DNA of 64,000 nucleotides from contig JAODUO010000186.1 in NCBI GenBank assembly GCA_025642075.2, positions 396,001-460,000 of the forward strand. Direction: 5' to 3'. The notes under the pieces are model-generated. The model was not told where the DNA came from. It did no database searches and worked only from the letters and a program-made list of their open reading frames with translations. Shown in pieces: positions 1 through 64,000 of the stretch (positions within the stretch are counted from its first letter, which is position 1; each line of letters opens with the position of its first letter). A program made the position numbers and the translations under genes. The stretch comes from Ridgeia piscesae. Its lineage: Eukaryota; Annelida; Polychaeta; Sabellida; Siboglinidae.

Positions 1-211
1 CCATCAAAATGACTGCTGCCGACAAAGGCTGCTCCTACTACAATGACCATTACACTCCCTCCATACTTCCCCCCATTCCAACAATTGCTCCTATCCCAAA
101 CAATTCCCCCCACAAGACTCAGTGCCACAATGCCTGCCCCTACCAATGAATACTCCCACCAATATCTGCTCCCCACCAATGACTGCTCCCCACCACAATG
201 ACTGCTCCTAC
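1..211. repeat. Degenerate short repeat around 'aatgactgctcc' in the intron after the SH3-2 exon
   Basis: The motif aatgactgctcc and variants (aatgaccattac, acaattgctcc, ccaatgaatactccc) recur every 15-25 bases across this intron start. It is an old, diverged minisatellite. A short ORF through it on the plus strand (from 122) has no domain features and is not called. Confidence 0.5.
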
Positions 212-495
212 CGTCGCTTCATGACAGCCTCCTGTGCGGGGTCCTTGATGCGAATCACCTCCTCCCTGAAGAGTTCCTGCGGGGTCCGAGTGTCCAGCTT
301 GTTGTCTCCAGTACTGACCACCAGGTAACTGGGCAGCACGAGACCCTGAGTGGACGGGTCATCCTTGAGCCGACACAGCCAGTGGTCAGCACTGCTCCAG
401 TCCAGGACCTCCACTATCTGACCCTCGGTCAGAGCCAGACCGGCTGTGTCTGATGGACGATGGTCAGTGACAGCCATGTAGAACGGCTTGGCTTG
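212..495 (-). CDS. Exon: second SH3 domain and linker toward a probable DH domain
   Basis: Phase 0 in (acceptor TCTCAG), phase 2 out (CGACG before GTAGGA); 284 nt. The translation starts QAKPFYMAVTDH and forms an SH3: AVTDH stands for the ALYDY motif, GLALTEGQIVEVLDW is the RT-loop-to-beta-b part, DHWLCRL carries the Trp, and GLVLPSYLVV replaces the usual GYVPSNYV. A linker of about 36 residues follows, ending in DPAQEAVMKRR. That basic stretch resembles the start of a RhoGEF DH domain in obscurin/UNC-89 and Trio-type proteins, but the rest lies outside the window. It is the last exon visible here and is preceded by a second SH3 encoded upstream, so two SH3 domains sit side by side. SH3 domains bind proline-rich partners. 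Confidence 0.85.
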
Positions 496-539
496 CTGAG
501 AACATGAAACATATGGTAGGACTACAGCAGAAACTGACC

Positions 540-860
540 CAAACGTCCAGTTTTGGTGTACTGTGGCCAAAACTGGACTTTAGGTTGATTTCATGGCCTA
601 AACTGGATCACAGGTTGATTTTTATATTTGGTTTAAACTTCTCTTCTTCCTCTTCATGCCTAACCTCAATTTGATCAGTTTAATTTTCGATCGATGGCTT
701 AAACTGGATCACAGGTAGATTTTTGGTTTACAGCCTAAGCTGGACCATAGTTAGTGTGTATGACCTAAATAGGTTGATATTGGAAGGGTCAGATTTGGAC
801 TACATGTTGATTGTTGATATAAGGCCCAAACTGGATCAAAGTGTGATTTTTGGTTTATGT
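540..860. repeat. Degenerate intronic tandem repeat, about 40-bp period
   Basis: Variants of 'aaactggatcacaggttgattttt' style text recur about eight times: ctaaactggatcacaggt (twice), aagctggaccatag, caaactggatcaaag and others, with ttggttta tails. Diverged tandem array in the intron between the SH3-2 exon and the preceding exon; no coding potential seen. Confidence 0.6.
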
Positions 861-1002
861 CCATTGACAACTTACTCAGTATAATAGTAATAATATAAAA
901 CTGTATGTACGGTGCCTTGTTCTCCGATGGTAAAATGTATGTGTCCGTTTCATGATATCAACAACAACATCATCAGTTGCTGTGTCAATGTCATCCACTC
1001 AC

Positions 1003-1098
1003 CTCCTTCAGCTTCTTCTTGTCTTCCTCCTCATCCGAAGACTCTCCTTTCTTCCCCTCTTCCTTCACAGCGAGCAGCTCCACAGGCACATAGCAGAT
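1003..1098 (-). CDS. Exon: end of first SH3 domain plus acidic Ser/Glu/Lys linker
   Basis: A 96-nt exon, phase 0 on both sides (acceptor CTCCAG, donor GAG before GTGAGT), so it can be skipped without a frameshift. It encodes ICYVPVELLAV, the last SH3 strand (equivalent to GYVPSNYL), then a charged linker, KEEGKKGESSDEEEDKKKLKE, here given as key residues K/E/S/D. ESSDEEED is a strong acidic casein-kinase-2-like site by pattern. Skipping would remove the last strand of SH3-1. It is missed by simple ORF scans because of its size; the call rests on exact splice-site phase and SH3 continuity with the exon at 2866-3116. Confidence 0.85.
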
Positions 1099-1299
1099 CT
1101 GGAGGATCAGTCAACACTTGAACATTGATATGGTACAATCTAGGTAAATTGCTTAACAAATATTTGATAAGCAAAACTATCTCAAAATATGTGTTCTACT
1201 ATGCATTCACCCATTTAATCGCCAGGTGCATTTATTTGGTTCCCAAAATAGTGTCAGTGTAACCCACTAGGTGGCGACACCTCTGTGTCCATTCACTAG

Positions 1300-2030
1300 G
1301 TGGTGCCTTACACCAACAAACATAGCCTCGGTTACCCAGACTCCGTGAAGTGGCAGCACTTTTCAGACCGCCTGGGGACTTAATCGGCTGCTGTTGTAAC
1401 CGCCAGGGTGGCCTTACCCCAGATTAGGGTAGAGACGCTGATTGGTTTTCAGGCCAAATTTGAAAAAAAAACAAATTAAATAAGGATAGCTTTTTATCAG
1501 ATAATGTATTATAAAAAATATTCAAAATTAAACTTATATTAACACCAAATAATTAAAAAAAAATTGTAGTTGTTTATGAAATCGGAATTATGGCAGGATT
1601 AACCAGTATCCGTGAGGTGGCAGGACTGTTTAGCCCCACACGGATAATATACAAGGATAGCTGTTTATCAGATATAATGCTGTATTATAAAAACTATTAA
1701 AAATTTAACTTATATTAACACAAAATAAATAGAAAAACAAATTTGCAGTTGTTTATAAAAATAGGAATTATGGCAGGATTAACCAGCATCCGTGAGGTGG
1801 CAGCACTGTTTAGCCCCATATGGATAATATACAAGGATAGCTGTTTATCAGATATAATGCTGTATTATAAAAACTATTAAAAATTAAACTTATATTAACA
1901 CAAAATAAATAGAAAAACAAATTTGCAGTTGTTTATAAAAATAGGAATTACGGCAGGATTAACCAGTATCCGTGAGGTGGCAGCACTGTTTAGGTCCACA
2001 CAGATAACATTCAAACGCCAGTAAAGTCAC
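1300..2030. repeat. 180-bp tandem repeat, about three copies, with diverged flank
   Basis: The segment beginning ggaattatggcaggattaac recurs exactly 180 bases apart at 1584, 1764 and 1944, each followed by ccgtgaggtggcag and tttatcagatataatgctg. A diverged copy begins near 1350. A related copy sits inside the TIR element at 14771-15852 (ccgtgaggtggcagcac at about 15,453), so this array probably derives from part of that transposon family. Confidence 0.8.
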
Positions 2031-2865
2031 CAGACCGTCTTCTCGGTGAAGTTATATGCAGTCGAGCAACAGTCGATTAAGCGAGACCACAACAAACATG
2101 GCATCTACGATTTGTTTGTGTTAGCAATCTACAGTACAAATGACACATGTTGTCATTGATGCACATCCAATGTACGACCATCTCAGTATCCATGATTAGC
2201 AAGTGACTTGTGCATCCAGATGTGACCAAAAGGCTACTATAACACTAGTTTGATAATTTAGGTGGAACTTTTGATCATTGCACTGGTTTGAATCTTGTGT
2301 GACAATGGTAGAAATTAAATTATAATTATAGAATCATATGATAATGTGGACTTGGGAATCATTGTTATGGTATCAGATGCTGCTATTTGGTTATTTTAAA
2401 ATTATAGTCTTACTAAGTGTTTGCTGCTAATGATGAGCCTCACACAAGAGGGCACCACTGTGGTTTCCCTTCTGTTTTCCAGAACACATTTTGCATACTA
2501 CAAATGATGAACACGCGAATGAATTGTTCAGTGGAGATGAAAGTAAATTGAAAAAAGTTTAACGTGATACATCATAACAATTCTGCGATAGATTAATGAC
2601 AAAATGTCACATAAAATTATCTGTGGCAATTTTTATACTCTCTTATTAAAAGAAAAAAATACCCACTTAATAATATATTATATAAAATATATAAAATACT
2701 AATCCAGCACCTCTGAATGGATATTATATAGGTTTATGGTGCTTTATAAATGTTCTTATAATTATGCATGGTTTAATGTCAAAGTGTCACTGGCAAAGCT
2801 CTCAGTGTCAACAATAGTTTATGTTCGTACAAGAAACAAAAAAGTAGACGAAAGTGCAGTCGTAC
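2031..2865. other. Intron sequence, nothing recognised
   Basis: AT-rich intron between the two exons of SH3-1. No ORF with domain character and no clear repeat seen on either strand. Confidence 0.5.
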
Positions 2866-3116
2866 CTTGCTCTTGTCGTCGTGTTTCCTCACAAGCCAGC
2901 CATGAGGACTCTCAGCATCCATGACCTCAACGACCTCGCCTTGCTTCAGTGACACCTTCGTGTCCTTGTCAACGTAGTCGCCCAGCATCGTGTATTTCTC
3001 AAAGACGACCTCACCTCCGTCCTTACTCAGCTTCTTTTTCGCTTCAGCGATCTTTGCCGACAGCTGCTCCATGATTGCCTTGTCTTTATCGGTGGTCTCC
3101 ACCTCGCTCTCAACTT
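2866..3116 (-). CDS. Exon: charged linker and most of the first SH3 domain
   Basis: Phase 1 in (acceptor CTGCAG), phase 0 out (AAG before GTACGA); 251 nt. About 40 residues of charged, probably helical linker (VESEVETTDKDKAIMEQL, then AKIAEAKKKLSKDG) precede an SH3: EKYTMLGDY stands for the ALYDY strand, DTKVSLKQGEVVEVMD is the RT loop and b strand, and SPHGWLVRK carries the conserved Trp. The domain is finished by the next exon (ICYVPVELL), so an intron splits the SH3 after the Trp strand. It follows an Ig domain, as in obscurin-type order. Confidence 0.87.
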
Positions 3117-3179
3117 CTGCAGAGAACGTAAGGCAAGTAAGATACAAAATATTACCAGAGCAAAGTAAAGATGGTAAGT

Positions 3180-3400
3180 TCTCATATAGCTCAATATTCA
3201 GTCAAAGAGCTTTACACATTACTCTCTGTTCAGTCAATTATTCGCTGTTCAGTCAACACCATATGGAAAGCATTCAGCCATGCAGCAATTAATGCTCAGA
3301 AGTACTCATACACACCCACCACAGCCTACAGCCAGGTTACTCATTGATAAAGCTTTTTCTTCTTCCAACAGACCAACCAACTTCAACATGTTGAAGGTCG
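3180..3400. repeat. SINE-body remnant (family shared with 31.3 kb, 20.3 kb, 11.5 kb)
   Basis: Segments such as attcagccatgcagcaatta and ccaggttactcattgataaagc match phrases in other introns (attcagccatgctacaatta near 31,378; aagccatgctgcaatcactg near 20,290; gccaggtactcgttcaca near 11,517). The shared body indicates a dispersed SINE-like family; this copy is degraded and has no intact ends. Confidence 0.45.
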
Positions 3401-3900
3401 TTGTTGATAGAGAGTTGGAATGGAAGCGTGTATCGGAATTTGGTGTAAAATTCCAGAGTAAAAGGTAAATAGGTCAAGATAATTTACACTAAAGGAATGC
3501 TTTGCTGTGCGATGCAACAAACTTGTAACTCTATAGAATTCTCTCGGCAGTTCTTTCAAATGTTCTACAAATATCCATTGCTTTAAAAAACAATGCACTG
3601 TTTTGCTAAGTTACCGAAATGTATTGTCCTATTGGACTTCTCAACTTGTTATTCCATATCAAGTGGTTTGTTTCTTTGTGAGATATGTAAACGACATTCA
3701 ACTCTGTTAAAAATAGAAAGATTACATTGTAATCACACATGCTGCAGTTTGTATTTATTTCTGGTTATAGTTATATATGTTGTAATTTTGGCAAGTGTTA
3801 CAAGTGACAAATTTTTTGCAATTTTTAACTTCCTAGCTTATTTATGTTTGAACATTGTGCTTTTTTTATAAAATGTAATTGTCACTGTTGTAACTGTTGA
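3400..3900. other. Intron, nothing recognised
   Basis: AT-rich unique sequence between the SH3-1 exon and the last Ig exon. Short ORFs on both strands lack any domain character. Confidence 0.45.
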
Positions 3901-3975
3901 AATAAACTCAGTATTATTATATATAATTATGAACTGCAGCTTATGGTCCCATCCACCATTTCCCGTCCTACCCAC

Positions 3976-4173
3976 CTTCAACTGTGACAATGACAGTACA
4001 GAAGGAACTTCCCCCTGCATTATTGATGGTACATGTGTACTCTCCGCTATCAGCCGCCATGGCCGTGGGGATGCGGAGGGAACACTTGTCCCCATCCCTC
4101 GATTCCACCAGTCGCTCGCTGGGCTTCAGGGGCTTGCTGTCCTTAGACCAGGTGATGGAGGGTGACGGCGTGC
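3976..4173 (-). CDS. Exon: C-terminal half of Ig-5 (I-set)
   Basis: Phase 1-1, 198 nt (acceptor ATGCAG, donor GAAG before GTGGGT). Encodes GTPSPSITWSKDSKPL (C strand with the core Trp), SLRIPTAMAADSGEYTCTIN (E-F strands with the DSGxYxC signature) and the G strand SSFCTVIVTVEG. It completes the N-half in exon 4645-4760. The F-strand Cys is present, but its partner position in the B strand is Ala (IVIVATIKG), so no canonical disulfide forms, as is common in cytoplasmic sarcomeric Ig domains. Confidence 0.9.
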
Positions 4174-4644
4174 CTGCATAAACAAAGTGGTGACAAGTCA
4201 CAAGCTGTCACCATGACAGACCTTGTACCCTACGCAATTCATCATCGCTGGTATAGTCTCATCATGTTTACAGCTGACAGCTACCTTCCTGTTTTGTGCT
4301 TTACGAAGACCATGTGACCATCTCTACTAAGCTGCTCACGTGCAAGGAACCACAGTACACCATCGTCATGAAATGTTTGCTGAATATATGGAGCGTTCAG
4401 GCACTTCAATGAATGTTTGTAGAAATTGTGTACTCAAACCTTTTACTTTTTTTACACAAAACATTAAGAAAACATTTTAAAGTGAAAACTGTATGCAGGA
4501 ATGTTTGATCTAGCAGATAACATTCTGCTTTTGTATTGTAATTCACATACACAACCATTATGAACATTGGTGGGAAAATGTGATGGAGTTCATGCATATG
4601 ATTTGACGTAGGTTGGATGTTCAGAGACAGTGACATACACCCAC

Positions 4645-4760
4645 CTTTGATTGTGGCAACGATTACAATTTCTTGTTTTTCTTCGACGACAATCGGCTCT
4701 GGCTTGCTCGTAAACTCAGGTCCTTCATCCTCCTCCAGGGCGACTTCCTTCACCTGAGGT
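4645..4760 (-). CDS. Exon: linker and N-terminal half of Ig-5
   Basis: Phase 2 in, phase 1 out, 116 nt (acceptor GTGACAG, donor AAAG before GTGGGT). Encodes PQVKEVALEEDEGPEFTSKP followed by the A'-B strands (EPIVVEEKQEIVIVATIKG). The phase-2 entry matches exactly the phase-2 exit of exon 5616-6066, restoring a Lys codon. The half-domain is completed in exon 3976-4173. The B-strand Cys is replaced by Ala. Confidence 0.85.
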
Positions 4761-4799
4761 CTGTCACAAACAAGACATCAGAGAGTCCACACACTCCAG

Positions 4800-5225
4800 A
4801 CACTGTCACACATTAGTGACATGTTCACACATACACACAACACTTGAACACACATACATGTATGTACATACACATCACACAAACACACACAGTGTACATA
4901 TACAGTGTACACACACTTGAACACACTTGAACACACATAGGCACACATGCACGCACACACCCAAACACAGGCAGTGTATACACACATACATCAATTATAT
5001 ACAGAGTACACATTGTGTGCACAGTGTACACATGCAGTGTACATACATGATATACAGTGTACATTGTACGCAGTATATATACACTACATATACACAGTGT
5101 ACACATATACAATGTGCCAATACAGTGTACATACATGTACAATGTACACAGTACATACACACACAGAGTACACTGCACACTCAGATACACACATATATTT
5201 ATGTTACCCAAAACATACAAACATA
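4800..5225. repeat. Degenerate CA/GTACA-rich microsatellite
   Basis: About 420 bases of cacaca, tacaca and agtgtacacat variants, in the intron just upstream of exon 4645-4760 in transcript order. In the sense (minus) orientation it is TG-rich (gtgt, tgtac). ORFs here are low-complexity artefacts. Confidence 0.8.
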
Positions 5226-5615
5226 AGTTAGATTAACTAAGTGGTAACAAATACTTTTGAAGTGGAACGTATTGTAAATTGTGGAAACATATAGCCAGTT
5301 ACCCAAACCATTAGGGCATGATTGACCACGCATACAACTGTAATCTTAATTTAGTGTAAGTGCATTTGCCCACTCATGCCACTGTAAACTGAAGGAACCA
5401 GAAGAACTGTACAATGCAATGCAGCAAAGGAAAGGCAAATGGGTAAATAAATCAAACACAGGAAATACTCTCACAATACAACCCTGTCCAATTTGTTGTG
5501 ATCATTAAAAATCTTGCAAATGGACAAGATACTATTATATTTTTAATACTGCATTTTATATCAACACTTGCCCCTACATATCGGGCCACACTTGTCATAC
5601 TAATGAAATACATAC
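5226..5615. other. Intron, nothing recognised
   Basis: Unique AT-rich intron between the PEVK-like exon and the Ig-5 N-half exon. Confidence 0.4.
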
Positions 5616-6066
5616 TTTGATTTTTCCACTTCTTTCTCTTCCTTAGCAACAGGCTCCTCCTTCTTGGCAACAGGCTCCTCCTTCTTAGCAACCGGCTCCT
5701 CCTTCTTAGCAACAGGCTCCTCCTTCTTGGCAACAGGCTCCTCCTTCTTAGCAACAGGCTCCTCCTCCTTGGCAACAGGCTCCTCCTCCTTTACAATAGG
5801 CTCCTCCTCTTTGGCTACAGGCTCCTCCTTCTTTACAACAGGCTCCTCCTCCTTAACCACTGCAGCCACACTGACCGGGATGGCGTGGGAGACAATGCCC
5901 TCGCTGTTGACCGCTGCCACCGTGTATTCGCCACTGTCACTTCCCGTGGCCCGTTTTATCCTCAGGGAGTATGTGTTCTCCTTGCTTGTGACCTTCACAC
6001 GAGTGTCATCCTTTGATGTGACAGATTTCCCATCCTTGGACCATTTCACTTCTGGTTCGGGGGACG
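5616..6066 (-). CDS. Exon: C-half of Ig-4 followed by PEVK-like EEPVAKK repeat
   Basis: Phase 1 in (acceptor ATCAG), phase 2 out (TCAAA before GTATGT); 451 nt. The first 70 or so residues finish an Ig: ASPEPEVKWSKDGKSV with the core Trp, then SLRIKRATGSDSGEYTVAAV (DSGEY signature, F-strand Cys replaced by Val) and the G strand. Then about 11 imperfect copies of a 7-residue unit, EEPVAKK or EEPVAKE, encoded by a 21-bp repeat at about 5640-5850. Glu/Pro/Val/Lys-rich tracts like this behave as flexible springs in titin-like proteins. The exon ends EVEKSK. The nucleotide repeat is nearly uniform, so its copy number may vary between individuals. Confidence 0.88.
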
Positions 6067-6508
6067 CTGATAAATGGACAGTGTCATCATTTGTATATGA
6101 AGTAATCATGTCACACAGTATAAGGTGTAGCTTCTACAGGATAATAATAAGTAAACTTCTATTACATTTGTGTGTGTCTAAATATTTTGTTAAACAAAAA
6201 ATTACAAGTGGGGTTTTACAGGGGTTGCTGATACCCGTAAAATATACAAATGGGGTTGTACAACTGATCCAAAAATAAGTGTTTCTTTTGAACGGTTAAG
6301 TTGTATCTTATTGTTATATGTAGAGATATTTTCTGTAATGAAGCACTGCATAATTAAACTATGAGTGACATATGAATACACATGAATCCAGGACATGTTT
6401 GTAAATAAATCTTTACCTTCCAATGACCATGAGTAAATCATGTAAACACATACTTGATTAAGTGTAATTTGACACAAAATAGGGAACACCAACATATAGA
6501 AAAAGTAC

Positions 6509-6509
<1 letters not shown>

Positions 6510-6546
<37 letters not shown>

Positions 6547-6575
6547 CAAAGAAAAAAAATACATATACATATATC
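6510..6575. repeat. AT/TA dinucleotide microsatellite
   Basis: Runs of atatat and a short echo (atacatatacatatatcaaagaaaa, duplicated 'atatcaaagaaaaa') in the intron between exons 6721-7032 and 5616-6066. Confidence 0.8.
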
Positions 6576-6720
6576 AAAGAAAAACCAGATATTGGGACTG
6601 GGATATCTTTACATGACAGTAACGTTAATTAATTTTCACTCACTGATGATTTTAAGCAAATTTATACATAAATCCAAAACGGAAGAAAATTCACGGAAAA
6701 TGAATCCGACATACACAGAC

Positions 6721-7032
6721 CTATGATGATGCATGATATCTTGATGTCTTCTCCCTCTTTAATTGAGACAGCCTCTGGTGCCTGAGGCAACGTTGGCTTC
6801 TGGTTCTTCTGGCTCGCTTCCACGGTTACCATGGCAACCATGCTGGTCACCTGACCTCCGTCGGAGCTGGCAGTGACTGCGTATTCGCCCGCATTATCCA
6901 GTGTCGCGCAAGCAATCTCGAGGAAGTAGAGTTTCTTGTTCGAGTCATAGCCGATCTTCATGCGTTTATCCTTCTTCGAGACCTTTAATGGCTTTCCGTT
7001 CCTTGACCACGAAACTGTCGCATTCTCCTCAC
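6721..7032 (-). CDS. Exon: C-half of Ig-3 plus N-half of Ig-4
   Basis: Phase 1-1, 312 nt (acceptor ACCCTAG, donor ATAG before GTCTGT). Begins GEENATVSWSRNGKPL (C strand, core Trp), then FLEIACATLDNAGEYAVTA (F-strand Cys replaced by Val) and MVAMVTVEA (G strand). A short linker (SQKNQKPTLPQAPEA) leads to the A'-B strands of the next Ig, VSIKEGEDIKISCIII. Because it starts with a C-half in phase 1, it can join either of two alternative Ig N-halves: the exon at 11206-11326 (ending SCQLKG) or the end of the KDS exon (ending TCSLSG). Confidence 0.9.
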
Positions 7033-7049
7033 CTAGGGTCAAGGTCATC

Positions 7050-8520
7050 ATATCAGGTCATTCCGAGCTCACACAAAGTTATTCAGACATTAGAACCAGT
7101 GCAATTCTCACTATATGTGAAGAATTAACAAGATTAAGCAAGACCATCGTCTAGAGAATTAAGTCCAGGCGAATTCTGTGGTGGGCTTTCCTGAATGGAA
7201 ATGTATTGACGATTTATATAGTGGAAGTACATTTGATACAATCCAGTAGAAATATATCAATTACTTCAACACAGTGATGTAAAAAATACATTATTAATTA
7301 CTTCCCGTCCAACATGCTGGCTTTACCGTCGTATAAACCTATATAATTATAATGCAGCATCTGTTAACATATTAATACAATGCAACATACAATACAACAG
7401 CCAACACTGGAACAACATTGACTTTATACACTACACATCAGTGTACAACAAGAATATTCTAATAACATAATAAATTATTAGACACATGTATACTCATTAC
7501 ACATATACTGCATTGGTTAAGTGAAACTAAGATCAGCATCCCCTAGAAAAGAAACAGTTTTGTTGTTAGAGAGACAACACTAGTTATACGTGTCCTGCAA
7601 TAAATATACACAGGTTAAAACAACAATGAATAACAGTTACAAATACTCCCATACGTGGATCTGTAACATATTAACTATATGATGCATATTATTTTGTGCG
7701 TGAGACACGTGAACAATAGTTGAGTCACAACACGACTGGCATCTGTCAGGACCATCAATGATCTACGCTACTACCAATTGATTTGATACATCAAACATGG
7801 ATCCCCCACATCAATACTTATGTCACAACATAGTTACGAGTAGGGCTCATGTCCAGTTGTGTTTTGACTAAAGTACGTTTTTTTGTAATTGATACTGGAC
7901 TTGAATTTTTGAAACTACAAGTACAAGTCAATTGTACTTGCCAAAATACTAAGTGCGTTTCTAGTACACAACTTGTGTGTTGGGATACCAAAATAATGTC
8001 TCTATTGTTTATCTGAGTCATGTCCTGATTATATCCACAGTTAATGTTACACATCTTGAAAAGATAATTATAGTAAATTATACCTGAATAACATTACTAC
8101 TGTTGACCAGTATGACAGAAATGTACTTTGGATTGACCTGTACATCAGTCTGGTTTTAAGTACCTGAACAAATGTACTTATATTTATATTGTATTTCATC
8201 AGAAATATACAGGGAAACCTCTCTGTTAGGGTCATCTTCGGACCAGGCAAGTGGCCTGATTAGCGAGGTGGCCACATTAGAGAGGTTAATTTCCCATACT
8301 TTACTGTATATGGAACAAATTTGGGAATGTTCTAAGGTGACCTATTATTATTGAAGGTAAGTTCAACTGGACGTGACCCCAAACCCCAATGAAGACAATA
8401 TACAACGTGCCATACCGTTTCGGTTACATTGCTAAATAGTACAGTGAATGCTACACTACACCCATCTATCTCCTGGTATGCTGTGCAGCCATGCGCGTCC
8501 GTGTGCGGCCATGCGTGTCT
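7050..8520. other. Intron between KDS-repeat exon and Ig-3 exon
   Basis: About 1.5 kb of AT-rich unique sequence. The only structure seen is the small inverted-repeat element at 8210-8296. Confidence 0.5.
8210..8296. mobile_element. Short pogo/Tigger-like TIR remnant
   Basis: Left end cagggaaacctctct and right end agagaggttaatttccc are imperfect inverted repeats enclosing about 60 bases with ggtggccacatta. Ends of the type CAGnGnAACCTC are typical of pogo/Tigger-like Tc1-mariner relatives. No coding capacity. Confidence 0.45.
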
Positions 8521-8523
8521 AAC

Positions 8524-9897
8524 CTGACAGGGAGCACGTGAGCAGCACGACGCCTCCCTCCCGCACCGACTTGTGCTGGGGAGGCAACAGGGGGACTCTC
8601 CGCGATGCCCACCTGTCCCTCACTGGGCTTCTTCCCATCCTCATCCCCGTCGAAGGAAGCCTTGCCCTTCCCTCTGAGTCCGACTGGGAGTCGGTCGGTG
8701 ACACATCTCCAAGTACCTTGGTAATGGTCAAGACCACTGGCTTGCTGACCAGCTTAGCGGTCACTGTCACTGGACGGGTCTTGAGACGATCAACTGGCTT
8801 ATCGAAGACTGCCAACACCCCCTTCTTATCCAACTCAGCCCTGTCGTTTTCCTCCTTCAAAGAATCTTTTCCCGGTGAAGATTTTGCAGAACCATATTTC
8901 GGTGTCGTCGTTTCAGAATGTCTGCGAAATCCCGATTTCAGTGTTGTTGTTTCAGAATTTCTGCGAGATCCTGAATTTGGTATCATCGCTTCAGAGTTTC
9001 TGCGAGATCCCGATTTGTCAGATGATATTCGTGGTGCTGATGAAGTCACTGGTTTCTCAGATCTTTGCTTCAGCAGTGATTTGGCAATTTGTAGTTTGGA
9101 CAATTTTGCTGCAGATTCTTTTGAAGAAGACAGTTTTGCAGCAGCAAATGTTGCATCCAAGTTTTGAAACTGCGACTCTACAGAATTTTTCCAGGACTGC
9201 AAGCTGGCAGAAAGTATCTTTGAGAGAGGTTTTGCGGTGTCCTTTGTTGAGCTAGGTTTTGCAGAATCCTTCTTCAACAAAGATTTTGCAGAATCTCTCC
9301 TAGATATATGTTTAGTGGGTTCTTTCGTCGAGACTGATCTTGCAGAATCGTTCTTTGCCTGCGATTTTGCAGAATCCTTCCTTGACAGTGATTTTTCTGA
9401 ATCTTTTCTTGACAATGATCTTGCAGAATCGTTCTTTGCCTGCGATTTTGCAGAATCCTTCCTTGACAGTGATTTTTCTGAATCTTTTCTTGACAATGAT
9501 TTTGCAGAATCTTTCTTTGCCTGTGATTTTGCAGAATCCTTCCTTGACAGTGATTTTTCTGAATCTTTTCTTGACAATGATCTTGCAGAATCGTTCTTTG
9601 CCTGCGATTTTGCAGAATCCTTTCTTGACAGTGATTTTGCAGAATCCTTCCTTGACAGTGATTTTGCAGAATCCTTCCTTGACAGTGATTTTTTTGAATC
9701 TTTTCTTGACAATGATTTTGCAGAATCTTTACTTGACAAAGAATTTATTGAATCTTTCCATGACAAAGATTCTTCAGAATCTTCTTCTGAAACTGGCTTT
9801 GCAGAATCTCTTCCTTGTGCAAATGTTTCAGAAGCTTTCCTCGGTTTTGATCTCGTACTGTCCTTTCGAGGTGACAATTCTGCAGAATCTGTTTTCC
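8524..9897 (-). CDS. Exon: Ser/Lys/Arg-rich SLSRKDSAK-repeat cassette ending in an Ig N-half
   Basis: Phase 1-1, 1,374 nt (458 codons): acceptor CACCAG, donor TCAG before GTTAGA. The core is about 20 tandem copies of a 9-residue unit (SLSRKDSAK, SLSRKDSEK, SQAKNDSAR) encoded by a 27-bp repeat, with a 27-residue (81-bp) higher-order period. Each RKDS places Ser three residues after Arg, the R-x-x-S pattern of basophilic kinases. A less regular basic Ser-rich region follows, with SGSRRNSE-type repeats, then a calmer segment (VTAKLVSKPVVLTITKVLGD) and VPLLPPQHKSVREGGVVLLT, ending CSLSG: the A'-B strands of an Ig. UNC-89 also has a Lys-Ser-Pro-rich region; this one differs in motif. See the finding on the cassette logic. 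Confidence 0.85.
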
Positions 9898-9979
9898 CTG
9901 GTGATTTTGTGAAAGGAAACACCAATTTTATTTATTCTTGGACATTCATGTGTGTCTGTACATTAACAATTAGAAATTA

Positions 9980-10080
9980 TGTTTAGTTTGTGAATGTTTA
10001 CAAACATATGTACACAAACTCACGCAAACACACACACGGGCACATACTTGCACACACAACCACACACACACACATTTGCT
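9980..10080. repeat. Short CA-rich microsatellite
   Basis: acacac stretches (cacacacacgggcacatac, ccacacacacacaca) just upstream, in sense, of the KDS exon acceptor. Confidence 0.6.
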
Positions 10081-10140
10081 ATTATAACAGATAACATTAA
10101 ATATATTGTTCATGGATCCAAGAATGGTTTGTTGTATGAT

Positions 10141-10428
10141 TTAACTTACTTTGGACATAAATTTGTCGATGACTACGACGTTTCGACCCGTCAGCTACGG
10201 GCCTTGTTCACGTACTGGTGTCACGTGTGTTGGCTCAGATTTTGGTGGGATAATTTGGTTGTAGATGGCAGGCAGATGGTATCCCTACCATCTGCCTGCC
10301 ATCTACAACCAAATTATCCTGCTAAAATCTGAGCCAACACACGTGACACCAGTACGTGAACAATGCCCGTAGCTGATGGGTCGAATTGTTGTACTTATCG
10401 ACAAAGTTATGCTCCAAAGTAAGTTTAA
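10141..10428. mobile_element. Fold-back element: near-perfect 140-bp inverted repeats with 4-base loop
   Basis: The left arm begins aacttactttggacataaat and the right arm ends gctccaaagtaagttt. The centre is agatggta-tccc-taccatct at about 10,274-10,288. Most of the 140-base arms pair with only scattered mismatches and small gaps, so an RNA of either strand would form a very long hairpin. It lies in the intron between the Ig-3 N-half exon and the KDS exon. It is probably a non-autonomous fold-back or MITE element. Two ORFs through the arms are mirror images and not genes. Confidence 0.9.
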
Positions 10429-11205
10429 TCACACAATAAACATTAAACATGATGTGCAATAGGAGTGCATTGAAAAACATGTAAATATGTAACTTACTAT
10501 TTAACAATAAGCTTATTCTGACAATGTACAGGCACTACGTACAAGAACAGCATTCACTCATGATGTGGAAATCATAAAACACATGGACTGAAATCAAACA
10601 GATGTCAAGAAATATACTGTCATCTGTCATCAGGAACTCCTCTACAAAATGCATATATGTCTGAGGTGACCTACTGGTAAAACAGAGTCAATAATACACT
10701 AAATTAGCAATGTATCAGGAAAATGACCAACACACACAGATCAACTATTATTTACTAGATGCTGTACATCTTGTGAATAATGTTCGAGTACCTATAAAAC
10801 CAACACATTAAAACACACCTTTAACAAGCCAAAATGGAATTATTCTGCTAGATTCAGTCGATATGTCATCAGATATACTTCTTGTGCTGGTGGTAGTTGT
10901 TCTATTTATTCTGTTGTTGAAATGCGTTGTTTCCAATTAAACATGTACTCTAGTATGAAACCGGCCTGCAACTGTTTCTATATTCAGTCACCGATGTTGT
11001 ATATCTCGTGAATATATTCCTTAGTGACGCATTATTTATTAACATTGTGACAGTCACGTTGATAGTAAGTAGTCGGCTGAGCCACGCGTGTTCCGCATGG
11101 CTGTTTTTTTATTCCTAACTATCAAACTGGTCAATAACTGCTGTGAACTGACCCTGTGAGACAAACCAGGAACTGATTTATAAAAGACTGACCAGTGCGT
11201 ATTAC
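10429..11205. other. Intron, nothing recognised
   Basis: AT-rich intron sequence. I looked on the minus strand for a C-terminal Ig half that could follow the 11206-11326 exon and found none. Confidence 0.5.
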
Positions 11206-11326
11206 CTTTAAGTTGACAGCTCAATTTTATGGTTTCTCCCTCTGTGACAGTGGAAGGCTGGGGAGCCTGGGTGAACTCTGGGGCTGATACTTTCACTTTT
11301 GCTGCATCCACCTCATCTGACGATTC
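11206..11326 (-). CDS. Exon: linker and N-half of Ig-3
   Basis: Phase 0 in (acceptor TTGACAG), phase 1 out (AAAG before GTAATA); 121 nt. Encodes ESSDEVDAAKVKVSAPEFTQ, then the A'-B strands (PSTVTEGETIKLSCQLKG). APEF(T/x)Q is a typical start of I-set domains in titin-like proteins, and the B-strand Cys is present. It can join directly to exon 6721-7032 (giving SCQLKGEENATVSW) or, in phase, to the KDS exon. Confidence 0.85.
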
Positions 11327-11339
11327 CTGTCAATAAAAA

Positions 11340-11720
11340 GGTAAGTTCTGTTACACCGCAGTGTCCAGTCGTCAGGACTGACCAAGACGTGTTACACTTC
11401 ACTCCCTGGTAGACCTGTTCTACTGACCACCGTCTCAACTTCACTAGAATGCATCCAGTAACGCTGCAGTTAGTGCATGAAGACGATTCGTACACAAATG
11501 TCCACCACTGTCTGTAGCCAGGTACTCGTTCACACAACTGAGTGAACTGGAGCGATGTAGAATAAATGAACTTGCCCAAAGTTTAACACCGCAGCCCAGG
11601 ATTCTAAGAAGCTTATATCGAGAGTCAGTACTGTTTACTCGAAGTGTCCTTGTTCTTTGGAGGTATATGCAAATTCTGTGTTCTTTAAACATTAAGCACC
11701 ACACAGCATATACTCTGTTC
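11340..11720. repeat. SINE-body remnant
   Basis: Contains gccaggtactcgttcacaca, agtgaactggagc, and an upstream block also found in diverged form near 20.2-20.45 kb, 31.3 kb and 33.6 kb. Ends are not clear. It lies in the intron between the 12157-12974 and 11206-11326 exons. Confidence 0.5.
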
Positions 11721-12156
11721 CATTCAGTGATTGTCCTCTGTCCTTTTACATGTAATTAACACTGCTCCTTTGCTAATGTTCCTTCATGTTATCAAGTCCT
11801 GCCATTCCTTAAACTGAAAAAAATTACCTCTTGAATAACCATTCTTACTTACTTACTAAGTATAACCATTTAATATCTAAATAATCTGCCACACAATTCA
11901 CCTCATGACACACACTGACACATCTTATACTGGCTAAATATATATCAAAGATAAAAACTGTAATACAAATGTACTTGGAAGCCAGTAATAAATGTGTTCA
12001 TGAATGTCTGCAAGTAATAACGGATCAATATGGCTTTCCTTCACAACAAACAACACAACTACCGATAACTTAAAATAGCTCAGAAAAAATGGATTTTTTT
12101 TAACTTCAGTATACATGACCTTTAAAAGTACAAAACATGGTGGTGGGTAAACTGAC
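11720..12156. other. Intron, nothing recognised
   Basis: AT-rich sequence downstream (in sense) of the FN3-17 donor; no repeat or ORF of interest. Confidence 0.4.
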
Positions 12157-12974
12157 CTGTGCTTGGGGCAGGCCAACTTTGACCGGAGCATCCAACTCTG
12201 CTGCCATCTCACTCAACCCAGCCTCTGACTCCGCATACACCTTCACAAAGTACTCATGGCCTTCCTTCAGCTTCTTCACCTTGAAGGTCAAGGTCTTCGC
12301 ATCGACCTTGCCAACATCCTTGAATTTCTTTTTCGCTGCATCTCTGACAGCAACAACGTAGCCCTTAAGTGACGTTCCTTCTTGAGTGCCCGGGGCTTCC
12401 CAGCCGACTTTAATGCTGTCTGCGGTCACCTTCAAAATGCTCACATTGGTTGGGGCAGAGGGAAGGGAAGCCATTTCCTTTACCTTTTCCTGCTCCTCTT
12501 TTACGACCTCCACTGGCACCTCTTCTTTTGGCTTCTCTGCCTGTTTCTCAGGCACCACTTCTTTTACCTCTTCTCGTGCTTCTGGTTCTTTTTTCTCTAC
12601 CGTTTCTTTTACTTTCTCAGATTCTTCTTTTGTCACTTCCACAGGTGTAGCCGGAGTCACCTCTTCCTTCACCTCTCCTGCAGGCACCATAATGGGTGAG
12701 CTCACTTCAGCGGCCATCTCACTTATGCCAGCCTCGTTCTCGGCGTACACTCGTACGATGTATTCATGACCGCCCTCGAGTGATGATGTCACGCTGAAGG
12801 TAGGGTTACCACCCTCGACTTTCCCGACTTTCTTGAATTTTTTCTTCTGAGCTTCTCGCATCACGATGATGTACTGCTGGACAGTGGTGCCACCTTCTGG
12901 GGCATCCCATATCAACTCGATCGTGTCAGGAGTGACATTTTTAAGCACCAGGTTCAGAGGAGACGTTGGCTTTT
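12157..12974 (-). CDS. Exon: FN3-16, acidic E/K/P/V linker, FN3-17
   Basis: Phase 1 in (acceptor ATTTCAG), phase 0 out (CAG before GTCAGT); 818 nt, the only exon holding two FN3 domains. FN3-16 starts KPTSPLNLVLKNVTPDTIEL and has IWDAPEGG and HEYIVRVYAENEAGISEMAA. FN3-17 starts SLPSAPTNVSILKVTADSIK and has GWEAPGTQEG and HEYFVKVYAESEAGLSEMAA. Both share the run KKKFK.VGKV, so one is probably a duplicate of the other. Between them are about 65 residues rich in Glu, Lys, Val and Pro (VEVTKEESEKVKE, KPKEEVPVEVVKEEQEKVKE), PEVK-like and probably extended or helical. It closes the FN3 array and passes into the Ig/SH3 part. Confidence 0.9.
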
Positions 12975-13041
12975 CTGAAATGTAATAAACAAAGAAATAT
13001 ATCACATATTTATTATGTAAGGAATTTATTATTAAATCCAC

Positions 13042-13438
13042 TTATAGGTTATTACATTTAGGGTCTAACAAAGGTAGAGCTTGATAACATTATTCTGTGG
13101 TGTGTGTAAAATAGTACACTAACCAGTTAGTATTTGTAATCAAAACAGTAACAGTAACATGACATCAACAACATTTACTTTATACATCATTTTTAATTAG
13201 CAATATAAGATACATTACATTATTTATATTGTGGCAGGGATTAACAAAACAAAAATATTGCAGTTAAAGAATAGAAAAATAACAGCATAAATGATAGCAT
13301 TACCATTCTCATGAACACATGCATTATGATCACAATGACGAATGTTAATTATCTACAGCACTGGGAAGCATGTAGTGGACAAATCAGGTAAGGAAAGAAC
13401 ATCATTTAATATTTCATGAGGCGGAAAGAAGAACCCAC
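13042..13438. other. Intron, nothing recognised
   Basis: AT-rich intron between FN3-15 and FN3-16 exons. Confidence 0.4.
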
Positions 13439-13735
13439 CAGTGGCGACCTCTACGGCAGGTTTCGCCGTAACGGGGACGACTGCGGGCGATTCACTACGT
13501 CCAGCATCATTCTCAGCAAACAGTCGCAGGTTGTACTTGCTCCCTGCGACCAGACCACTGACCGTTGCCTCACATGTGCTGCCATCTACTGGGATTGTCT
13601 CGATCAACTTATCGTTGGCGTCCGTCTTCTCGATGACAAACTTGGTGACCCCTGCGTCAGGGGCATCCCAGGAGAGGGTAGCTGTGTCAGCTGTCAGGGA
13701 AGTTACCCTCGTGTTGTAAGGGGCTGCAGGCTTCT
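13439..13735 (-). CDS. Exon: FN3-15
   Basis: Phase 1-1, 297 nt (acceptor CCACAG, donor ACTG before GTGGGT). Starts KPAAPYNTRVTSLTADTATL, with SWDAPDAGVTKFVIEKTDA and YNLRLFAENDAGRSESPA; no DGGSP turn (AGVT instead). One domain per exon in phase 1-1 is the pattern of the whole array, allowing exons to be duplicated or skipped in frame. Confidence 0.9.
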
Positions 13736-13892
13736 CTGTGGGGCAGAAAGAGATTCTCAGAGTTACACAATTTAAAACAATCACGACAATAAGACACCAC
13801 CAAGTGGACAACTTCCCTGAAAACTGTATCATGACATATATATGAAGTTCCTCTGCATGAAACTTTAGGAGGGAACTATTTACAAAACCCAA

Positions 13893-14770
13893 TGATAGAT
13901 TTGTGAATTTCTTAAAACAACAATGGGGTACATTTAATATTCTCCTACGGCAATGTAAATGACATTGGAAGCAAGAGACATGCCTATGTTAGTATTGAAA
14001 GTTTGCAATAATCTTAACAGGCATGCCTGGACTTATCTGTGTAAACTGTATTAGTCTGCTGTTTTCAAATTTGTTTGCTACATCATGCAGTATGTCTTCA
14101 GACAAGGTGGACAAGGAAGCTCTTTCAACCCATGTAACCTACCCTTCTGAGGTAAATATTGATTTAATTTTAAACATATTCACGCTACTAGCACCCACAC
14201 AATCAGCAGATACTCTATTTGATTCATTTACAGTCATTTGTGTAGATGAGCATTTGATATAGGTAGTCTACATTGCTCCTTTATTAATGTAACTTCATGT
14301 CTTCTAGTCCTTTGGTCTACCTTATCTGAGAAAAAATATTTTATCAGGATTTTCATAACCATTCAATTTGTTTAAACTTCTGTCTGATCTCCTCTCAATC
14401 TCCTAGTCTCTAATGTCTCATATTGTCTTAGATATATTTCATAACTCAGTTTTAGTGCTACTTTGGTTGCTGGTCTTTGTACTCGTTCTAGCATATCTTA
14501 ATCCGTCTTGTAATATGGCCTTTGGATACAATATTCCATATGAGGCCCAACTATTGTTTTGTAGAGCAATATTATTTCTTTTTCTTTTTGCGCTATATTT
14601 AGCCTAATTAATCAAATAATTTGATTTCTCTTTCATGGTGCAATTCCGCACTGCTATGAAACCTTCATATTGGCAATAATTAACCATAAGTCCTTTTCTT
14701 TTCTGTTTATTATTCTTTTTATTGTAATCTATTTTTTTAATTTATTCAGTATATTTACTTTTTATTGTTA
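13893..14770. other. Intron, T-rich unique sequence
   Basis: Between FN3-14 and FN3-15. Plus-strand T-rich ORFs near 14.0-14.6 kb have no domain character. Phrases such as atctcctctcaatctcctagtctctaatgtc suggest an old transposon relic but I cannot classify it. Confidence 0.35.
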
Positions 14771-15852
14771 CAGTAGAACTCCTCATGATCGACCACCCTG
14801 ATTTACGACCATCCGCTTTTTTTTTACTGATGCTGTATAAACGACCCCTCATAAATGACCACCCGGCAAACGCGACCAGCAACCATAGCAATTTGACTTT
14901 GCGATAGGTGGCCAGCACATGTCGCAACAAACTCATTAAACGCATGACTAACGGGGCACAGACGCGCATAATGCCATAAAAACAATAAAACCGCATGATG
15001 ACGACCATTAATTTTGGTGATCTTTTACTTTCTAACTAACTTTACCGAACTATGAAAACGACAACTAACAGCAGCTAGACTTTCCTCACATATCTTATAT
15101 ATTCATAAACACACACTATGTTATAAAATGAAATCACTTACATTATTGAAACAAATAAAATTTACAAAATAAACTCGCGCAAGAACTCGTCGGCAAGATA
15201 TCATGGCGGATATGGACATCGTCAGTGGCTACGCGTAGTTCTGTGATTACTGTATTATCCATATTGCGTATGATTAAAGTTTAGAAACTTAGGCTAAGTT
15301 TTAGGTTAGTTTTGGATAAAACCGGAATCCAGATTTTGCGATACCGCGATAAAATATCGACATAACGCCACAGTAATGGCCTGCGTGTAACCGTAACCAC
15401 CGCCGGCAATGTCGACTTTAGTTTAGCTTGATTTTGATTTGTGAATTTTATTCCGTGAGGTGGCAGCACTTTTTAGCTCCTCAGACTGAATTTGAAATAA
15501 CAAATAATAATGAGAATATGTTTTATCAGATATTATTTAAAAAAACAATTAAAAATGAGGATACTTTTTATCCGATATTATATAAAAAAAACGATTCCAA
15601 ATTAAATTTATACTGAAACATGTCACATAAAATAAACAGAATAGATAATTTTGTTGTTAATGTGTTTTTTTATTTTACTACTTAGCTTTTTATCAAAGGC
15701 ATACATGCTATATGGACATTACTTATTATGATATGCGTAAATGTATCAATTGATCCAAAACATCAAAATAACCATAACCTCACGAGAGACCACTCCTCTT
15801 TTAAGACAGCTCCACTCCAATTTGGGGGCGCCTTAAATTAGGGGTTCTACTG
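14771..15852. mobile_element. 1,082-bp TIR transposon relic, TA-flanked, pogo/Tigger-like
   Basis: Starts TA|CAGTAGAACTCCTC and ends GGGGTTCTACTG|TA, so the ends are inverted repeats (CAGTAGAACnCC) flanked by a TA target duplication. That combination is typical of the Tc1/mariner superfamily, with CAGTnGAACCTC-like ends in its pogo/Tigger branch. It holds a repeated gaccacc motif near the left end (atcgaccaccctgatttacg, aatgaccacccggc) and a 180-bp-type block (ccgtgaggtggcag) in the middle. No transposase frame was seen, so it is non-autonomous. A partial relative lies at 44,370-44,600. Confidence 0.7.
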
Positions 15853-16282
15853 TATTCAATTTTTTTAATTCACTATATTTTAACGCATTACGCAATGTAT
15901 AAGGTAGTCGATCAAATTGTTTAGTGCATGTATATTACGTTTTACAGTACACTTGCGTTAGCAATCACGACCCTTAGGGAGATAAAATGTATATTTTATA
16001 AGGTTATCATGAATAAATAATGTTTTTTATTATTATTCTTTTACAGTAGTACTTAGTACAGTACCACCCATTTGATATTATACATTCTCAATCCCATGTC
16101 CTGTGTGGCGGCATTTACATTTCCCAAAATTGAACAACATTTCCTTTAGAATTGTAGAATTTGTTTTTACAAGTAGCAGTACTATTACTCAACAGCCTTT
16201 GTAATAAATTACCACTTTTCATCTCACTATCATATTTCCTGACAAACACAGTGTTAAGAAGTATCGTAAGCACAGCTTTTAC
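15853..16282. other. Intron, nothing recognised
   Basis: AT-rich sequence between the transposon and the FN3-14 donor. Confidence 0.4.
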
Positions 16283-16588
16283 CTAGCGCTTTCACAGTTG
16301 TCACGGGAGTTTTCATCTCTGCCGGTGATTCGCTGCTTCCAGCCTCATTCTGGGCAAACACACGGAACTCGTAGCTGCAATCTGGTGACAGTCCATCGAC
16401 CTTCACACTGCAGGTGCTGCCATCTACTGAGAGTGCCTCTACAAATTCGCCTGATGAGCCTTGACGTTTCTCTACGACATAGCGTGTGACTGGTGAACCT
16501 CCGTCAGACTTTGGAGAGTCCCAGGAGAGAGAGGCTGAGTCCTTCGTGACGTCACTCACCTTCAACTTTCTCGGAGATGACGGCTTCT
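16283..16588 (-). CDS. Exon: FN3-14 (recent-duplicate group, copy D)
   Basis: Phase 1-1, 306 nt (acceptor TTCTAG, donor CTAG before GTAAAA). Starts KPSSPRKLKVSDVTKDSASL, with SWDSPKSDGGSPVTRYVVEK and YEFRVFAQNEAGSSESPA. Apart from the first and last few residues, the protein is identical to the exon at 17301-17606, so the duplication is recent or the copies are homogenised by gene conversion. Confidence 0.92.
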
Positions 16589-16699
16589 CTAGAACAGTAT
16601 AAGAAGCAAGTTCAGCTAGGAACATACCAAACAAAATCTGATTGGATGATTCAACTTGGCTAAAATATAATACATTGCGAAAAATCTGACATCGTCTCA

Positions 16700-17240
16700 C
16701 AAAACTGTATGTTATGTTATTTTATAACATTATATAATTCCAGCACACAAGTAGTATTATTTGCTGATATAACAAAGACCATTTCCTGTGGCCTAACATT
16801 AACACTGGCCCTGCATATTTTTATGGCTGCTCAGTTAATTGAGGCGACCAGTTTTCATTGTTTTAGAGCCAGAGTTTTTCTTCACCAATTGGAATGTTTT
16901 GTGATATTTAGATAGCATTTAGAGTTGTGAAAATTGCATTTACGTGATCATTTTGAGTATTAATTTAAGCGCACCTGAAAACCATCAATGGATCCCGTTT
17001 GTTGACTAGCTGTAGCCTTGAGGTCAGGTACTGTCCACTGGCCATATTAAGTAGCTTTGCAATAAAATGTTCCGTTTATAAAAAGAAACTGGCTTCTTTA
17101 AATGCAATTCAAATTAAATGTCTTAAACTTTTCTAACATGGTATGTCCTTTTATGCAAACATTATTTTACTACTCATTGTGTTGTTTTAAAAAAGGTTAA
17201 TACTAAAATTGGCAGTGCTTCTTTAAATTTATACAACTCT
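16700..17240. other. Intron, nothing recognised
   Basis: Unique AT-rich intron between FN3-13 and FN3-14. Confidence 0.4.
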
Positions 17241-17300
17241 ACAAATAGTATGCTTTGACTCTAATATTTAGAGAATATACGAAATGGAACGAAACATTAC

Positions 17301-17606
17301 CAATCGCTTTCACAGTTGTCACGGGAGTTTTCATCTCTGCTGGTGATTCGCTGCTTCCAGCCTCATTCTGGGCAAACACACGGAACTCGTAGCTGCAATC
17401 TGGTGACAGTCCATCGACCTTCACACTGCAGGTGCTGCCATCTACTGAGAGTGCCTCTACAAATTCGCCTGATGAGCCTTGACGTTTCTCTACGACATAG
17501 CGTGTGACTGGTGAACCTCCGTCAGACTTTGGAGAGTCCCAGGACAGAGAGGCTGAATCCTTCGTCACGTCACTCACCTTCAACTTTCTCGGAGATGATG
17601 GGATTT
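17301..17606 (-). CDS. Exon: FN3-13 (duplicate group, copy C)
   Basis: Phase 1-1, 306 nt (acceptor ATTCCAG, donor ATTG before GTAATG). Starts IPSSPRKLKVSDVTKDSASL; the core matches FN3-14 residue for residue until the last few positions (KAIG versus KALG). It has the SWDSPKSDGGSPV turn and FRVFAQNEAGSSE signature. Its downstream intron (in sense) differs from those of copies A and B, but the upstream intron is shared with copy B. Confidence 0.92.
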
Positions 17607-18583
17607 CTGGAATGAATTTAAATCATATATTCAATATTGCAACTAAAAACCGGTCATTTTTTTATCTGAAAGGTGCATTTATGTCATGTGTGGCTGTCAA
17701 AGCTCATAATTATCTTTTCGTTTTTCCATTTGATTATTGGCCACATTTTTGTGCCCATCTTAGAAACTATTTTCACATATGCATACATATTTCCGTTTTT
17801 ACCAGCAAACTCACAAAGACATAGTTGCACAACCTTGTGTTTGCTTAGCATGCATCCAAGGTTTCCAGCTACAGTCAATCCCACTTAATGGATACAAACT
17901 TGTTCAGTTACTGTATGCAGATAAACTGGTCATGCAATAAAACTAAATTAGCAAAAAAGAACAAAAAGAAGTAATTTGCATCAAATTAAGATATCATCTT
18001 TATCGATAAGCTAAACCATATAAAACTGAAAAAAAGAGTTCACGCATCACTGAGCATCATAGGAGACATCTATAAAGCCACTTTGCCATTTATTTGATGA
18101 CAGAGAAAATAATTAGTTTTTCAATCATGCAAAATAATGTTACTTTATGCAAATAACTAACTTTTGATGATGATTAAAATATGTAGTAAAGCAATAATTT
18201 TAACATGGCTTTATGTAAGTGGGATTTTGCTTTAAAAAAGTTATGCGTGTCTGTGATGCAAAACTGCTGAAAATGCAAATAAGTGGAATCGACTGAAAAC
18301 CAAGGAGTACTGTCTTGTATGCACACACATACATGGTAAGTTATATAGATTTAGATAAATGGTTTTTTTACCTTTGTTTTGAGTTTTTAATAAGGTGTTC
18401 ATTTAGAATGAGTTTCGTATAACATGTAGATTAGTTGCCAAATGATATATACCTACATGACTAGAACATATTTTGTTTCAGAAATAATACTTTATAAGCA
18501 TCTGCTATATATCTTCAAATTTCTACTCAATACTGTAATATTAAATTGTCTACTCGTAGAAATGAAAGATGGCCAATATTTAC
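17607..18583. repeat. Intron unit 1 of the FN3 tandem duplication
   Basis: The intron upstream (in sense) of FN3-13. Positions about 18,061-18,583 are nearly identical to 19,290-19,806 (shared ctataaagccactttgccat, gatgacagagaaaataatta, gtgggattttg, cttgtatgcacacac). The rest, 17,607-18,060, matches 18,890-19,285 in diverged form. Confidence 0.85.
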
Positions 18584-18889
18584 CAATCGCTTTCACAGTT
18601 GTCACGGGAGTTTTCATCTCTGCTGGTGATTCGCTGCTTCCAGCCTCATTCTGGGCAAATACACGGAACTCGTAGCTGCAATCTGGCGACAGTCCATCGA
18701 CCTTCACACTGCAGGTGCGGCCATCTACTGAGAGCGCCTCTACAAATTTGCCTGATGAGCCTTGACGTTTCTCTACGACATAGCGTGTGACTGGTGAACC
18801 TCCGTCAGACTTTGGAGCATCCCAGGACAGACAGGCTGAATCCTTCGTGACGTCACTCACCTTCAACTTTCTCGGAGATGATGGGATTT
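18584..18889 (-). pseudogene. Exon or pseudo-exon: FN3-12 (duplicate group, copy B), acceptor AG missing
   Basis: By homology 306 nt, phase 1-1, with an intact donor (ATTG before GTAAAT). The coding frame is open and reads SACLSWDAPKSDGGSPV, GKFVEALSVDGRT and FRVFAQNEAGSSE, with about four private amino-acid changes against copies A, C and D. At the 5' end the sense sequence is TTTTCCAAAAAATCCCATC, where the sister exon has TTCCAGAAATCCCATC: the AG of the splice acceptor is gone. If real, the exon should be skipped, and skipping keeps the frame. The loss coincides with the start of a tract that looks like poor consensus (18,890-19,285), so an assembly error is an equal possibility. Confidence 0.6.
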
Positions 18890-19285
18890 TTTGGAAAATT
18901 TAAACAATATTCTACAACAAAAACCCCTTTTTTAAATCTAAAGGGGAAAGGGAGTTCGGTAAAGTTAATTATTTTTTTTCCATTTTATTATTACATTTTT
19001 AAGACCCCTCTTAAAACATTTTCACATTTACTTTTCCTTTTTAACAAACCCAAAAACATAGTTCCCAATTTTTTGGAACACCCAATCTTTCCCCTACAGT
19101 GGAACCACTTAAGGTACAAACTTTTTCAATCACTGTTGAAGATAAATTCATTTCAATCAAAAACCAAAAAATAATTTTTAAAATTTCGATACTCTTTTCA
19201 TAAGCTAAACCAATAAAGCAAAATACAATGTTTTAAACTAATTTTCCCCATTCGACATGACACAAAAATTTAACCCTCACGATAC
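18890..19285. other. Degraded, homopolymer-smoothed copy of the duplicated intron
   Basis: Aligns along its length with 17,607-18,060 (for example 'cataattatcttttcgtttttccatttgattatt' there against a smoothed version with long t runs here). Differences turn mixed sequence into runs of T, A or C. At 19,285 it changes abruptly into near-perfect identity with the sister intron. The pattern suggests low-quality consensus, or else strong decay restricted to this tract. Confidence 0.55.
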
Positions 19286-19289
19286 CAGG

Positions 19290-19806
19290 GGCTATAAAGC
19301 CACTTTGCCATTTATTTGATGACAGAGAAAATAATTAGTTTTTCAATCATGCAAAATAATGTTACTTTATGCAAATAACTAACTTTTGATGATGATTAAA
19401 ATATGTAGTAAAGCAATAATTTTAACATGGCTTTATGTAAGTGGGATTTTGTTTAAAAAAATGTATGCATGTCTGTGATGCAAAACTGCTGAAAATGCAA
19501 ATAAGTGGAATCGACTGAACCATGACCAAGGAGTACTGTCTTGTATGCACACACATACATGGTAAGTTATATAGATTTAGATAAATGGTTTACCTTTGTT
19601 TTGAGTTTTTAATAAAGGTGTTAATTTAGAATGAGTTTTCGTATAACATGTAGATTAGTTGCAAATGATATATACCTACATGGCTATAACATATTTAGTT
19701 TCAGAAGTAATACTTTATGAGCATCTGCTATATATCTTCAAATTTCTACTCAATACTGTAATATTAAATTGTCTACTCGTAGAAATGAAAGATGGCCAAA
19801 ATTTAC
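19290..19806. repeat. Intron unit 2 of the FN3 tandem duplication
   Basis: Near-identical to 18,061-18,583 with a few single-base indels (gggattttgtttaaaaaaatg versus gggattttgctttaaaaaag; an added 'accatgacca'). Together with the exons it defines tandem units of about 1.22-1.28 kb. Confidence 0.88.
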
Positions 19807-20112
19807 CAATCGCTTTCACAGTGATCACTGGAGCTTTCATCTCTGCTGGTGATTCGCTGCTTCCAGCCTCATTCTGGGCAAATACACGGAACTCGTAGCT
19901 GCAATCTGGCGACAGTCCATCGACCTTCACACTGCAGGTGCTGCCATCTACTGAGAGCACCTCTACAAATTCGCCTGATGAGCCTTGACGTTTCTCTACG
20001 ACATAGCGTGTGACTGGAGAACCTCCGTCAGACTTTGGAGAGTCCCAGGACAGAGAGGCTGAGTCCTTCGTGACGTCACTCACCTTCAACTTTCTCGGAG
20101 ATGACGGGTTTT
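19807..20112 (-). CDS. Exon: FN3-11 (duplicate group, copy A)
   Basis: Phase 1-1, 306 nt (acceptor TTTCCAG, donor ATTG before GTAAAT). Starts NPSSPRKLKVSDVTKDSASL; differs from copies C and D by about three residues in the core (EVLSVDG, EMKAPVITVKAIG). First of the four near-identical FN3 exons in transcript order. Confidence 0.92.
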
Positions 20113-20169
20113 CTGGAAAATGTTACACAACGGCTACAACAAACATTTTGTAATAAATCTAAGAAGGTA

Positions 20170-20470
20170 GTTCAGTTGAGTTGTTATTCACCATGGCACA
20201 CAGTTCTTAAGACCGCTTAAAGCACTTTACTCCTTTACACCAGACGTGTTCAATGGAACACAATCTCGATTGATAATGGAACGAATTAAGCCATGCTGCA
20301 ATCACTGCTTGAAGATGAATCATGTGCAATCATCCACCATTGTCTAGGTACTCATTCATACAGCTAAGTCAACTAGAGCAAAATGCTGTGTGAAAGAATT
20401 TACCTAAGTTCGACATGACAGCAAGATCAACCTCGCAAACCAGGGCTATATGCCATGCAAACTAACTCTG
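20170..20470. repeat. SINE-body remnant
   Basis: Contains aagccatgctgcaatcactg, ctaggtactcattcatacagc and taagtcaactagagc, matching the family seen at 11.5, 31.3 and 33.6 kb. Degraded. Confidence 0.5.
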
Positions 20471-20870
20471 GCAAATCCCTTATGAGAAGTTAAGTGTTTG
20501 ATTTAACCAACTCAAACTAGTCTAAAGATCGACTTCGCCAATCGTGAGACTCTCCCCATGAGAACAGCTCTCCTGTCCCCAATTTTAAGGCAGATATGCA
20601 ATTTTTTGGGAATTCCAGTATAATGACCACAGCAGCTGAACGGTTTTGCGTATTCTAACATTTACTTCTACATTCCAAGGACTGCGCATAACACGAGTAG
20701 TGTGTGGCTGAAGTCAACCAAAATTATGTAACGTGACCGGACACGATTTCATTGGCTGAGTTTAAGAGGAGTTTTGCAAAGGGATGTGCCAGGGAAGTAA
20801 TGCAGCAGCAGCCGCAGTGACTCCAGACATACGAGAGTGAGCAGGATGATATCAACACAGAATCTCTCAA

Positions 20871-21529
20871 CTGAGTGTCCAACATGCTAACCACTACACT
20901 GCCTGCTAAGCTGAGCATCCAACACCCTAACTACTAAATTGTCCCCTAGGCTGAGCATACAAAACCCTAACCACTAACTGCCCCCTAAGCAGAGTGTCTA
21001 ACACCCTAACCACTACACTGCCCCCTAAGCTAAGCATCCAACACCCTAACCGTTACACTGTCCCCTAAGCGGAGTGTCCATCACCCTAACCACTACATTG
21101 CCCCCTAAGTGGAGCATCCAACACCCTAACCACTACAATGCCCCCTAGGCTGAGCATCCAACACCTTAACCATTACACTGCCCCCTAAGCGGAGCATCCA
21201 ATACCCTAACCACTACATTGCCCCCTAACTGGAGCATCCAACACCCTAACCATTACACAGCCCCCTAAGTGGAGTGTCCAACACCCTAATCACTGCACTG
21301 CCCCCTAAGCTGAGCATCCAACACCCTAACCACTACACTGCCCCCTAAGCTGAGCATCCAACACCCTAAACTGCCCCCTAAGCTGAGCATCCAACACCCT
21401 AACCACTACACTGCCCCCTAAGCTGAGCATCCAACACCCTAAGCTGCCCCCTAAGCTGAGCATCCAACACCCTAAACTGCCCCCTAAGCTGAGCATCCAA
21501 CACCCTAACCGCTACACTGCCTGCTAAGG
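20871..21529. repeat. 40-bp minisatellite, about 16 copies, derived from a tRNA-like SINE head
   Basis: Unit of the form ccccctaagctgagcatcc + aacaccctaaccactacactg, about 40 bases; some copies are shortened to about 27 bases (aacaccctaaactgcccc). On the minus strand each full unit contains CAGTGTAGTGG and GGTTAGGGTGTTGGA, a near-consensus RNA polymerase III box A context typical of tRNA-derived SINE heads. It lies in the intron between FN3-10 and FN3-11. Confidence 0.9.
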
Positions 21530-21688
21530 TGACCACAAGAAAATGTTCTCTTGTTTGAGAAATTTAGTAAACTTCCAACACCCTAATCGCAACAATGTGC
21601 ACAAGCTGAGCATTTAATGTTGCAAAAACGCTAATCAACTCATCGAACATTTCAAACACATTATTTGTAAACCGAATAGCAAATTTAC

Positions 21689-21994
21689 CGACTGCTTTCT
21701 TGGTTGCCACGGGTGATTTTAATTCCACCGGAGCTTCGCTAGTTCCCACTTCATTGTGCGCAAACACACGGAACTGGTAGTCCGAACCAGCCGCCAGCCC
21801 ATCAAGTTTCACACTGTAGGTGCTGCCATCTACCTCCAACGCTTTCACAAACTCCCCCGTTGAAGAGAGGCATTTTTCGATGGAGTACTTAGAGACCGGA
21901 GAACCACCGTCAGATTTAGGAGATTCCCAGGTGAGGGTCACTGAATCTCTGCTGATGGCTGATGACTTCAGTTTTCTTGGACTTGATGGTTTTT
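21689..21994 (-). CDS. Exon: FN3-10
   Basis: Phase 1-1, 306 nt (acceptor TTCTTAAG, donor GTCG before GTAAAT). Starts KPSSPRKLKSSAISRDSVTL, with TWESPKSDGGSPVSKYSIEK and YQFRVFAHNEVGTSEAPV. It is the nearest diverged relative of the four-copy group (KPSSPRKLK start, PKSDGGSPV, STGEFVKAL), and so a likely ancestor of it. Confidence 0.92.
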
Positions 21995-22692
21995 CTTAAG
22001 AAAAAAGAACGAAAGCACACCATTATTATTGTACATATTTGGACATCATAACTAAGTTCTCTACTTGTCAAATACAAACAAAATATTTCAAACTACAAAT
22101 ATCTATGAACATAAAGAAGTCATAGAGACTGTTTCACTAAGATAAAGCTCTTAAGGAAAAACCATCATTAAACAAAATCCATTGATAATGTTTTCACAAA
22201 ATGCTTAAATATCCATTGCTGCACCACATCGGGACTATTTCCATGATTCACCCGGTGCGTCATGGTGCTGAGTTTTCAAGTTTTCAATACCACTATTAAA
22301 GATCAAGATTACTTTTAAAGAACAAAATCGGGCTTAAGAGCTCTTAACATCGTTAGTGAAATGGCCCCTTGATATTGGTTGGATACTTGATATCAACTGA
22401 TCACCTATGTTACTAACTGTGCTAATAATGTTTGTAGTCACCCTTCAGAAACAAGAATAACAGTGTCCAGCTAAATAGAAACAAAGACAAATTATTATTG
22501 TTGGACGACTGCAAAAATATTATTCATCAGGTTTATTCAGAAACCAATTTTGAGCGAACATTGTATATAATAACTCATGAAAACTGCATTTTCTTGTTAA
22601 TAAAATTTGCTTTTTTTACAGTTGAAAGCTGTTCAACTAAATAAAGACAAGCATGATTAACAATCATTATGACCATACCAACTCATACTTAC
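21995..22692. other. Intron, nothing recognised
   Basis: AT-rich. The block near 22,130-22,375 (aagctcttaag ... agggcttaagagctcttaac) has short inverted ends and resembles the block near 53,530-53,770 (attgggcttatgagctcata), probably an old dispersed element. Confidence 0.4.
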
Positions 22693-22995
22693 TAAATGGA
22701 GACATTGGTATGACAGAGCTCTTCAGTTCAGCCGCTGAGTTACTAGCTCCCGCTGCATTCTGGGAGACGACACGGAAGTCGTACTTGCGACCCTCCACTA
22801 GATCGCCTATTGTTGCCGTGGTTACGTCATCACTGACTGTCATGACCTTTGTGAACTCTTCACCCTCCTCTCTGCTCTCTATCACAAACTCTGTCACGGG
22901 CGTCGCCTTGTCGATCTTGCCTGCCTTCCATGACAGTGTCACTGTGTCACGCGTCACTGATGTCACCTTCAGGTGCTTTGGGGCGGAGGGTATTT
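22693..22995 (-). CDS. Exon: FN3-9
   Basis: Phase 1-1, 303 nt (acceptor ACTTCAG, donor TTTA before GTAAGT). Starts IPSAPKHLKVTSVTRDTVTL, SWKAGKIDKATPVTEFVIES in place of the usual WDAPxxDGGSP turn, then YDFRVVSQNAAGASNSAAEL. The acceptor lies about 130 bases downstream, in sense, of the long CA microsatellite. Confidence 0.92.
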
Positions 22996-23125
22996 CTGAA
23001 GTACAAAAATGTTATCACAAGATGAAAAGCTTAGACAAGAAATAAACCATACTGGACTTGCAGTTGAGGGTCTTTTTCACTCCATCCAAGCAGTCATTTA
23101 ATTGGCCATCAACTTGTTTATATAC

Positions 23126-23800
<675 letters not shown>

Positions 23801-23829
23801 GCATGTGTACATGTGGTTATGTTTAGGAT

Positions 23830-24688
23830 ATGGCAGCGGGAAATTTCTCCAGCTTGCTGTCATTTATAATTTTATTCCTTACATTTTCCTGTTTTTTGTT
23901 ACATGTGCATTCAATTAATAACTGAAAATATGGAACAGTCTTCTTCTTAGTGTCTAAATGTTTAATAGCAGTGTATTGTGAAGCGCCACAAACAATTATA
24001 GTGGTCGTTTTCATGGTTAGGTGAGAAAGTAAATGACAGTGTGTACTCTTCACGCAGACCAAGTGAACACTGCTACATCATTCTCTTTCTAAAATGGCGT
24101 AATCCATAGACCTTTGAAGTTTTTTCTGGTAAACCGCTAATGTTAAAAATGTAATTGTTGTTGGAAGTTGTTACTTGTATTAAGTTCAGCGTTGACTTTT
24201 GTTTCCCTATTTGCAGTATGATATATACATATATATATATATTTCACATATATGTGTCCATGATGCACATGCTTCCATATCATTTATATACTCTTACTAA
24301 TGTCGCAAATCAAATTTTCCATCACTATCAAGAAATGTATAGCCATGAAAAATCAGGTTCAAACATAAGGTAACATTCAAGAACAGTTAATTTCACAGGT
24401 AGTACACTATGACATTAGAATGATTACATTAGTCAATGCAGTGGGTAAGGGGTGTTCCCATAAAATAAGTACACAGCAAATATGGGATTGGTTTAGCAAT
24501 TCTCAATGTCTGTTTTATTCTGCCAACACACTGCCATATGTTATACAGTGGCATAAACAGGCATTAATACCAGTTTTATTTTGTGCAAAAAGTGCTGTCA
24601 AAAGCACCACTACATTTTGCAATACTCTTTTGGATTTATGAGAATACCCCCTTGTATAAGATTAAAGTGATTAAAGACAGGGTCTTAC
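23830..24688. other. Intron, nothing recognised
   Basis: AT-rich unique sequence between the microsatellite and the FN3-8 donor. Confidence 0.4.
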
Positions 24689-24994
24689 TGACAGCAGTTC
24701 TTGCAACAACGGGGGCGTCTAACTGTACCCCTGTTTCACTGACTCCTGCAGCATTCTCGGCGAATACCCTGAAGTCATATTCCGCCCCTTCAGCGAGCCC
24801 CCTCACAGTCAGCGCACACCCCCTACCCTCCAGTCGCCCCGCATACACAAACTCCCCGGCTGTACCCCGGCGTTTCTCCACAACATAGCCACTGATCTGA
24901 CTTCCCCCGTCTGACAGGGGCGATTCCCAACCCAGTCGGACTGCCTCAGATGTCACCTCCAACACCTGCAGATGTCTCACTGCCGAGGGGGTAT
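24689..24994 (-). CDS. Exon: FN3-8
   Basis: Phase 1-1, 306 nt (acceptor CTAACAG, donor GTCA before GTAAGA). Starts TPSAVRHLQVLEVTSEAVRL, with GWESPLSDGGSQISGYVVEK and YDFRVFAENAAGVSETGVQL. Visibly richer in C and G than neighbouring FN3 exons (ccccgcatacacaaactcccc). Confidence 0.92.
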
Positions 24995-25007
24995 CTGTTA
25001 GAAACAC

Positions 25008-28000
25008 GCACCATTATACACCCTACACGGACCATGCATATTTCCTGGTGGTATTAGACACATCAAGTTACAGAAGTGTCGTTTATTAGTTCATGTTATG
25101 TTACAAAGTTCACGCACCTTCAGTGAAGTTACTACACTTGTCACATATTTAATGCTTTTTTTATATTACATAATTTTTTTTAGCTCATTCAATAACGTAA
25201 TGTGATTGATCACAGTCAGACCATCGACACGTCAAATATAAAATTAAAATAGTTTTAATAAAAAATATAAACTGGCAACCATGGCTAATATTGGTGCTTA
25301 TTTGTGTATGTTCTGCTTTGCACGTATCTTCTACATTGATACACTAAAAGTTATGTATCCTTAATTATAGAAAACATTTAATGTTATAATTATATCAACT
25401 ATGTATCATTGTTTGTAATTATGTAGGTACTAATTGTAATACAAACAGCATTCAATCTGCTTATGATATTTTACTGTGGGCAAATTATGTATCTTTGTTG
25501 ATGTCTGTCAAAAGAAACGTTTCTTTCAGATCATGTTGAAAAAGGAATTTATAATTTTATTTTCACTTCACTAAAGTTGCATGAACGTTGTTTAACTAAC
25601 ATACACGCCATGTACAGACGCTAAACAATGTTAGCACTGCTTCATAAGACTAATGCAAACTACTCTTACAGGATAACTGATAAATAACCTAATGAGTAAT
25701 GACTGACAACATGTACCTCTGACTGCATGCTAACACAATATCAGTTATTAAAACAGAAATGCAGCTAGTGAATTATTAAAATACCTAAACAAGTAATTAA
25801 AATGTACGACAGAAAGAAAGCATTAAAAACCTGATAGGTTCATGTTATACACAAGGCTAAGTTTAAAATACCACTCTCTAGGACAAGCTATAAAACATTC
25901 CTATAAATGTCAACCTATGAAACCATTTATACATTACCTCTGCATCTTGTTGATCTTTCTATAAAATGCGATTAGAAAGTGTACTGAACATGTTTGTCAA
26001 AAACATTTATTTATGTTTGTAACTACAAAACAAAAGCATAAATGTAAATCTAAAGTGAAGTTGTCTGTTCCATGATCAAGGTTCATCCAGAGGTGATAAT
26101 TATTAGCAACATAGTCACAGTCACAGGTGAAGATGGTGTGTGAACCACGCAGACACGCCAAACATCACAGGACTATTACTGTATTCCTGCCTGCCACTCT
26201 TTTATTTGCAATATCCTTTTGCCTTTTGCAGTTGCAACATTCAAATTACTTACTGTTTTGGAGTCAGTTTGGTGGGTATTACAGATTCAATATTTTTGGC
26301 ATTGACAATATTATATTTATAACCGTGGAACAGACAGCCTCGCTTTAAGAACTAGACACGTAGAAAGTCACTCAACTGCACCTGGATCACAAACGGCAGG
26401 GAAGATGACATGCCAAGGGTGCTCACAGCCAGGGATAGGGCAGGGGTAGTTGTCAATAGCCTCTACCCTAGTGGGGCACACAACACTTCATGCACTGGTC
26501 TACGTACAGTGAACACAGAGACACAGTTGCCACCAAAACTATTGTGCAGTTAAAAAACTACATCAAAGACATCCCTTAGAGCAGAAATTAACTAATCGAG
26601 AGTCTGATTATTTAATGTCCAAACCTGTAATGGCCGACTTAGGTGACTTTGTTTGTTGTATTGGTAACTTGCCAGCATTTCTTCTACAGCTCAGTCATGT
26701 TGTTTTTCACATGGTTTAAAAACCATAAATATAGCACTCACCACGTTACGCTCAGTGTAATGATCAGATTTATTTTAGAAATCTATAGTTGTTTGCTGGC
26801 CCAGTATTTATTGCAAAAAATTGCACTTTAAAAGTAAACTTTATAATTTTTTTATTTTGTGCATTCAACAGATCCAATGTTGATAACCACAGGAATTAAT
26901 ATTACGCCCAACATTAAATAAGTTGATTGCTGGTTTGATGTTTTCATTAAAACTAAATCAATGGTTTCCCACATATGTCATCCTGGATACTGTACAGGTG
27001 GCTTGGTTTTTTTTTTAAATTAATGTGAAACAAGACAAGCAAAACATTGAAGTAATGAGACTCCTTTAAGTTCTAGTTAGCTCTTCATTATACTTGAATT
27101 GTACAGACAGTATTTATAATCCATCATAATAATTTAATGTACATCAGATGAATATTACATGAGATTTTACTGCACTAACAGAAAAATATTAGAAAGAAAA
27201 TTTACAAGCATGACAGGTTCCTGGGGGGTTACTTCAATATTTGCTTAGTAGGGCCTATGTTATGTTGTCTATTTAGTCAGTATCACCAGATATCTCTAAT
27301 GCCAATTTCATGTTGCACAATCAGGTTTAGGACAACTGTGCTCTACGAAGCAATTGACAATTCTGTGTTTCTGCAGAAATTGTACATTTTATACAGGAAC
27401 ATGCAAATTCAGAAATGAGATGTTTATCATCTCATTAAAACCTTCTACATGCATAAAACCAGTACTCTGTTGTCTTTGTTCTAACATACTGTACAACAAA
27501 AAACACACATTTTGACTAACAGACACGTACTGCATGATACACACAGACAACGAGAGTAACACTGAAGATCAAGTTTAAACAAAAGTTTTCTGTTCTGCCA
27601 CTTGGACAAATTTCTGCAATGGAGGTCATTATTAACGGGCTATTCGCTTAAATGTTGTAGCCCATCGCAACAGCACTACATCAATATATGTTACAGTCAA
27701 ACCCATGACTTCAAATACAGTTATGATCTCAGTGTTTGCCTACATTTTGCATATGAAAATATAAACAACAAACACTGTTTATGTCTGGCTGACAATATAA
27801 ATTCAACACATCTACTCTACTCTTAAGAACAGGATTAATAGTAACAAAACTGAGGAACAGAAACCACTGATCTAAGTTCACAACTGCTGGATACTAGCCT
27901 GAACACACATGCGCAGGGCAGTGAACAATGCAGCACATCTTTCTGGGCAGCTAGGGTATCTAGTAGAAACTATTCCCGTAAAACCACGTTGCTTCAAAAA

Positions 28001-28367
28001 GCACGACTTTCCATAGATATAAATTGGTCATAAGTAACAGGGGAGAGTAAAACATTTCAGGAAACGTTATTTAAGTAAATGCAACAGAAGTGGAATGTTT
28101 TCATTCTTGTAGCATACCAGGAAATTAGGGACGCTAATTTTAATGTAGTTGTAGACAGTTTACATAGAATCAAACCTCAGTGAAACAAACCCCAGACAAT
28201 GTACAGGGTGATCTAAACAAATTCATAATGACCCCCGGAGTGGTAGACATAGATGTCTGGTGACACAATCAAATGCAACATGACAACACTATAGACACAT
28301 CAAATACATACAGGGTTTTACAAATGACATCCAAATAAGGGGTGGGGTTAATAAGACGTGAACTTAC
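25008..28367. other. 3.4-kb intron, no repeat or exon recognised
   Basis: Between FN3-7 and FN3-8. AT-rich throughout. I scanned the minus strand for FN3 signatures (WDxP, YxxRVxAxN) and saw none. Phases of the flanking exons match directly, so no missing exon is required. Confidence 0.5.
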
Positions 28368-28673
28368 TGAGGGGTGCCGAGGCAGTGACAGGGGTGTCTA
28401 AAACTGCCCCCTCCTTGCTCACACCGGTGATGTTCTGAGCCATCACCCTCACATTGTACTCCCCGCCGTCCAGCAGGTCCTTGATGACGTAGCGCCGCGT
28501 GTCAGCTGTCACACTCCCGGCTGTTGTGAATGTCGTGCCAGTCGCGTGACACACCTCGATGACGTACCCAGTGACGGGAGAACCTCCGTCACTCTCCGGG
28601 GCGTCCCACTCGATACTTATACTGCCCTCTCCTGTCCCCGTCACACGAAGGTCTCTCGTCGACGACGGCAAAT
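28368..28673 (-). CDS. Exon: FN3-7
   Basis: Phase 1-1, 306 nt (acceptor GTTCAG, donor CTCA before GTAAGT). Starts LPSSTRDLRVTGTGEGSISI, with EWDAPESDGGSPVTGYVIEV and YNVRVMAQNITGVSKEGAVL. From here onward (in transcript order) domains no longer end in the LPFG linker. Confidence 0.92.
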
Positions 28674-28779
28674 CTGAACACCAGGAACAGCAACACCGAT
28701 TATTTTCTTGATGCGATACATACGTACAGGTTAAACATAATGCTAATTTAAACAGCTTTTAAAATATTTATTTTATCCA

Positions 28780-29110
28780 TGACTGTTGGAAGTTATATCA
28801 AACTTTTTTATGAACTAGTTATATATAAAAGCTCTGTCATTGTTGAATGTTATGTAAAATGTTTTAACGACTGTTGCAAATCATTTCAAACATTTCTAGA
28901 TTGTTGCACGCTATATAATATCATTTTATGATTGTTGCACATCACATAACATTGTCTATAATTGTTGTCAAGTTATGTAAAATATTCTACAATGGTTGCA
29001 CATTACATAAAATGTTGCTACAATTGTTGCAAGTGATGTAAAATGTTTCATGGACTGTCGAAATTTGTGTAAAATATTTCTAGGATTGCCGTATGTCATG
29101 TAAACATTCC
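28780..29110. repeat. Degenerate tandem repeat, about 40-bp period
   Basis: About eight variants of a unit combining attgttgca with tatgtaaaatgttt (gactgttgcaaatcatttc, gattgttgcacgctatataa, aattgttgcaagtgatgtaa). Located in the intron between FN3-6 and FN3-7. Confidence 0.7.
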
Positions 29111-29290
29111 AGCTGTCCAGTGAATGGTTTACATAATTTCAAACAACCATAAACACGAATAACACTGCAAACAATCAGCTCCTGTACCACATCAACCCTC
29201 ACTTGGTAAGAGCCCGAGCCATATTTATGCAAATCAGATTAAATTGCAGCTATACCTAAAATGGAAACAAATTGCCAACAATGTACTTAC

Positions 29291-29596
29291 CAAATGGCAG
29301 CCTTGCCTTAATGGCAGGAAGCAGCTCTACAGGCTGCTCGCTCAGCCCAGCGGCATTCTGGGAAAACACACGCAAGTAGTAATCGCGACCCTCCTGTAAG
29401 TCTTTCGCTGTGTAGCTGGTTGTGTCTGGCTTCACCGTCGCCAGGAGGCGATAACTGCTCTCAAACGAATCACGACACTCTACCGCATATCCTGTCAGGG
29501 GGGAGCCACCGTCCGACTCTGGTGCATCCCATGCAATCGTGATGAAATCCCTCCAGATCTCCGTCATGCGCACGTTCCGGGGTGCAGAAGCGCAAC
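29291..29596 (-). CDS. Exon: FN3-6
   Basis: Phase 1-1, 306 nt (acceptor CTCACAG, donor TTTG before GTAAGT). Starts CASAPRNVRMTEIWRDFITI, with AWDAPESDGGSPLTGYAVEC and YYLRVFSQNAAGLSEQPVEL; ends KARLPFG. Confidence 0.92.
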
Positions 29597-29714
29597 CTGT
29601 GAGAGCAGTCAGATGCATGTGAACTGACATTACTTGAGGAAATAGGAGAATGTTGACACGGGCATCTATGAAGAGATTATATACTTTTGTAAAACAGTTA
29701 ATTTCTTTTGTCAT

Positions 29715-30448
29715 GATGTTGTGTTTTCTGGTTGGAAACCATATTCCTTAATTCCTAATCATTTCCAATGGAGCGATGGCAGAATAAAATCTTCCAAGTT
29801 GCAATATAATCTACACTGTATGGCCCTTCAAGTAAAACAATTCTTGGGTAGATAGATTTACAGATATTACAGTTTGCCACTGTATTCTCTTAAACATTGT
29901 GACAAAATATATATCTGATGAAAATATGTCTCAAGAAAATGTTAAGATATGTGACCAAGCGATCCATAAATGTCACCAAGATAATGTCTTCATAAAGCAG
30001 TCATCATTAAACAGAATCAAGGATTTTAAAAAGTCAACAATTGTTGTTGCTATCATTCACCGAGGTCTGTATGAATGAGTAACTGGCTATAAACAGTGGA
30101 GGACGCTTGCATATAAATAGTCTTCATGCATTAATTGCAGCCCAGCAGCTCTGGGAAGTCAAGATGCTGTTAGATTGAATAGGTATGTCAGCCAATAAAG
30201 TGTAACATGGTTTGAGCAGTATCCGAATACAGATATTATCTATACTTTCTTCATGTTACCAACTGTTTTTGTGAAACATCCTGTAGGTGTGAGATATTAA
30301 TAACACTATTTCTCAGTGGCTATATACAAGTGATCAATATAATGTGCACACTGGAAACCTAGATATGTCTTCAACTTGCGATTTCATTTTGAAATATAAG
30401 CCCGCCTTACAAGACACATCAACCTGGTCCCACCCTCACCCCACTCAC
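29715..30448. other. Intron with a SINE-body fragment near 30,050-30,200
   Basis: The fragment gagtaactggctataaacagtgg...cttcatgcattaattgcagccc...gattgaataggtatgtcagcc parallels 33,590-33,730 (acagacagtggtgg...tcatgcattaattgcc...gattgaacaggcctacgag), the tail of the same SINE family. The rest is featureless. Confidence 0.5.
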
Positions 30449-30748
30449 CATAGGGCAGTCTGGCAGTGACCGGTCCAGTCTCCACAAACGCCCCCCGCCC
30501 CCTCTGATTCTCCGCAGCCACCCTCACGAGGTAACTGTGTCCGGAAAACAGTCCGTCGACCTTGAAGGAGCAGTTTTGTGGGTCCGTCTTCCCGGCCTGC
30601 GCATACATGGTCATCATGGCGTCTCGCTTCTCGACGATGTAGCGCAGGATGGGGGAGCCACCGTCCAGCTGTGGCGTGTCCCACATGACTGTGATGTAAT
30701 CGGAGTTGAAGTCAGTCACAGTGAGGTTGGCTGGGGCTGACGGAGGGT
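30449..30748 (-). CDS. Exon: FN3-5
   Basis: Phase 1-1, 300 nt (acceptor TTCTCAG, donor TATG before GTGAGT). Starts DPPSAPANLTVTDFNSDYIT, with MWDTPQLDGGSPILRYIVEK and YLVRVAAENQRGRGAFVETG; ends TARLPYG. The DPPSAP start and LPYG/LPFG end are shared by FN3-1 to FN3-6 and resemble the inter-domain linkers of twitchin/titin A-band FN3 domains. Confidence 0.92.
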
Positions 30749-30769
30749 CTGAGAACAGAACAGTCAGTG

Positions 30770-31781
30770 AAGGAACAAGACAGCAACATCTGTATAGTCT
30801 AACAACAGCTACAAAGATCTACTACAGCCGTTTCACAAGACCAGGTTAGTTCACAAAACGTGCGTCTTGCATATTCAAAATGCTGACTTTGGGGAAAATG
30901 TGGCAACATCTCCTCCCAGGCGCCAAAATCCACTGGCTTCTTTCTATGTACATTCTCCTCCTCTGACTAGGGTCCTGTGAACGACAAACCAGTGACATAT
31001 TTTGACGTCATTCTCAGTTATGTGCTTACAAATTACATGCGTGCTTTTCTACCTATTTGAGAAGCTAAGGTGGCAACTGTATGGAACATGACAGAGGATA
31101 AGAAAGATGGAACAATCAACTTATGGTATGCAGCTCTCAAGAGGGCGCCACTTTCGTGTTTTAATTACTCGGAACTGGGTACCATGTCCACCTGTGAAAC
31201 TATACGGTATGTGGGAACAATTATGTGGTTATAGCTGCATCTTATTTCTTGAACAGGTCTAAACCCGGAAAAAATTAGTTTGTATAGGCACAATGGTCAG
31301 TCTTCAGGAATGCTCAAAACATTTTACTCCTTGGTATGCCTGTTTGGTCAAACACCACCATGACCTATCTAGGAAGAATTCAGCCATGCTACAATTAATG
31401 TGCAAAGAATATTTGTATACAAATATCTGTCCAGCCATGCTACAATGGTTCGAACCTGAGTTCTCTCGATTGAATGTTTGACGCCCTAAGTCCCTGTGCT
31501 AATGTGCCCCATATAACACCAACAGTATTTATACAGTGTCATTGCTTGAGTTAACAAATCACAAAATACATTTTAAATGATTCCGTATGGTTTGATTATC
31601 CCAATGTATCATGGCAAAATTGTATTACTACAGTGATGCCACCTAGAAGATGAAACATGATATGTAAATTGCGACTAACGGCAATTTTAGATTTTCAAAC
31701 TCACATACTGATGGGGGTTGAGTGAGTACTAACAACAGCATTTCTTTACTTGCAAAGCTAATGACAACATTCTTCACTCAC
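30770..31781. other. Intron with a SINE-body fragment near 31,285-31,490
   Basis: The block caaaacattttactccttgg...aattcagccatgctacaattaatgtgc...gtccagccatgctacaatgg shares phrases with the SINE-like segments at 3.25 and 20.25 kb. A phrase 'cagccatgctacaat' occurs twice here. Confidence 0.45.
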
Positions 31782-32087
31782 CAAACGGCATCTTTGCAGT
31801 GATTGGTTTTTCTGTCTCTGCTCCAGACACACTCAGGCCAGCCTTGTTCTCAGCAAACACCCGAAAATGGTAGTCTACCCCTTCAAATAGGTTGCCTATC
31901 TTGAAGGTTGTGACCTCTGACCCGACCGTGCCCGCTTTCAGCCACATCTGGCGCCCGGCATCCCGTTTTTCGATGACGTAACTCGTGATTGGAGATCCCC
32001 CATCTTTCTTAGGTGGATCCCACGCAATGGTGATGTGGTCACTCCAGTAGTCTGTTACTCGCAGGTTACTCGGCGGGCAGGGCTCGT
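31782..32087 (-). CDS. Exon: FN3-4
   Basis: Phase 1-1, 306 nt (acceptor ATTACAG, donor TTTG before GTGAGT). Starts DEPCPPSNLRVTDYWSDHIT, with AWDPPKKDGGSPITSYVIEK and YHFRVFAENKAGLSVSGAET; ends TAKMPFG. Confidence 0.92.
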
Positions 32088-32107
32088 CTGTAATGGTTTG
32101 TAACATA

Positions 32108-32870
32108 TAAACTTATACAGTGTACTTTTTAGAATACACAACATTCATGTCATCCCAGTTAATGTGTTTACACACTGACATCACTGTACAGCTCTGGGTG
32201 CATGACAGATTACATTTAACACTAACAAATATACTTTACATGCTTTCTCGTTTTAATTTGTTTGTGGTTAGTCAGTAAAGAGGTTAGTATGTTCAACTTG
32301 AACGTGAATTTGCTTTGAAATTCCAATAATTTAAATGTACAATAACAACTGCATACTAACAAGAATTAGTTCAACAAAGTATATTTCACATCTGAACTCT
32401 TCTGTTTTATTTGTAAATGAATTAATGATATTTGTATTACATTTAAGCCATGTCTGTGTATATTTACATTATACTTTTAATCCATGATGTGTATGTCTGG
32501 TGGATCTTTTACATTTGTTTTATGTATTCAGTTATAATAAACTATATTAGTATATAAAAATAACTCTGTCCTGGGTAGACAGCCTTTTTATTTTAAACCC
32601 TGCTGTGAACAGACAATTTGAAGAAAGCAGCAGCCAATTGTTAATTTTCTTGTGTTGCTTTCATTAAAATTATAATATCTTGGCAACCACTGCATAAAAT
32701 TGCATCACATTAATTAGTGTACTTAAAACAAATGTGTGAATAAAATGTTGTTAATTAATTGTTGCAATTAATAACATCTCAGCTCATGTAGCAAAGTTCA
32801 ACAGTTATCAGCTTCATCGTGGTTCAAGTTAAATATCCACATTTACTGATCTCGACAGACAAGTACTGAC
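32108..32870. other. Intron, nothing recognised
   Basis: AT-rich unique sequence between FN3-3 and FN3-4. Confidence 0.4.
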
Positions 32871-33173
32871 CATAGGGCAGTTTGGCCTTGACCGGCTGCT
32901 GTAACTCGCACGGTTCACTTGGTCCGACCTCATTTTCTGCGATCACACGGAAGTAGTATTCGTTTCCTTCGAACAGGCGAACGGCCTTGTATGTCAACTT
33001 GTCCGCAGGCAACTCCGCCAAATAGAAGTACTCCCGACGTTTAGCGTCACGCTTCTCAATGACGTAGCCAGTGATGGGGGAGCCACCGTCACTCTGCGGG
33101 GCATCCCATTGGAGGACGATGTAGTCACGGTTCGTGTCGATGGAACGTAGGTTTTGTGGCTTTTCAGGTTGGT
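32871..33173 (-). CDS. Exon: FN3-3
   Basis: Phase 1-1, 303 nt (acceptor ATTCCAG, donor TATG before GTCAGT). Starts DQPEKPQNLRSIDTNRDYIV, with QWDAPQSDGGSPITGYVIEK and YYFRVIAENEVGPSEPCELQ; ends KAKLPYG. Confidence 0.92.
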
Positions 33174-33428
33174 CTGGAATTTTAGAAACAAATCTGATAA
33201 ATTTTGCAGAAACAATGTGTAATCTGTTCATTGGCAGTCACAACATTAGACACATTTGTGTTATCACAAAATGTGCATTACTGAAAGAATAAATCGTAAC
33301 TGTTCAGCAGTAAACACTGTGAACATAAGGTCATGTCAGAATATTATCTGGGGGCCCATCTGAGACCACACCAATAATAAACAATTATTTAAAACAGTTT
33401 TTGATATGCAGTTTGGATTGTATAACAG

Positions 33429-33730
33429 CACAGTGGTGCAGTGGTGCAGTGGTGCAGTGGTGCAGTGGTGCAGTGGTGCAGTGGTGCAGTGGTTACAGCT
33501 TTGAACTCCCCACTACAAGAACCCAGGTTCAACTTGAGTGCTACCGTGTCAAACCTTGGGCAAGGGTTTTCATTCTATATTGCTCTAGTTCCTTAAGCTG
33601 TATGAAAGAGAGCCAGGCTACAGACAGTGGTGGATATTTATGTCATGCATTAATTGCCACATGACTGGATGAATCCCAGATAAGTTGAGATGGTGTCTGA
33701 TTGAACAGGCCTACGAGTGAGTAAAGTATT
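33429..33730 (+). mobile_element. tRNA-derived SINE with an expanded box A repeat
   Basis: The head carries eight tandem copies of a 9-mer (gtggtgcag, 33,431-33,491), then tggttacagctttgaactcc and ggttcaacttg. TGGTGCAGTGG fits the polymerase III box A consensus fully and GGTTCAAC matches most of box B, about 50 bases apart. The body (cttgggcaagggttttc, gctctagttcc, agccaggctacagacagtgg, catgcattaattgcc) recurs in degraded form at several other introns. Inserted in the FN3-2/FN3-3 intron, opposite to the gene. Confidence 0.75.
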
Positions 33731-34346
33731 GAGTAATCATGAGGATTGGATATTGTGGTAAATAAGAACTTATCTTTACTAAAAAGACAAATAAGCTGTA
33801 GTTTGTAGTAAGCAGGGTTTTAGAAAGTAGAATGTACAGTGACTGACTGTGTATGTGTCATGCCTTTCGCAACCAATTAGCAACAATTAACAACAATTTG
33901 TCCCTTTACATATTTTGGCACCACCACCTTCAGTCCTTAATCAATCTAAACTTCTTCCATTCGTACACTGTTAGTATAACTACATCTTACATTCTCTGTC
34001 ACATTTTCAAATACCAGCACTGTTTGAAATTAAAATGTTTCCTATCTTTTGTTGAAAACATGAATGATTTGAAAGTAGACTCAGTAGTATATGATGACTT
34101 TTTTAAGAACTAAATTGTTTTACTGAAAACAAGTTTTTTTTAAATATTGTCCACTGTTTGCATTTGTCCACCGTAACAATGACATTATTATTTATTGATA
34201 TATTTGAAATGATGAATTTGTTATTATGGAAACAGGTGGTCAGGCATTTTTAACTAGTAATAAGTATTTGGTCTATTAGGGTGGGCTAATATAAACTGTT
34301 TAACAATACCTCAATCCACCATATAAATGTGGCCTTATTAACTCAC
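33731..34346. other. Intron, nothing recognised
   Basis: AT-rich unique sequence between the SINE and the FN3-2 donor. Confidence 0.4.
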
Positions 34347-34655
34347 CAAATGGTAACTTAGCAATGACGGGACTCTCCAGTTCAAGGGGCTCACTTATTC
34401 CCACCCGGTTTTCTGCCGCCACCCTCAGCAGGTATGCATTTCCTTGGAACAATTTTGACACCTTGTAGCTGAGCACCGACGCTTCCACCGTTCCCGCAAC
34501 CACCCACGATGCACCAGGACGGGTCGCATCGAGCTTCTCGACGACATACTGAGTGATGGGGGAGCCACCGTCAGCCTTTGGTGCGTCCCAGTCGATTGTC
34601 ACAAAGTCCTTGTAGACTTCTGTCACTCGGAGGCCACTTGGGGAGTCAGGTGGGT
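34347..34655 (-). CDS. Exon: FN3-2
   Basis: Phase 1-1, 309 nt (acceptor TTTCACAG, donor TTTG before GTGAGT). Starts DPPDSPSGLRVTEVYKDFVT, with DWDAPKADGGSPITQYVVEK and YLLRVAAENRVGISEPLELE; ends IAKLPFG. Longest of the single-domain FN3 exons because of an insertion (DATRPGASW) after the C' strand. Confidence 0.92.
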
Positions 34656-34679
34656 CTGTGAAATAACAAAATGTCAATA

Positions 34680-35689
34680 ATTCTTACAGTAATAATAAAA
34701 ATATATAGGTAACCTCTGTTGCGCCTAAATCCTTAGAAATCAACCAAATGGGTTGATTGACCTCAAAGTCAATAAACAAATCGAATTGTCATCAGATTGA
34801 TTGATACGCCACGGAGCTATGGTGAATAGGCAAGGTAGTAAAAGTATGTCTTTAAATGACAGGCAGAATTTAGCAATATTTTCAACTGATTTAACACTAG
34901 AAGGAAGCACATTCCCAAGAGTATGATGGCTGCATACAAGAAAAGTGCCTGTAAGTACTGGTACAAATTTGAGAAATGTGTTCTTTAAAATGTAATTATC
35001 ATGTCATATTTCTGCTAAATTCCAAGTTGAAACTGCAGGCATAACGTGCTGATTAAGAAAGGGTATAGGAATAACATTCTTGATTTGTTCACTCGGCCTC
35101 TATGTGCCAATAATAACAAACTCTGTTTTATTTTTGTGACACTCGGTGACATTCACATCAATGTTGACATCTGGCTACTAATATTAGGTTACATGATACC
35201 AGAGCTTCGCACACCGACATCAATTGGTCCTAAAAACGCTGTCTGGCACTAAATAATTTTTTTTTAATATGGCTCTTACATCCTTTTGTCATATAATTAC
35301 TACTGTTTATTGCAGCTACACTAACTATACAGGTCATGCAGCTGTAGCAATGCATAAATACTCTCTGTGTACAAAATGTACTTCCCTTCCAGTAACAGTC
35401 ACCAAGCTATGCCAATGAAGAAATAGTTTACTCCAAATGAATGAGTGCTGCATAGACCTGCGCACCACAGTAAATGATGAAAATACTTTCCTGTTCTAAA
35501 AACACATTTCAGAAATCCCCAGCGAAACTTCCTCCCAAAACACAAGCAGGAATGTCTTGTTCTCTGCCGAAAGTCCATCAACACGACACGTTGACCGAAA
35601 CATGACTTACGAGCTGAAAATAACCATAATGCAATGGGGCCTAATTTCTGCACACCTAAATGGCTATGCCCATGTGGTGTAGAACTCAC
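34680..35689. other. Intron, nothing recognised
   Basis: AT-rich; short ORFs on both strands lack domain character. Confidence 0.4.
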
Positions 35690-35989
35690 CAAATGGCAGT
35701 TTGGCAACGACTGGCTTCTCCAGTCGGGCGGGTTCACCAAGTCCGATCCTATTCTCAGCCGACACTTGGAACATGTATTTGTTGCCCTCGTGTAGCTTGG
35801 TCACTTTAAACTGCAGTTCGCTGGGTGTGGCGTAGCCAGCGCTCACGTAGTTACCACCAACAAGGCTCTTGTCCACCTGGTAGCCAATGATGGCTACACC
35901 GCCGTCAGTATGGGGGGCTTCCCATCCCAACACCACGTAGTTCTTGTATACGTCGAGCACTCGCAGGTTACACGGGGCAGAGGGCGCCG
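35690..35989 (-). CDS. Exon: FN3-1, first of the FN3 array
   Basis: Phase 1-1, 300 nt (acceptor GTTACAG, donor TTTG before GTGAGT). Starts APSAPCNLRVLDVYKNYVVL, with GWEAPHTDGGVAIIGYQVDK and YMFQVSAENRIGLGEPARLE; ends VAKLPFG. The preceding exon supplies the T of a Ser codon, so Ig-2 passes into the FN3 array with almost no linker. Confidence 0.92.
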
Positions 35990-35999
35990 CTGTAACAGC

Positions 36000-36857
36000 A
36001 ACAGGTTAATGAATGCTCCCTAGGGTGTATGTCAATAATAATAATAATATGAAAATATATAGTGCACTTTTTAGCCTAAACTGCTCAAAGGTGCTTTATA
36101 TGTTCGTTAATTAAAAAGTGTCACAGATACTAACAGAGAAATGACACTAAAACTCAAAATGCAGTATTTTTTAAACTATGCAAAAGTAACACTAAAATGT
36201 CTAAGATAAGTCAATTACAAAATATATCTAAAATAAACACACATTAAGACTATCTACAAAATATGCAAAACAAATAAAAAAGTCATAAATAACTAAAATC
36301 AATCTAAAATGCCTATTTTATTATACAGATTTATATAAAATGGAGGTATTTTTATTATTATGATGTACATCAAGCACTTTTATTAAAGGTTTCCTGCTAA
36401 CATTATTCAACTAAAGCAAACCATTTAAAAAAAGTTGAAGATTGTATACCTTTTTATCTGTTGACTATTTCTCCTAAAAAATCAGTTCAGCTATCTTGTA
36501 TCTTACCAATGACATATGACATCTTAAACAAAATTGATAGAAACTATTGAACTCATCAGCAAACATGACAAATAAAACCAGTATATTAACAATTACTGAA
36601 GCTCTTTTCACTGATGCCTGTGTGCTCACATACTGTTAAAAACATCTTATCATAAACAGAGGACTGCCTGACTGAATCAATTGAAATATTCAGAAAAAAT
36701 ACCAAAATTTTCTCTTGAGACGCAATTAAGTTACCAGGTCGAATAAAACATTTCAAACAGCCAGAACATCACACACATTCTAAGAACACATTTACAACTT
36801 ACATCGTTACATACTTAACCAAAGCAACATATTCATATTAACATCACAAACTCTCAC
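36000..36857. other. Intron, nothing recognised
   Basis: AT-rich sequence with a short (aat)n run near 36,040. Confidence 0.4.
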
Positions 36858-37142
36858 ATTTGACAACAACAGTGAACTCTGCCTTATCCATGCCAGCCTT
36901 GTTCTCAGCCGTCACGTAATATTTCCCAGCATCCTTAGCGGTTACATCGCGTATCTTCAAGCAGGACCAGTCTGTGTCAATGCCAATGTTGACAGTTGAT
37001 GATTTCGTCAACGGAGTGTCACCATGGAGCCAGGCGACTGTGGGCTGTGGGAAGCCACTAATGTCTACCTCAATGTAGATCTTTCCTTTCACTTTCGTCA
37101 CAATCTCCTCATTCATCATCTCGTGGGACATGATGCGGGGCA
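36858..37142 (-). CDS. Exon: Ig-2 (I-set) preceding the FN3 array
   Basis: Phase 1-1, 285 nt (acceptor GTTTCAG, donor AAAT before GTGAGA). Starts PRIMSHEMMNEEIVTKVKGK, with IYIEVDISGFPQPTVAWLHG (core Trp present, B-strand Cys absent) and CLKIRDVTAKDAGKYYVTAE (DAGxY signature, F-strand Cys replaced by Val) and FTVVVK. The lack of both disulfide cysteines fits a cytoplasmic Ig. Confidence 0.92.
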
Positions 37143-37587
37143 CTGAAACAGTCCATTCAGACTGCGAGTGTATGTGGCTGAATGACCAGAGTTCAAAGTT
37201 TAAAGCACGACTGGGGTCAATACACATAATTTAGCCCACCATTTAGTTTTGTATTTAACTTATTTATTTTATCGAAGTAACTTATTTAACTTATTTTAAC
37301 CTATTTATTTAACCTATTTATCTAACTTAATTATTTTGCTGATATCGATATGCATTTACTTACTGTTATATTGTTAGTGCTTTGAGCATGTTTTAACCTT
37401 AAAATACGTGGCACTTTATCTTTCCCAATAAATGAATCATAAATAATAATTTAGATTACAATATTATAGCCAAACAGTGAGTGACTGGACCCATCAAATC
37501 ATGGCCGGTTGTTCTCACTGACAGATACGAGACTGGGAAGTCATCTCATCCACATTCCCTTCAGCAGTCCGATAGATCTATTCATTT

Positions 37588-37787
37588 CAGTGTTTCTCAA
37601 CTGAACCTACTCAAAGAACACCGCACTGTGTTCTTTAGTTACTGCGACTCCCTACCATTCACATAGTGTAGTTTGAATATATTTTCGGATTGCTGAAAAA
37701 ACTTGAAAAGACTCCTATGTGTTTCATTATGCTATATGTATAGGTGTTACAGGCGAGGAACCACGACTGATTGTTTGAGAAACACTG
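37588..37787. mobile_element. 200-bp hAT-like MITE
   Basis: Ends are cagtgtttctcaa and ttgagaaacactg, perfect 13-bp inverted repeats of the CAGTGTTTCTCAA type typical of hAT (Charlie-like) elements. The 8-base flanks attcattt and atgtattt match at six of eight positions, fitting a decayed hAT target-site duplication. Inside, ggttccTCG-type and aagaacacc motifs are also typical. Located in the intron between Ig-2 and the helical exon. Confidence 0.85.
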
Positions 37788-38276
37788 ATGTATTTGTTTG
37801 ATCAACATCAGGAGCTATTAACACTGCATAATCATAACCAATTGTAAAGTGTACCAACTCATAATATAACTGCTAATTAGTCTTTAATTAGTAAATCACA
37901 TATTAAAACATTTAGATACAATCAACATTATGGCCCAAACAGTGATGGTGGTGCCATCTGTTATAGTTAGAGAAACTAATAACAACACTGGTGCCACCTA
38001 GCACATAGTTTAAGAAGCTAATACAGAAATAACATGAGGATCCAATGTTTTGTATAATACAGCACCAAGTCCACTTATGTTGTGTCTGCACTTTATTTAT
38101 TTTAAGATCAAAATATCAGGAGGAAATGTGTATAACATGAAACTTTTGATTGGACAAATAACAAGCATACCGGGATGTTTGTTATGAAAAAAATAGTAAA
38201 GGATTTTTTTATTATGAGGTTACTATCTTAGTGAACATGAAAGCTGTCTGTGACCCAGGACTGAGCCAGGACTGAC
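37788..38276. other. Intron, nothing recognised
   Basis: AT-rich. 'gtggtgccatctgttatag' and 'ctggtgccacctagcacatag' form a small direct repeat near 37,945-38,010. Confidence 0.4.
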
Positions 38277-38456
38277 CTATCAACTTCTCCCAGATCTCCT
38301 CCTTCTCCGACTCCTCCACCCGATTGATGACCTCCTCAATCACCGTCCGACCTGTCGACTTGAGGATCTGAATCTGCGAAATCTCTTCCTCAGAGAGTTT
38401 CTCCACAGTCATGGCAGAGGAGAATCCCTCATAGAACCTTGGTCCCCTTGTGTCAG
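38277..38456 (-). CDS. Exon: charged helical segment between Ig-1 and Ig-2
   Basis: Phase 1-1, 180 nt (acceptor CTTCCCCAG, donor ATAG before GTCAGT). Encodes ADTRGPRFYEGFSSAMTVEK, LSEEEISQIQILKSTGRTVI and EEVINRVEESEKEEIWEKLI, which is Glu/Lys/Ile-rich with hydrophobics spaced for an amphipathic helix. No family recognised. The acceptor is itself a copy of the 24-bp minisatellite that fills the intron upstream, and the exon frame stays open for about 10.8 repeat units beyond it, so the exon could be lengthened in 8-residue steps. Confidence 0.85.
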
Positions 38457-39035
38457 CTGGGGAAGACAGATACATTGTTATTAGGGGACATAGATACATT
38501 GTTACTAGGGGAGACAGACACACTGTTGCTAGGGTAGACAGACACACAGTTGCTAGGGGAGACAGAAACATTGTTACTAGGGGAGAAAGACACATTGTTA
38601 CTAGTGGAGACAGACACATTGTTACTAAGGGAGACAGCCACATTGTTACTAGGGGAGACAGACACATTGTTACTAAGGGAGACAGCCACATTGTTACTAG
38701 GGGAGACAGACACATTGTTACTAGGGAAGAGACACATTGTTACTAGGGGAGACAGACGCATTGCTACTAGGGAAGACAGACGCACTGTTACTAGGGAAGA
38801 CAGGCACATTGTTACTAGGGGAGACAGATGCACTGTTACTACGGATGACAGATACATTGTTACTAGGGAAGACATACACATTGTTACTAGGGAAGACAGA
38901 CACGTTGTTACTAGGGAAGACAGACACATTGTTACTAGGGAAAACAGACATGGTGTTACTAGGGAAGATAGACACATTGTTACTAGGGAAGATAGACACA
39001 TTGTTAATAGGGGAGACATACGCACTGTTACATAC
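38457..39035. repeat. 24-bp minisatellite (about 24 units) grown from the exon's 3' splice site
   Basis: Plus-strand units combine acattgttactagggg with agacagac. In sense each reads TAACAATGTG then TCTGTCTCCCCTAG. The real acceptor (TAACAATGTA then TCTGTCTTCCCCAG) is the first unit. Most units carry a pyrimidine run ending in CCTAG or CCCAG. One 20-base unit near 38,725 shifts the frame. ORFs on both strands through the array are by-products of the 24-bp (8-codon) period. Confidence 0.95.
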
Positions 39036-39316
39036 ACAGCACAGGAGAAGTCCTTTATGTTTGCAAGGCTTAGGGAGACAGGCAGACATTTCATAATCAC
39101 TTGTGTGTATGTGTGCTTGCGTGTATGCCTGTATGTGGTGCTTGCCAGTATCGTGCGAGTGCTAGAATGAATCAGAGTGGTGCATAATGTCTTTGCACCC
39201 AAACCACATTTACTAGTTGAATTCAGCAGCTACTGACTTTGGTTTTGGATTCAATTTCATATACAGTAGTTCAAACTTGTAAAATCCCACACTATATATT
39301 GATAGCTGTGGGGGAG

Positions 39317-39726
39317 GATGTAAATACAACACAAAAACAATGCACTGGGCAGTACATGTAGACATTTCAGTTATCACCTTTGCACTTGTAGGTAGTTTAA
39401 ATTGAAAAGGCCAGCTGCCATAAAAAGTGATGTTTACAATACAAATGTGTTGTCCAATACTAACAGATTCATTGGATAATGTTCTTCTGTTTGCTGAGCA
39501 TAGTGCTGTATACCAAAAACAGATGTAAATACAACACAAAAACAATGCACTGGGCAGTACATGTAGACATTTCAGTTATCACCTTTGCACTTGTAGTTAG
39601 TTTAAATTGAAAAGGCCAGCTGCCATAAAAAGTCATGTTTACAATACAAATGTGTTGTCCAATAATAACAGATTCACTGGATAATGTTCTTCTGTTTGCT
39701 GAGCATAGTGCTGTATACCAAAAACA
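39317..39726. repeat. 205-bp tandem duplication
   Basis: Two copies start at gatgtaaatacaacac (39,317 and 39,522) and run to ctgtataccaaaaac, with only a few differences (gtaggtag/gtagttag, aagtgatg/aagtcatg, ccaatacta/ccaataata). Recent intronic duplication. Confidence 0.92.
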
Positions 39727-39739
39727 AGTTTACAATAGT

Positions 39740-40560
39740 AGTACAAAGGTAAGAATGGTTAGTAAGTGTATAGTTTAATGGTCAGTTTACATGTGGTAAT
39801 TTGCTAATTCAATGTTTGTTTAGATGGTATATGGCCTGGCAAAGGAAGCTGCTTTTGATTATTTGAATGATATTTCTCTGCTTTGTTCAGAATCCTGCTG
39901 TGCTTATTCCCAGACTACTGGCTACTTAGTAAACCAACACTGTAAAAGGAATAAATACTCCTGGGCAAACAAAATGCTTGCTCAAAGAAATTCGATATAA
40001 TCAGATAATCACATAACTAGCTTAAGAAAAACATTGCAGTCCATTCTCTTATCAAAGTGCTCAAATTGTTCTGCCTGGAAGTAAATCACTATTCCAAGAA
40101 CAAGTGTTGCAGTGCTGTAGTTGTAAATGTCACACTGATATGGACAAGTATCAAAGGAAGCCAGCACTCCCACACTATCACTGCACAGCTGCAGGGAGAC
40201 TGGTGTAACAAATATAATTTCAAGGCTTGGTCATTAATTAGGTTTTTATGCAAATAACAACACGGACACAAGAATAGACATTGAAAGAAATGTCAACTCT
40301 GCAACCTGAATATCAGGCTGCTAGAGCCCACACTTCAACATATAAACCAGCAGTGGTATTCCCTGAACAATAACAAGGAATGACATAATCACAGCAGAAC
40401 TTGTCACTTGTTCATTTAAAGCCAACCTGATTAGTGATTTCTGAATACCAGCCTACCTACAGCTACAGTCTAAAACCCTAAAATGTAAAATTATATTACT
40501 CCCAAACAATTGGGGCTATTGTATTGGGTTAAGTTAAATTTCAGAGTTTTCCAAAATGAC
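39740..40560. other. Intron, nothing recognised
   Basis: AT-rich unique sequence in the 14.7-kb intron. Confidence 0.4.
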
Positions 40561-40650
40561 AAAACCAATTCACACTAAAACCACAGGATGTCCACACAGA
40601 GTGTCTACACGTATAGTACGCTCAAGCGTCGACACGTGACAGATCTTTAC

Positions 40651-40900
40651 CGTCGTCCATAAATACAGTAGATATGTTCTTGCATTCTCACACTGCCCTC
40701 GTTCCAGGAGCCTGGCCGCATGTAGATCACGGCAGGTGTACGCTGCCCTAGGCTCTGGGCTTGTGCCATCTATTTCCGTGACCCACAAATGCCCGAGAAA
40801 TATTCGAAGCGGGAAGAGTAACTAGTTTAGCATGGGAACCGTGACGTGTGTGGTCACTGACATTCACGGCAAGAAGTGTAGCGAGAAACATGAATCATGT
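40651..40900 (-). promoter_or_regulatory. Possible alternative first exon and promoter (tentative)
   Basis: This stretch is more GC- and CpG-rich than its surroundings. In sense it contains an ATG at 40,660 reading ATG GAC GAC G before GTAAAG, a good donor in phase 1. That phase would join the exon at 38,277-38,456 in frame (Met-Asp-Asp-Ala-Asp-Thr). An upstream ATG in another frame exists. It is only a candidate: no core promoter motif was recognised. Confidence 0.25.
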
Positions 40901-43195
40901 GGCACATTCTGATAATGGATACAGCTAGTATGGCGTTGCACATCAAAGTTTCTGTTTATTGCTGGTATCCAGATATCACTAGATGATGTACAATGTGGGT
41001 GTCATTGGTTACCTGTGTAGAACAACTTTTATTTGTGATTTATTTTAGTAATATTCATAACTTGTTTTTATGAACTATGGAAATGCTTTTGAAGAACATA
41101 CTATAGAATATAAAAATTATCATTGGGCATGAATGATCATATTTCAAATTTTCAAATCAAATCTAGAGTTTCTGCAAACAAATGTGAACATTGTTATACA
41201 AAAATAGAAAATTACTTTAAAATTATAATATATTTGGATTTAAGAGCTACTTAATATGCATACAAAATTAAAAATTAAATTAGTGGCTTAAGAATAAATA
41301 AAACAAGGTGCATTTGTGATGTTACTTGTGTATTTTGTCTAACAAAAAACGACTAACAACCACTCAGGTACCGACAGTACAGTAGTAGTGGTTAGAATAT
41401 TGGACACTATCTCAAGATGACATTGGCTGGTGCTCAAAGTCTGGCTGCTCCTTCACTCCACACGGCCTTAGTGTGCTTAGCTGTATACATGAGGGCAGTG
41501 GTAGAGCTGAGAGAACTAATAGCTTTTGTTCAGTAACTGCTTTGTGGCTGAATGCTTTCCTGGAAAGTTGCCACAGAAATGAACAGGTTTACGTGAGGGT
41601 GAACTGCACAGCACCAATTAGTATACCACCTTACATAACCATTTAACTATTACGTTATACATAGGAATTTCAGAGTAAGAAAATTAAGGAAATGAAGAGA
41701 AAAAAATCTGAAACCGATGAACAAATCCAGCCAGTCTCACCCTCATGGCAGGTGACATGGACAACAATCAGTTAAATGTGAATAATCTACCATGCATGGA
41801 CACACACCTAGTACCAGGTGTTGAGATCTGGACAATTTACGATTTACATCCCACTAAGACACTGAAAAATGGATTGGTCCAGTTCCAGTAGAGTAAAAAC
41901 ACCGCTAGTGCATGAAAAAGAAACAATCCCCTCTGCTGTGGTTATTCCTGTGAGCTTGAAAAACATCTCGGCACCTGGCCCAGGTTAACCACAAGTAAAC
42001 ACACTGCCGGGGTTGTCTTCAAGAACATATCGCAGTTCTCCTTTCTCTTACCTGGGCTTCAATTGAGACCATGCAACTACTCCAAATAGTTGTACGTTAC
42101 AAATCCATTATTAGTATAGGGCATGAAGCAGCTTATTGATTGCAACTTGACCTGGGCGGTTAAATTGTTGACTGGAACAAAAATACTGACTTGCATAATT
42201 GACATTTGAAAAGATGCATGACTTAGCTTTAGAGGGAACGATTTGTAACTCATTTTAAAGTAGCTTAACTGTTTAAAATAAATGTTTCATTTGCATGTTT
42301 ATATGTAGTACTATATACACTGTTTACACATGAACCAGCAAAGCTTGTTCTGAAGTATTTAGAAAGAAAAACAAGTTACATGTAGTCATTTTTCTTTTAT
42401 TAACTGGTACGTTTCTATAAATTCTAGCTGATGCATTCAAGGACACATATGTGTTTATGTTGCAACAGACTACCAGATCTGTAGGAAATGAAAATCAGCC
42501 GGATTACCACTGGTACCAGTCAAGCCCACCATTCTTTATTGTAGCAGCTATGAATGCATTGAGGGTGTTTTTGTCTTCATTTTACATGAATCTGATAGAT
42601 TACATTTCTCGACGAATTTCTTAGCCCCATATGTTGGCAATCTGTCTGGCATACCAGACGTTTTACCATAAAATTGAACCCTGTACATTAGACAGTTCCG
42701 TGTGTGTGTGTGTGTATACCCACAACATTGGCACTTCAGTAAAGATCACAGGAATGCTAGAATTAGCTATACAGTCTGACTGTGTTTATCTTGGGGCCCC
42801 ATGATACAGTAGGACACCTTCCTGAGCCCAGGTGATTAGCCCTGTATGGGGGCTGAGGTAATGAATAGCAGGTGACAGATAGATAGTAGCTGGTGAGAGA
42901 GGCCAGCTTGCACACATTGTGAGGTAGCAAGACAGAACTTAAGCAACCTAGTGTTAACACTGATTCAACCATCATGGACCAGGTGAAGTCAGTAGCCCAA
43001 GATACCATCCAACTTAATAACTGTACATGTTTCATATATTTTTACATTAGCACTATTTATATAAAAGTTCATCTCTCATTACTAACTTACTGATATTAAT
43101 TTCTAACTTTTTATTGCTTGTACTTATTCAAATATAAATGTTAACTTGTCTTGTGTTACCTGGAGCAATTAAACTGTTTTGCTATTTTTTTTTTA
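40900..43195. other. Intron, nothing recognised
   Basis: About 2.3 kb of unique AT-rich sequence; a short (gt)7 at about 42,700. ORFs lack domain character. Confidence 0.4.
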
Positions 43196-43202
43196 TAACA
43201 TG

Positions 43203-43261
<59 letters not shown>

Positions 43262-43275
43262 ATTATTATTATTTT
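43203..43275. repeat. Compound (CT)n(AT)n(ATT)n microsatellite
   Basis: ctctctct followed by tatatata and attattatt in direct succession. Confidence 0.95.
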
Positions 43276-43502
43276 AATATGTGACAAGTATACAGCTGTA
43301 CTTGGATTAATTTTATATTTACTTCATGTATGTGTATATGGATATTTTATGTTTCAATTAATAGTTATGTGAGATACTGATTTTTGTCTTCTATTATTAT
43401 TTAAGTATAATCTTTATTATATTATTTTGATGTAAATAAGCTAATATTCATGTGCGTCATGTCTGTGCTGTGTGTTAAACTAGGTACCACTGATAACTAA
43501 AT

Positions 43503-43503
<1 letters not shown>

Positions 43504-43560
<57 letters not shown>
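43504..43560. repeat. (AT)n microsatellite
   Basis: About 28 uninterrupted AT units. Confidence 0.97.
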
Positions 43561-43563
<3 letters not shown>

Positions 43564-44370
43564 GTAAAAACAATCATTTTAGTAATGCAAGTTAGAATCC
43601 ATAACTTGAGAAGCATTGATTATCATTCCATCTAGAAAATTATACTTCACAAGACCTGTGTGATTAAAAACATGTTCTTCCAGTCTCATAAGTGAAACTG
43701 GGCACCGTCATTTACTTTAGAAGAATAATCACTGCACAGTCAGGTTAAATCAGGTAATAAGGTTAAAAGATAGCAAACAGCTACGCATGACAAGTTTGTG
43801 AAGGTGGCTGCAAGATTCTAGAGTAGCATGGAAAAGATAAATGAGAACTCGGATGTCACTCATTACGCAAAGTATTTACCATAACAAATAACTGGGTTTG
43901 CCCCACAAAAAAGATGCTGAGCCCATGATATGACTAACCAGTAATCTTTTTTCCCCATTACGTCATCAGTCTGCTAAATTGCAAATGTTGTAGTACTATT
44001 AAAAAGAAACATTATATTAGTTTCTAACACACCAGCACTTACGAGAAAAACATGAAGTTTATGAGTGAGGCCATATCACATAACATTCAGGGATAGAAAT
44101 AAGCCAGGATTTGTATTTGTCTAATGGATAAGTTAAGTTTTCAAATCTACTTTAATCTACGTCATAATAATGAATGTTTATGTACACGTACAAAAATATA
44201 TTTACAACCATTTCCCAGTCTCTGATATTTTGTGCTCAACTGACTATGAATTTCAATAATAAATTCAAATACGTTTAGTGAAAATACGCATTAATTTTTC
44301 TGGTTATAAACTGATTATTGTCTTCGCTTAATTGTAACATACAAACCTGAATTTCAATAATAAATTCAGT
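43561..44370. other. Intron, nothing recognised
   Basis: AT-rich; 'gaatttcaataataaattca' occurs twice (44,248 and 44,350). Confidence 0.4.
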
Positions 44371-44600
44371 TTGTTCTCTCTCATGAGTGACCACCCGTCT
44401 TGAACGACCACTTTCCTATGCACGGATCATTTCTGATTATAACATACCTGCTGTGAACAACTACCTGCCAAATGCGACCAGTGACCATACACATTGTTCA
44501 CGTGACCATTGTTTTCACCTGGTAGCAGTGACCGGAACATGTATCGTTTTCGGTTTTGAGTTCATTAAATACATGTATCGTTGATTTATCTAATTGGTCA
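44370..44600. mobile_element. Partial relative of the 14.8-kb TIR transposon
   Basis: ctcatgagtgaccacccgtc...gaacgaccac...ctgccaaatgcgaccagtgaccat aligns with the left end of the element at 14,771 (ctcatgatcgaccaccctga...aacgacccc...cggcaaacgcgaccagcaaccat). No terminal repeats remain. Confidence 0.55.
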
Positions 44601-45535
44601 ATTTATTCGATTGGTATGATTTTATCAAACTGCGCGAGGATGAGGGACACGAGGAGGGGCCATCACAGTCGACACCAGTGCCACTCATATTTCAGTAAAC
44701 AGCTGTGCGCTGCACGACTTCGGCTTATTAACAAATCAGCCACAGTTCACTGCTTTAATTCGCCAGGCAGAAGAATTGCTTGAAAGTTAACAACATAGAA
44801 AAGCGAACTACTATAAGGAGACAACTATAGATGCGTTTTTTTTTTATAGAAAGTTGTGATTTTAGGTGAACATTGCTCGAAGAATTTTTTGTGAACAGAA
44901 ATGTAAATCTGATATTAACAATGATGAACATAATACACCATTAATTTATATCTCAATGTGTTTGTATTTTGTCTTAATTATACATAGTCATGATGATCAT
45001 TTACTTTTTTCATCATACTAGCCTACATTGCTTGCCTGCCTGCCTAGCTTATACACACATACATGTACACATTCATAACTATGCCGAAATTATTTTTATT
45101 GACCCCATAGTGGTACTGTTTTGTGCCCCCCCAAGTGGGCCGAGGACCCCCAGTTGAAAACACTCATGTAAACAGATGTCATGAATAGTCTTCTTGATCA
45201 AACCTTCAAATGTGGGTCACATTAGATCATACCCTGGATATATCCACAGGTGGAAGAAATGAAGACAGCCAATGGAGAGGCATGCTAAATGTGGCTTCCC
45301 TGCATACGGGGGAGGGGGCACGTGTTCCTGGCCATCCCTGCAGGTGCCTTCAGTGGGGGAGTGGGAGGACTGCAGGTGAAAATAGGAGCAGTCGGGGAGA
45401 ATGAAAAAAGCCCCACTGCAGAGGCAGCACGGAAGACATCAGGTTCTCATCCCAACTCAGTGATATATAGGAGCTCCCTGAAATAACCATCTGAGGTGAG
45501 ATAGCAAGTTCCAAACTGGAACATTACCACTGCTA
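44600..45535. other. Intron, nothing firm recognised
   Basis: Mixed composition. Around 45,115-45,165, ccccccaagtgggccgagga and agttgaaaacactc resemble one end of an hAT-like element but no partner end was found. Plus-strand ORFs near 45.2-45.5 kb have no recognisable domain. Confidence 0.35.
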
Positions 45536-45652
45536 GTTTATTACCTAGTTAGTTACCTAGTTAGTTACCTAGTTAGTTACCTAGTTAGTTACCTAGTTAC
45601 TTACCTAGTTAGTTACCTAGTTAGTTACCTAGTTAGTTACCTAGTTAGTTAC
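45536..45652. repeat. 12-bp minisatellite tagttagttacc, about 9-10 copies
   Basis: Perfect or near-perfect copies of tagttagttacc in direct array; one unit reads acttacc. Confidence 0.95.
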
Positions 45653-45682
45653 AGATCTTGTATTTTAGAAATGGCGATTACA

Positions 45683-46212
45683 GCAGGATCACATTTTTGC
45701 CAATTACACATTTTTGGTACCCACATGGATGTTAACCTTTACAGACCTGGATTTTTTTCTCAGAAATATGTATGCATGTTTTTAAACACCTGTGGTTTGA
45801 TTTTTATTAAGAATGTTCCCACATATGTACACATTTTTGGAAAGGTAACATATTCGAGAATCTGTTTGTGGAGAGAAAATTACATTATTACCTAATTATT
45901 ATTGGCAAAACCGCACCTTACGATACATGACCACCCCTATGCGTCGAGCGATATATTGCTCGACCGGTCTGTAAAGGTTAACTGTTAAGCCAGTTGAGAA
46001 ACTTGAAATGTGTTTTATTTATGAACCTAGATAGACTACAAACACACATGTGACACCATTTACATTCATTTTTAAGGCATAACTGACAATATCTATGATG
46101 TTTGAAGACCTTTTTTGTTCCTTGATTTTTACCTATCCACACATATTTCTCACCATCCACAGCGGGTTTTACCCGTTCATATGACAGGTGGACGTGCCTA
46201 TGCATTATAAGC
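45683..46212 (+). mobile_element. Copy of the 'gctttatgcag' MITE family, split by another transposon
   Basis: Left part (gcaggatcacatttttgcca...acatggatgttaac) and right part (gttaactgttaagcc...agactacaaacacacatgtgacacc...gcgggttttacccgttc...tgcattataagc) together match the family seen at 51,143-51,430. They are separated by the element at 45,736-45,977. Confidence 0.8.
45736..45977. mobile_element. 242-bp piggyBac-like MITE, flanked by TTAA
   Basis: Ends CCTTTACAGACC and GGTCTGTAAAGG are perfect 12-bp inverted repeats. Both flanks are TTAA (45,732-45,735 and 45,978-45,981), and removing the element with one TTAA restores the host MITE sequence (gatgttaactgttaagcc). TTAA targets and CCY-starting ends are typical of the piggyBac superfamily. 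It is too short to code for a transposase. Confidence 0.88.
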
Positions 46213-46249
46213 TATGCAGGTATTCAGTAGTTGTAGTTGTGTGGAATCA

Positions 46250-46538
46250 GTATAATAGAACATTTTGTGTAATAAATTGCAATACTTTTTTCAGTGTATA
46301 ATGATCATAATAAACATTACAATTTCTATGGCAACATAATCGAATTGTAACTGAATATGATTTTTATTTTCTATAATCATATTCAATTACAATATGATTT
46401 GTAACTGAATATGATTATTATTTTCTATAATCATATTCAGTTACAATTCGATTATGTTGCCATAGAAATTACGTTAATTACGACCGTTATACACTGAAAA
46501 ATTATTGCAATTTATTACACTAATTTTCTATTATTATA
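46250..46538. mobile_element. Fold-back element with about 140-bp inverted repeats
   Basis: The left arm (aataaattgcaatactttttt, tttctatggcaacataatcg, aattgtaactgaatatgatt) is repeated as its reverse complement on the right (aatcatattcagttacaatt, cgattatgttgccatagaaa, attgcaatttatta). The centre near 46,392 has two nested copies of tataatcatattca. A long-hairpin MITE. Confidence 0.9.
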
Positions 46539-46949
46539 TTTATACCTGTATTCACATGTTGAAATAGTAACTGATGACATTTGTGATGTTATCCAATTTC
46601 TTATGCATGTCGTACAGGTCTGTCTGTACCTGTCTGACATTGCCAGAGCACCTGGTAAAAATGTTGTTCATTGCATCATTAATGCAAAACTATTTAACAC
46701 AGGAGTTATGATTGCTAACTGACTGATACGAAACTAATTCCAATTAGGTGTACCCAGTCAGAACTTATGGATGCTTCTGACATCTTCTAAGAGTTTATAG
46801 CAACTGGCTGGAGTTGATCTAATCTCCACTATCTCTAACACCCAGATATACACTACTGCTAGCTGCAAGGTAATCTCATTCTGAACTGGCTTATTTCTGG
46901 GTTATGGTTACCAATTATTTATGTCTTTGGTGAATATATCATTATATAT

Positions 46950-46953
46950 ATAA

Positions 46954-47003
<50 letters not shown>

Positions 47004-47113
47004 CATACATACATACATGATTTATCATCTTATATAATATTTTATTATTTATTATAATATATTTTTCAAATCAGATTTACATAAAAAATTGTCATCAATT
47101 TTTACACATGTAA

Positions 47114-47179
<66 letters not shown>

Positions 47180-47188
47180 CATATATGC

Positions 47189-47265
<77 letters not shown>
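46950..47265. repeat. Clustered (AT)n and (TACA)n microsatellites
   Basis: (AT)n at about 46,958-47,000 with catacatacatac, and two longer (AT)n runs at about 47,112-47,165 and 47,195-47,262. Confidence 0.95.
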
Positions 47266-47306
47266 GATTACCATATTTATTATTAATATATATTTTTCAT
47301 ATCAGT

Positions 47307-47575
47307 GCTTTATGCAAGGTAATAAAATGGTCAGTCACATTTTTTGGTGGACACATGGATGTGAACTGCTAAGTCAGTTTACTACCTTTAAATGTATTTT
47401 TGTTTACCTGAAATGGACTACAAACACATGTGACACTATTTAAACTCATTTCTAAGGCATAACTGACAATACCTATGATTGTTGAAGACTTTTTTACTTG
47501 TCCACCCATATTTCTACCTATCCAAAACAGGTTTTTCCCGTCCAAATGACGGTTGAACGAGTCTCTGCATAAAGA
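47307..47575 (+). mobile_element. MITE, 'gctttatgcag' family
   Basis: Starts gctttatgcaaggtaataaa and ends gagtctctgcataaag; the body has ggtggacacatggatg, gcataactgacaatacctat and gtttttcccgtccaaatgac in the family order. Confidence 0.85.
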
Positions 47576-47579
47576 TACA

Positions 47580-48735
47580 TTTCAAATGCCAGATAATTCA
47601 TATTTTGATTTCCATTATCCTAAGACTTTTCAAAGTTTTCCCTGTTCTTGTTTCAACCGCAAATAAACTAAATTAACAAACAGGCATCAGTGATACGGGT
47701 TACTTAACAGCAAGTCCAAGCTCTAGTCCAGGCTGCAGTACAGGTGTACCAGGTTCTTGGCCAGCCCCTTCACCCCCCCCAACATTTATAACCAGTACTA
47801 GCTGAACTTATGTGACACCTGGAAAAAGTTAAACAAACTGACTCCCAGTGAAACATTAAAACCTATTTGGTATTAGAAAACTATTCTCAGGTACATATTT
47901 CATACAGGGACTTGAGAGTTGGAGATAACTGTAATCTTTTGTTTTATCTTCACCAATTAAAGACATGTTATGCTTGGCCCATCTCTTATTTATTTAGACT
48001 CCCTTCTCATAGTTATAACTGCATCTTTTTAGGGATATTCTGACTGCATTTTTACATGCTACTGTACACCACACACTCTATGCTTGGTGTAATGATAGTC
48101 ACTGTATTAACGAGTCAGTGGCCACAGACAGATTATCCAGCTACTTGTCGACAAGCTTCCAGACAATGTTATCCATCACATTTTCAGACTGACGCAATAT
48201 GCCTGCTCCTGCATTTTTTCCCAAGGTTCTGACCTGTCTTCAACTATTCACAGCAGACACGGTTCCAATGAAACCATGCCGGCCATGTCGAAAGTTGGCT
48301 AGGCATCATATGGATTGGATCCAATTGGTTACTTCCAAAATGGGCATCACTTCCCAGCAAAGGGAGCTTCACGTTTCCAGGCACTGTCACCAATGTGGCG
48401 CCACTGACTGCTCCATACAATAGAACCAGGGAATCTAGTTGTACATTCTCTAGTGTGTCGAGTTTCAACGGTTATCCCGAGAGTCTGGGTAACCTATAAA
48501 ACTTCTCCGTTCATCAAAATCATGTTACATTATGCCACATACACTAAGTCTATTATAAATAAATTGCTGACCATATAAATGTGTTTGTTGTCATTGAAAT
48601 TAATTTCTTTGTTTCAAGAGTACACATTTTGTTTACATAAACATCACAATGCATCACTTATATTATGAAGGCTGGCTTAGCCTAGGGGCGGAAACAATGA
48701 TGACAGCATATTGAAATTAGAAGCTGTGCCTTTCC
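47580..48735. other. Intron, nothing recognised
   Basis: Mixed composition. The 48.1-48.5 kb stretch is richer in GC and codes short ORFs on both strands (for example plus 48,199-48,423), but I see no family signature; an old retroelement fragment is possible. Confidence 0.35.
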
Positions 48736-48739
48736 CCCA

Positions 48740-48992
48740 TAGTTGTATGTACAGACCCACCCACCTGTCATTTGGATGGGTAAAAGCCATTTTGGGTAGA
48801 AATACCACTGGACAGGTAACTAAATAAGGAGCAATCTTCCCAAATCATATATTTTGCCAGTGATAATGGGTGTCACATGTGTTTGTAGTTTATTTTAGGT
48901 CACATCTCGTCAGGTTTGTGTGCGTCTGAGTTAACATGCACGTGTCTACCAAACAATTATTTGTGACAGGCAAAAATGTTATCCTGCATAAT
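48740..48992 (-). mobile_element. MITE, 'gctttatgcag' family, reverse orientation
   Basis: Reads the family backwards: gacccacccacctgtcattt...gggtagaaatacca...gggtgtcacatgtgtttgta...gtgacaggcaaaaatgttat...cctgcataa. The only copy seen in this orientation. Confidence 0.75.
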
Positions 48993-50230
48993 CCTTGGTA
49001 AGACGTAAACTTACTTCACTGAATGCAAGTTGAATTATACCATATTACATAACAGTAACAGGCAAAACATGGTTTATACGGGCCAGACTGTTTCTAGTGA
49101 GTTCAGACAGCTGGGCACTGCCAGCTAAGGCTAAGTGAGACTAAGTCACTTGCACCAGAAATATGGCAGGTCTAATCAGCTAAGCCACAGTTACATATCA
49201 GCTACAGACGTGTGTGCTTTTTGTTATAGCTCTGGCACTCAGCATGCATCACTTAATTTTCGTGGTCGGCCTGATATTCACAGGGATAATACAACGTACT
49301 GACCAAGCCCCAGTATGAGAGTTTAAGTGTCTTCCGTAGGCCTTAGGCATGCAGAGGATAAATTAAGAAAACAAATCCAGCTTAGATTTGAATCAAGAAT
49401 TTTTCATTCTCTAATAGGAATATAATAAAGGAACAAATTATACGTAAATACTGACTGTGTAAATGCTAGCCAAGTGAACGGGTATTTTTAATTGACATCA
49501 GAACCTTGGTTACAGATCTCGATGATAAATCACTGGATTATCATTGCAAAATGATGGTTTCCTTACCCACAACATTTACTACAAGATTTTGGACTGAATG
49601 ACAATGATTTAGTTAAATCTTGCTTACTGGCTATAAAAGATAATTGTCAGCAAATCATTAGTCAATATTACGACTTGTGGAGTTCTGTGCAAAGTTTCAA
49701 GATATGAAATTGTTACTTGATCAGAGTTCCAAGAAATATTTAACAATGTTTATAATGTACTGACAGTAATAACTAATGCTGTTAACTAATGTCAATTTTT
49801 TATTAATCAACAAAACGTCTTCGTCCTTGATGTAAAGTCCCAGATTGTTGTTTAATTTCTTGCTGATCTGTCAAATATTGCCCCCAAAATGTATATTAAT
49901 CTCCCATTTCCTACAGTAATAAAATCCATAGGTGCATACGGCACAGTGGGTTGTCTAAGCAATGCTTGGGCTAATGCAGGGCCTGGTGGGGCCGGGCCAA
50001 TTAAGACATCTTCTGATGGAGTTCTCCAGCAGAGGAAGGTAAACATGACCTGTAGTTAAAGGGCCAGTACGAGTCAATGAGACATTCTGCCTGGGTAAGT
50101 GGTCAATAGCCATGGCCTCAGGTCACCAAGCTACTTTCATCTCACTGGTCAGCACTCAGAGTACTGGACACTGCATGGACACTGCCAGCAGTCTGCCACC
50201 AACTGCACTGCTGCTGCAGCTCCACTAGCA
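48993..50230. other. Intron, nothing recognised
   Basis: Unique mixed sequence up to the 24-bp minisatellite. Confidence 0.4.
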
Positions 50231-50237
50231 ACCACCT

Positions 50238-51142
50238 GCAGTCAGCAGCTACTGACCAACAAGTCAGCAGCTACTGATCAACAACAGTCAGCAGCTACTG
50301 ATCAACAACAGTCAGCAGCTACTGATCAACAACAGTCAGCAGCTACTGATCAACAACAGTCAGCAGTTACTGATCAACAACAGTCAGCAGTTACTGACCA
50401 ACAACAGTCAGCAGCTATTGATCAACAACAGTCAGCAGCTACTGATCAACAACAGTCAGCAGCTACTGATCAACAACAGTCAGCAGCTACTGATCAACAA
50501 CAGTCAGCAGCTACTGATCAACAACAGTCAGCAGCTACTGATCAACAACAGTCAGCAGCTACTGATCAACAACAGTCAGCAGTTACTGACCAACAACAGT
50601 CAGCAGCTACTGATCAACAACAGTCAGCAGCTACTGATCAACAACAGTCAGCAGCTACTGACCAACAACAGTCAGCAGCTATTGATCAACAACAGTCAGC
50701 AGCTATTGATCAACAACAGTCAGCAGCTACTGATCAACAACAGTCAGCAGCTACTGATCAACAACAGTCAGCAGCTACTGATCAACAACAGTCAGCAGCC
50801 AGTGACAGGCATCACAGCAGCTGATGACCTGTGTAGCAGTCAGCAGCCAGTGACCAACAACAGTCAGCCGCTACTGACCAACAGTCAGCTGCTACTGTTG
50901 ACCAACAATCAGCTGCTACTGACCAACAGTCAGCAGCTATTGACCAACAGTCAGCTGCTACTGTTGACCAACAATCAGCTGCTACTGACCAACAGTCAGC
51001 AGCTAGTGACCAACAGTCAGCTGCTACTGTTGACCAACAGTCAGCATATATTGACCAACAGTCAGCTGCTACTGTTGACCAACAGTCAGCTACTACTGAC
51101 CAACAGTCAACTACTACTGACCAACAGTCAGATGCTACCAGG
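50238..51142. repeat. 24-bp minisatellite (cagcagctactgatcaacaa-type) grading into shorter variants
   Basis: About 23 units of 24 bp at 50,250-50,812, then a second block to 51,142 with mixed 21/24-bp variants (tgaccaacagtcagctgctac, tactgttgaccaaca). Two plus-strand frames are open because 24 is divisible by 3: one reads SAATDQQQ, another QQLLINNS. It is interrupted by a MITE at 51,143-51,430 and resumes at 51,434. Confidence 0.95.
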
Positions 51143-51430
51143 GCTTTATGCAGAACCAAATTATTGCCAGTCACACGTTTTGGTGGACACATGGGTGTTA
51201 ACTGTTAAGCCAGTTTACAAACTTTTAAATGTGTCTGATGACCTGAAATGGACTACAAACACACATGTGACACCATTTATACTCACTTCTGAGGCATAAC
51301 TGACAATATTTATGGTTTTGGAACACCTTTTTTGTTCCTTCATTTTTTTACCCATCCATCACCCGTCCACCCATATTTCTACCCATCCACAATGGTCCAA
51401 ATGATGGGTGGACGGGTCTCTGCATAAAGC
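51143..51430 (+). mobile_element. MITE, 'gctttatgcag' family, best copy; splits the minisatellite
   Basis: Ends gctttatgcaga and tctgcataaagc are inverted repeats of 12 bp. The body carries ttattgccagtcacacg, ttttggtggacacatgg, gactacaaacacacatgtga, gcataactgacaatatttat and acccgtccacccatatttct. About 288 bp, no coding capacity. It sits inside the 24-bp minisatellite, so it inserted after the array formed. Confidence 0.9.
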
Positions 51431-51433
51431 TAC

Positions 51434-51690
51434 GGCTGCTACTGACCAATAGTCAGCAGCTAATGACCATGCAACAACAATCAGCAGCTACTGATAAACA
51501 ACAGTCAGCAGCTAGTGACCAGCAGCAGTCAGCAGCTACTGACCAACAACAGTCAGCTACTACTGACTAGCAGCAGTCAGCAGCCACTAACCAACAACAG
51601 TCAGCAGTTAGTGACCAGCAACAGTCAGCAGCTACTGACCAATAACAGTCAGCTGCTACTGACCAGCAGCAGTCAGCAGCTATCTGATAA
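51434..51690. repeat. Continuation of the 24-bp minisatellite beyond the MITE
   Basis: Units such as cagcagctactgaccaacaa and gaccagcagcagtcagcagc, more diverged than the left block. Confidence 0.92.
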
Positions 51691-51938
51691 AACATACTTG
51701 AACCCAACCTTGACGTCCGCTGTTCTTTTGGCCATTTGTTCTCTGTATTTATATAGACTTGTTGTTACATGTGCACAGCACTACAAAACATGTCTGTCTT
51801 TGGAACCTTTCTGTTGTGTACTCATTAACACTGTGTGGATGCCAGGAGAGTGGGGCCGACAACAAACAACTGTTTGTACTCTGTGCTCACCCCTGTGTCA
51901 AAGTGGTGAACTGCTAAACATATCCTGAACAGGGCACG

Positions 51939-52202
51939 GCTTTATGCAGGATAAAATTATTGCCAGTCACACATGTTTTGGTGGACACATAGATGTTAAC
52001 TGTTAAGGCAGTTTACAAACTTTTAAATGTGTCTGATGACCTGAAATGGACTACAATACTAGGTGAACCATTTTACACTTTGCTAACTCATATCATTTAA
52101 ATGTTATTTTTTACCCGTCCACAACCCGTCCACCATATTTCTACCCGTCCATATTTGTTTTTACCCGTCCAAATGATGGGTGGACGGGTCTCTACATAAA
52201 GC
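51939..52202 (+). mobile_element. MITE, 'gctttatgcag' family
   Basis: Begins gctttatgcaggataaaatt and ends gggtctctacataaagc, with ttgccagtcacacatgtttt, gatgacctgaaatggactac and ttacccgtccaaatgatggg in between. One internal stretch of the family is deleted. Confidence 0.88.
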
Positions 52203-52209
52203 TATGGAA

Positions 52210-53198
52210 CAGGGTTGTGTTCAACAGTATTTGCATAAATTAATTTAACCTACAACTATATTATGTACCAGGTATAGTGTTTACACTTGAGTGTAGTTAT
52301 AACGCTGTGTAACGAAAGGTAATGTCTTATATACATGGTAGAGTATTTAGTTGTATTGTACTCTACCAATTACTGCAAGTAACCCATTTTTAAAAATCAA
52401 TCTAAGGCGATACTTCTACTATAACTTTATGTGTCCATTTTCACCAGCTTGGCAATTGTGTTATATAAACTTTATAACCGGAGTTTTTACAATGATATCT
52501 AGCTGTAATTAACCCAACCCTCGTGCCAAATATACTGAATGTTGCAGGCATCATCCAGGAAGTAACAGACCCTGACGTGTGCACATAAATACATGGAATG
52601 TATTTAGAAAGTAGCCAGTTGTGCTCCCGGACGTTATCTGCATACTGATCCCTATATTTCACATCACCAGGCAGCTAGACCACCTGGTCTGAGTCTAACA
52701 TGATAAGGCAGGAAGTTGAGGAGAATGTGGTCTGTCCCCACAGCCACATGTACTGAGAACTCTAACTCAAGTCATGGCTGCATGCATACAACAATTTTGG
52801 ACATGTATTGTAAAAACTACAAAATGAGCACTACATATTTACCTTACATTTTTGAACACACAAGAGGTGAAAAATCACCTGATACACATGAAGCTGTTCC
52901 CCCTGCCAGACCTGTTCATTCAGCAATATGTTCTATATAATTCAATTCTACTTCTCACTGTCATGTCCCAATTACTTCATGAAGTCTACTTGTCATAACC
53001 AGATATTAATTTGTTTCTTTCCGAACTAAGGTAAAATGGAATTATAAAACATTGCTTAAATTTGTAAATGATGGCAAGAGGATTGAAATCTTGGTCCTGT
53101 CCATCATGTTCGATGTTATATCCAGTGTTTTGGGGTTACTGACAGTTCCTCAATCACCACTCACTTCTAACCTGCTTCATTTCATTTCATCAACGTAC
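52210..53198. other. Intron, nothing recognised
   Basis: Unique AT-rich sequence just downstream, in sense, of the Ig-1 exon. Confidence 0.4.
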
Positions 53199-53496
53199 CT
53201 TTAACAACCAGGTAAGACGCTGTGGATGCGACACCTTCCGAGTTCTCCGCCCGGCATAGATACGAGCCCTCGTCCGTGGCTGTTACATTCTTAATCATGA
53301 GCATGATGACGCCATGATCTTCGTCAAATGTGATGTTGTAACGTGAATTATGTGTGATCTCCATGTCATCTTTGTACCAGGTGACAACCGGCAGTGGGTA
53401 GCCAATCACCTGGCACTCGAAATGTTGGGTTGCGCCCACCACAGCCACTTCCTCCGAATCAGCCATCTTATGCAGCGCTACGACTGACAGCGGGCG
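53199..53496 (-). CDS. Exon: Ig-1 (I-set), first clear domain; alternative start codon inside
   Basis: Phase 0 in (acceptor CTTTCAG), phase 1 out (AAAG before GTACGT); 298 nt. Encodes RPLSVVALHKMADSEEVAVV, then a complete I-set Ig: HFECQVIGYPLPVVTWYKDD (B-strand Cys, C-strand Trp), IMLMIKNVTATDEGSYLCRA (E-F strands with DEGxYxC) and the G strand TASYLVVK. Unlike Ig-2, both disulfide cysteines are present. The Met at 53,466 has a strong start context (AAG ATG G), so translation may begin here, with upstream sequence as 5' UTR, or at the tentative first exon at 56,475. Confidence 0.9.
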
Positions 53497-53509
53497 CTGA
53501 AAGTACACA

Positions 53510-54710
53510 TCACAGTTGTCACCTTAAGAAGTTTTATTAGAGACCATTTCACAAATATAATTAACTCATATGGAAAATCAGTCATTAAACAGAATCCACT
53601 GAATATTAAATTTTAGCGTGGTGTCTCAGATAACATTATTTCTGCGTCACATCACTGAAACAGTGACACATACTGGTGGTTTTATGCACTACAAGATCAC
53701 TGTTGCAGTGAAATCGATATTAAGAGTGAAATTGGGCTTATGAGCTCATAAGAATATTAGTGAAATGGTCCCATCATAAGACTGGGTTCACATTAAACAC
53801 ACTTACCTTCAACTTTAATAAAAAAAGTACATTTCATTCTATTAACATTTATGTGCTCATTGTACTAGAAAAAAATTATACTTTAATTTATAATACCTGG
53901 AATGTTGGTTGTAAAAAAGTAAAGTTTAATAAACCCACTTAAGTACGTTGTCGGTGCACTCTGAAAGTCATGCGTTTGAAATGCTCAAACTGTATACACT
54001 TGTTACAGTTCGAACACCAAGCCACAAATTGGTGACATACCGCTGAATCACTGAACTTCCTGGCTGTCTCTGGGTAATGGAACCTCGTTAAAGTATTACA
54101 TCAATTAGTCAATTTCTGTTCACATGTCGAATAAATTAAATTCTGATCACACATGTTTATCTGGATAATCCTGAGGTCCACAGACTGTGTGTGGCTCAAC
54201 TGGTTGATCACTGTGTGAAGAAATAGTCTGTTGCTGGTATCCACTTGTTCCTGCTGAAATCTGGGCAAACCGTACACTGTGGTTGAGCTGCCCGAATGAG
54301 AAACAGTACTTAGGATTGTCCATCTGGAGCCACCTCAGTTCACCTAGAATGATGTTGGTCTTTATCTGATAACACAACCAGAGGCAAGCAATGTTGGGAT
54401 GCTAAGATCACATGACTGGAAAATAACTCACGACGTAAACAGGAATGTGTTGGTGTTTAAATTGTTCTAGTAAGTTTACATATCTAGAGTTGTAACATTT
54501 GTGTAAAGGTGCTACATCTAACACTTGTGGGAAAGAGTATACAATTACTTAACTCGGTTGACTGCCCTACAGCAACATAGAGCACGACTGGAGTTGTCAG
54601 CTGTGAAGTTTCAGTTAGGGCTCACAACTTCAGCTGGTCATAGACCCTGTGTGTGTATTGGTGTGTGCACGCATGCACCTGCAACGTGTGCACAAACATG
54701 CATGTGTGTA
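53510..54710. other. Intron or 5' region, nothing recognised
   Basis: AT-rich. The block at about 53,530-53,775 (agaccatttcac...attgggcttatgagctcat...gaaatggtccc) has inverted ends (gaccatttcac / gtgaaatggtc) and resembles 22,130-22,375, so it is probably another small inverted-repeat element. Confidence 0.45.
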
Positions 54711-54715
54711 TGCAG

Positions 54716-54987
54716 GACTTTATGCAGGATAACATTTTTGCCAGTCAAACACTTTTTTGGTGCAAGTCTTTTGAGGCACTTTTAAACTTTTATGACCTGA
54801 AATAAGCTACAAACACACACGTGACACTAATTTTCTAGGCATTTACTGACAATATCATTTTTGAAAACTTTTGTTCCATCATTTTGTTATCCGACAACAA
54901 GCTATCCAGTGATAATTCTACCCGTATTAAGCGGGTTTTACCTTTCCAAAATGTAATGATGGGTGGATGGGTCTCTGCATCAAGTTA
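54716..54987 (+). mobile_element. MITE, 'gctttatgcag' family
   Basis: Starts gactttatgcaggataacat and ends gggtctctgcatcaagt, with ttgccagtcaaacacttttt and gcgggttttacctttccaaa. Diverged copy. Confidence 0.8.
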
Positions 54988-54989
54988 TG

Positions 54990-55298
54990 TGTGTAAGGTG
55001 ACTGCAGCAGCATCTGCTGTGACTGTTGACCCTTTGGTGTGTCATTTTGAACTTTTAAACTTCAAATGTATCTACACTGGCAGTGCTAACAAACAGGCAG
55101 CTTTACTCTTTTTAATATGATTATACATGTAGGCTAAAACAGAAATATGCTGCTTTTAACAAAGAAGTGTCACTGCAGGAAGTGGTAAGACTAGGCTAGA
55201 ATAGGTGAAGTTTAGAAAAGCTTTAGAGCTAGAGTTAGACCTCGCCAACAGGAATGGGCACCAGCTAAGTTAATTCTAATAATAGCTGAATAAGCAGA
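54990..55298. other. Nothing recognised
   Basis: Unique sequence between two MITE copies. Confidence 0.4.
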
Positions 55299-55564
55299 GC
55301 CTTATGCAGGATACTCTTTTTTGCCAGTCACACTTGTTTTGGTAAACACGTGGATGTTAGCTTATACACATACAAGTCAGCTGAATGTGTTATCATTCAT
55401 CATGTAAACGAACAAATGCACAAACACATGTGCGACACACATTTTGTACCTTTTTTGCTCCTCCCTTTTTTTACCCGTCCACCACATGTCCACTTATATT
55501 GCTACTTGTCCAAACAGGTTTTATTCATCCAAATGACAGGTGAACGGGTCTCTGCATGAAAGCT
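55299..55564 (+). mobile_element. MITE, 'gctttatgcag' family
   Basis: Starts gccttatgcaggatactctt and ends cgggtctctgcatgaaagc, with gccagtcacacttgttttgg and ttttacccgtccaccacatg. Diverged copy. Confidence 0.8.
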
Positions 55565-55879
55565 ATGTCAGAATAAATTAGTACTGTTGGCTCCAATATT
55601 CAGTTTGACAGCAATAATAAACTTACTTTGTAGCAAACGTATATGTCATTACACCAATGTGTGAACAAGATCAGATAGTCAATAGATGAGTAGAAAGACG
55701 AAACAGTTTGTTTCAACATTTGCTTCAAAAGACTTTTATTAATTATTTGTTGCTGTCCAGGGTAAACTCTGTTTTGGCCATTTAACTAAAATATATACTT
55801 ATAGTAGGACTGTAGGATTGCTTCTGTTGTTCTTAATTTGAGTGATAACCAGGACATATGCACGCCTACATTGTAAGCC

Positions 55880-56475
55880 TACTGTGGGTCCTACACCGGC
55901 TACGCTATGCCTACGGCTTGCCTAACGACGCCGGCAACAATCCATGATAGACCAAACCAAATTCGGCGTCTTGATCGGGCTCGAACAGAATGGTGCCCGC
56001 CGAACGTGACGTCGCTTTGAGTCCGCCGATACGCTACCAACAAACACAATCGTTACTTCAAACACTATGCAACTGGTAAACACTTATATTAAACAACTCA
56101 CCACGAAACTTTGTCCAGGAAGAGGGATACGACACAACAACTATTCCGGTCAGCGCTGGAACCTCGCACGGCGCCGGCCGCCAAAAAATTGCGGTCACGT
56201 GATCTGCCGCACTAATAACAGTTTCGACGCTGCTTATTTCGTCGGCACTCCAACGCCAAATGAATTACCCCTGGACAGACGTCATGTCTCCGAAAAGACG
56301 CTATTACCAGAGGATACCCACAGCCAAGGTCAAAGTGCTGCAGCAGCCGGCACCATACACGAAACGGAGAGATGCCGCTAGGGAAGGCAAGATATCGCTT
56401 GGCTGCCTCCCTCTCGCCGGGATGAGGGTCTAGACGGTGATGATCAGCTGTTTCGGCTGAATCTGAAGATGCCAT
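55880..56475. promoter_or_regulatory. CpG-rich 5' region of the gene
   Basis: This is the most CpG-dense non-repetitive stretch in the window (tacgctatgcctacggcttg, aacgacgccggcaac, cacggcgccggccgcc, tcgccgggatg). It lies at the 5' end of the reconstructed gene and overlaps the tentative first exon. ORFs on both strands run through it. Confidence 0.5.
56308..56475 (-). CDS. Tentative first coding exon
   Basis: ATG at 56,475 in a good start context (GCT ATG G, with G at -3 and +4) opens a frame of 56 codons beginning MASSDSAETADHHRLDPHPG and ending at CTG before GTAATA, a plausible phase-0 donor that joins the phase-0 Ig-1 exon in frame. A second phase-0 donor (GGG before GTAATT) lies at 56,269. 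No domain or signal peptide is seen, as expected for a cytoplasmic protein. The evidence is frame and phase compatibility plus CpG richness only; it may instead be 5' UTR. Confidence 0.35.
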
Positions 56476-56494
56476 AGCACAATATAGACCTATG

Positions 56495-56540
56495 AGGATG
56501 CATCACATATGTCGATCGTGATATTTAGAATATAAAAACG
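56495..56540 (-). promoter_or_regulatory. Candidate core promoter with TATA-like motif
   Basis: In sense, CCGTTTTTATATTCTAAATA lies about 45-65 bases before the ATG at 56,475. A TATA-like TTTATATT at this distance would give a short 5' UTR. Weak evidence in AT-rich DNA. Confidence 0.25.
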
Positions 56541-57680
56541 GTAAATGTATAAAACAATGATAACTATTTTAATGTAGCTTAACATAGTTAATAAACGTCT
56601 GGAAAGTTGCTAATCGGTTGATGAAATATGACCACATACGCGCACACATACACAAACAATTAAGAGTGCGTGCATGTGCTAAAGGTTTAGAACTAAAGCC
56701 TACATAATAACATAATAAAATACACGAATGTTCATAATTATATATGGTGATGGCAGTGTTATAGTAATAATGATTGATGCTCATAATCACGATGGCCGAA
56801 TGTAGGATATGCCAGCATGGCATCCATCCATGCGTTAGTTATTTCGACCGGGTGTTTGTAGATTAGCGTGATGGTCGAGAGCCTCACTGGTGCAGGCGGC
56901 TAGAGACCCAGCTGGCCGAATCTCAATTTAGATGTGACGGCAATTGTTGATTGGTTGTGGAGTTGATAAGTTATGCATATCCAGCTGTAACGTGAAACCG
57001 GTCACTCTATTTCTGTCGCATACCTGCCAGGCGGGCGGACTAGGATCGTCTGCGTTAAAGAAGACCAGTAAAACACTAATGTGCTTCTAAGTTCTGTAAG
57101 ATTCATAGTTGTCACAAATAATGTGACACGTACGAATTATGGAAAAAGTAGACATATTCTTTATTTAATTACATTAATTTATTATTGTTATATATAATAG
57201 CCCTGTATATATGTAGGTCGTATGTCTTCTATTACATGGCATATATTATTATACAGGTCGACCGGGCGTCTATGTATTTTATTCAGTTAATTGTATTTAA
57301 TCCTACACAAAATGTAATGCGCTCTATATAGCTCCACACTTTAGGCTCTATTCCAGTTACATGCACGTCAAGAGTACATCTACAAAATTTCCTATTATAA
57401 ATGCGAGAAATATTCTACACTAGCTCTTAATTGGTGGCTCAAAGAGCTGGATGGCTTTCAGTGCGACGACTTAGTAGAACAGTTTTCACTTTGTTAAACT
57501 ATACAACTTTTTGACATGACTTATCAAAATCCAATACAACAACCAGACTAAATCCAAAAGTACTAAACTAGTCCTAAACCATCCATAAAAAACATTCTAC
57601 GGCGTACGTGGCTCTCATCGAAAGAGTGGAAAGGATTAGCAAGTGGCGCCTCGTTGTGGAGTCCTGTGCGTGTTCATATC
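56541..57680. other. Intergenic, nothing recognised
   Basis: AT-rich upstream region without ORFs of interest or clear repeats. Confidence 0.4.
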
Positions 57681-57684
57681 TATT

Positions 57685-57865
57685 GCGCGCGTGCGCGTGC
57701 GCGTGCGCGTGCGTGTCTGCGCGCGCTCACGTAGGTGTATTTATGGGTGCGCTTAGGGGTGCCTGTGCGTGTGACGTGTGTATGGATGCTAGTGTACGTG
57801 CGTGTGTGTGCGTGCGCGCGCGCCCTGGCGTGGGTTGGCGTGTATATGTGTGCGTGCGTGCGTGG

Positions 57866-57916
<51 letters not shown>

Positions 57917-58080
57917 TGGTGTGTGTGTGTGCGTGCGTGTGTGTGTGCGTGTGCCCATATGCGTGGGTGAGTGTGGGTGAGTGTGTGAGTGTGTGAGTGT
58001 GTGGGAGAGTGTTTGAACTCGTGTGCATGCGTGCATGCGTGCATGCGTGCATACGTGCGTACGTGCGTGCGTGTATGGTC
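57685..58080. repeat. Mixed GT/GC (tgcg)n microsatellite
   Basis: Runs of gcgtgcgtgcgtgc, gtgtgt and gcatgcgtgcat over about 400 bases; long alternating purine-pyrimidine tracts. ORFs in all frames are low-complexity artefacts. Confidence 0.95.
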
Positions 58081-58249
58081 GGTGATTTCCCTCCTCTTGT
58101 TTTTTTATGTTTTGTCTAAATGTTTCTGTCCTCTGATGATCTGTAACTGATCCTAATGGGCAAAACCCGTGTTTGGAGAAAGATATAATACACGGTTGTG
58201 ATTGCGACCGTGCGTGCGTGTTAGCGCGTGAGTGCGAGTTTGTGCGTGA

Positions 58250-61200
58250 ATGTGGGCGTGATGGTGAATGAGGGAGGGTGGGAGAGTGTGTGAGGTTGAA
58301 TGAGGAAGGGAGGGAGAGTGTATGAGGGTAAATGAGGGAGGGTGGGAGAGTGTGTGAAGGTAAATGAGGGAGGATGGGAGAGTGTGTGAGGGATAAATGA
58401 GGGAGGGTGGGAGAGTGTGTGACGGTGAATGAGGAAGGGAGGGAGAGTGTGTGAGGGTAAATGAGGGAGGGTGTGAGAGTGTGTGAGGTTGAATGAGGAA
58501 GGGAGGGAGAGTGTGTGAGGTTGAATGAGGAAGGGTGGGACAGTGTGTGAGGGTGAATGAGGGATGGTGGGAGAGTGTGTGCGGGTAAATGAGGGAGGGT
58601 GGGAGAGTGTGTGAGGGTAAATGAGGGAGGTGGGAGAGTGTGTGAGGGTAAATGAGGGAGGGTGGGAGAGTGTGTGAGGTTGAATGAGGAAGGGAGGGAG
58701 AGTGTGTGAGGGTAAATGAGGGAGGGTGGGAGAGTGTGTGAGGGTGAATGAGGGAGGGTGGGAGAGTGTGTGAGGGTAAATGAGGGAGGGTGGGAGAGTG
58801 TGTGAGGGTGAATGAGGGAGGGTGGGAGAGTGTGTGAGGGTAAATGAGGGAGGGTGGGAGAGTGTGTGAGGGTGAATGAGGGAGGGTGGGAGAGTGTGTG
58901 AGGTGAATGAGGAAGGGTGGGAGAGTGTGTGAGGGTAAATGAGGGAGGGTGGGAGAGTGTGTGAGGGTAAATGAGGGAGGATGGGAGAGTGTGTGAGGGT
59001 AATGAGGAGGGTGGGAGAGTGTGTGAGGGTAAATGAGGGAGGTGGGAGAGTGTGTGACGGTGAATGAGGGAGGAGGGAGAGTGTGTGAGGGTAAATGAGG
59101 GAGGGTGGGAGAGTGTGTGAGGGTAAATGAGGAAGGGAGGGAGAGTGTGTGAGGGTAAATGAGGGAGGGTGGGAGAGTGTGTGAGGGTAAATGAGGAAGG
59201 GAGGGAGAGTGTGTGAGGGTAAATGAGGGAGGGTGGGAGAGTGTGTGACGGTGAATGAGGAAGGGAGGGAGAGTGTGTGAGGGTAAATGAGGGAGGGTGG
59301 GAGAGTGTGTGAGGTTGAATGAGGAAGGGAGGGAGAGTGTGTGAGGGTGAATGAGGGAGGGTGGGAGAGTGTGTGACGGTGAATGAGGAAGGGTGGGAGA
59401 GTGTGTGAGGGTAAATGAGGGAGGGTGGGAGAGTGTGTGACGGTGAATGAGGAGGGAGGGAGAGTGTGTGAGGGTGAATGAGGGAGGGTGGGAGAGTGTG
59501 TGAGGGTGAATGAGGGAGGGTGGGAGAGTGTGTGAGGGTGAATGAGGGAGGGTGGGAGAGTGTGTGGTGATGGAGGGGGGGAGTGTGTGAGGGTAAATGA
59601 GGGAGGGTGGGAGAGTGTGCGTGTGAATGAGGAAGGGAGGGAGAGTGTGTGAGGGAAATGAGGGAGGGTGGGAGAGTGTGTGACGGTGAATGAGGAAGGA
59701 GGGAGAGTGTGTGAGTAATGAGTGGAGGGTGGGAGAGTGTGTGAGGGTATGAGGGAGGTGTGGGAGAGTGTGTGCGGTGAATGAGGAAGGAGGGAGAGTG
59801 TGTGAGGGTAAATGAGGGGAGGTGGGAGAGTGTGTGACGGTGAATGAGGAAGGGAGGGAGAGTGTGTGGAGGGTAAATGAGGGAGGGTGGGGTGTAGTGA
59901 GGGTGAATGGGGGAGGGTGGGAGAGTGTGTGACGGTGAATGAGGAAGGGAGGGAGAGTGTGGAGGGTAAATGAGGGAGGGTGGAGAGTGTGTGACGGTGA
60001 ATGAGGAAGGGAGGGAGAGTGAGGTGAATGAGGGAGGGTGGGAGAGTGTGTGAGGGTAAATGAGGAAGGGAGGGAGAGTGTGGGAGGGTAAATGAGGGAG
60101 GGTGGGAGAGTGTGTGAGGGTAAATGAGGAAGGGAGGGAGAGTGTGTGAGGGTAAATGAGGGAGGGTGGGAGAGTGTGTGACGATGAATGAGGAAGGGAG
60201 GGAGAGTGTGTGAGGGTAAATGAGGGAGGGTGGGAGAGTGTGTGACGGTGAATGAGGAAGGGAGGGAGAGTGTGTGAGGGTAAATGAGGGAGGGTGGGAG
60301 AGTGTGTGAGGGTAAATGAGGAAGGGAGGGAGAGTGTGTGAGGTTGAATGAGGAAGGGAGGGAGAGTGTGTGACGGTAAATGAGGAAGGGAGGGAGAGTG
60401 TGTGACGGTAAATGAGGGAGGGTGGGAGAGTGTGTGAGGGTAAATGAGGAAGGGAGGGAGAGTGTGTGAGGTTGAATGAGGAAGGGAGGGAGAGTGTGTG
60501 AGGGTAAATGAGGGGAAAGGGGGGAGAGTGTGTGAGGTTGAATGGGGGGGAGGGAGAGTGTGTGAGGTAAATGAGGGAGGGTGGGAGAGTGGTTTCGGTA
60601 ATTGAGGGAGGGTGGGAGAGTGTGTGACGGTAAATGAGGAAGGGAGGGAGAGTGTGTGACGGTAAATGAGGGAGGGTGGGAGAGTGTGTGACGGTAAATG
60701 AGGAAGGGAGGGAGAGTGTGTGACGGTAAATGAGGGAGGGTGGGAGAGTGTGTGACGGTAAATGAGGAAGGGAGGGAGAGTGTGTGACGGTAAATGAGGG
60801 AGGGTGGGAGAGTGTGTGACGGTAAATGAGGGAGGGTGGGAGAGTGTGTGACGGTAAATGAGGGGAAAGGGGGGGAGAGTGTGTGACGGTAAATGAGGAA
60901 GGGAGGGAGAGTGTGTGACGGTAAATGAGGGAGGGTGGGAGAGTGTGTGACGGTAAATGAGGGAGGGTGGGAGAGTGTGTGACGGTAAATGAGGAAGGGA
61001 GGGAGAGTGTGTGACGGTAAATGAGGAAGGGAGGGAGAGTGTGTGACGGGGAAAAGAGGGAGGGTGGGAGAGTGTGTGAGGGTAAATGAGGGGAAGGGGA
61101 GGAGAGTGGTGGGTGAAGAGAGGGAGGGAGATGTGTGGGGTGAATGAGGAGGGGGGAGAGTGTGTGAGGGTAAATGAGGGAGGGTGGGAGAGTGTGTGAG

Positions 61201-63705
61201 GTTGAATGAGGAAGGGAGGGAGAGTGTGTGAGGGTAAATGAGGGAGGGAGGGAGAGTGTGTGAGGGAAAAGAGGAAGGGAGGGAGAGTGTGTGAGGTTGA
61301 ATGAGGAAGGGAGGGAGAGTGTGTGAGGGTAAATGAGGAAGGGAGGGAGAGTGTGTGAGGGTAAATGAGGGAGGGTGGGAGAGTGTGTGAGGTTGAATGA
61401 GGAAGGGAGGGAGAGTGTGTGAGGGTAAATGAGGGAGGGAGGGAGAGTGTGTGAGGGTGAATGAGGGAGGGTGGGAGAGTGTGTGAGGGTAAATGAGGGA
61501 GGGTGGGAGAGTGTGTGAGGGTGAATGAGGGAGGGGGGGAGTGTGTGAGGGTAAATGAGGAAGGGAGGGAGAGTGTGTGAGGTTGAATGAGGAAGGGAGG
61601 GAGAGTGTGTGAGGGTAAATGAGGGAGGGTGGGAGAGTGTGTGAGGGTAAATGAGGGAGGGTGGGAGAGTGTGTGAGGGTGAATGAGGAAGGGAGGGAGA
61701 GTGTGTGAGGGTAAATGAGGGAGGGAGGGAGAGTGTGTGAGGGTGAATGAGGGAGGGTTTGGGAGAGGGTGAGGGTAATGAGGGGGGGTGGGAGAGTGTG
61801 TGAGGGTGAATGAGGGAGGGTGGGAGAGGTGTGAGGTGAATGAGGGGGGGGAGAGTGTGAGGGTAAGAGGGGGGTGGGAGAGTGTGTGAGGGTAAATGAG
61901 GGAGGGTGGGAGAGTGTGTGACGGTGAATGAGGAAGGGAGGGAGAGTGTGTGAGGGTAAATGAGGGAGGGTGGGAGAGTGGTGAGGTAAAAGAGGGAGGG
62001 GTGGGAGAGGTGTGAGGGAATGAGGGAGGGTGGGGGAGTGTGTGAGGTGAATGAGGAAGGGAGGGAGAGGGGTGAGGGTAAAAGAGGGAGGGAGGGAGAG
62101 GTGGAGGGTAAATGAGGGAGGGTGGGAGAGTGTGTGAGGGAATGAGGAAAGAGAGGGAGAGTGTGTCAGGGTAATGAGGGAGGGTGGGGAGAGGGGTGAG
62201 GTTGAATGAGGAAGGGAGGGAGAGTGTGGGAGGGTAAATGAGGGAGGGTGGGAGAGTGTGTGAGGGTGAATGAGGGAGGGTGGGAGAGTGTGTGAGGGTA
62301 AATGAGGGAGGGTGGGAGAGTGTGTGAGGTTGAATGAGGAAGGGAGGGAGAGTGTGTGAGGGTGAATGAGGGAGGGTGGGAGAGTGTGAGGGTAAATGAG
62401 GGAGGGTGGGAGAGTGTGTGACGGTGAATGAGGGAGGATGGGAGAGTGTGTGAGGGTGAATGAGGGAGGGTGGGAGAGTGTGTGAGGGTGAATGAGGGAG
62501 GGTGGGAGAGTGTGTGAGGGTGAATGAGGGAGGGTGGGAGAGTGTGTGAGGGTAAATGAGGGAGGGTGGGAGAGTGTGTGACGGTGAATGAGGGAGGGTG
62601 GGAGAGTGTGTGAGGGTGAATGAGGGAGGGTGGGAGAGTGTGTGAGGGTGAATGAGGGAGGGTGGGAGAGTGTGTGAGGGTGAATGAGGGAGGGTGGGAG
62701 AGTGTGTGAGGGTGAATGAGGGATGGTGGGAGAGTGAGTGAGGGTGAATGAGGCAGGGTGAGAGAGTGTGTGAGGTTGAATGAGGAAGGGTGGGAGAGTG
62801 TGTGAGGGTGAATGAGGGAGGGTGGGAGAGTGTGTGAGGGTGAATTAGGGAGGTGGGAGAGTGTGTGACGGTGAATGAGGGAGGATGGGAGAGTGTGTGA
62901 GGGTGAATGAGGGAGGGTGGGATAGTGTGTGAGGGTGAATGAGGGAGGGTGGGAGAGTGTGTGAGGGTGAATGAGGGAGGGTGGGAGAGTGTGAGGGTGA
63001 ATGAGGGAGGGTGAGAGAGTGTTGAAGGTGAATGGGGAGGGTGGGAGAGTGAGTGAGCGTGAATGAGGGAGGGTGGGAAAGTGTGTGAGGGTGAATGAGG
63101 GAGGGTGTGAGAGTGTGTGAGCGTGAATGAGGGAGGGTGTGAGAGTGTGTGAGGGTGAATGAGGGAGGGTGGGAGAGTGTGTGAGGGTGAATGAGGGAGG
63201 GTGGGAGAGTGTGTGAGGGTGAATGAGGGAGGGTGTGAGAGTGTGTGAGGTGAATGAGGGAGGGTGGGAGAGTGTGTGAGCGTGAATGAGGGAGGGTGTG
63301 AGAGTGTGAGGCTGAATGATGGAGGGTGGGAGAGGGGTGGGGGTGGGGGCGGGGGAAAGTGTGTGAGGGTGAATGAGGGGGGGTGTGAGAGGGGAGCGTG
63401 AATGAGGGTGGGTGGAGAGTGTGTGAGGGTGAATGAGGGAGGGTGGGAGGTGTGAGGGTGAATGAGGGAGGGTGTGAGAGTGTGTGAGGGTGAATGAGGG
63501 AGGGTGGGAGAGTGTGTGAGGGTGAATGAGGGAGGGGGGGAAGAGTGTGTTATGGTGAAGGAGGGAGGGTGGGAGAGTGTGTGACAGTGAATGAGGGAGG
63601 GTGGGAGAGTGTGTTATGGTGAAGGAGGGAGGGTGGGAGAGTGTGTGACAGTGAATGAGGGAGGGTGGAAGAGTGTGACGGTGAATGAGGGAGGGTGGGA
63701 GAGTA
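58250..63705 (+). repeat. 5.5-kb, 32-bp G-rich minisatellite (about 170 units)
   Basis: The unit is 32 bp: gtgagggtgaatgaggg then agggtgggagagtgt. Two main variants occur: A (gagggagggtgggagag) and B (gaggaagggagggagag), often alternating as a 64-bp higher-order unit in the left half, with mostly A units at the right end. Other shared variants are gtgacggt and gtgaggtt. Patches near 59.56-59.77, 61.08-61.15, 61.75-62.2 and 63.33-63.42 kb contain many small indels. Each A unit contains four GGG tracts with loops of 7, 1 and 1 bases. Confidence 0.97.
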
Positions 63706-64000
63706 TGTGAACGTCACATGTATAGCATAGTAACAGACAATATAGGCCTACGTATGGTTTATAAATCTGATGCATTTATGTGTTGACTGTTCGAGTATTT
63801 TAGGCAATTTAGTCAAATAAACCTCTGTGTCTTTGTGAAATAAAACGGAAGGCACAAAAAAGATACAGCGGGACCACTGTTGCAGGTACACCAAGTTGCT
63901 CCACACAGCCCCTTCTGGGGCTAACATAGGAGTTGTGCAGTGCGCAATGCTGGGTGCATGAAGGTGAATTTAGAAGAAAAATACTAACAATTGAAATGAA
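63706..64000. other. Flank of the minisatellite, nothing recognised
   Basis: Unique sequence to the window end; 'gtgcagtgcgcaatgctggg' is not part of a recognisable gene. Confidence 0.4.

What the first reader, a model, noticed from the sequence alone, without database searches (positions are those of the whole stretch)
38277..39035. A minisatellite born from a splice acceptor: an array of in-frame candidate 3' splice sites
The intron end before the helical exon is one unit of a 24-bp repeat. In sense each unit ends with a pyrimidine run and CCCCTAG (real site: CTTCCCCAG). So about 20 acceptor-like sites lie one after another, 24 bases apart. 24 is a multiple of 3, and the exon's own frame is open through about 10.8 units (VTMCLSPL repeats) up to about 38,715. 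Choosing an upstream unit would therefore insert 8 residues per unit without a stop between Ig-1 and Ig-2. A 20-base unit near 38,725 breaks the frame. This is a potential tunable-length splice device in a giant muscle protein; it may also be a neutral expansion that the splicing machinery ignores.
Basis: partly seen in the sequence, partly recalled or inferred. Interest (0 to 1): 0.78.

Follow-up and report, generated by a model that had tools for sequence, protein, structure and literature searches.

The report
Minisatellite built from splice acceptors
Just before one exon of a giant muscle-type gene, the DNA signal that marks the end of an intron has been copied about 24 times in a row; it is real and well worth an RNA check, but the sequence gives little reason to think that the copies are a working length-tuning device, and similar repeats at splice sites are already known.

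Summary
On the minus strand, 38457-39030 holds 24 head-to-tail units of 24 bp (one of 22 bp), and the last unit is the 3' splice site of the 180-nt exon 38456-38277 in a titin-like Ig/Fn3 gene. Units repeat a branch-point-like TAAC, a pyrimidine run and AG. Of 23 upstream units, 21 keep the AG: 10 would add 16-88 residues in frame, 11 would put a stop at the start of the exon. A +8 form is not possible, because the nearest unit reads TAA, and the '20-base' unit is 22 bases.

The tunable-device reading is not supported. Two of three sense frames of the unit are open anyway. The insert would be strongly hydrophobic, unlike any window of the modelled protein. None of the 21 copies reaches the gene's median acceptor in its own matrix, two do in a recalled one. 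Most likely the array shares its origin with the acceptor and splicing largely ignores the copies, with rare leakage. Precedents: amphioxus 'mirages', the ABCA7 VNTR, the 6-16/IFI6 minisatellite. No RNA and no relatives could be examined.

The parts
38457..39030 (-). Minisatellite of 24 units (23 of 24 bp, one of 22 bp); consensus sense unit TAACAATGTGTCTGTCTCCCCTAG
   Evidence: TRF (38460-39031); unit register; no match outside the array in the window at up to 3 mismatches
38457..38480 (-). Terminal unit 0 = the acceptor of the helical exon (branch-like heptamer TAATAAC begins 3 bases upstream of the unit; ends CTTCCCCAG); the only unit ending in CAG
   Evidence: PWM score 3.32; best TACTAAC match (6 of 7) among the 19 modelled acceptors
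38481..38504 (-). Unit 1, which has lost its AG (ends CCCCTAA): the nearest upstream competitor is dead
38505..38742 (-). Units 2-11, AG kept in all 10; use of any would insert 48-264 nt in frame (16-88 residues, VTMCLSPL-type repeats)
   Evidence: translation of Ig-1 exon + insert + following exons
38721..38742 (-). Unit 11, 22 bp (2 bp missing), where the frame changes
38743..39006 (-). Units 12-22, AG kept in all 11; use of any would give a premature stop (TGA at exon positions 2-4)
39007..39030 (-). Unit 23, outer edge unit, AG lost (TAT)
38277..38456 (-). Exon, 180 nt, phase 1-1, possibly helical linker between Ig-1 and Ig-2 (59 whole codons)
   Evidence: donor TAG|gtcagt; single-sequence AlphaFold2 model with helices 7-10, 22-33, 38-45, 48-58 but mean pLDDT only 64.9
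53199..53496 (-). Ig-1 exon; donor AAAG|gtacgt at 53199 (its own acceptor at 53496 is uncertain)
   Evidence: I-set E=1.6e-20 for the open frame 53182-53523
36858..37142 (-). Ig-2 exon, phase 1-1
   Evidence: I-set E=6.7e-17 for the open frame 36844-37230

Best explanation
The 24-bp segment that carries the branch-point-like site, pyrimidine run and AG of this exon is one unit of a minisatellite that grew by local slippage or unequal exchange in the last few hundred bases of the intron. Shown: the array, its register on the acceptor, the splice-signal content of the units, identical units that point to recent internal duplication. Inferred: the splicing machinery almost always uses the terminal unit (38456), because it has the only CAG, a good branch-point match, a dead neighbour (unit 1) and a purine-rich exon directly downstream, while the copies lie in a pyrimidine-rich stretch. 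Upstream copies probably leak at a low level (a few per cent at most); 10 of them would give hydrophobic in-frame insertions and 11 would give transcripts that nonsense-mediated decay should remove. The array is tolerated rather than useful.
For: Array and register. Gene's own matrix (16 acceptors): focal 3.32; the script's median was the upper one, 3.23, and 0 of 26 array AGs reach it (with the midpoint 2.52 one does, 39024 at 2.89, which is not a unit end); 13 of 26, of which 11 are unit ends, reach the lower-quartile value -0.73. Elsewhere in the same intron 15 of 818 AGs reach 3.23, so ordinary decoys include stronger sites than the array has. Branch point: focal 6 of 7 to TACTAAC, the other 18 modelled acceptors at most 5; 3% of 4000 random intron positions reach 6. 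Purines 0.62 in the exon, 0.38 in the array, 0.55 in the other exons. Hydrophobic insert: GRAVY 1.48, model maximum 0.14 over 88 residues. Frame openness uninformative: consensus open in 2 of 3 sense and 2 of 3 antisense frames; P(open) 0.815 under random substitution. Array turnover: units 7=9, 8=10 and 21=22 identical; the two upstream units that lost AG are the two edge units. [quoted passage not shown] in the ABCA7 VNTR, whose 25-bp units start with a donor, retention of one unit was 2 +/- 1% (PMC5954066, passages).
Against: The heptamer TAGTAAC, which joins the AG of one unit to the branch-like site of the next, is the least changed stretch of the unit (6 changes in 161 cells, lowest of 24 circular windows jointly with one other; P=0.035 against random sets of 7 columns, 0.072 if the subfamily column 18 is set to zero): a faint hint of constraint on the splice signals. 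With a recalled general matrix units 4 and 5 score 3.98 and 3.63 against 3.60 for the used site, 6 of 21 units reach the real lower quartile, 2 the median and all 21 the weakest real acceptor. With the gene's own matrix the array is denser in mediocre sites than the rest of the intron (22.5 against 7.65 per kb at the quartile). A 24-base intronic minisatellite of C. elegans (CeRep25B) is enriched near multiple alternative splicing decisions (PMC4039745, passages). No RNA was seen, so that 38456 is used at all rests on phase, signals and gene structure.
Confidence: 0.8

Rival explanations
1. Length-tuning splice device: regulated choice among upstream units inserts 16-88 residues between Ig-1 and the helical exon.
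For: 10 upstream units keep AG, a 5-6 of 7 branch-point match and an open frame into the exon; TAGTAAC is the best kept stretch, jointly with one other window; splice-driven variation of repeat number exists in human UBC, where a tandem array of dual-specific sites gives transcripts with varying numbers of ubiquitin units (PMC10809524, passages).
Against: Insert is strongly hydrophobic; openness is expected by chance; 11 of the 21 sites give a stop; the unit nearest the exon is dead; 0 of 21 copies reach the gene's median acceptor in its own matrix and 2 of 21 in a recalled one. In UBC itself no tissue-specific or feedback regulation was found.
Confidence: 0.04
2. Leaky decoy array (a stronger form of the best explanation, not exclusive of it): upstream units are used at a low but measurable rate; distal units feed nonsense-mediated decay and slightly lower the output, in proportion to the repeat number of the individual.
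For: 21 of 23 upstream units keep AG and a 5-6 of 7 branch-like match; 11 of them would give a premature stop; ABCA7 VNTR: one-unit retention 2 +/- 1%, and exon 19 skipping rises with VNTR length, while unit retention did not change with it.
Against: No RNA or genotype data; copies below the terminal site in the gene's own matrix; purine-rich exon favours the terminal site.
Confidence: 0.35
3. Coding array: the exon really starts inside the array and the VTMCLSPL repeats are a normal part of the protein.
For: Frame open to 38739.
Against: The other open sense frame (SNNVSVSP) is equally free of stops over units 0-10; hydropathy without parallel in the model; the 17 modelled internal exons are 180-309 nt and phase 1-1 with the start at 38456; 38456 has an acceptor of ordinary strength.
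Confidence: 0.03
4. On origin only: the acceptor was captured from a repeat. A pre-existing intronic minisatellite with acceptor-like units grew up to the exon, and its last unit replaced the older acceptor.
For: The terminal unit is an ordinary unit, nearest to unit 19 (2 differences), and its CAG is unique, as if improved from TAG.
Against: Equally compatible with a seed unit that kept CAG; no relatives to polarise.
Confidence: 0.35

Closest known systems
Amphioxus 'mirages' (Adh3, BflGb6, BflGb9)
   Same: Minisatellite-like tandem repeats at an exon-intron boundary, many units of which carry AG/GT signals; in BflGb6 the 3' end of the intron is copied; typical tandem-repeat turnover and length instability (PMC3087553, passages)
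   Different: Mirages span the boundary, with exonic sequence in the unit (BflGb6 150-160 bp; Adh3 10-72 bp); here the array stops at the intron end; species of this window unknown
ABCA7 intron 18 VNTR (human)
   Same: 25-bp units flush with an exon, each unit carrying the splice signal of the boundary, one-unit retention seen (PMC5954066, passages)
   Different: Donor side, not acceptor side; 25 is not a multiple of 3, so retention shifts the frame
6-16/G1P3/IFI6 minisatellite (human)
   Same: [quoted passage not shown] 1995, seen only in the reference lists of PMC3618361 and PMC2572611; paper not held)
   Different: Donor side; unit and use not read
Polyubiquitin gene UBC, tandem dual-specific splice sites
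   Same: Splice signals repeated once per in-frame repeat unit, giving a ladder of lengths (PMC10809524, passages)
   Different: Repeat is coding and a site can work as donor or acceptor; here AG is followed by TAAC, CAAC or TAGC, not GT, and the repeat lies in the intron

Membership tests
Splice-site-bearing minisatellite/VNTR (ABCA7, IFI6 kind) | Tandem array whose unit contains the splice signal of the adjoining exon, in register | tested here: met
   terminal unit is the acceptor, 21 of 23 upstream units keep AG
Splice-site-bearing minisatellite/VNTR (ABCA7, IFI6 kind) | Alternative units used in RNA, or copy number variable between individuals | not testable with these tools
   no RNA, no second genome; the genome search did not complete
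Amphioxus mirage | Repeat spans the exon-intron boundary (holds intronic and exonic sequence) | tested here: not met
   array ends at the last intron base; exon start CTGACACAAGG does not continue the unit
Amphioxus mirage | Host is a cephalochordate | not testable with these tools
   one protein search without a homologue, no animal genome collection at hand
NAGNAG tandem acceptors | Two AGs three bases apart at the intron end | tested here: not met
   terminal site CCCCAG|CTGACA; spacing between unit AGs is 24 (once 22)
UBC-type dual-specific sites | The same boundary serves as 3' and 5' splice site (AG followed by GT) | tested here: not met
   unit ends read AG|TAAC, AG|CAAC or AG|TAGC

The most novel reading that the evidence does not exclude
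Upstream units are used in muscle at a measurable rate, so that an unstable 24-bp minisatellite supplies an individual-specific ladder of 10 in-frame acceptors followed by 11 stop-producing ones, giving both longer isoforms and repeat-number-dependent loss of message in a giant muscle protein.
Probability: 0.1. Interest if true: 0.75.

Novelty: new member of a known kind. Interest (0 to 1): 0.36.

Why it matters
It is a clean natural test of how the splicing machinery picks one 3' splice site among some twenty near-copies 24 bases apart, each with its own branch-point-like site. If only the last is used, the terminal position, CAG and the downstream exon decide; if not, a fast-mutating repeat sets protein length or message level. 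It also adds an acceptor-side, partly in-frame case to a small set of splice-site-bearing minisatellites.

Tried and rejected
PDB sequences: 203 matches, 60 shown, titin best; the best stretches shown lie over Ig-1 or Ig-2, some reaching residue 121. The exon alone has no match in Pfam or NCBIfam and one chance-level PDB row (E=0.87). Rfam at gathering scores and tRNA scan of the window: nothing. The model of the exon was of low confidence, so no fold search was made.

Rejected: that the open frame is evidence of coding; that the two best unit scores in the recalled matrix prove competitive sites (that matrix is recalled and rough). The TAGTAAC constraint was weighed and left as a faint hint, because the units are related by descent and the P value depends on one subfamily column. 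One search used a wrong register for units 11-24 (20 bp instead of 22) and is replaced. In the matrix, 16 of 19 modelled acceptors were used; left out were the focal one, 18889 (no AG) and 53496 (uncertain). Column counts use 23 of 24 units, the 22-bp one left out. The placement test used 15 arrays listed by hand within the modelled introns, overlapping rows merged.

Literature: searches (listing 15, 4, 3, 0, 10 of 11, 5, 15 of 196, 7 and 12 of 16 papers). Passages were read in PMC3087553, PMC3618361, PMC2572611, PMC2812944, PMC4039745, PMC10809524 and PMC5954066; the rest were seen as listings only. In these, the only other acceptor-side array that I saw is amphioxus BflGb6, with long units; the library lacks most subscription papers, and the Adh3 and 6-16 papers are not held.

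Full report
Gene and setting. The sense strand is minus. The window holds a titin-like gene: Ig-1 exon (53496-53199), the exon in question (38456-38277), Ig-2 (37142-36858) and a run of exons down to 12157 that look like Fn3 domains (of these only the open frame 36005-35664 was given to Pfam, fn3 E=3.7e-11). In my model of 19 exons, the 17 between the first and the last have lengths divisible by three (180-309 nt) and are entered in phase 1. Pfam calls Ig-1 and Ig-2 I-set domains (E=1.6e-20 and 6.7e-17); the exon itself has no family. The best PDB sequence match of Ig-1/Ig-2 is titin. AlphaFold2 on the exon alone gives short helices at low confidence, mean pLDDT 64.9, so 'helical exon' is plausible but not established. 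The species is unknown to me. That no further exon lies in the 14.7-kb intron between 53199 and 38456 was not tested beyond the open-frame list.

The array. TRF reports 38460-39031, period 24, 23.9 copies, 86% matches. Counting from the acceptor there are 24 units, 23 of 24 bp and one of 22 bp (unit 11, 38721-38742). The consensus sense unit is TAACAATGTGTCTGTCTCCCCTAG; its last 23 bases occur 19 times in the window with up to 3 mismatches, all inside the array, against none in 100 shuffles. The last unit, TAACAATGTATCTGTCTTCCCCAG, is the acceptor. Random placement of the 15 arrays in the modelled introns puts one within 3 bp of an acceptor in 3.65% of trials, and being in register as well costs a further factor of about 24 (inference): acceptor and array are one family.

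What the units contain. The TAG that ends a unit and the TAAC that begins the next form TAGTAAC, 6 of 7 to the yeast-type branch site TACTAAC (recalled consensus); units 2, 3 and 12 have 5 of 7 and unit 23 has 4. At the used site the branch-like A lies 22 bases before the first exon base. A pyrimidine run and AG follow. 21 of 23 upstream units keep the AG; lost are unit 1, next to the exon (TAA), and unit 23, the outer edge (TAT). The edges of an array are where wear is expected, so the dead neighbour need not be selected. TAGTAAC is the least changed stretch (6 changes in 161 cells, lowest of 24 circular windows jointly with one other; P=0.035, 0.072 with the subfamily column set to zero): a faint hint only.

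What use of a copy would do. Units 2-11 (10 sites) would insert 48-264 nt in frame, 16 to 88 residues; units 12-22 (11 sites) read in a shifted frame past the 22-bp unit and meet TGA at exon positions 2-4. The smallest step, 8 residues, is not available. The consensus unit is open in two of three sense frames; the other open frame is as free of stops over units 0-10, and random substitution at the observed number (20) leaves the exon's frame open with probability 0.815. The insert would be VTMCLSPL-type repeats with GRAVY 1.48; the highest 88-residue window in the 2049-residue model is 0.14, and 40% of 19-residue windows of the insert, against none of the model, reach 1.6. A soluble muscle protein would hardly gain a useful linker from this (inference).

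Site strength. With a matrix from 16 other acceptors of the gene (leave-one-out scores -4.44 to 8.59), the used site scores 3.32. Of 26 AGs in the array region (21 unit ends and 5 others) none reaches 3.23 (the upper median; at the midpoint median 2.52 one does, 39024, not a unit end), 13 reach -0.73 and 25 reach -4.44; elsewhere in the same intron 15, 108 and 334 of 818 do. Per kb the array is richer in mediocre sites (22.5 against 7.65 at -0.73) and poorer in good ones (0 against 1.06). With a rough recalled general matrix the used site has 3.60, units 4 and 5 have 3.98 and 3.63, and 6 of 21 units reach the real lower quartile and 2 the median, against 50 and 37 of 818 elsewhere. So some copies are competitive on paper. 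For the terminal site speak CAG (unique among the units), the best branch-point match of 19 modelled acceptors (6 of 7; others at most 5; 3% of random intron positions) and the step from 0.38 purines in the array to 0.62 in the exon, the other exons having 0.55.

Array history. Units 7 and 9, 8 and 10, 21 and 22 are identical, which reads as a recent two-unit and a one-unit duplication (inference); unit differences tend to grow with distance (mean 3.3 for neighbours, 4.1 to 5.0 at 12 to 20 units apart, though 3.7 at 21). This is ordinary minisatellite turnover and predicts length variation among individuals. The terminal unit is an ordinary member, nearest to unit 19 (2 differences). Whether the acceptor seeded the array or was taken from it cannot be told here.

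Comparison. Amphioxus 'mirages' are tandem duplications of exon-intron boundaries in Adh3 and globin genes; many units carry AG/GT signals, yet Adh3 data and globin RT-PCR suggest no interference with regular splicing (PMC3087553, passages). The ABCA7 VNTR has 25-bp units flush with exon 18, each starting with a donor; retention of one unit is 2 +/- 1% and does not change with length, while exon 19 skipping grows with it (PMC5954066, passages). The human 6-16 minisatellite provides several donor sites (title only). UBC shows that splice signals repeated per coding unit can give a length ladder, without regulation found (PMC10809524, passages). Human tandem repeats can also activate cryptic sites and new introns (PMC2812944, passages), and a 24-base intronic minisatellite of C. 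elegans is enriched near multiple alternative splicing decisions (PMC4039745, passages). The present case is the acceptor-side counterpart with a 24-bp, partly frame-neutral unit.

Verdict. The structure is real and tidy; the functional reading is unlikely. I expect RNA to use 38456 nearly always, with a little leakage. What could not be done: RNA, relatives, population genotypes, species identification; the genome search did not complete.

Noticed in passing
window 18889-18584 (-): One of several near-identical duplicated Fn3-like exons has TTTTCCAAA where its sister exon at 20112 has TTTTCCAG: no AG at the homologous acceptor, so this copy may be skipped or dead, or a sequence error.
   Followed up: partly
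window 58258-63710: A 5.4-kb minisatellite of a 32-bp unit, 173 copies by TRF, upstream of Ig-1 and strongly G-skewed on the plus strand (GC skew 0.925 for 60001-64000).
   Followed up: no
window 50239-51126 and 51447-51687: Two more 24-bp arrays (CAGTCAGCAGCTACTGATCAACAA type) in the same large intron, with long open frames on the plus strand; same period as the acceptor array but no evident sequence relation.
   Followed up: no
window 9257-9817 (-): Coding-looking 27/81-bp repeat, a KDSAKSLSR-type Ser/Lys-rich stretch in a 470-residue open frame.
   Followed up: no
window 5642-5855 (-): Coding-looking 21-bp repeat (EEPVAKE type) after an Ig domain in the same open frame.
   Followed up: no
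window 39317-39726: Two copies of a 205-bp tandem duplication, 98% matches, about 290 bases upstream of the acceptor array.
   Followed up: no
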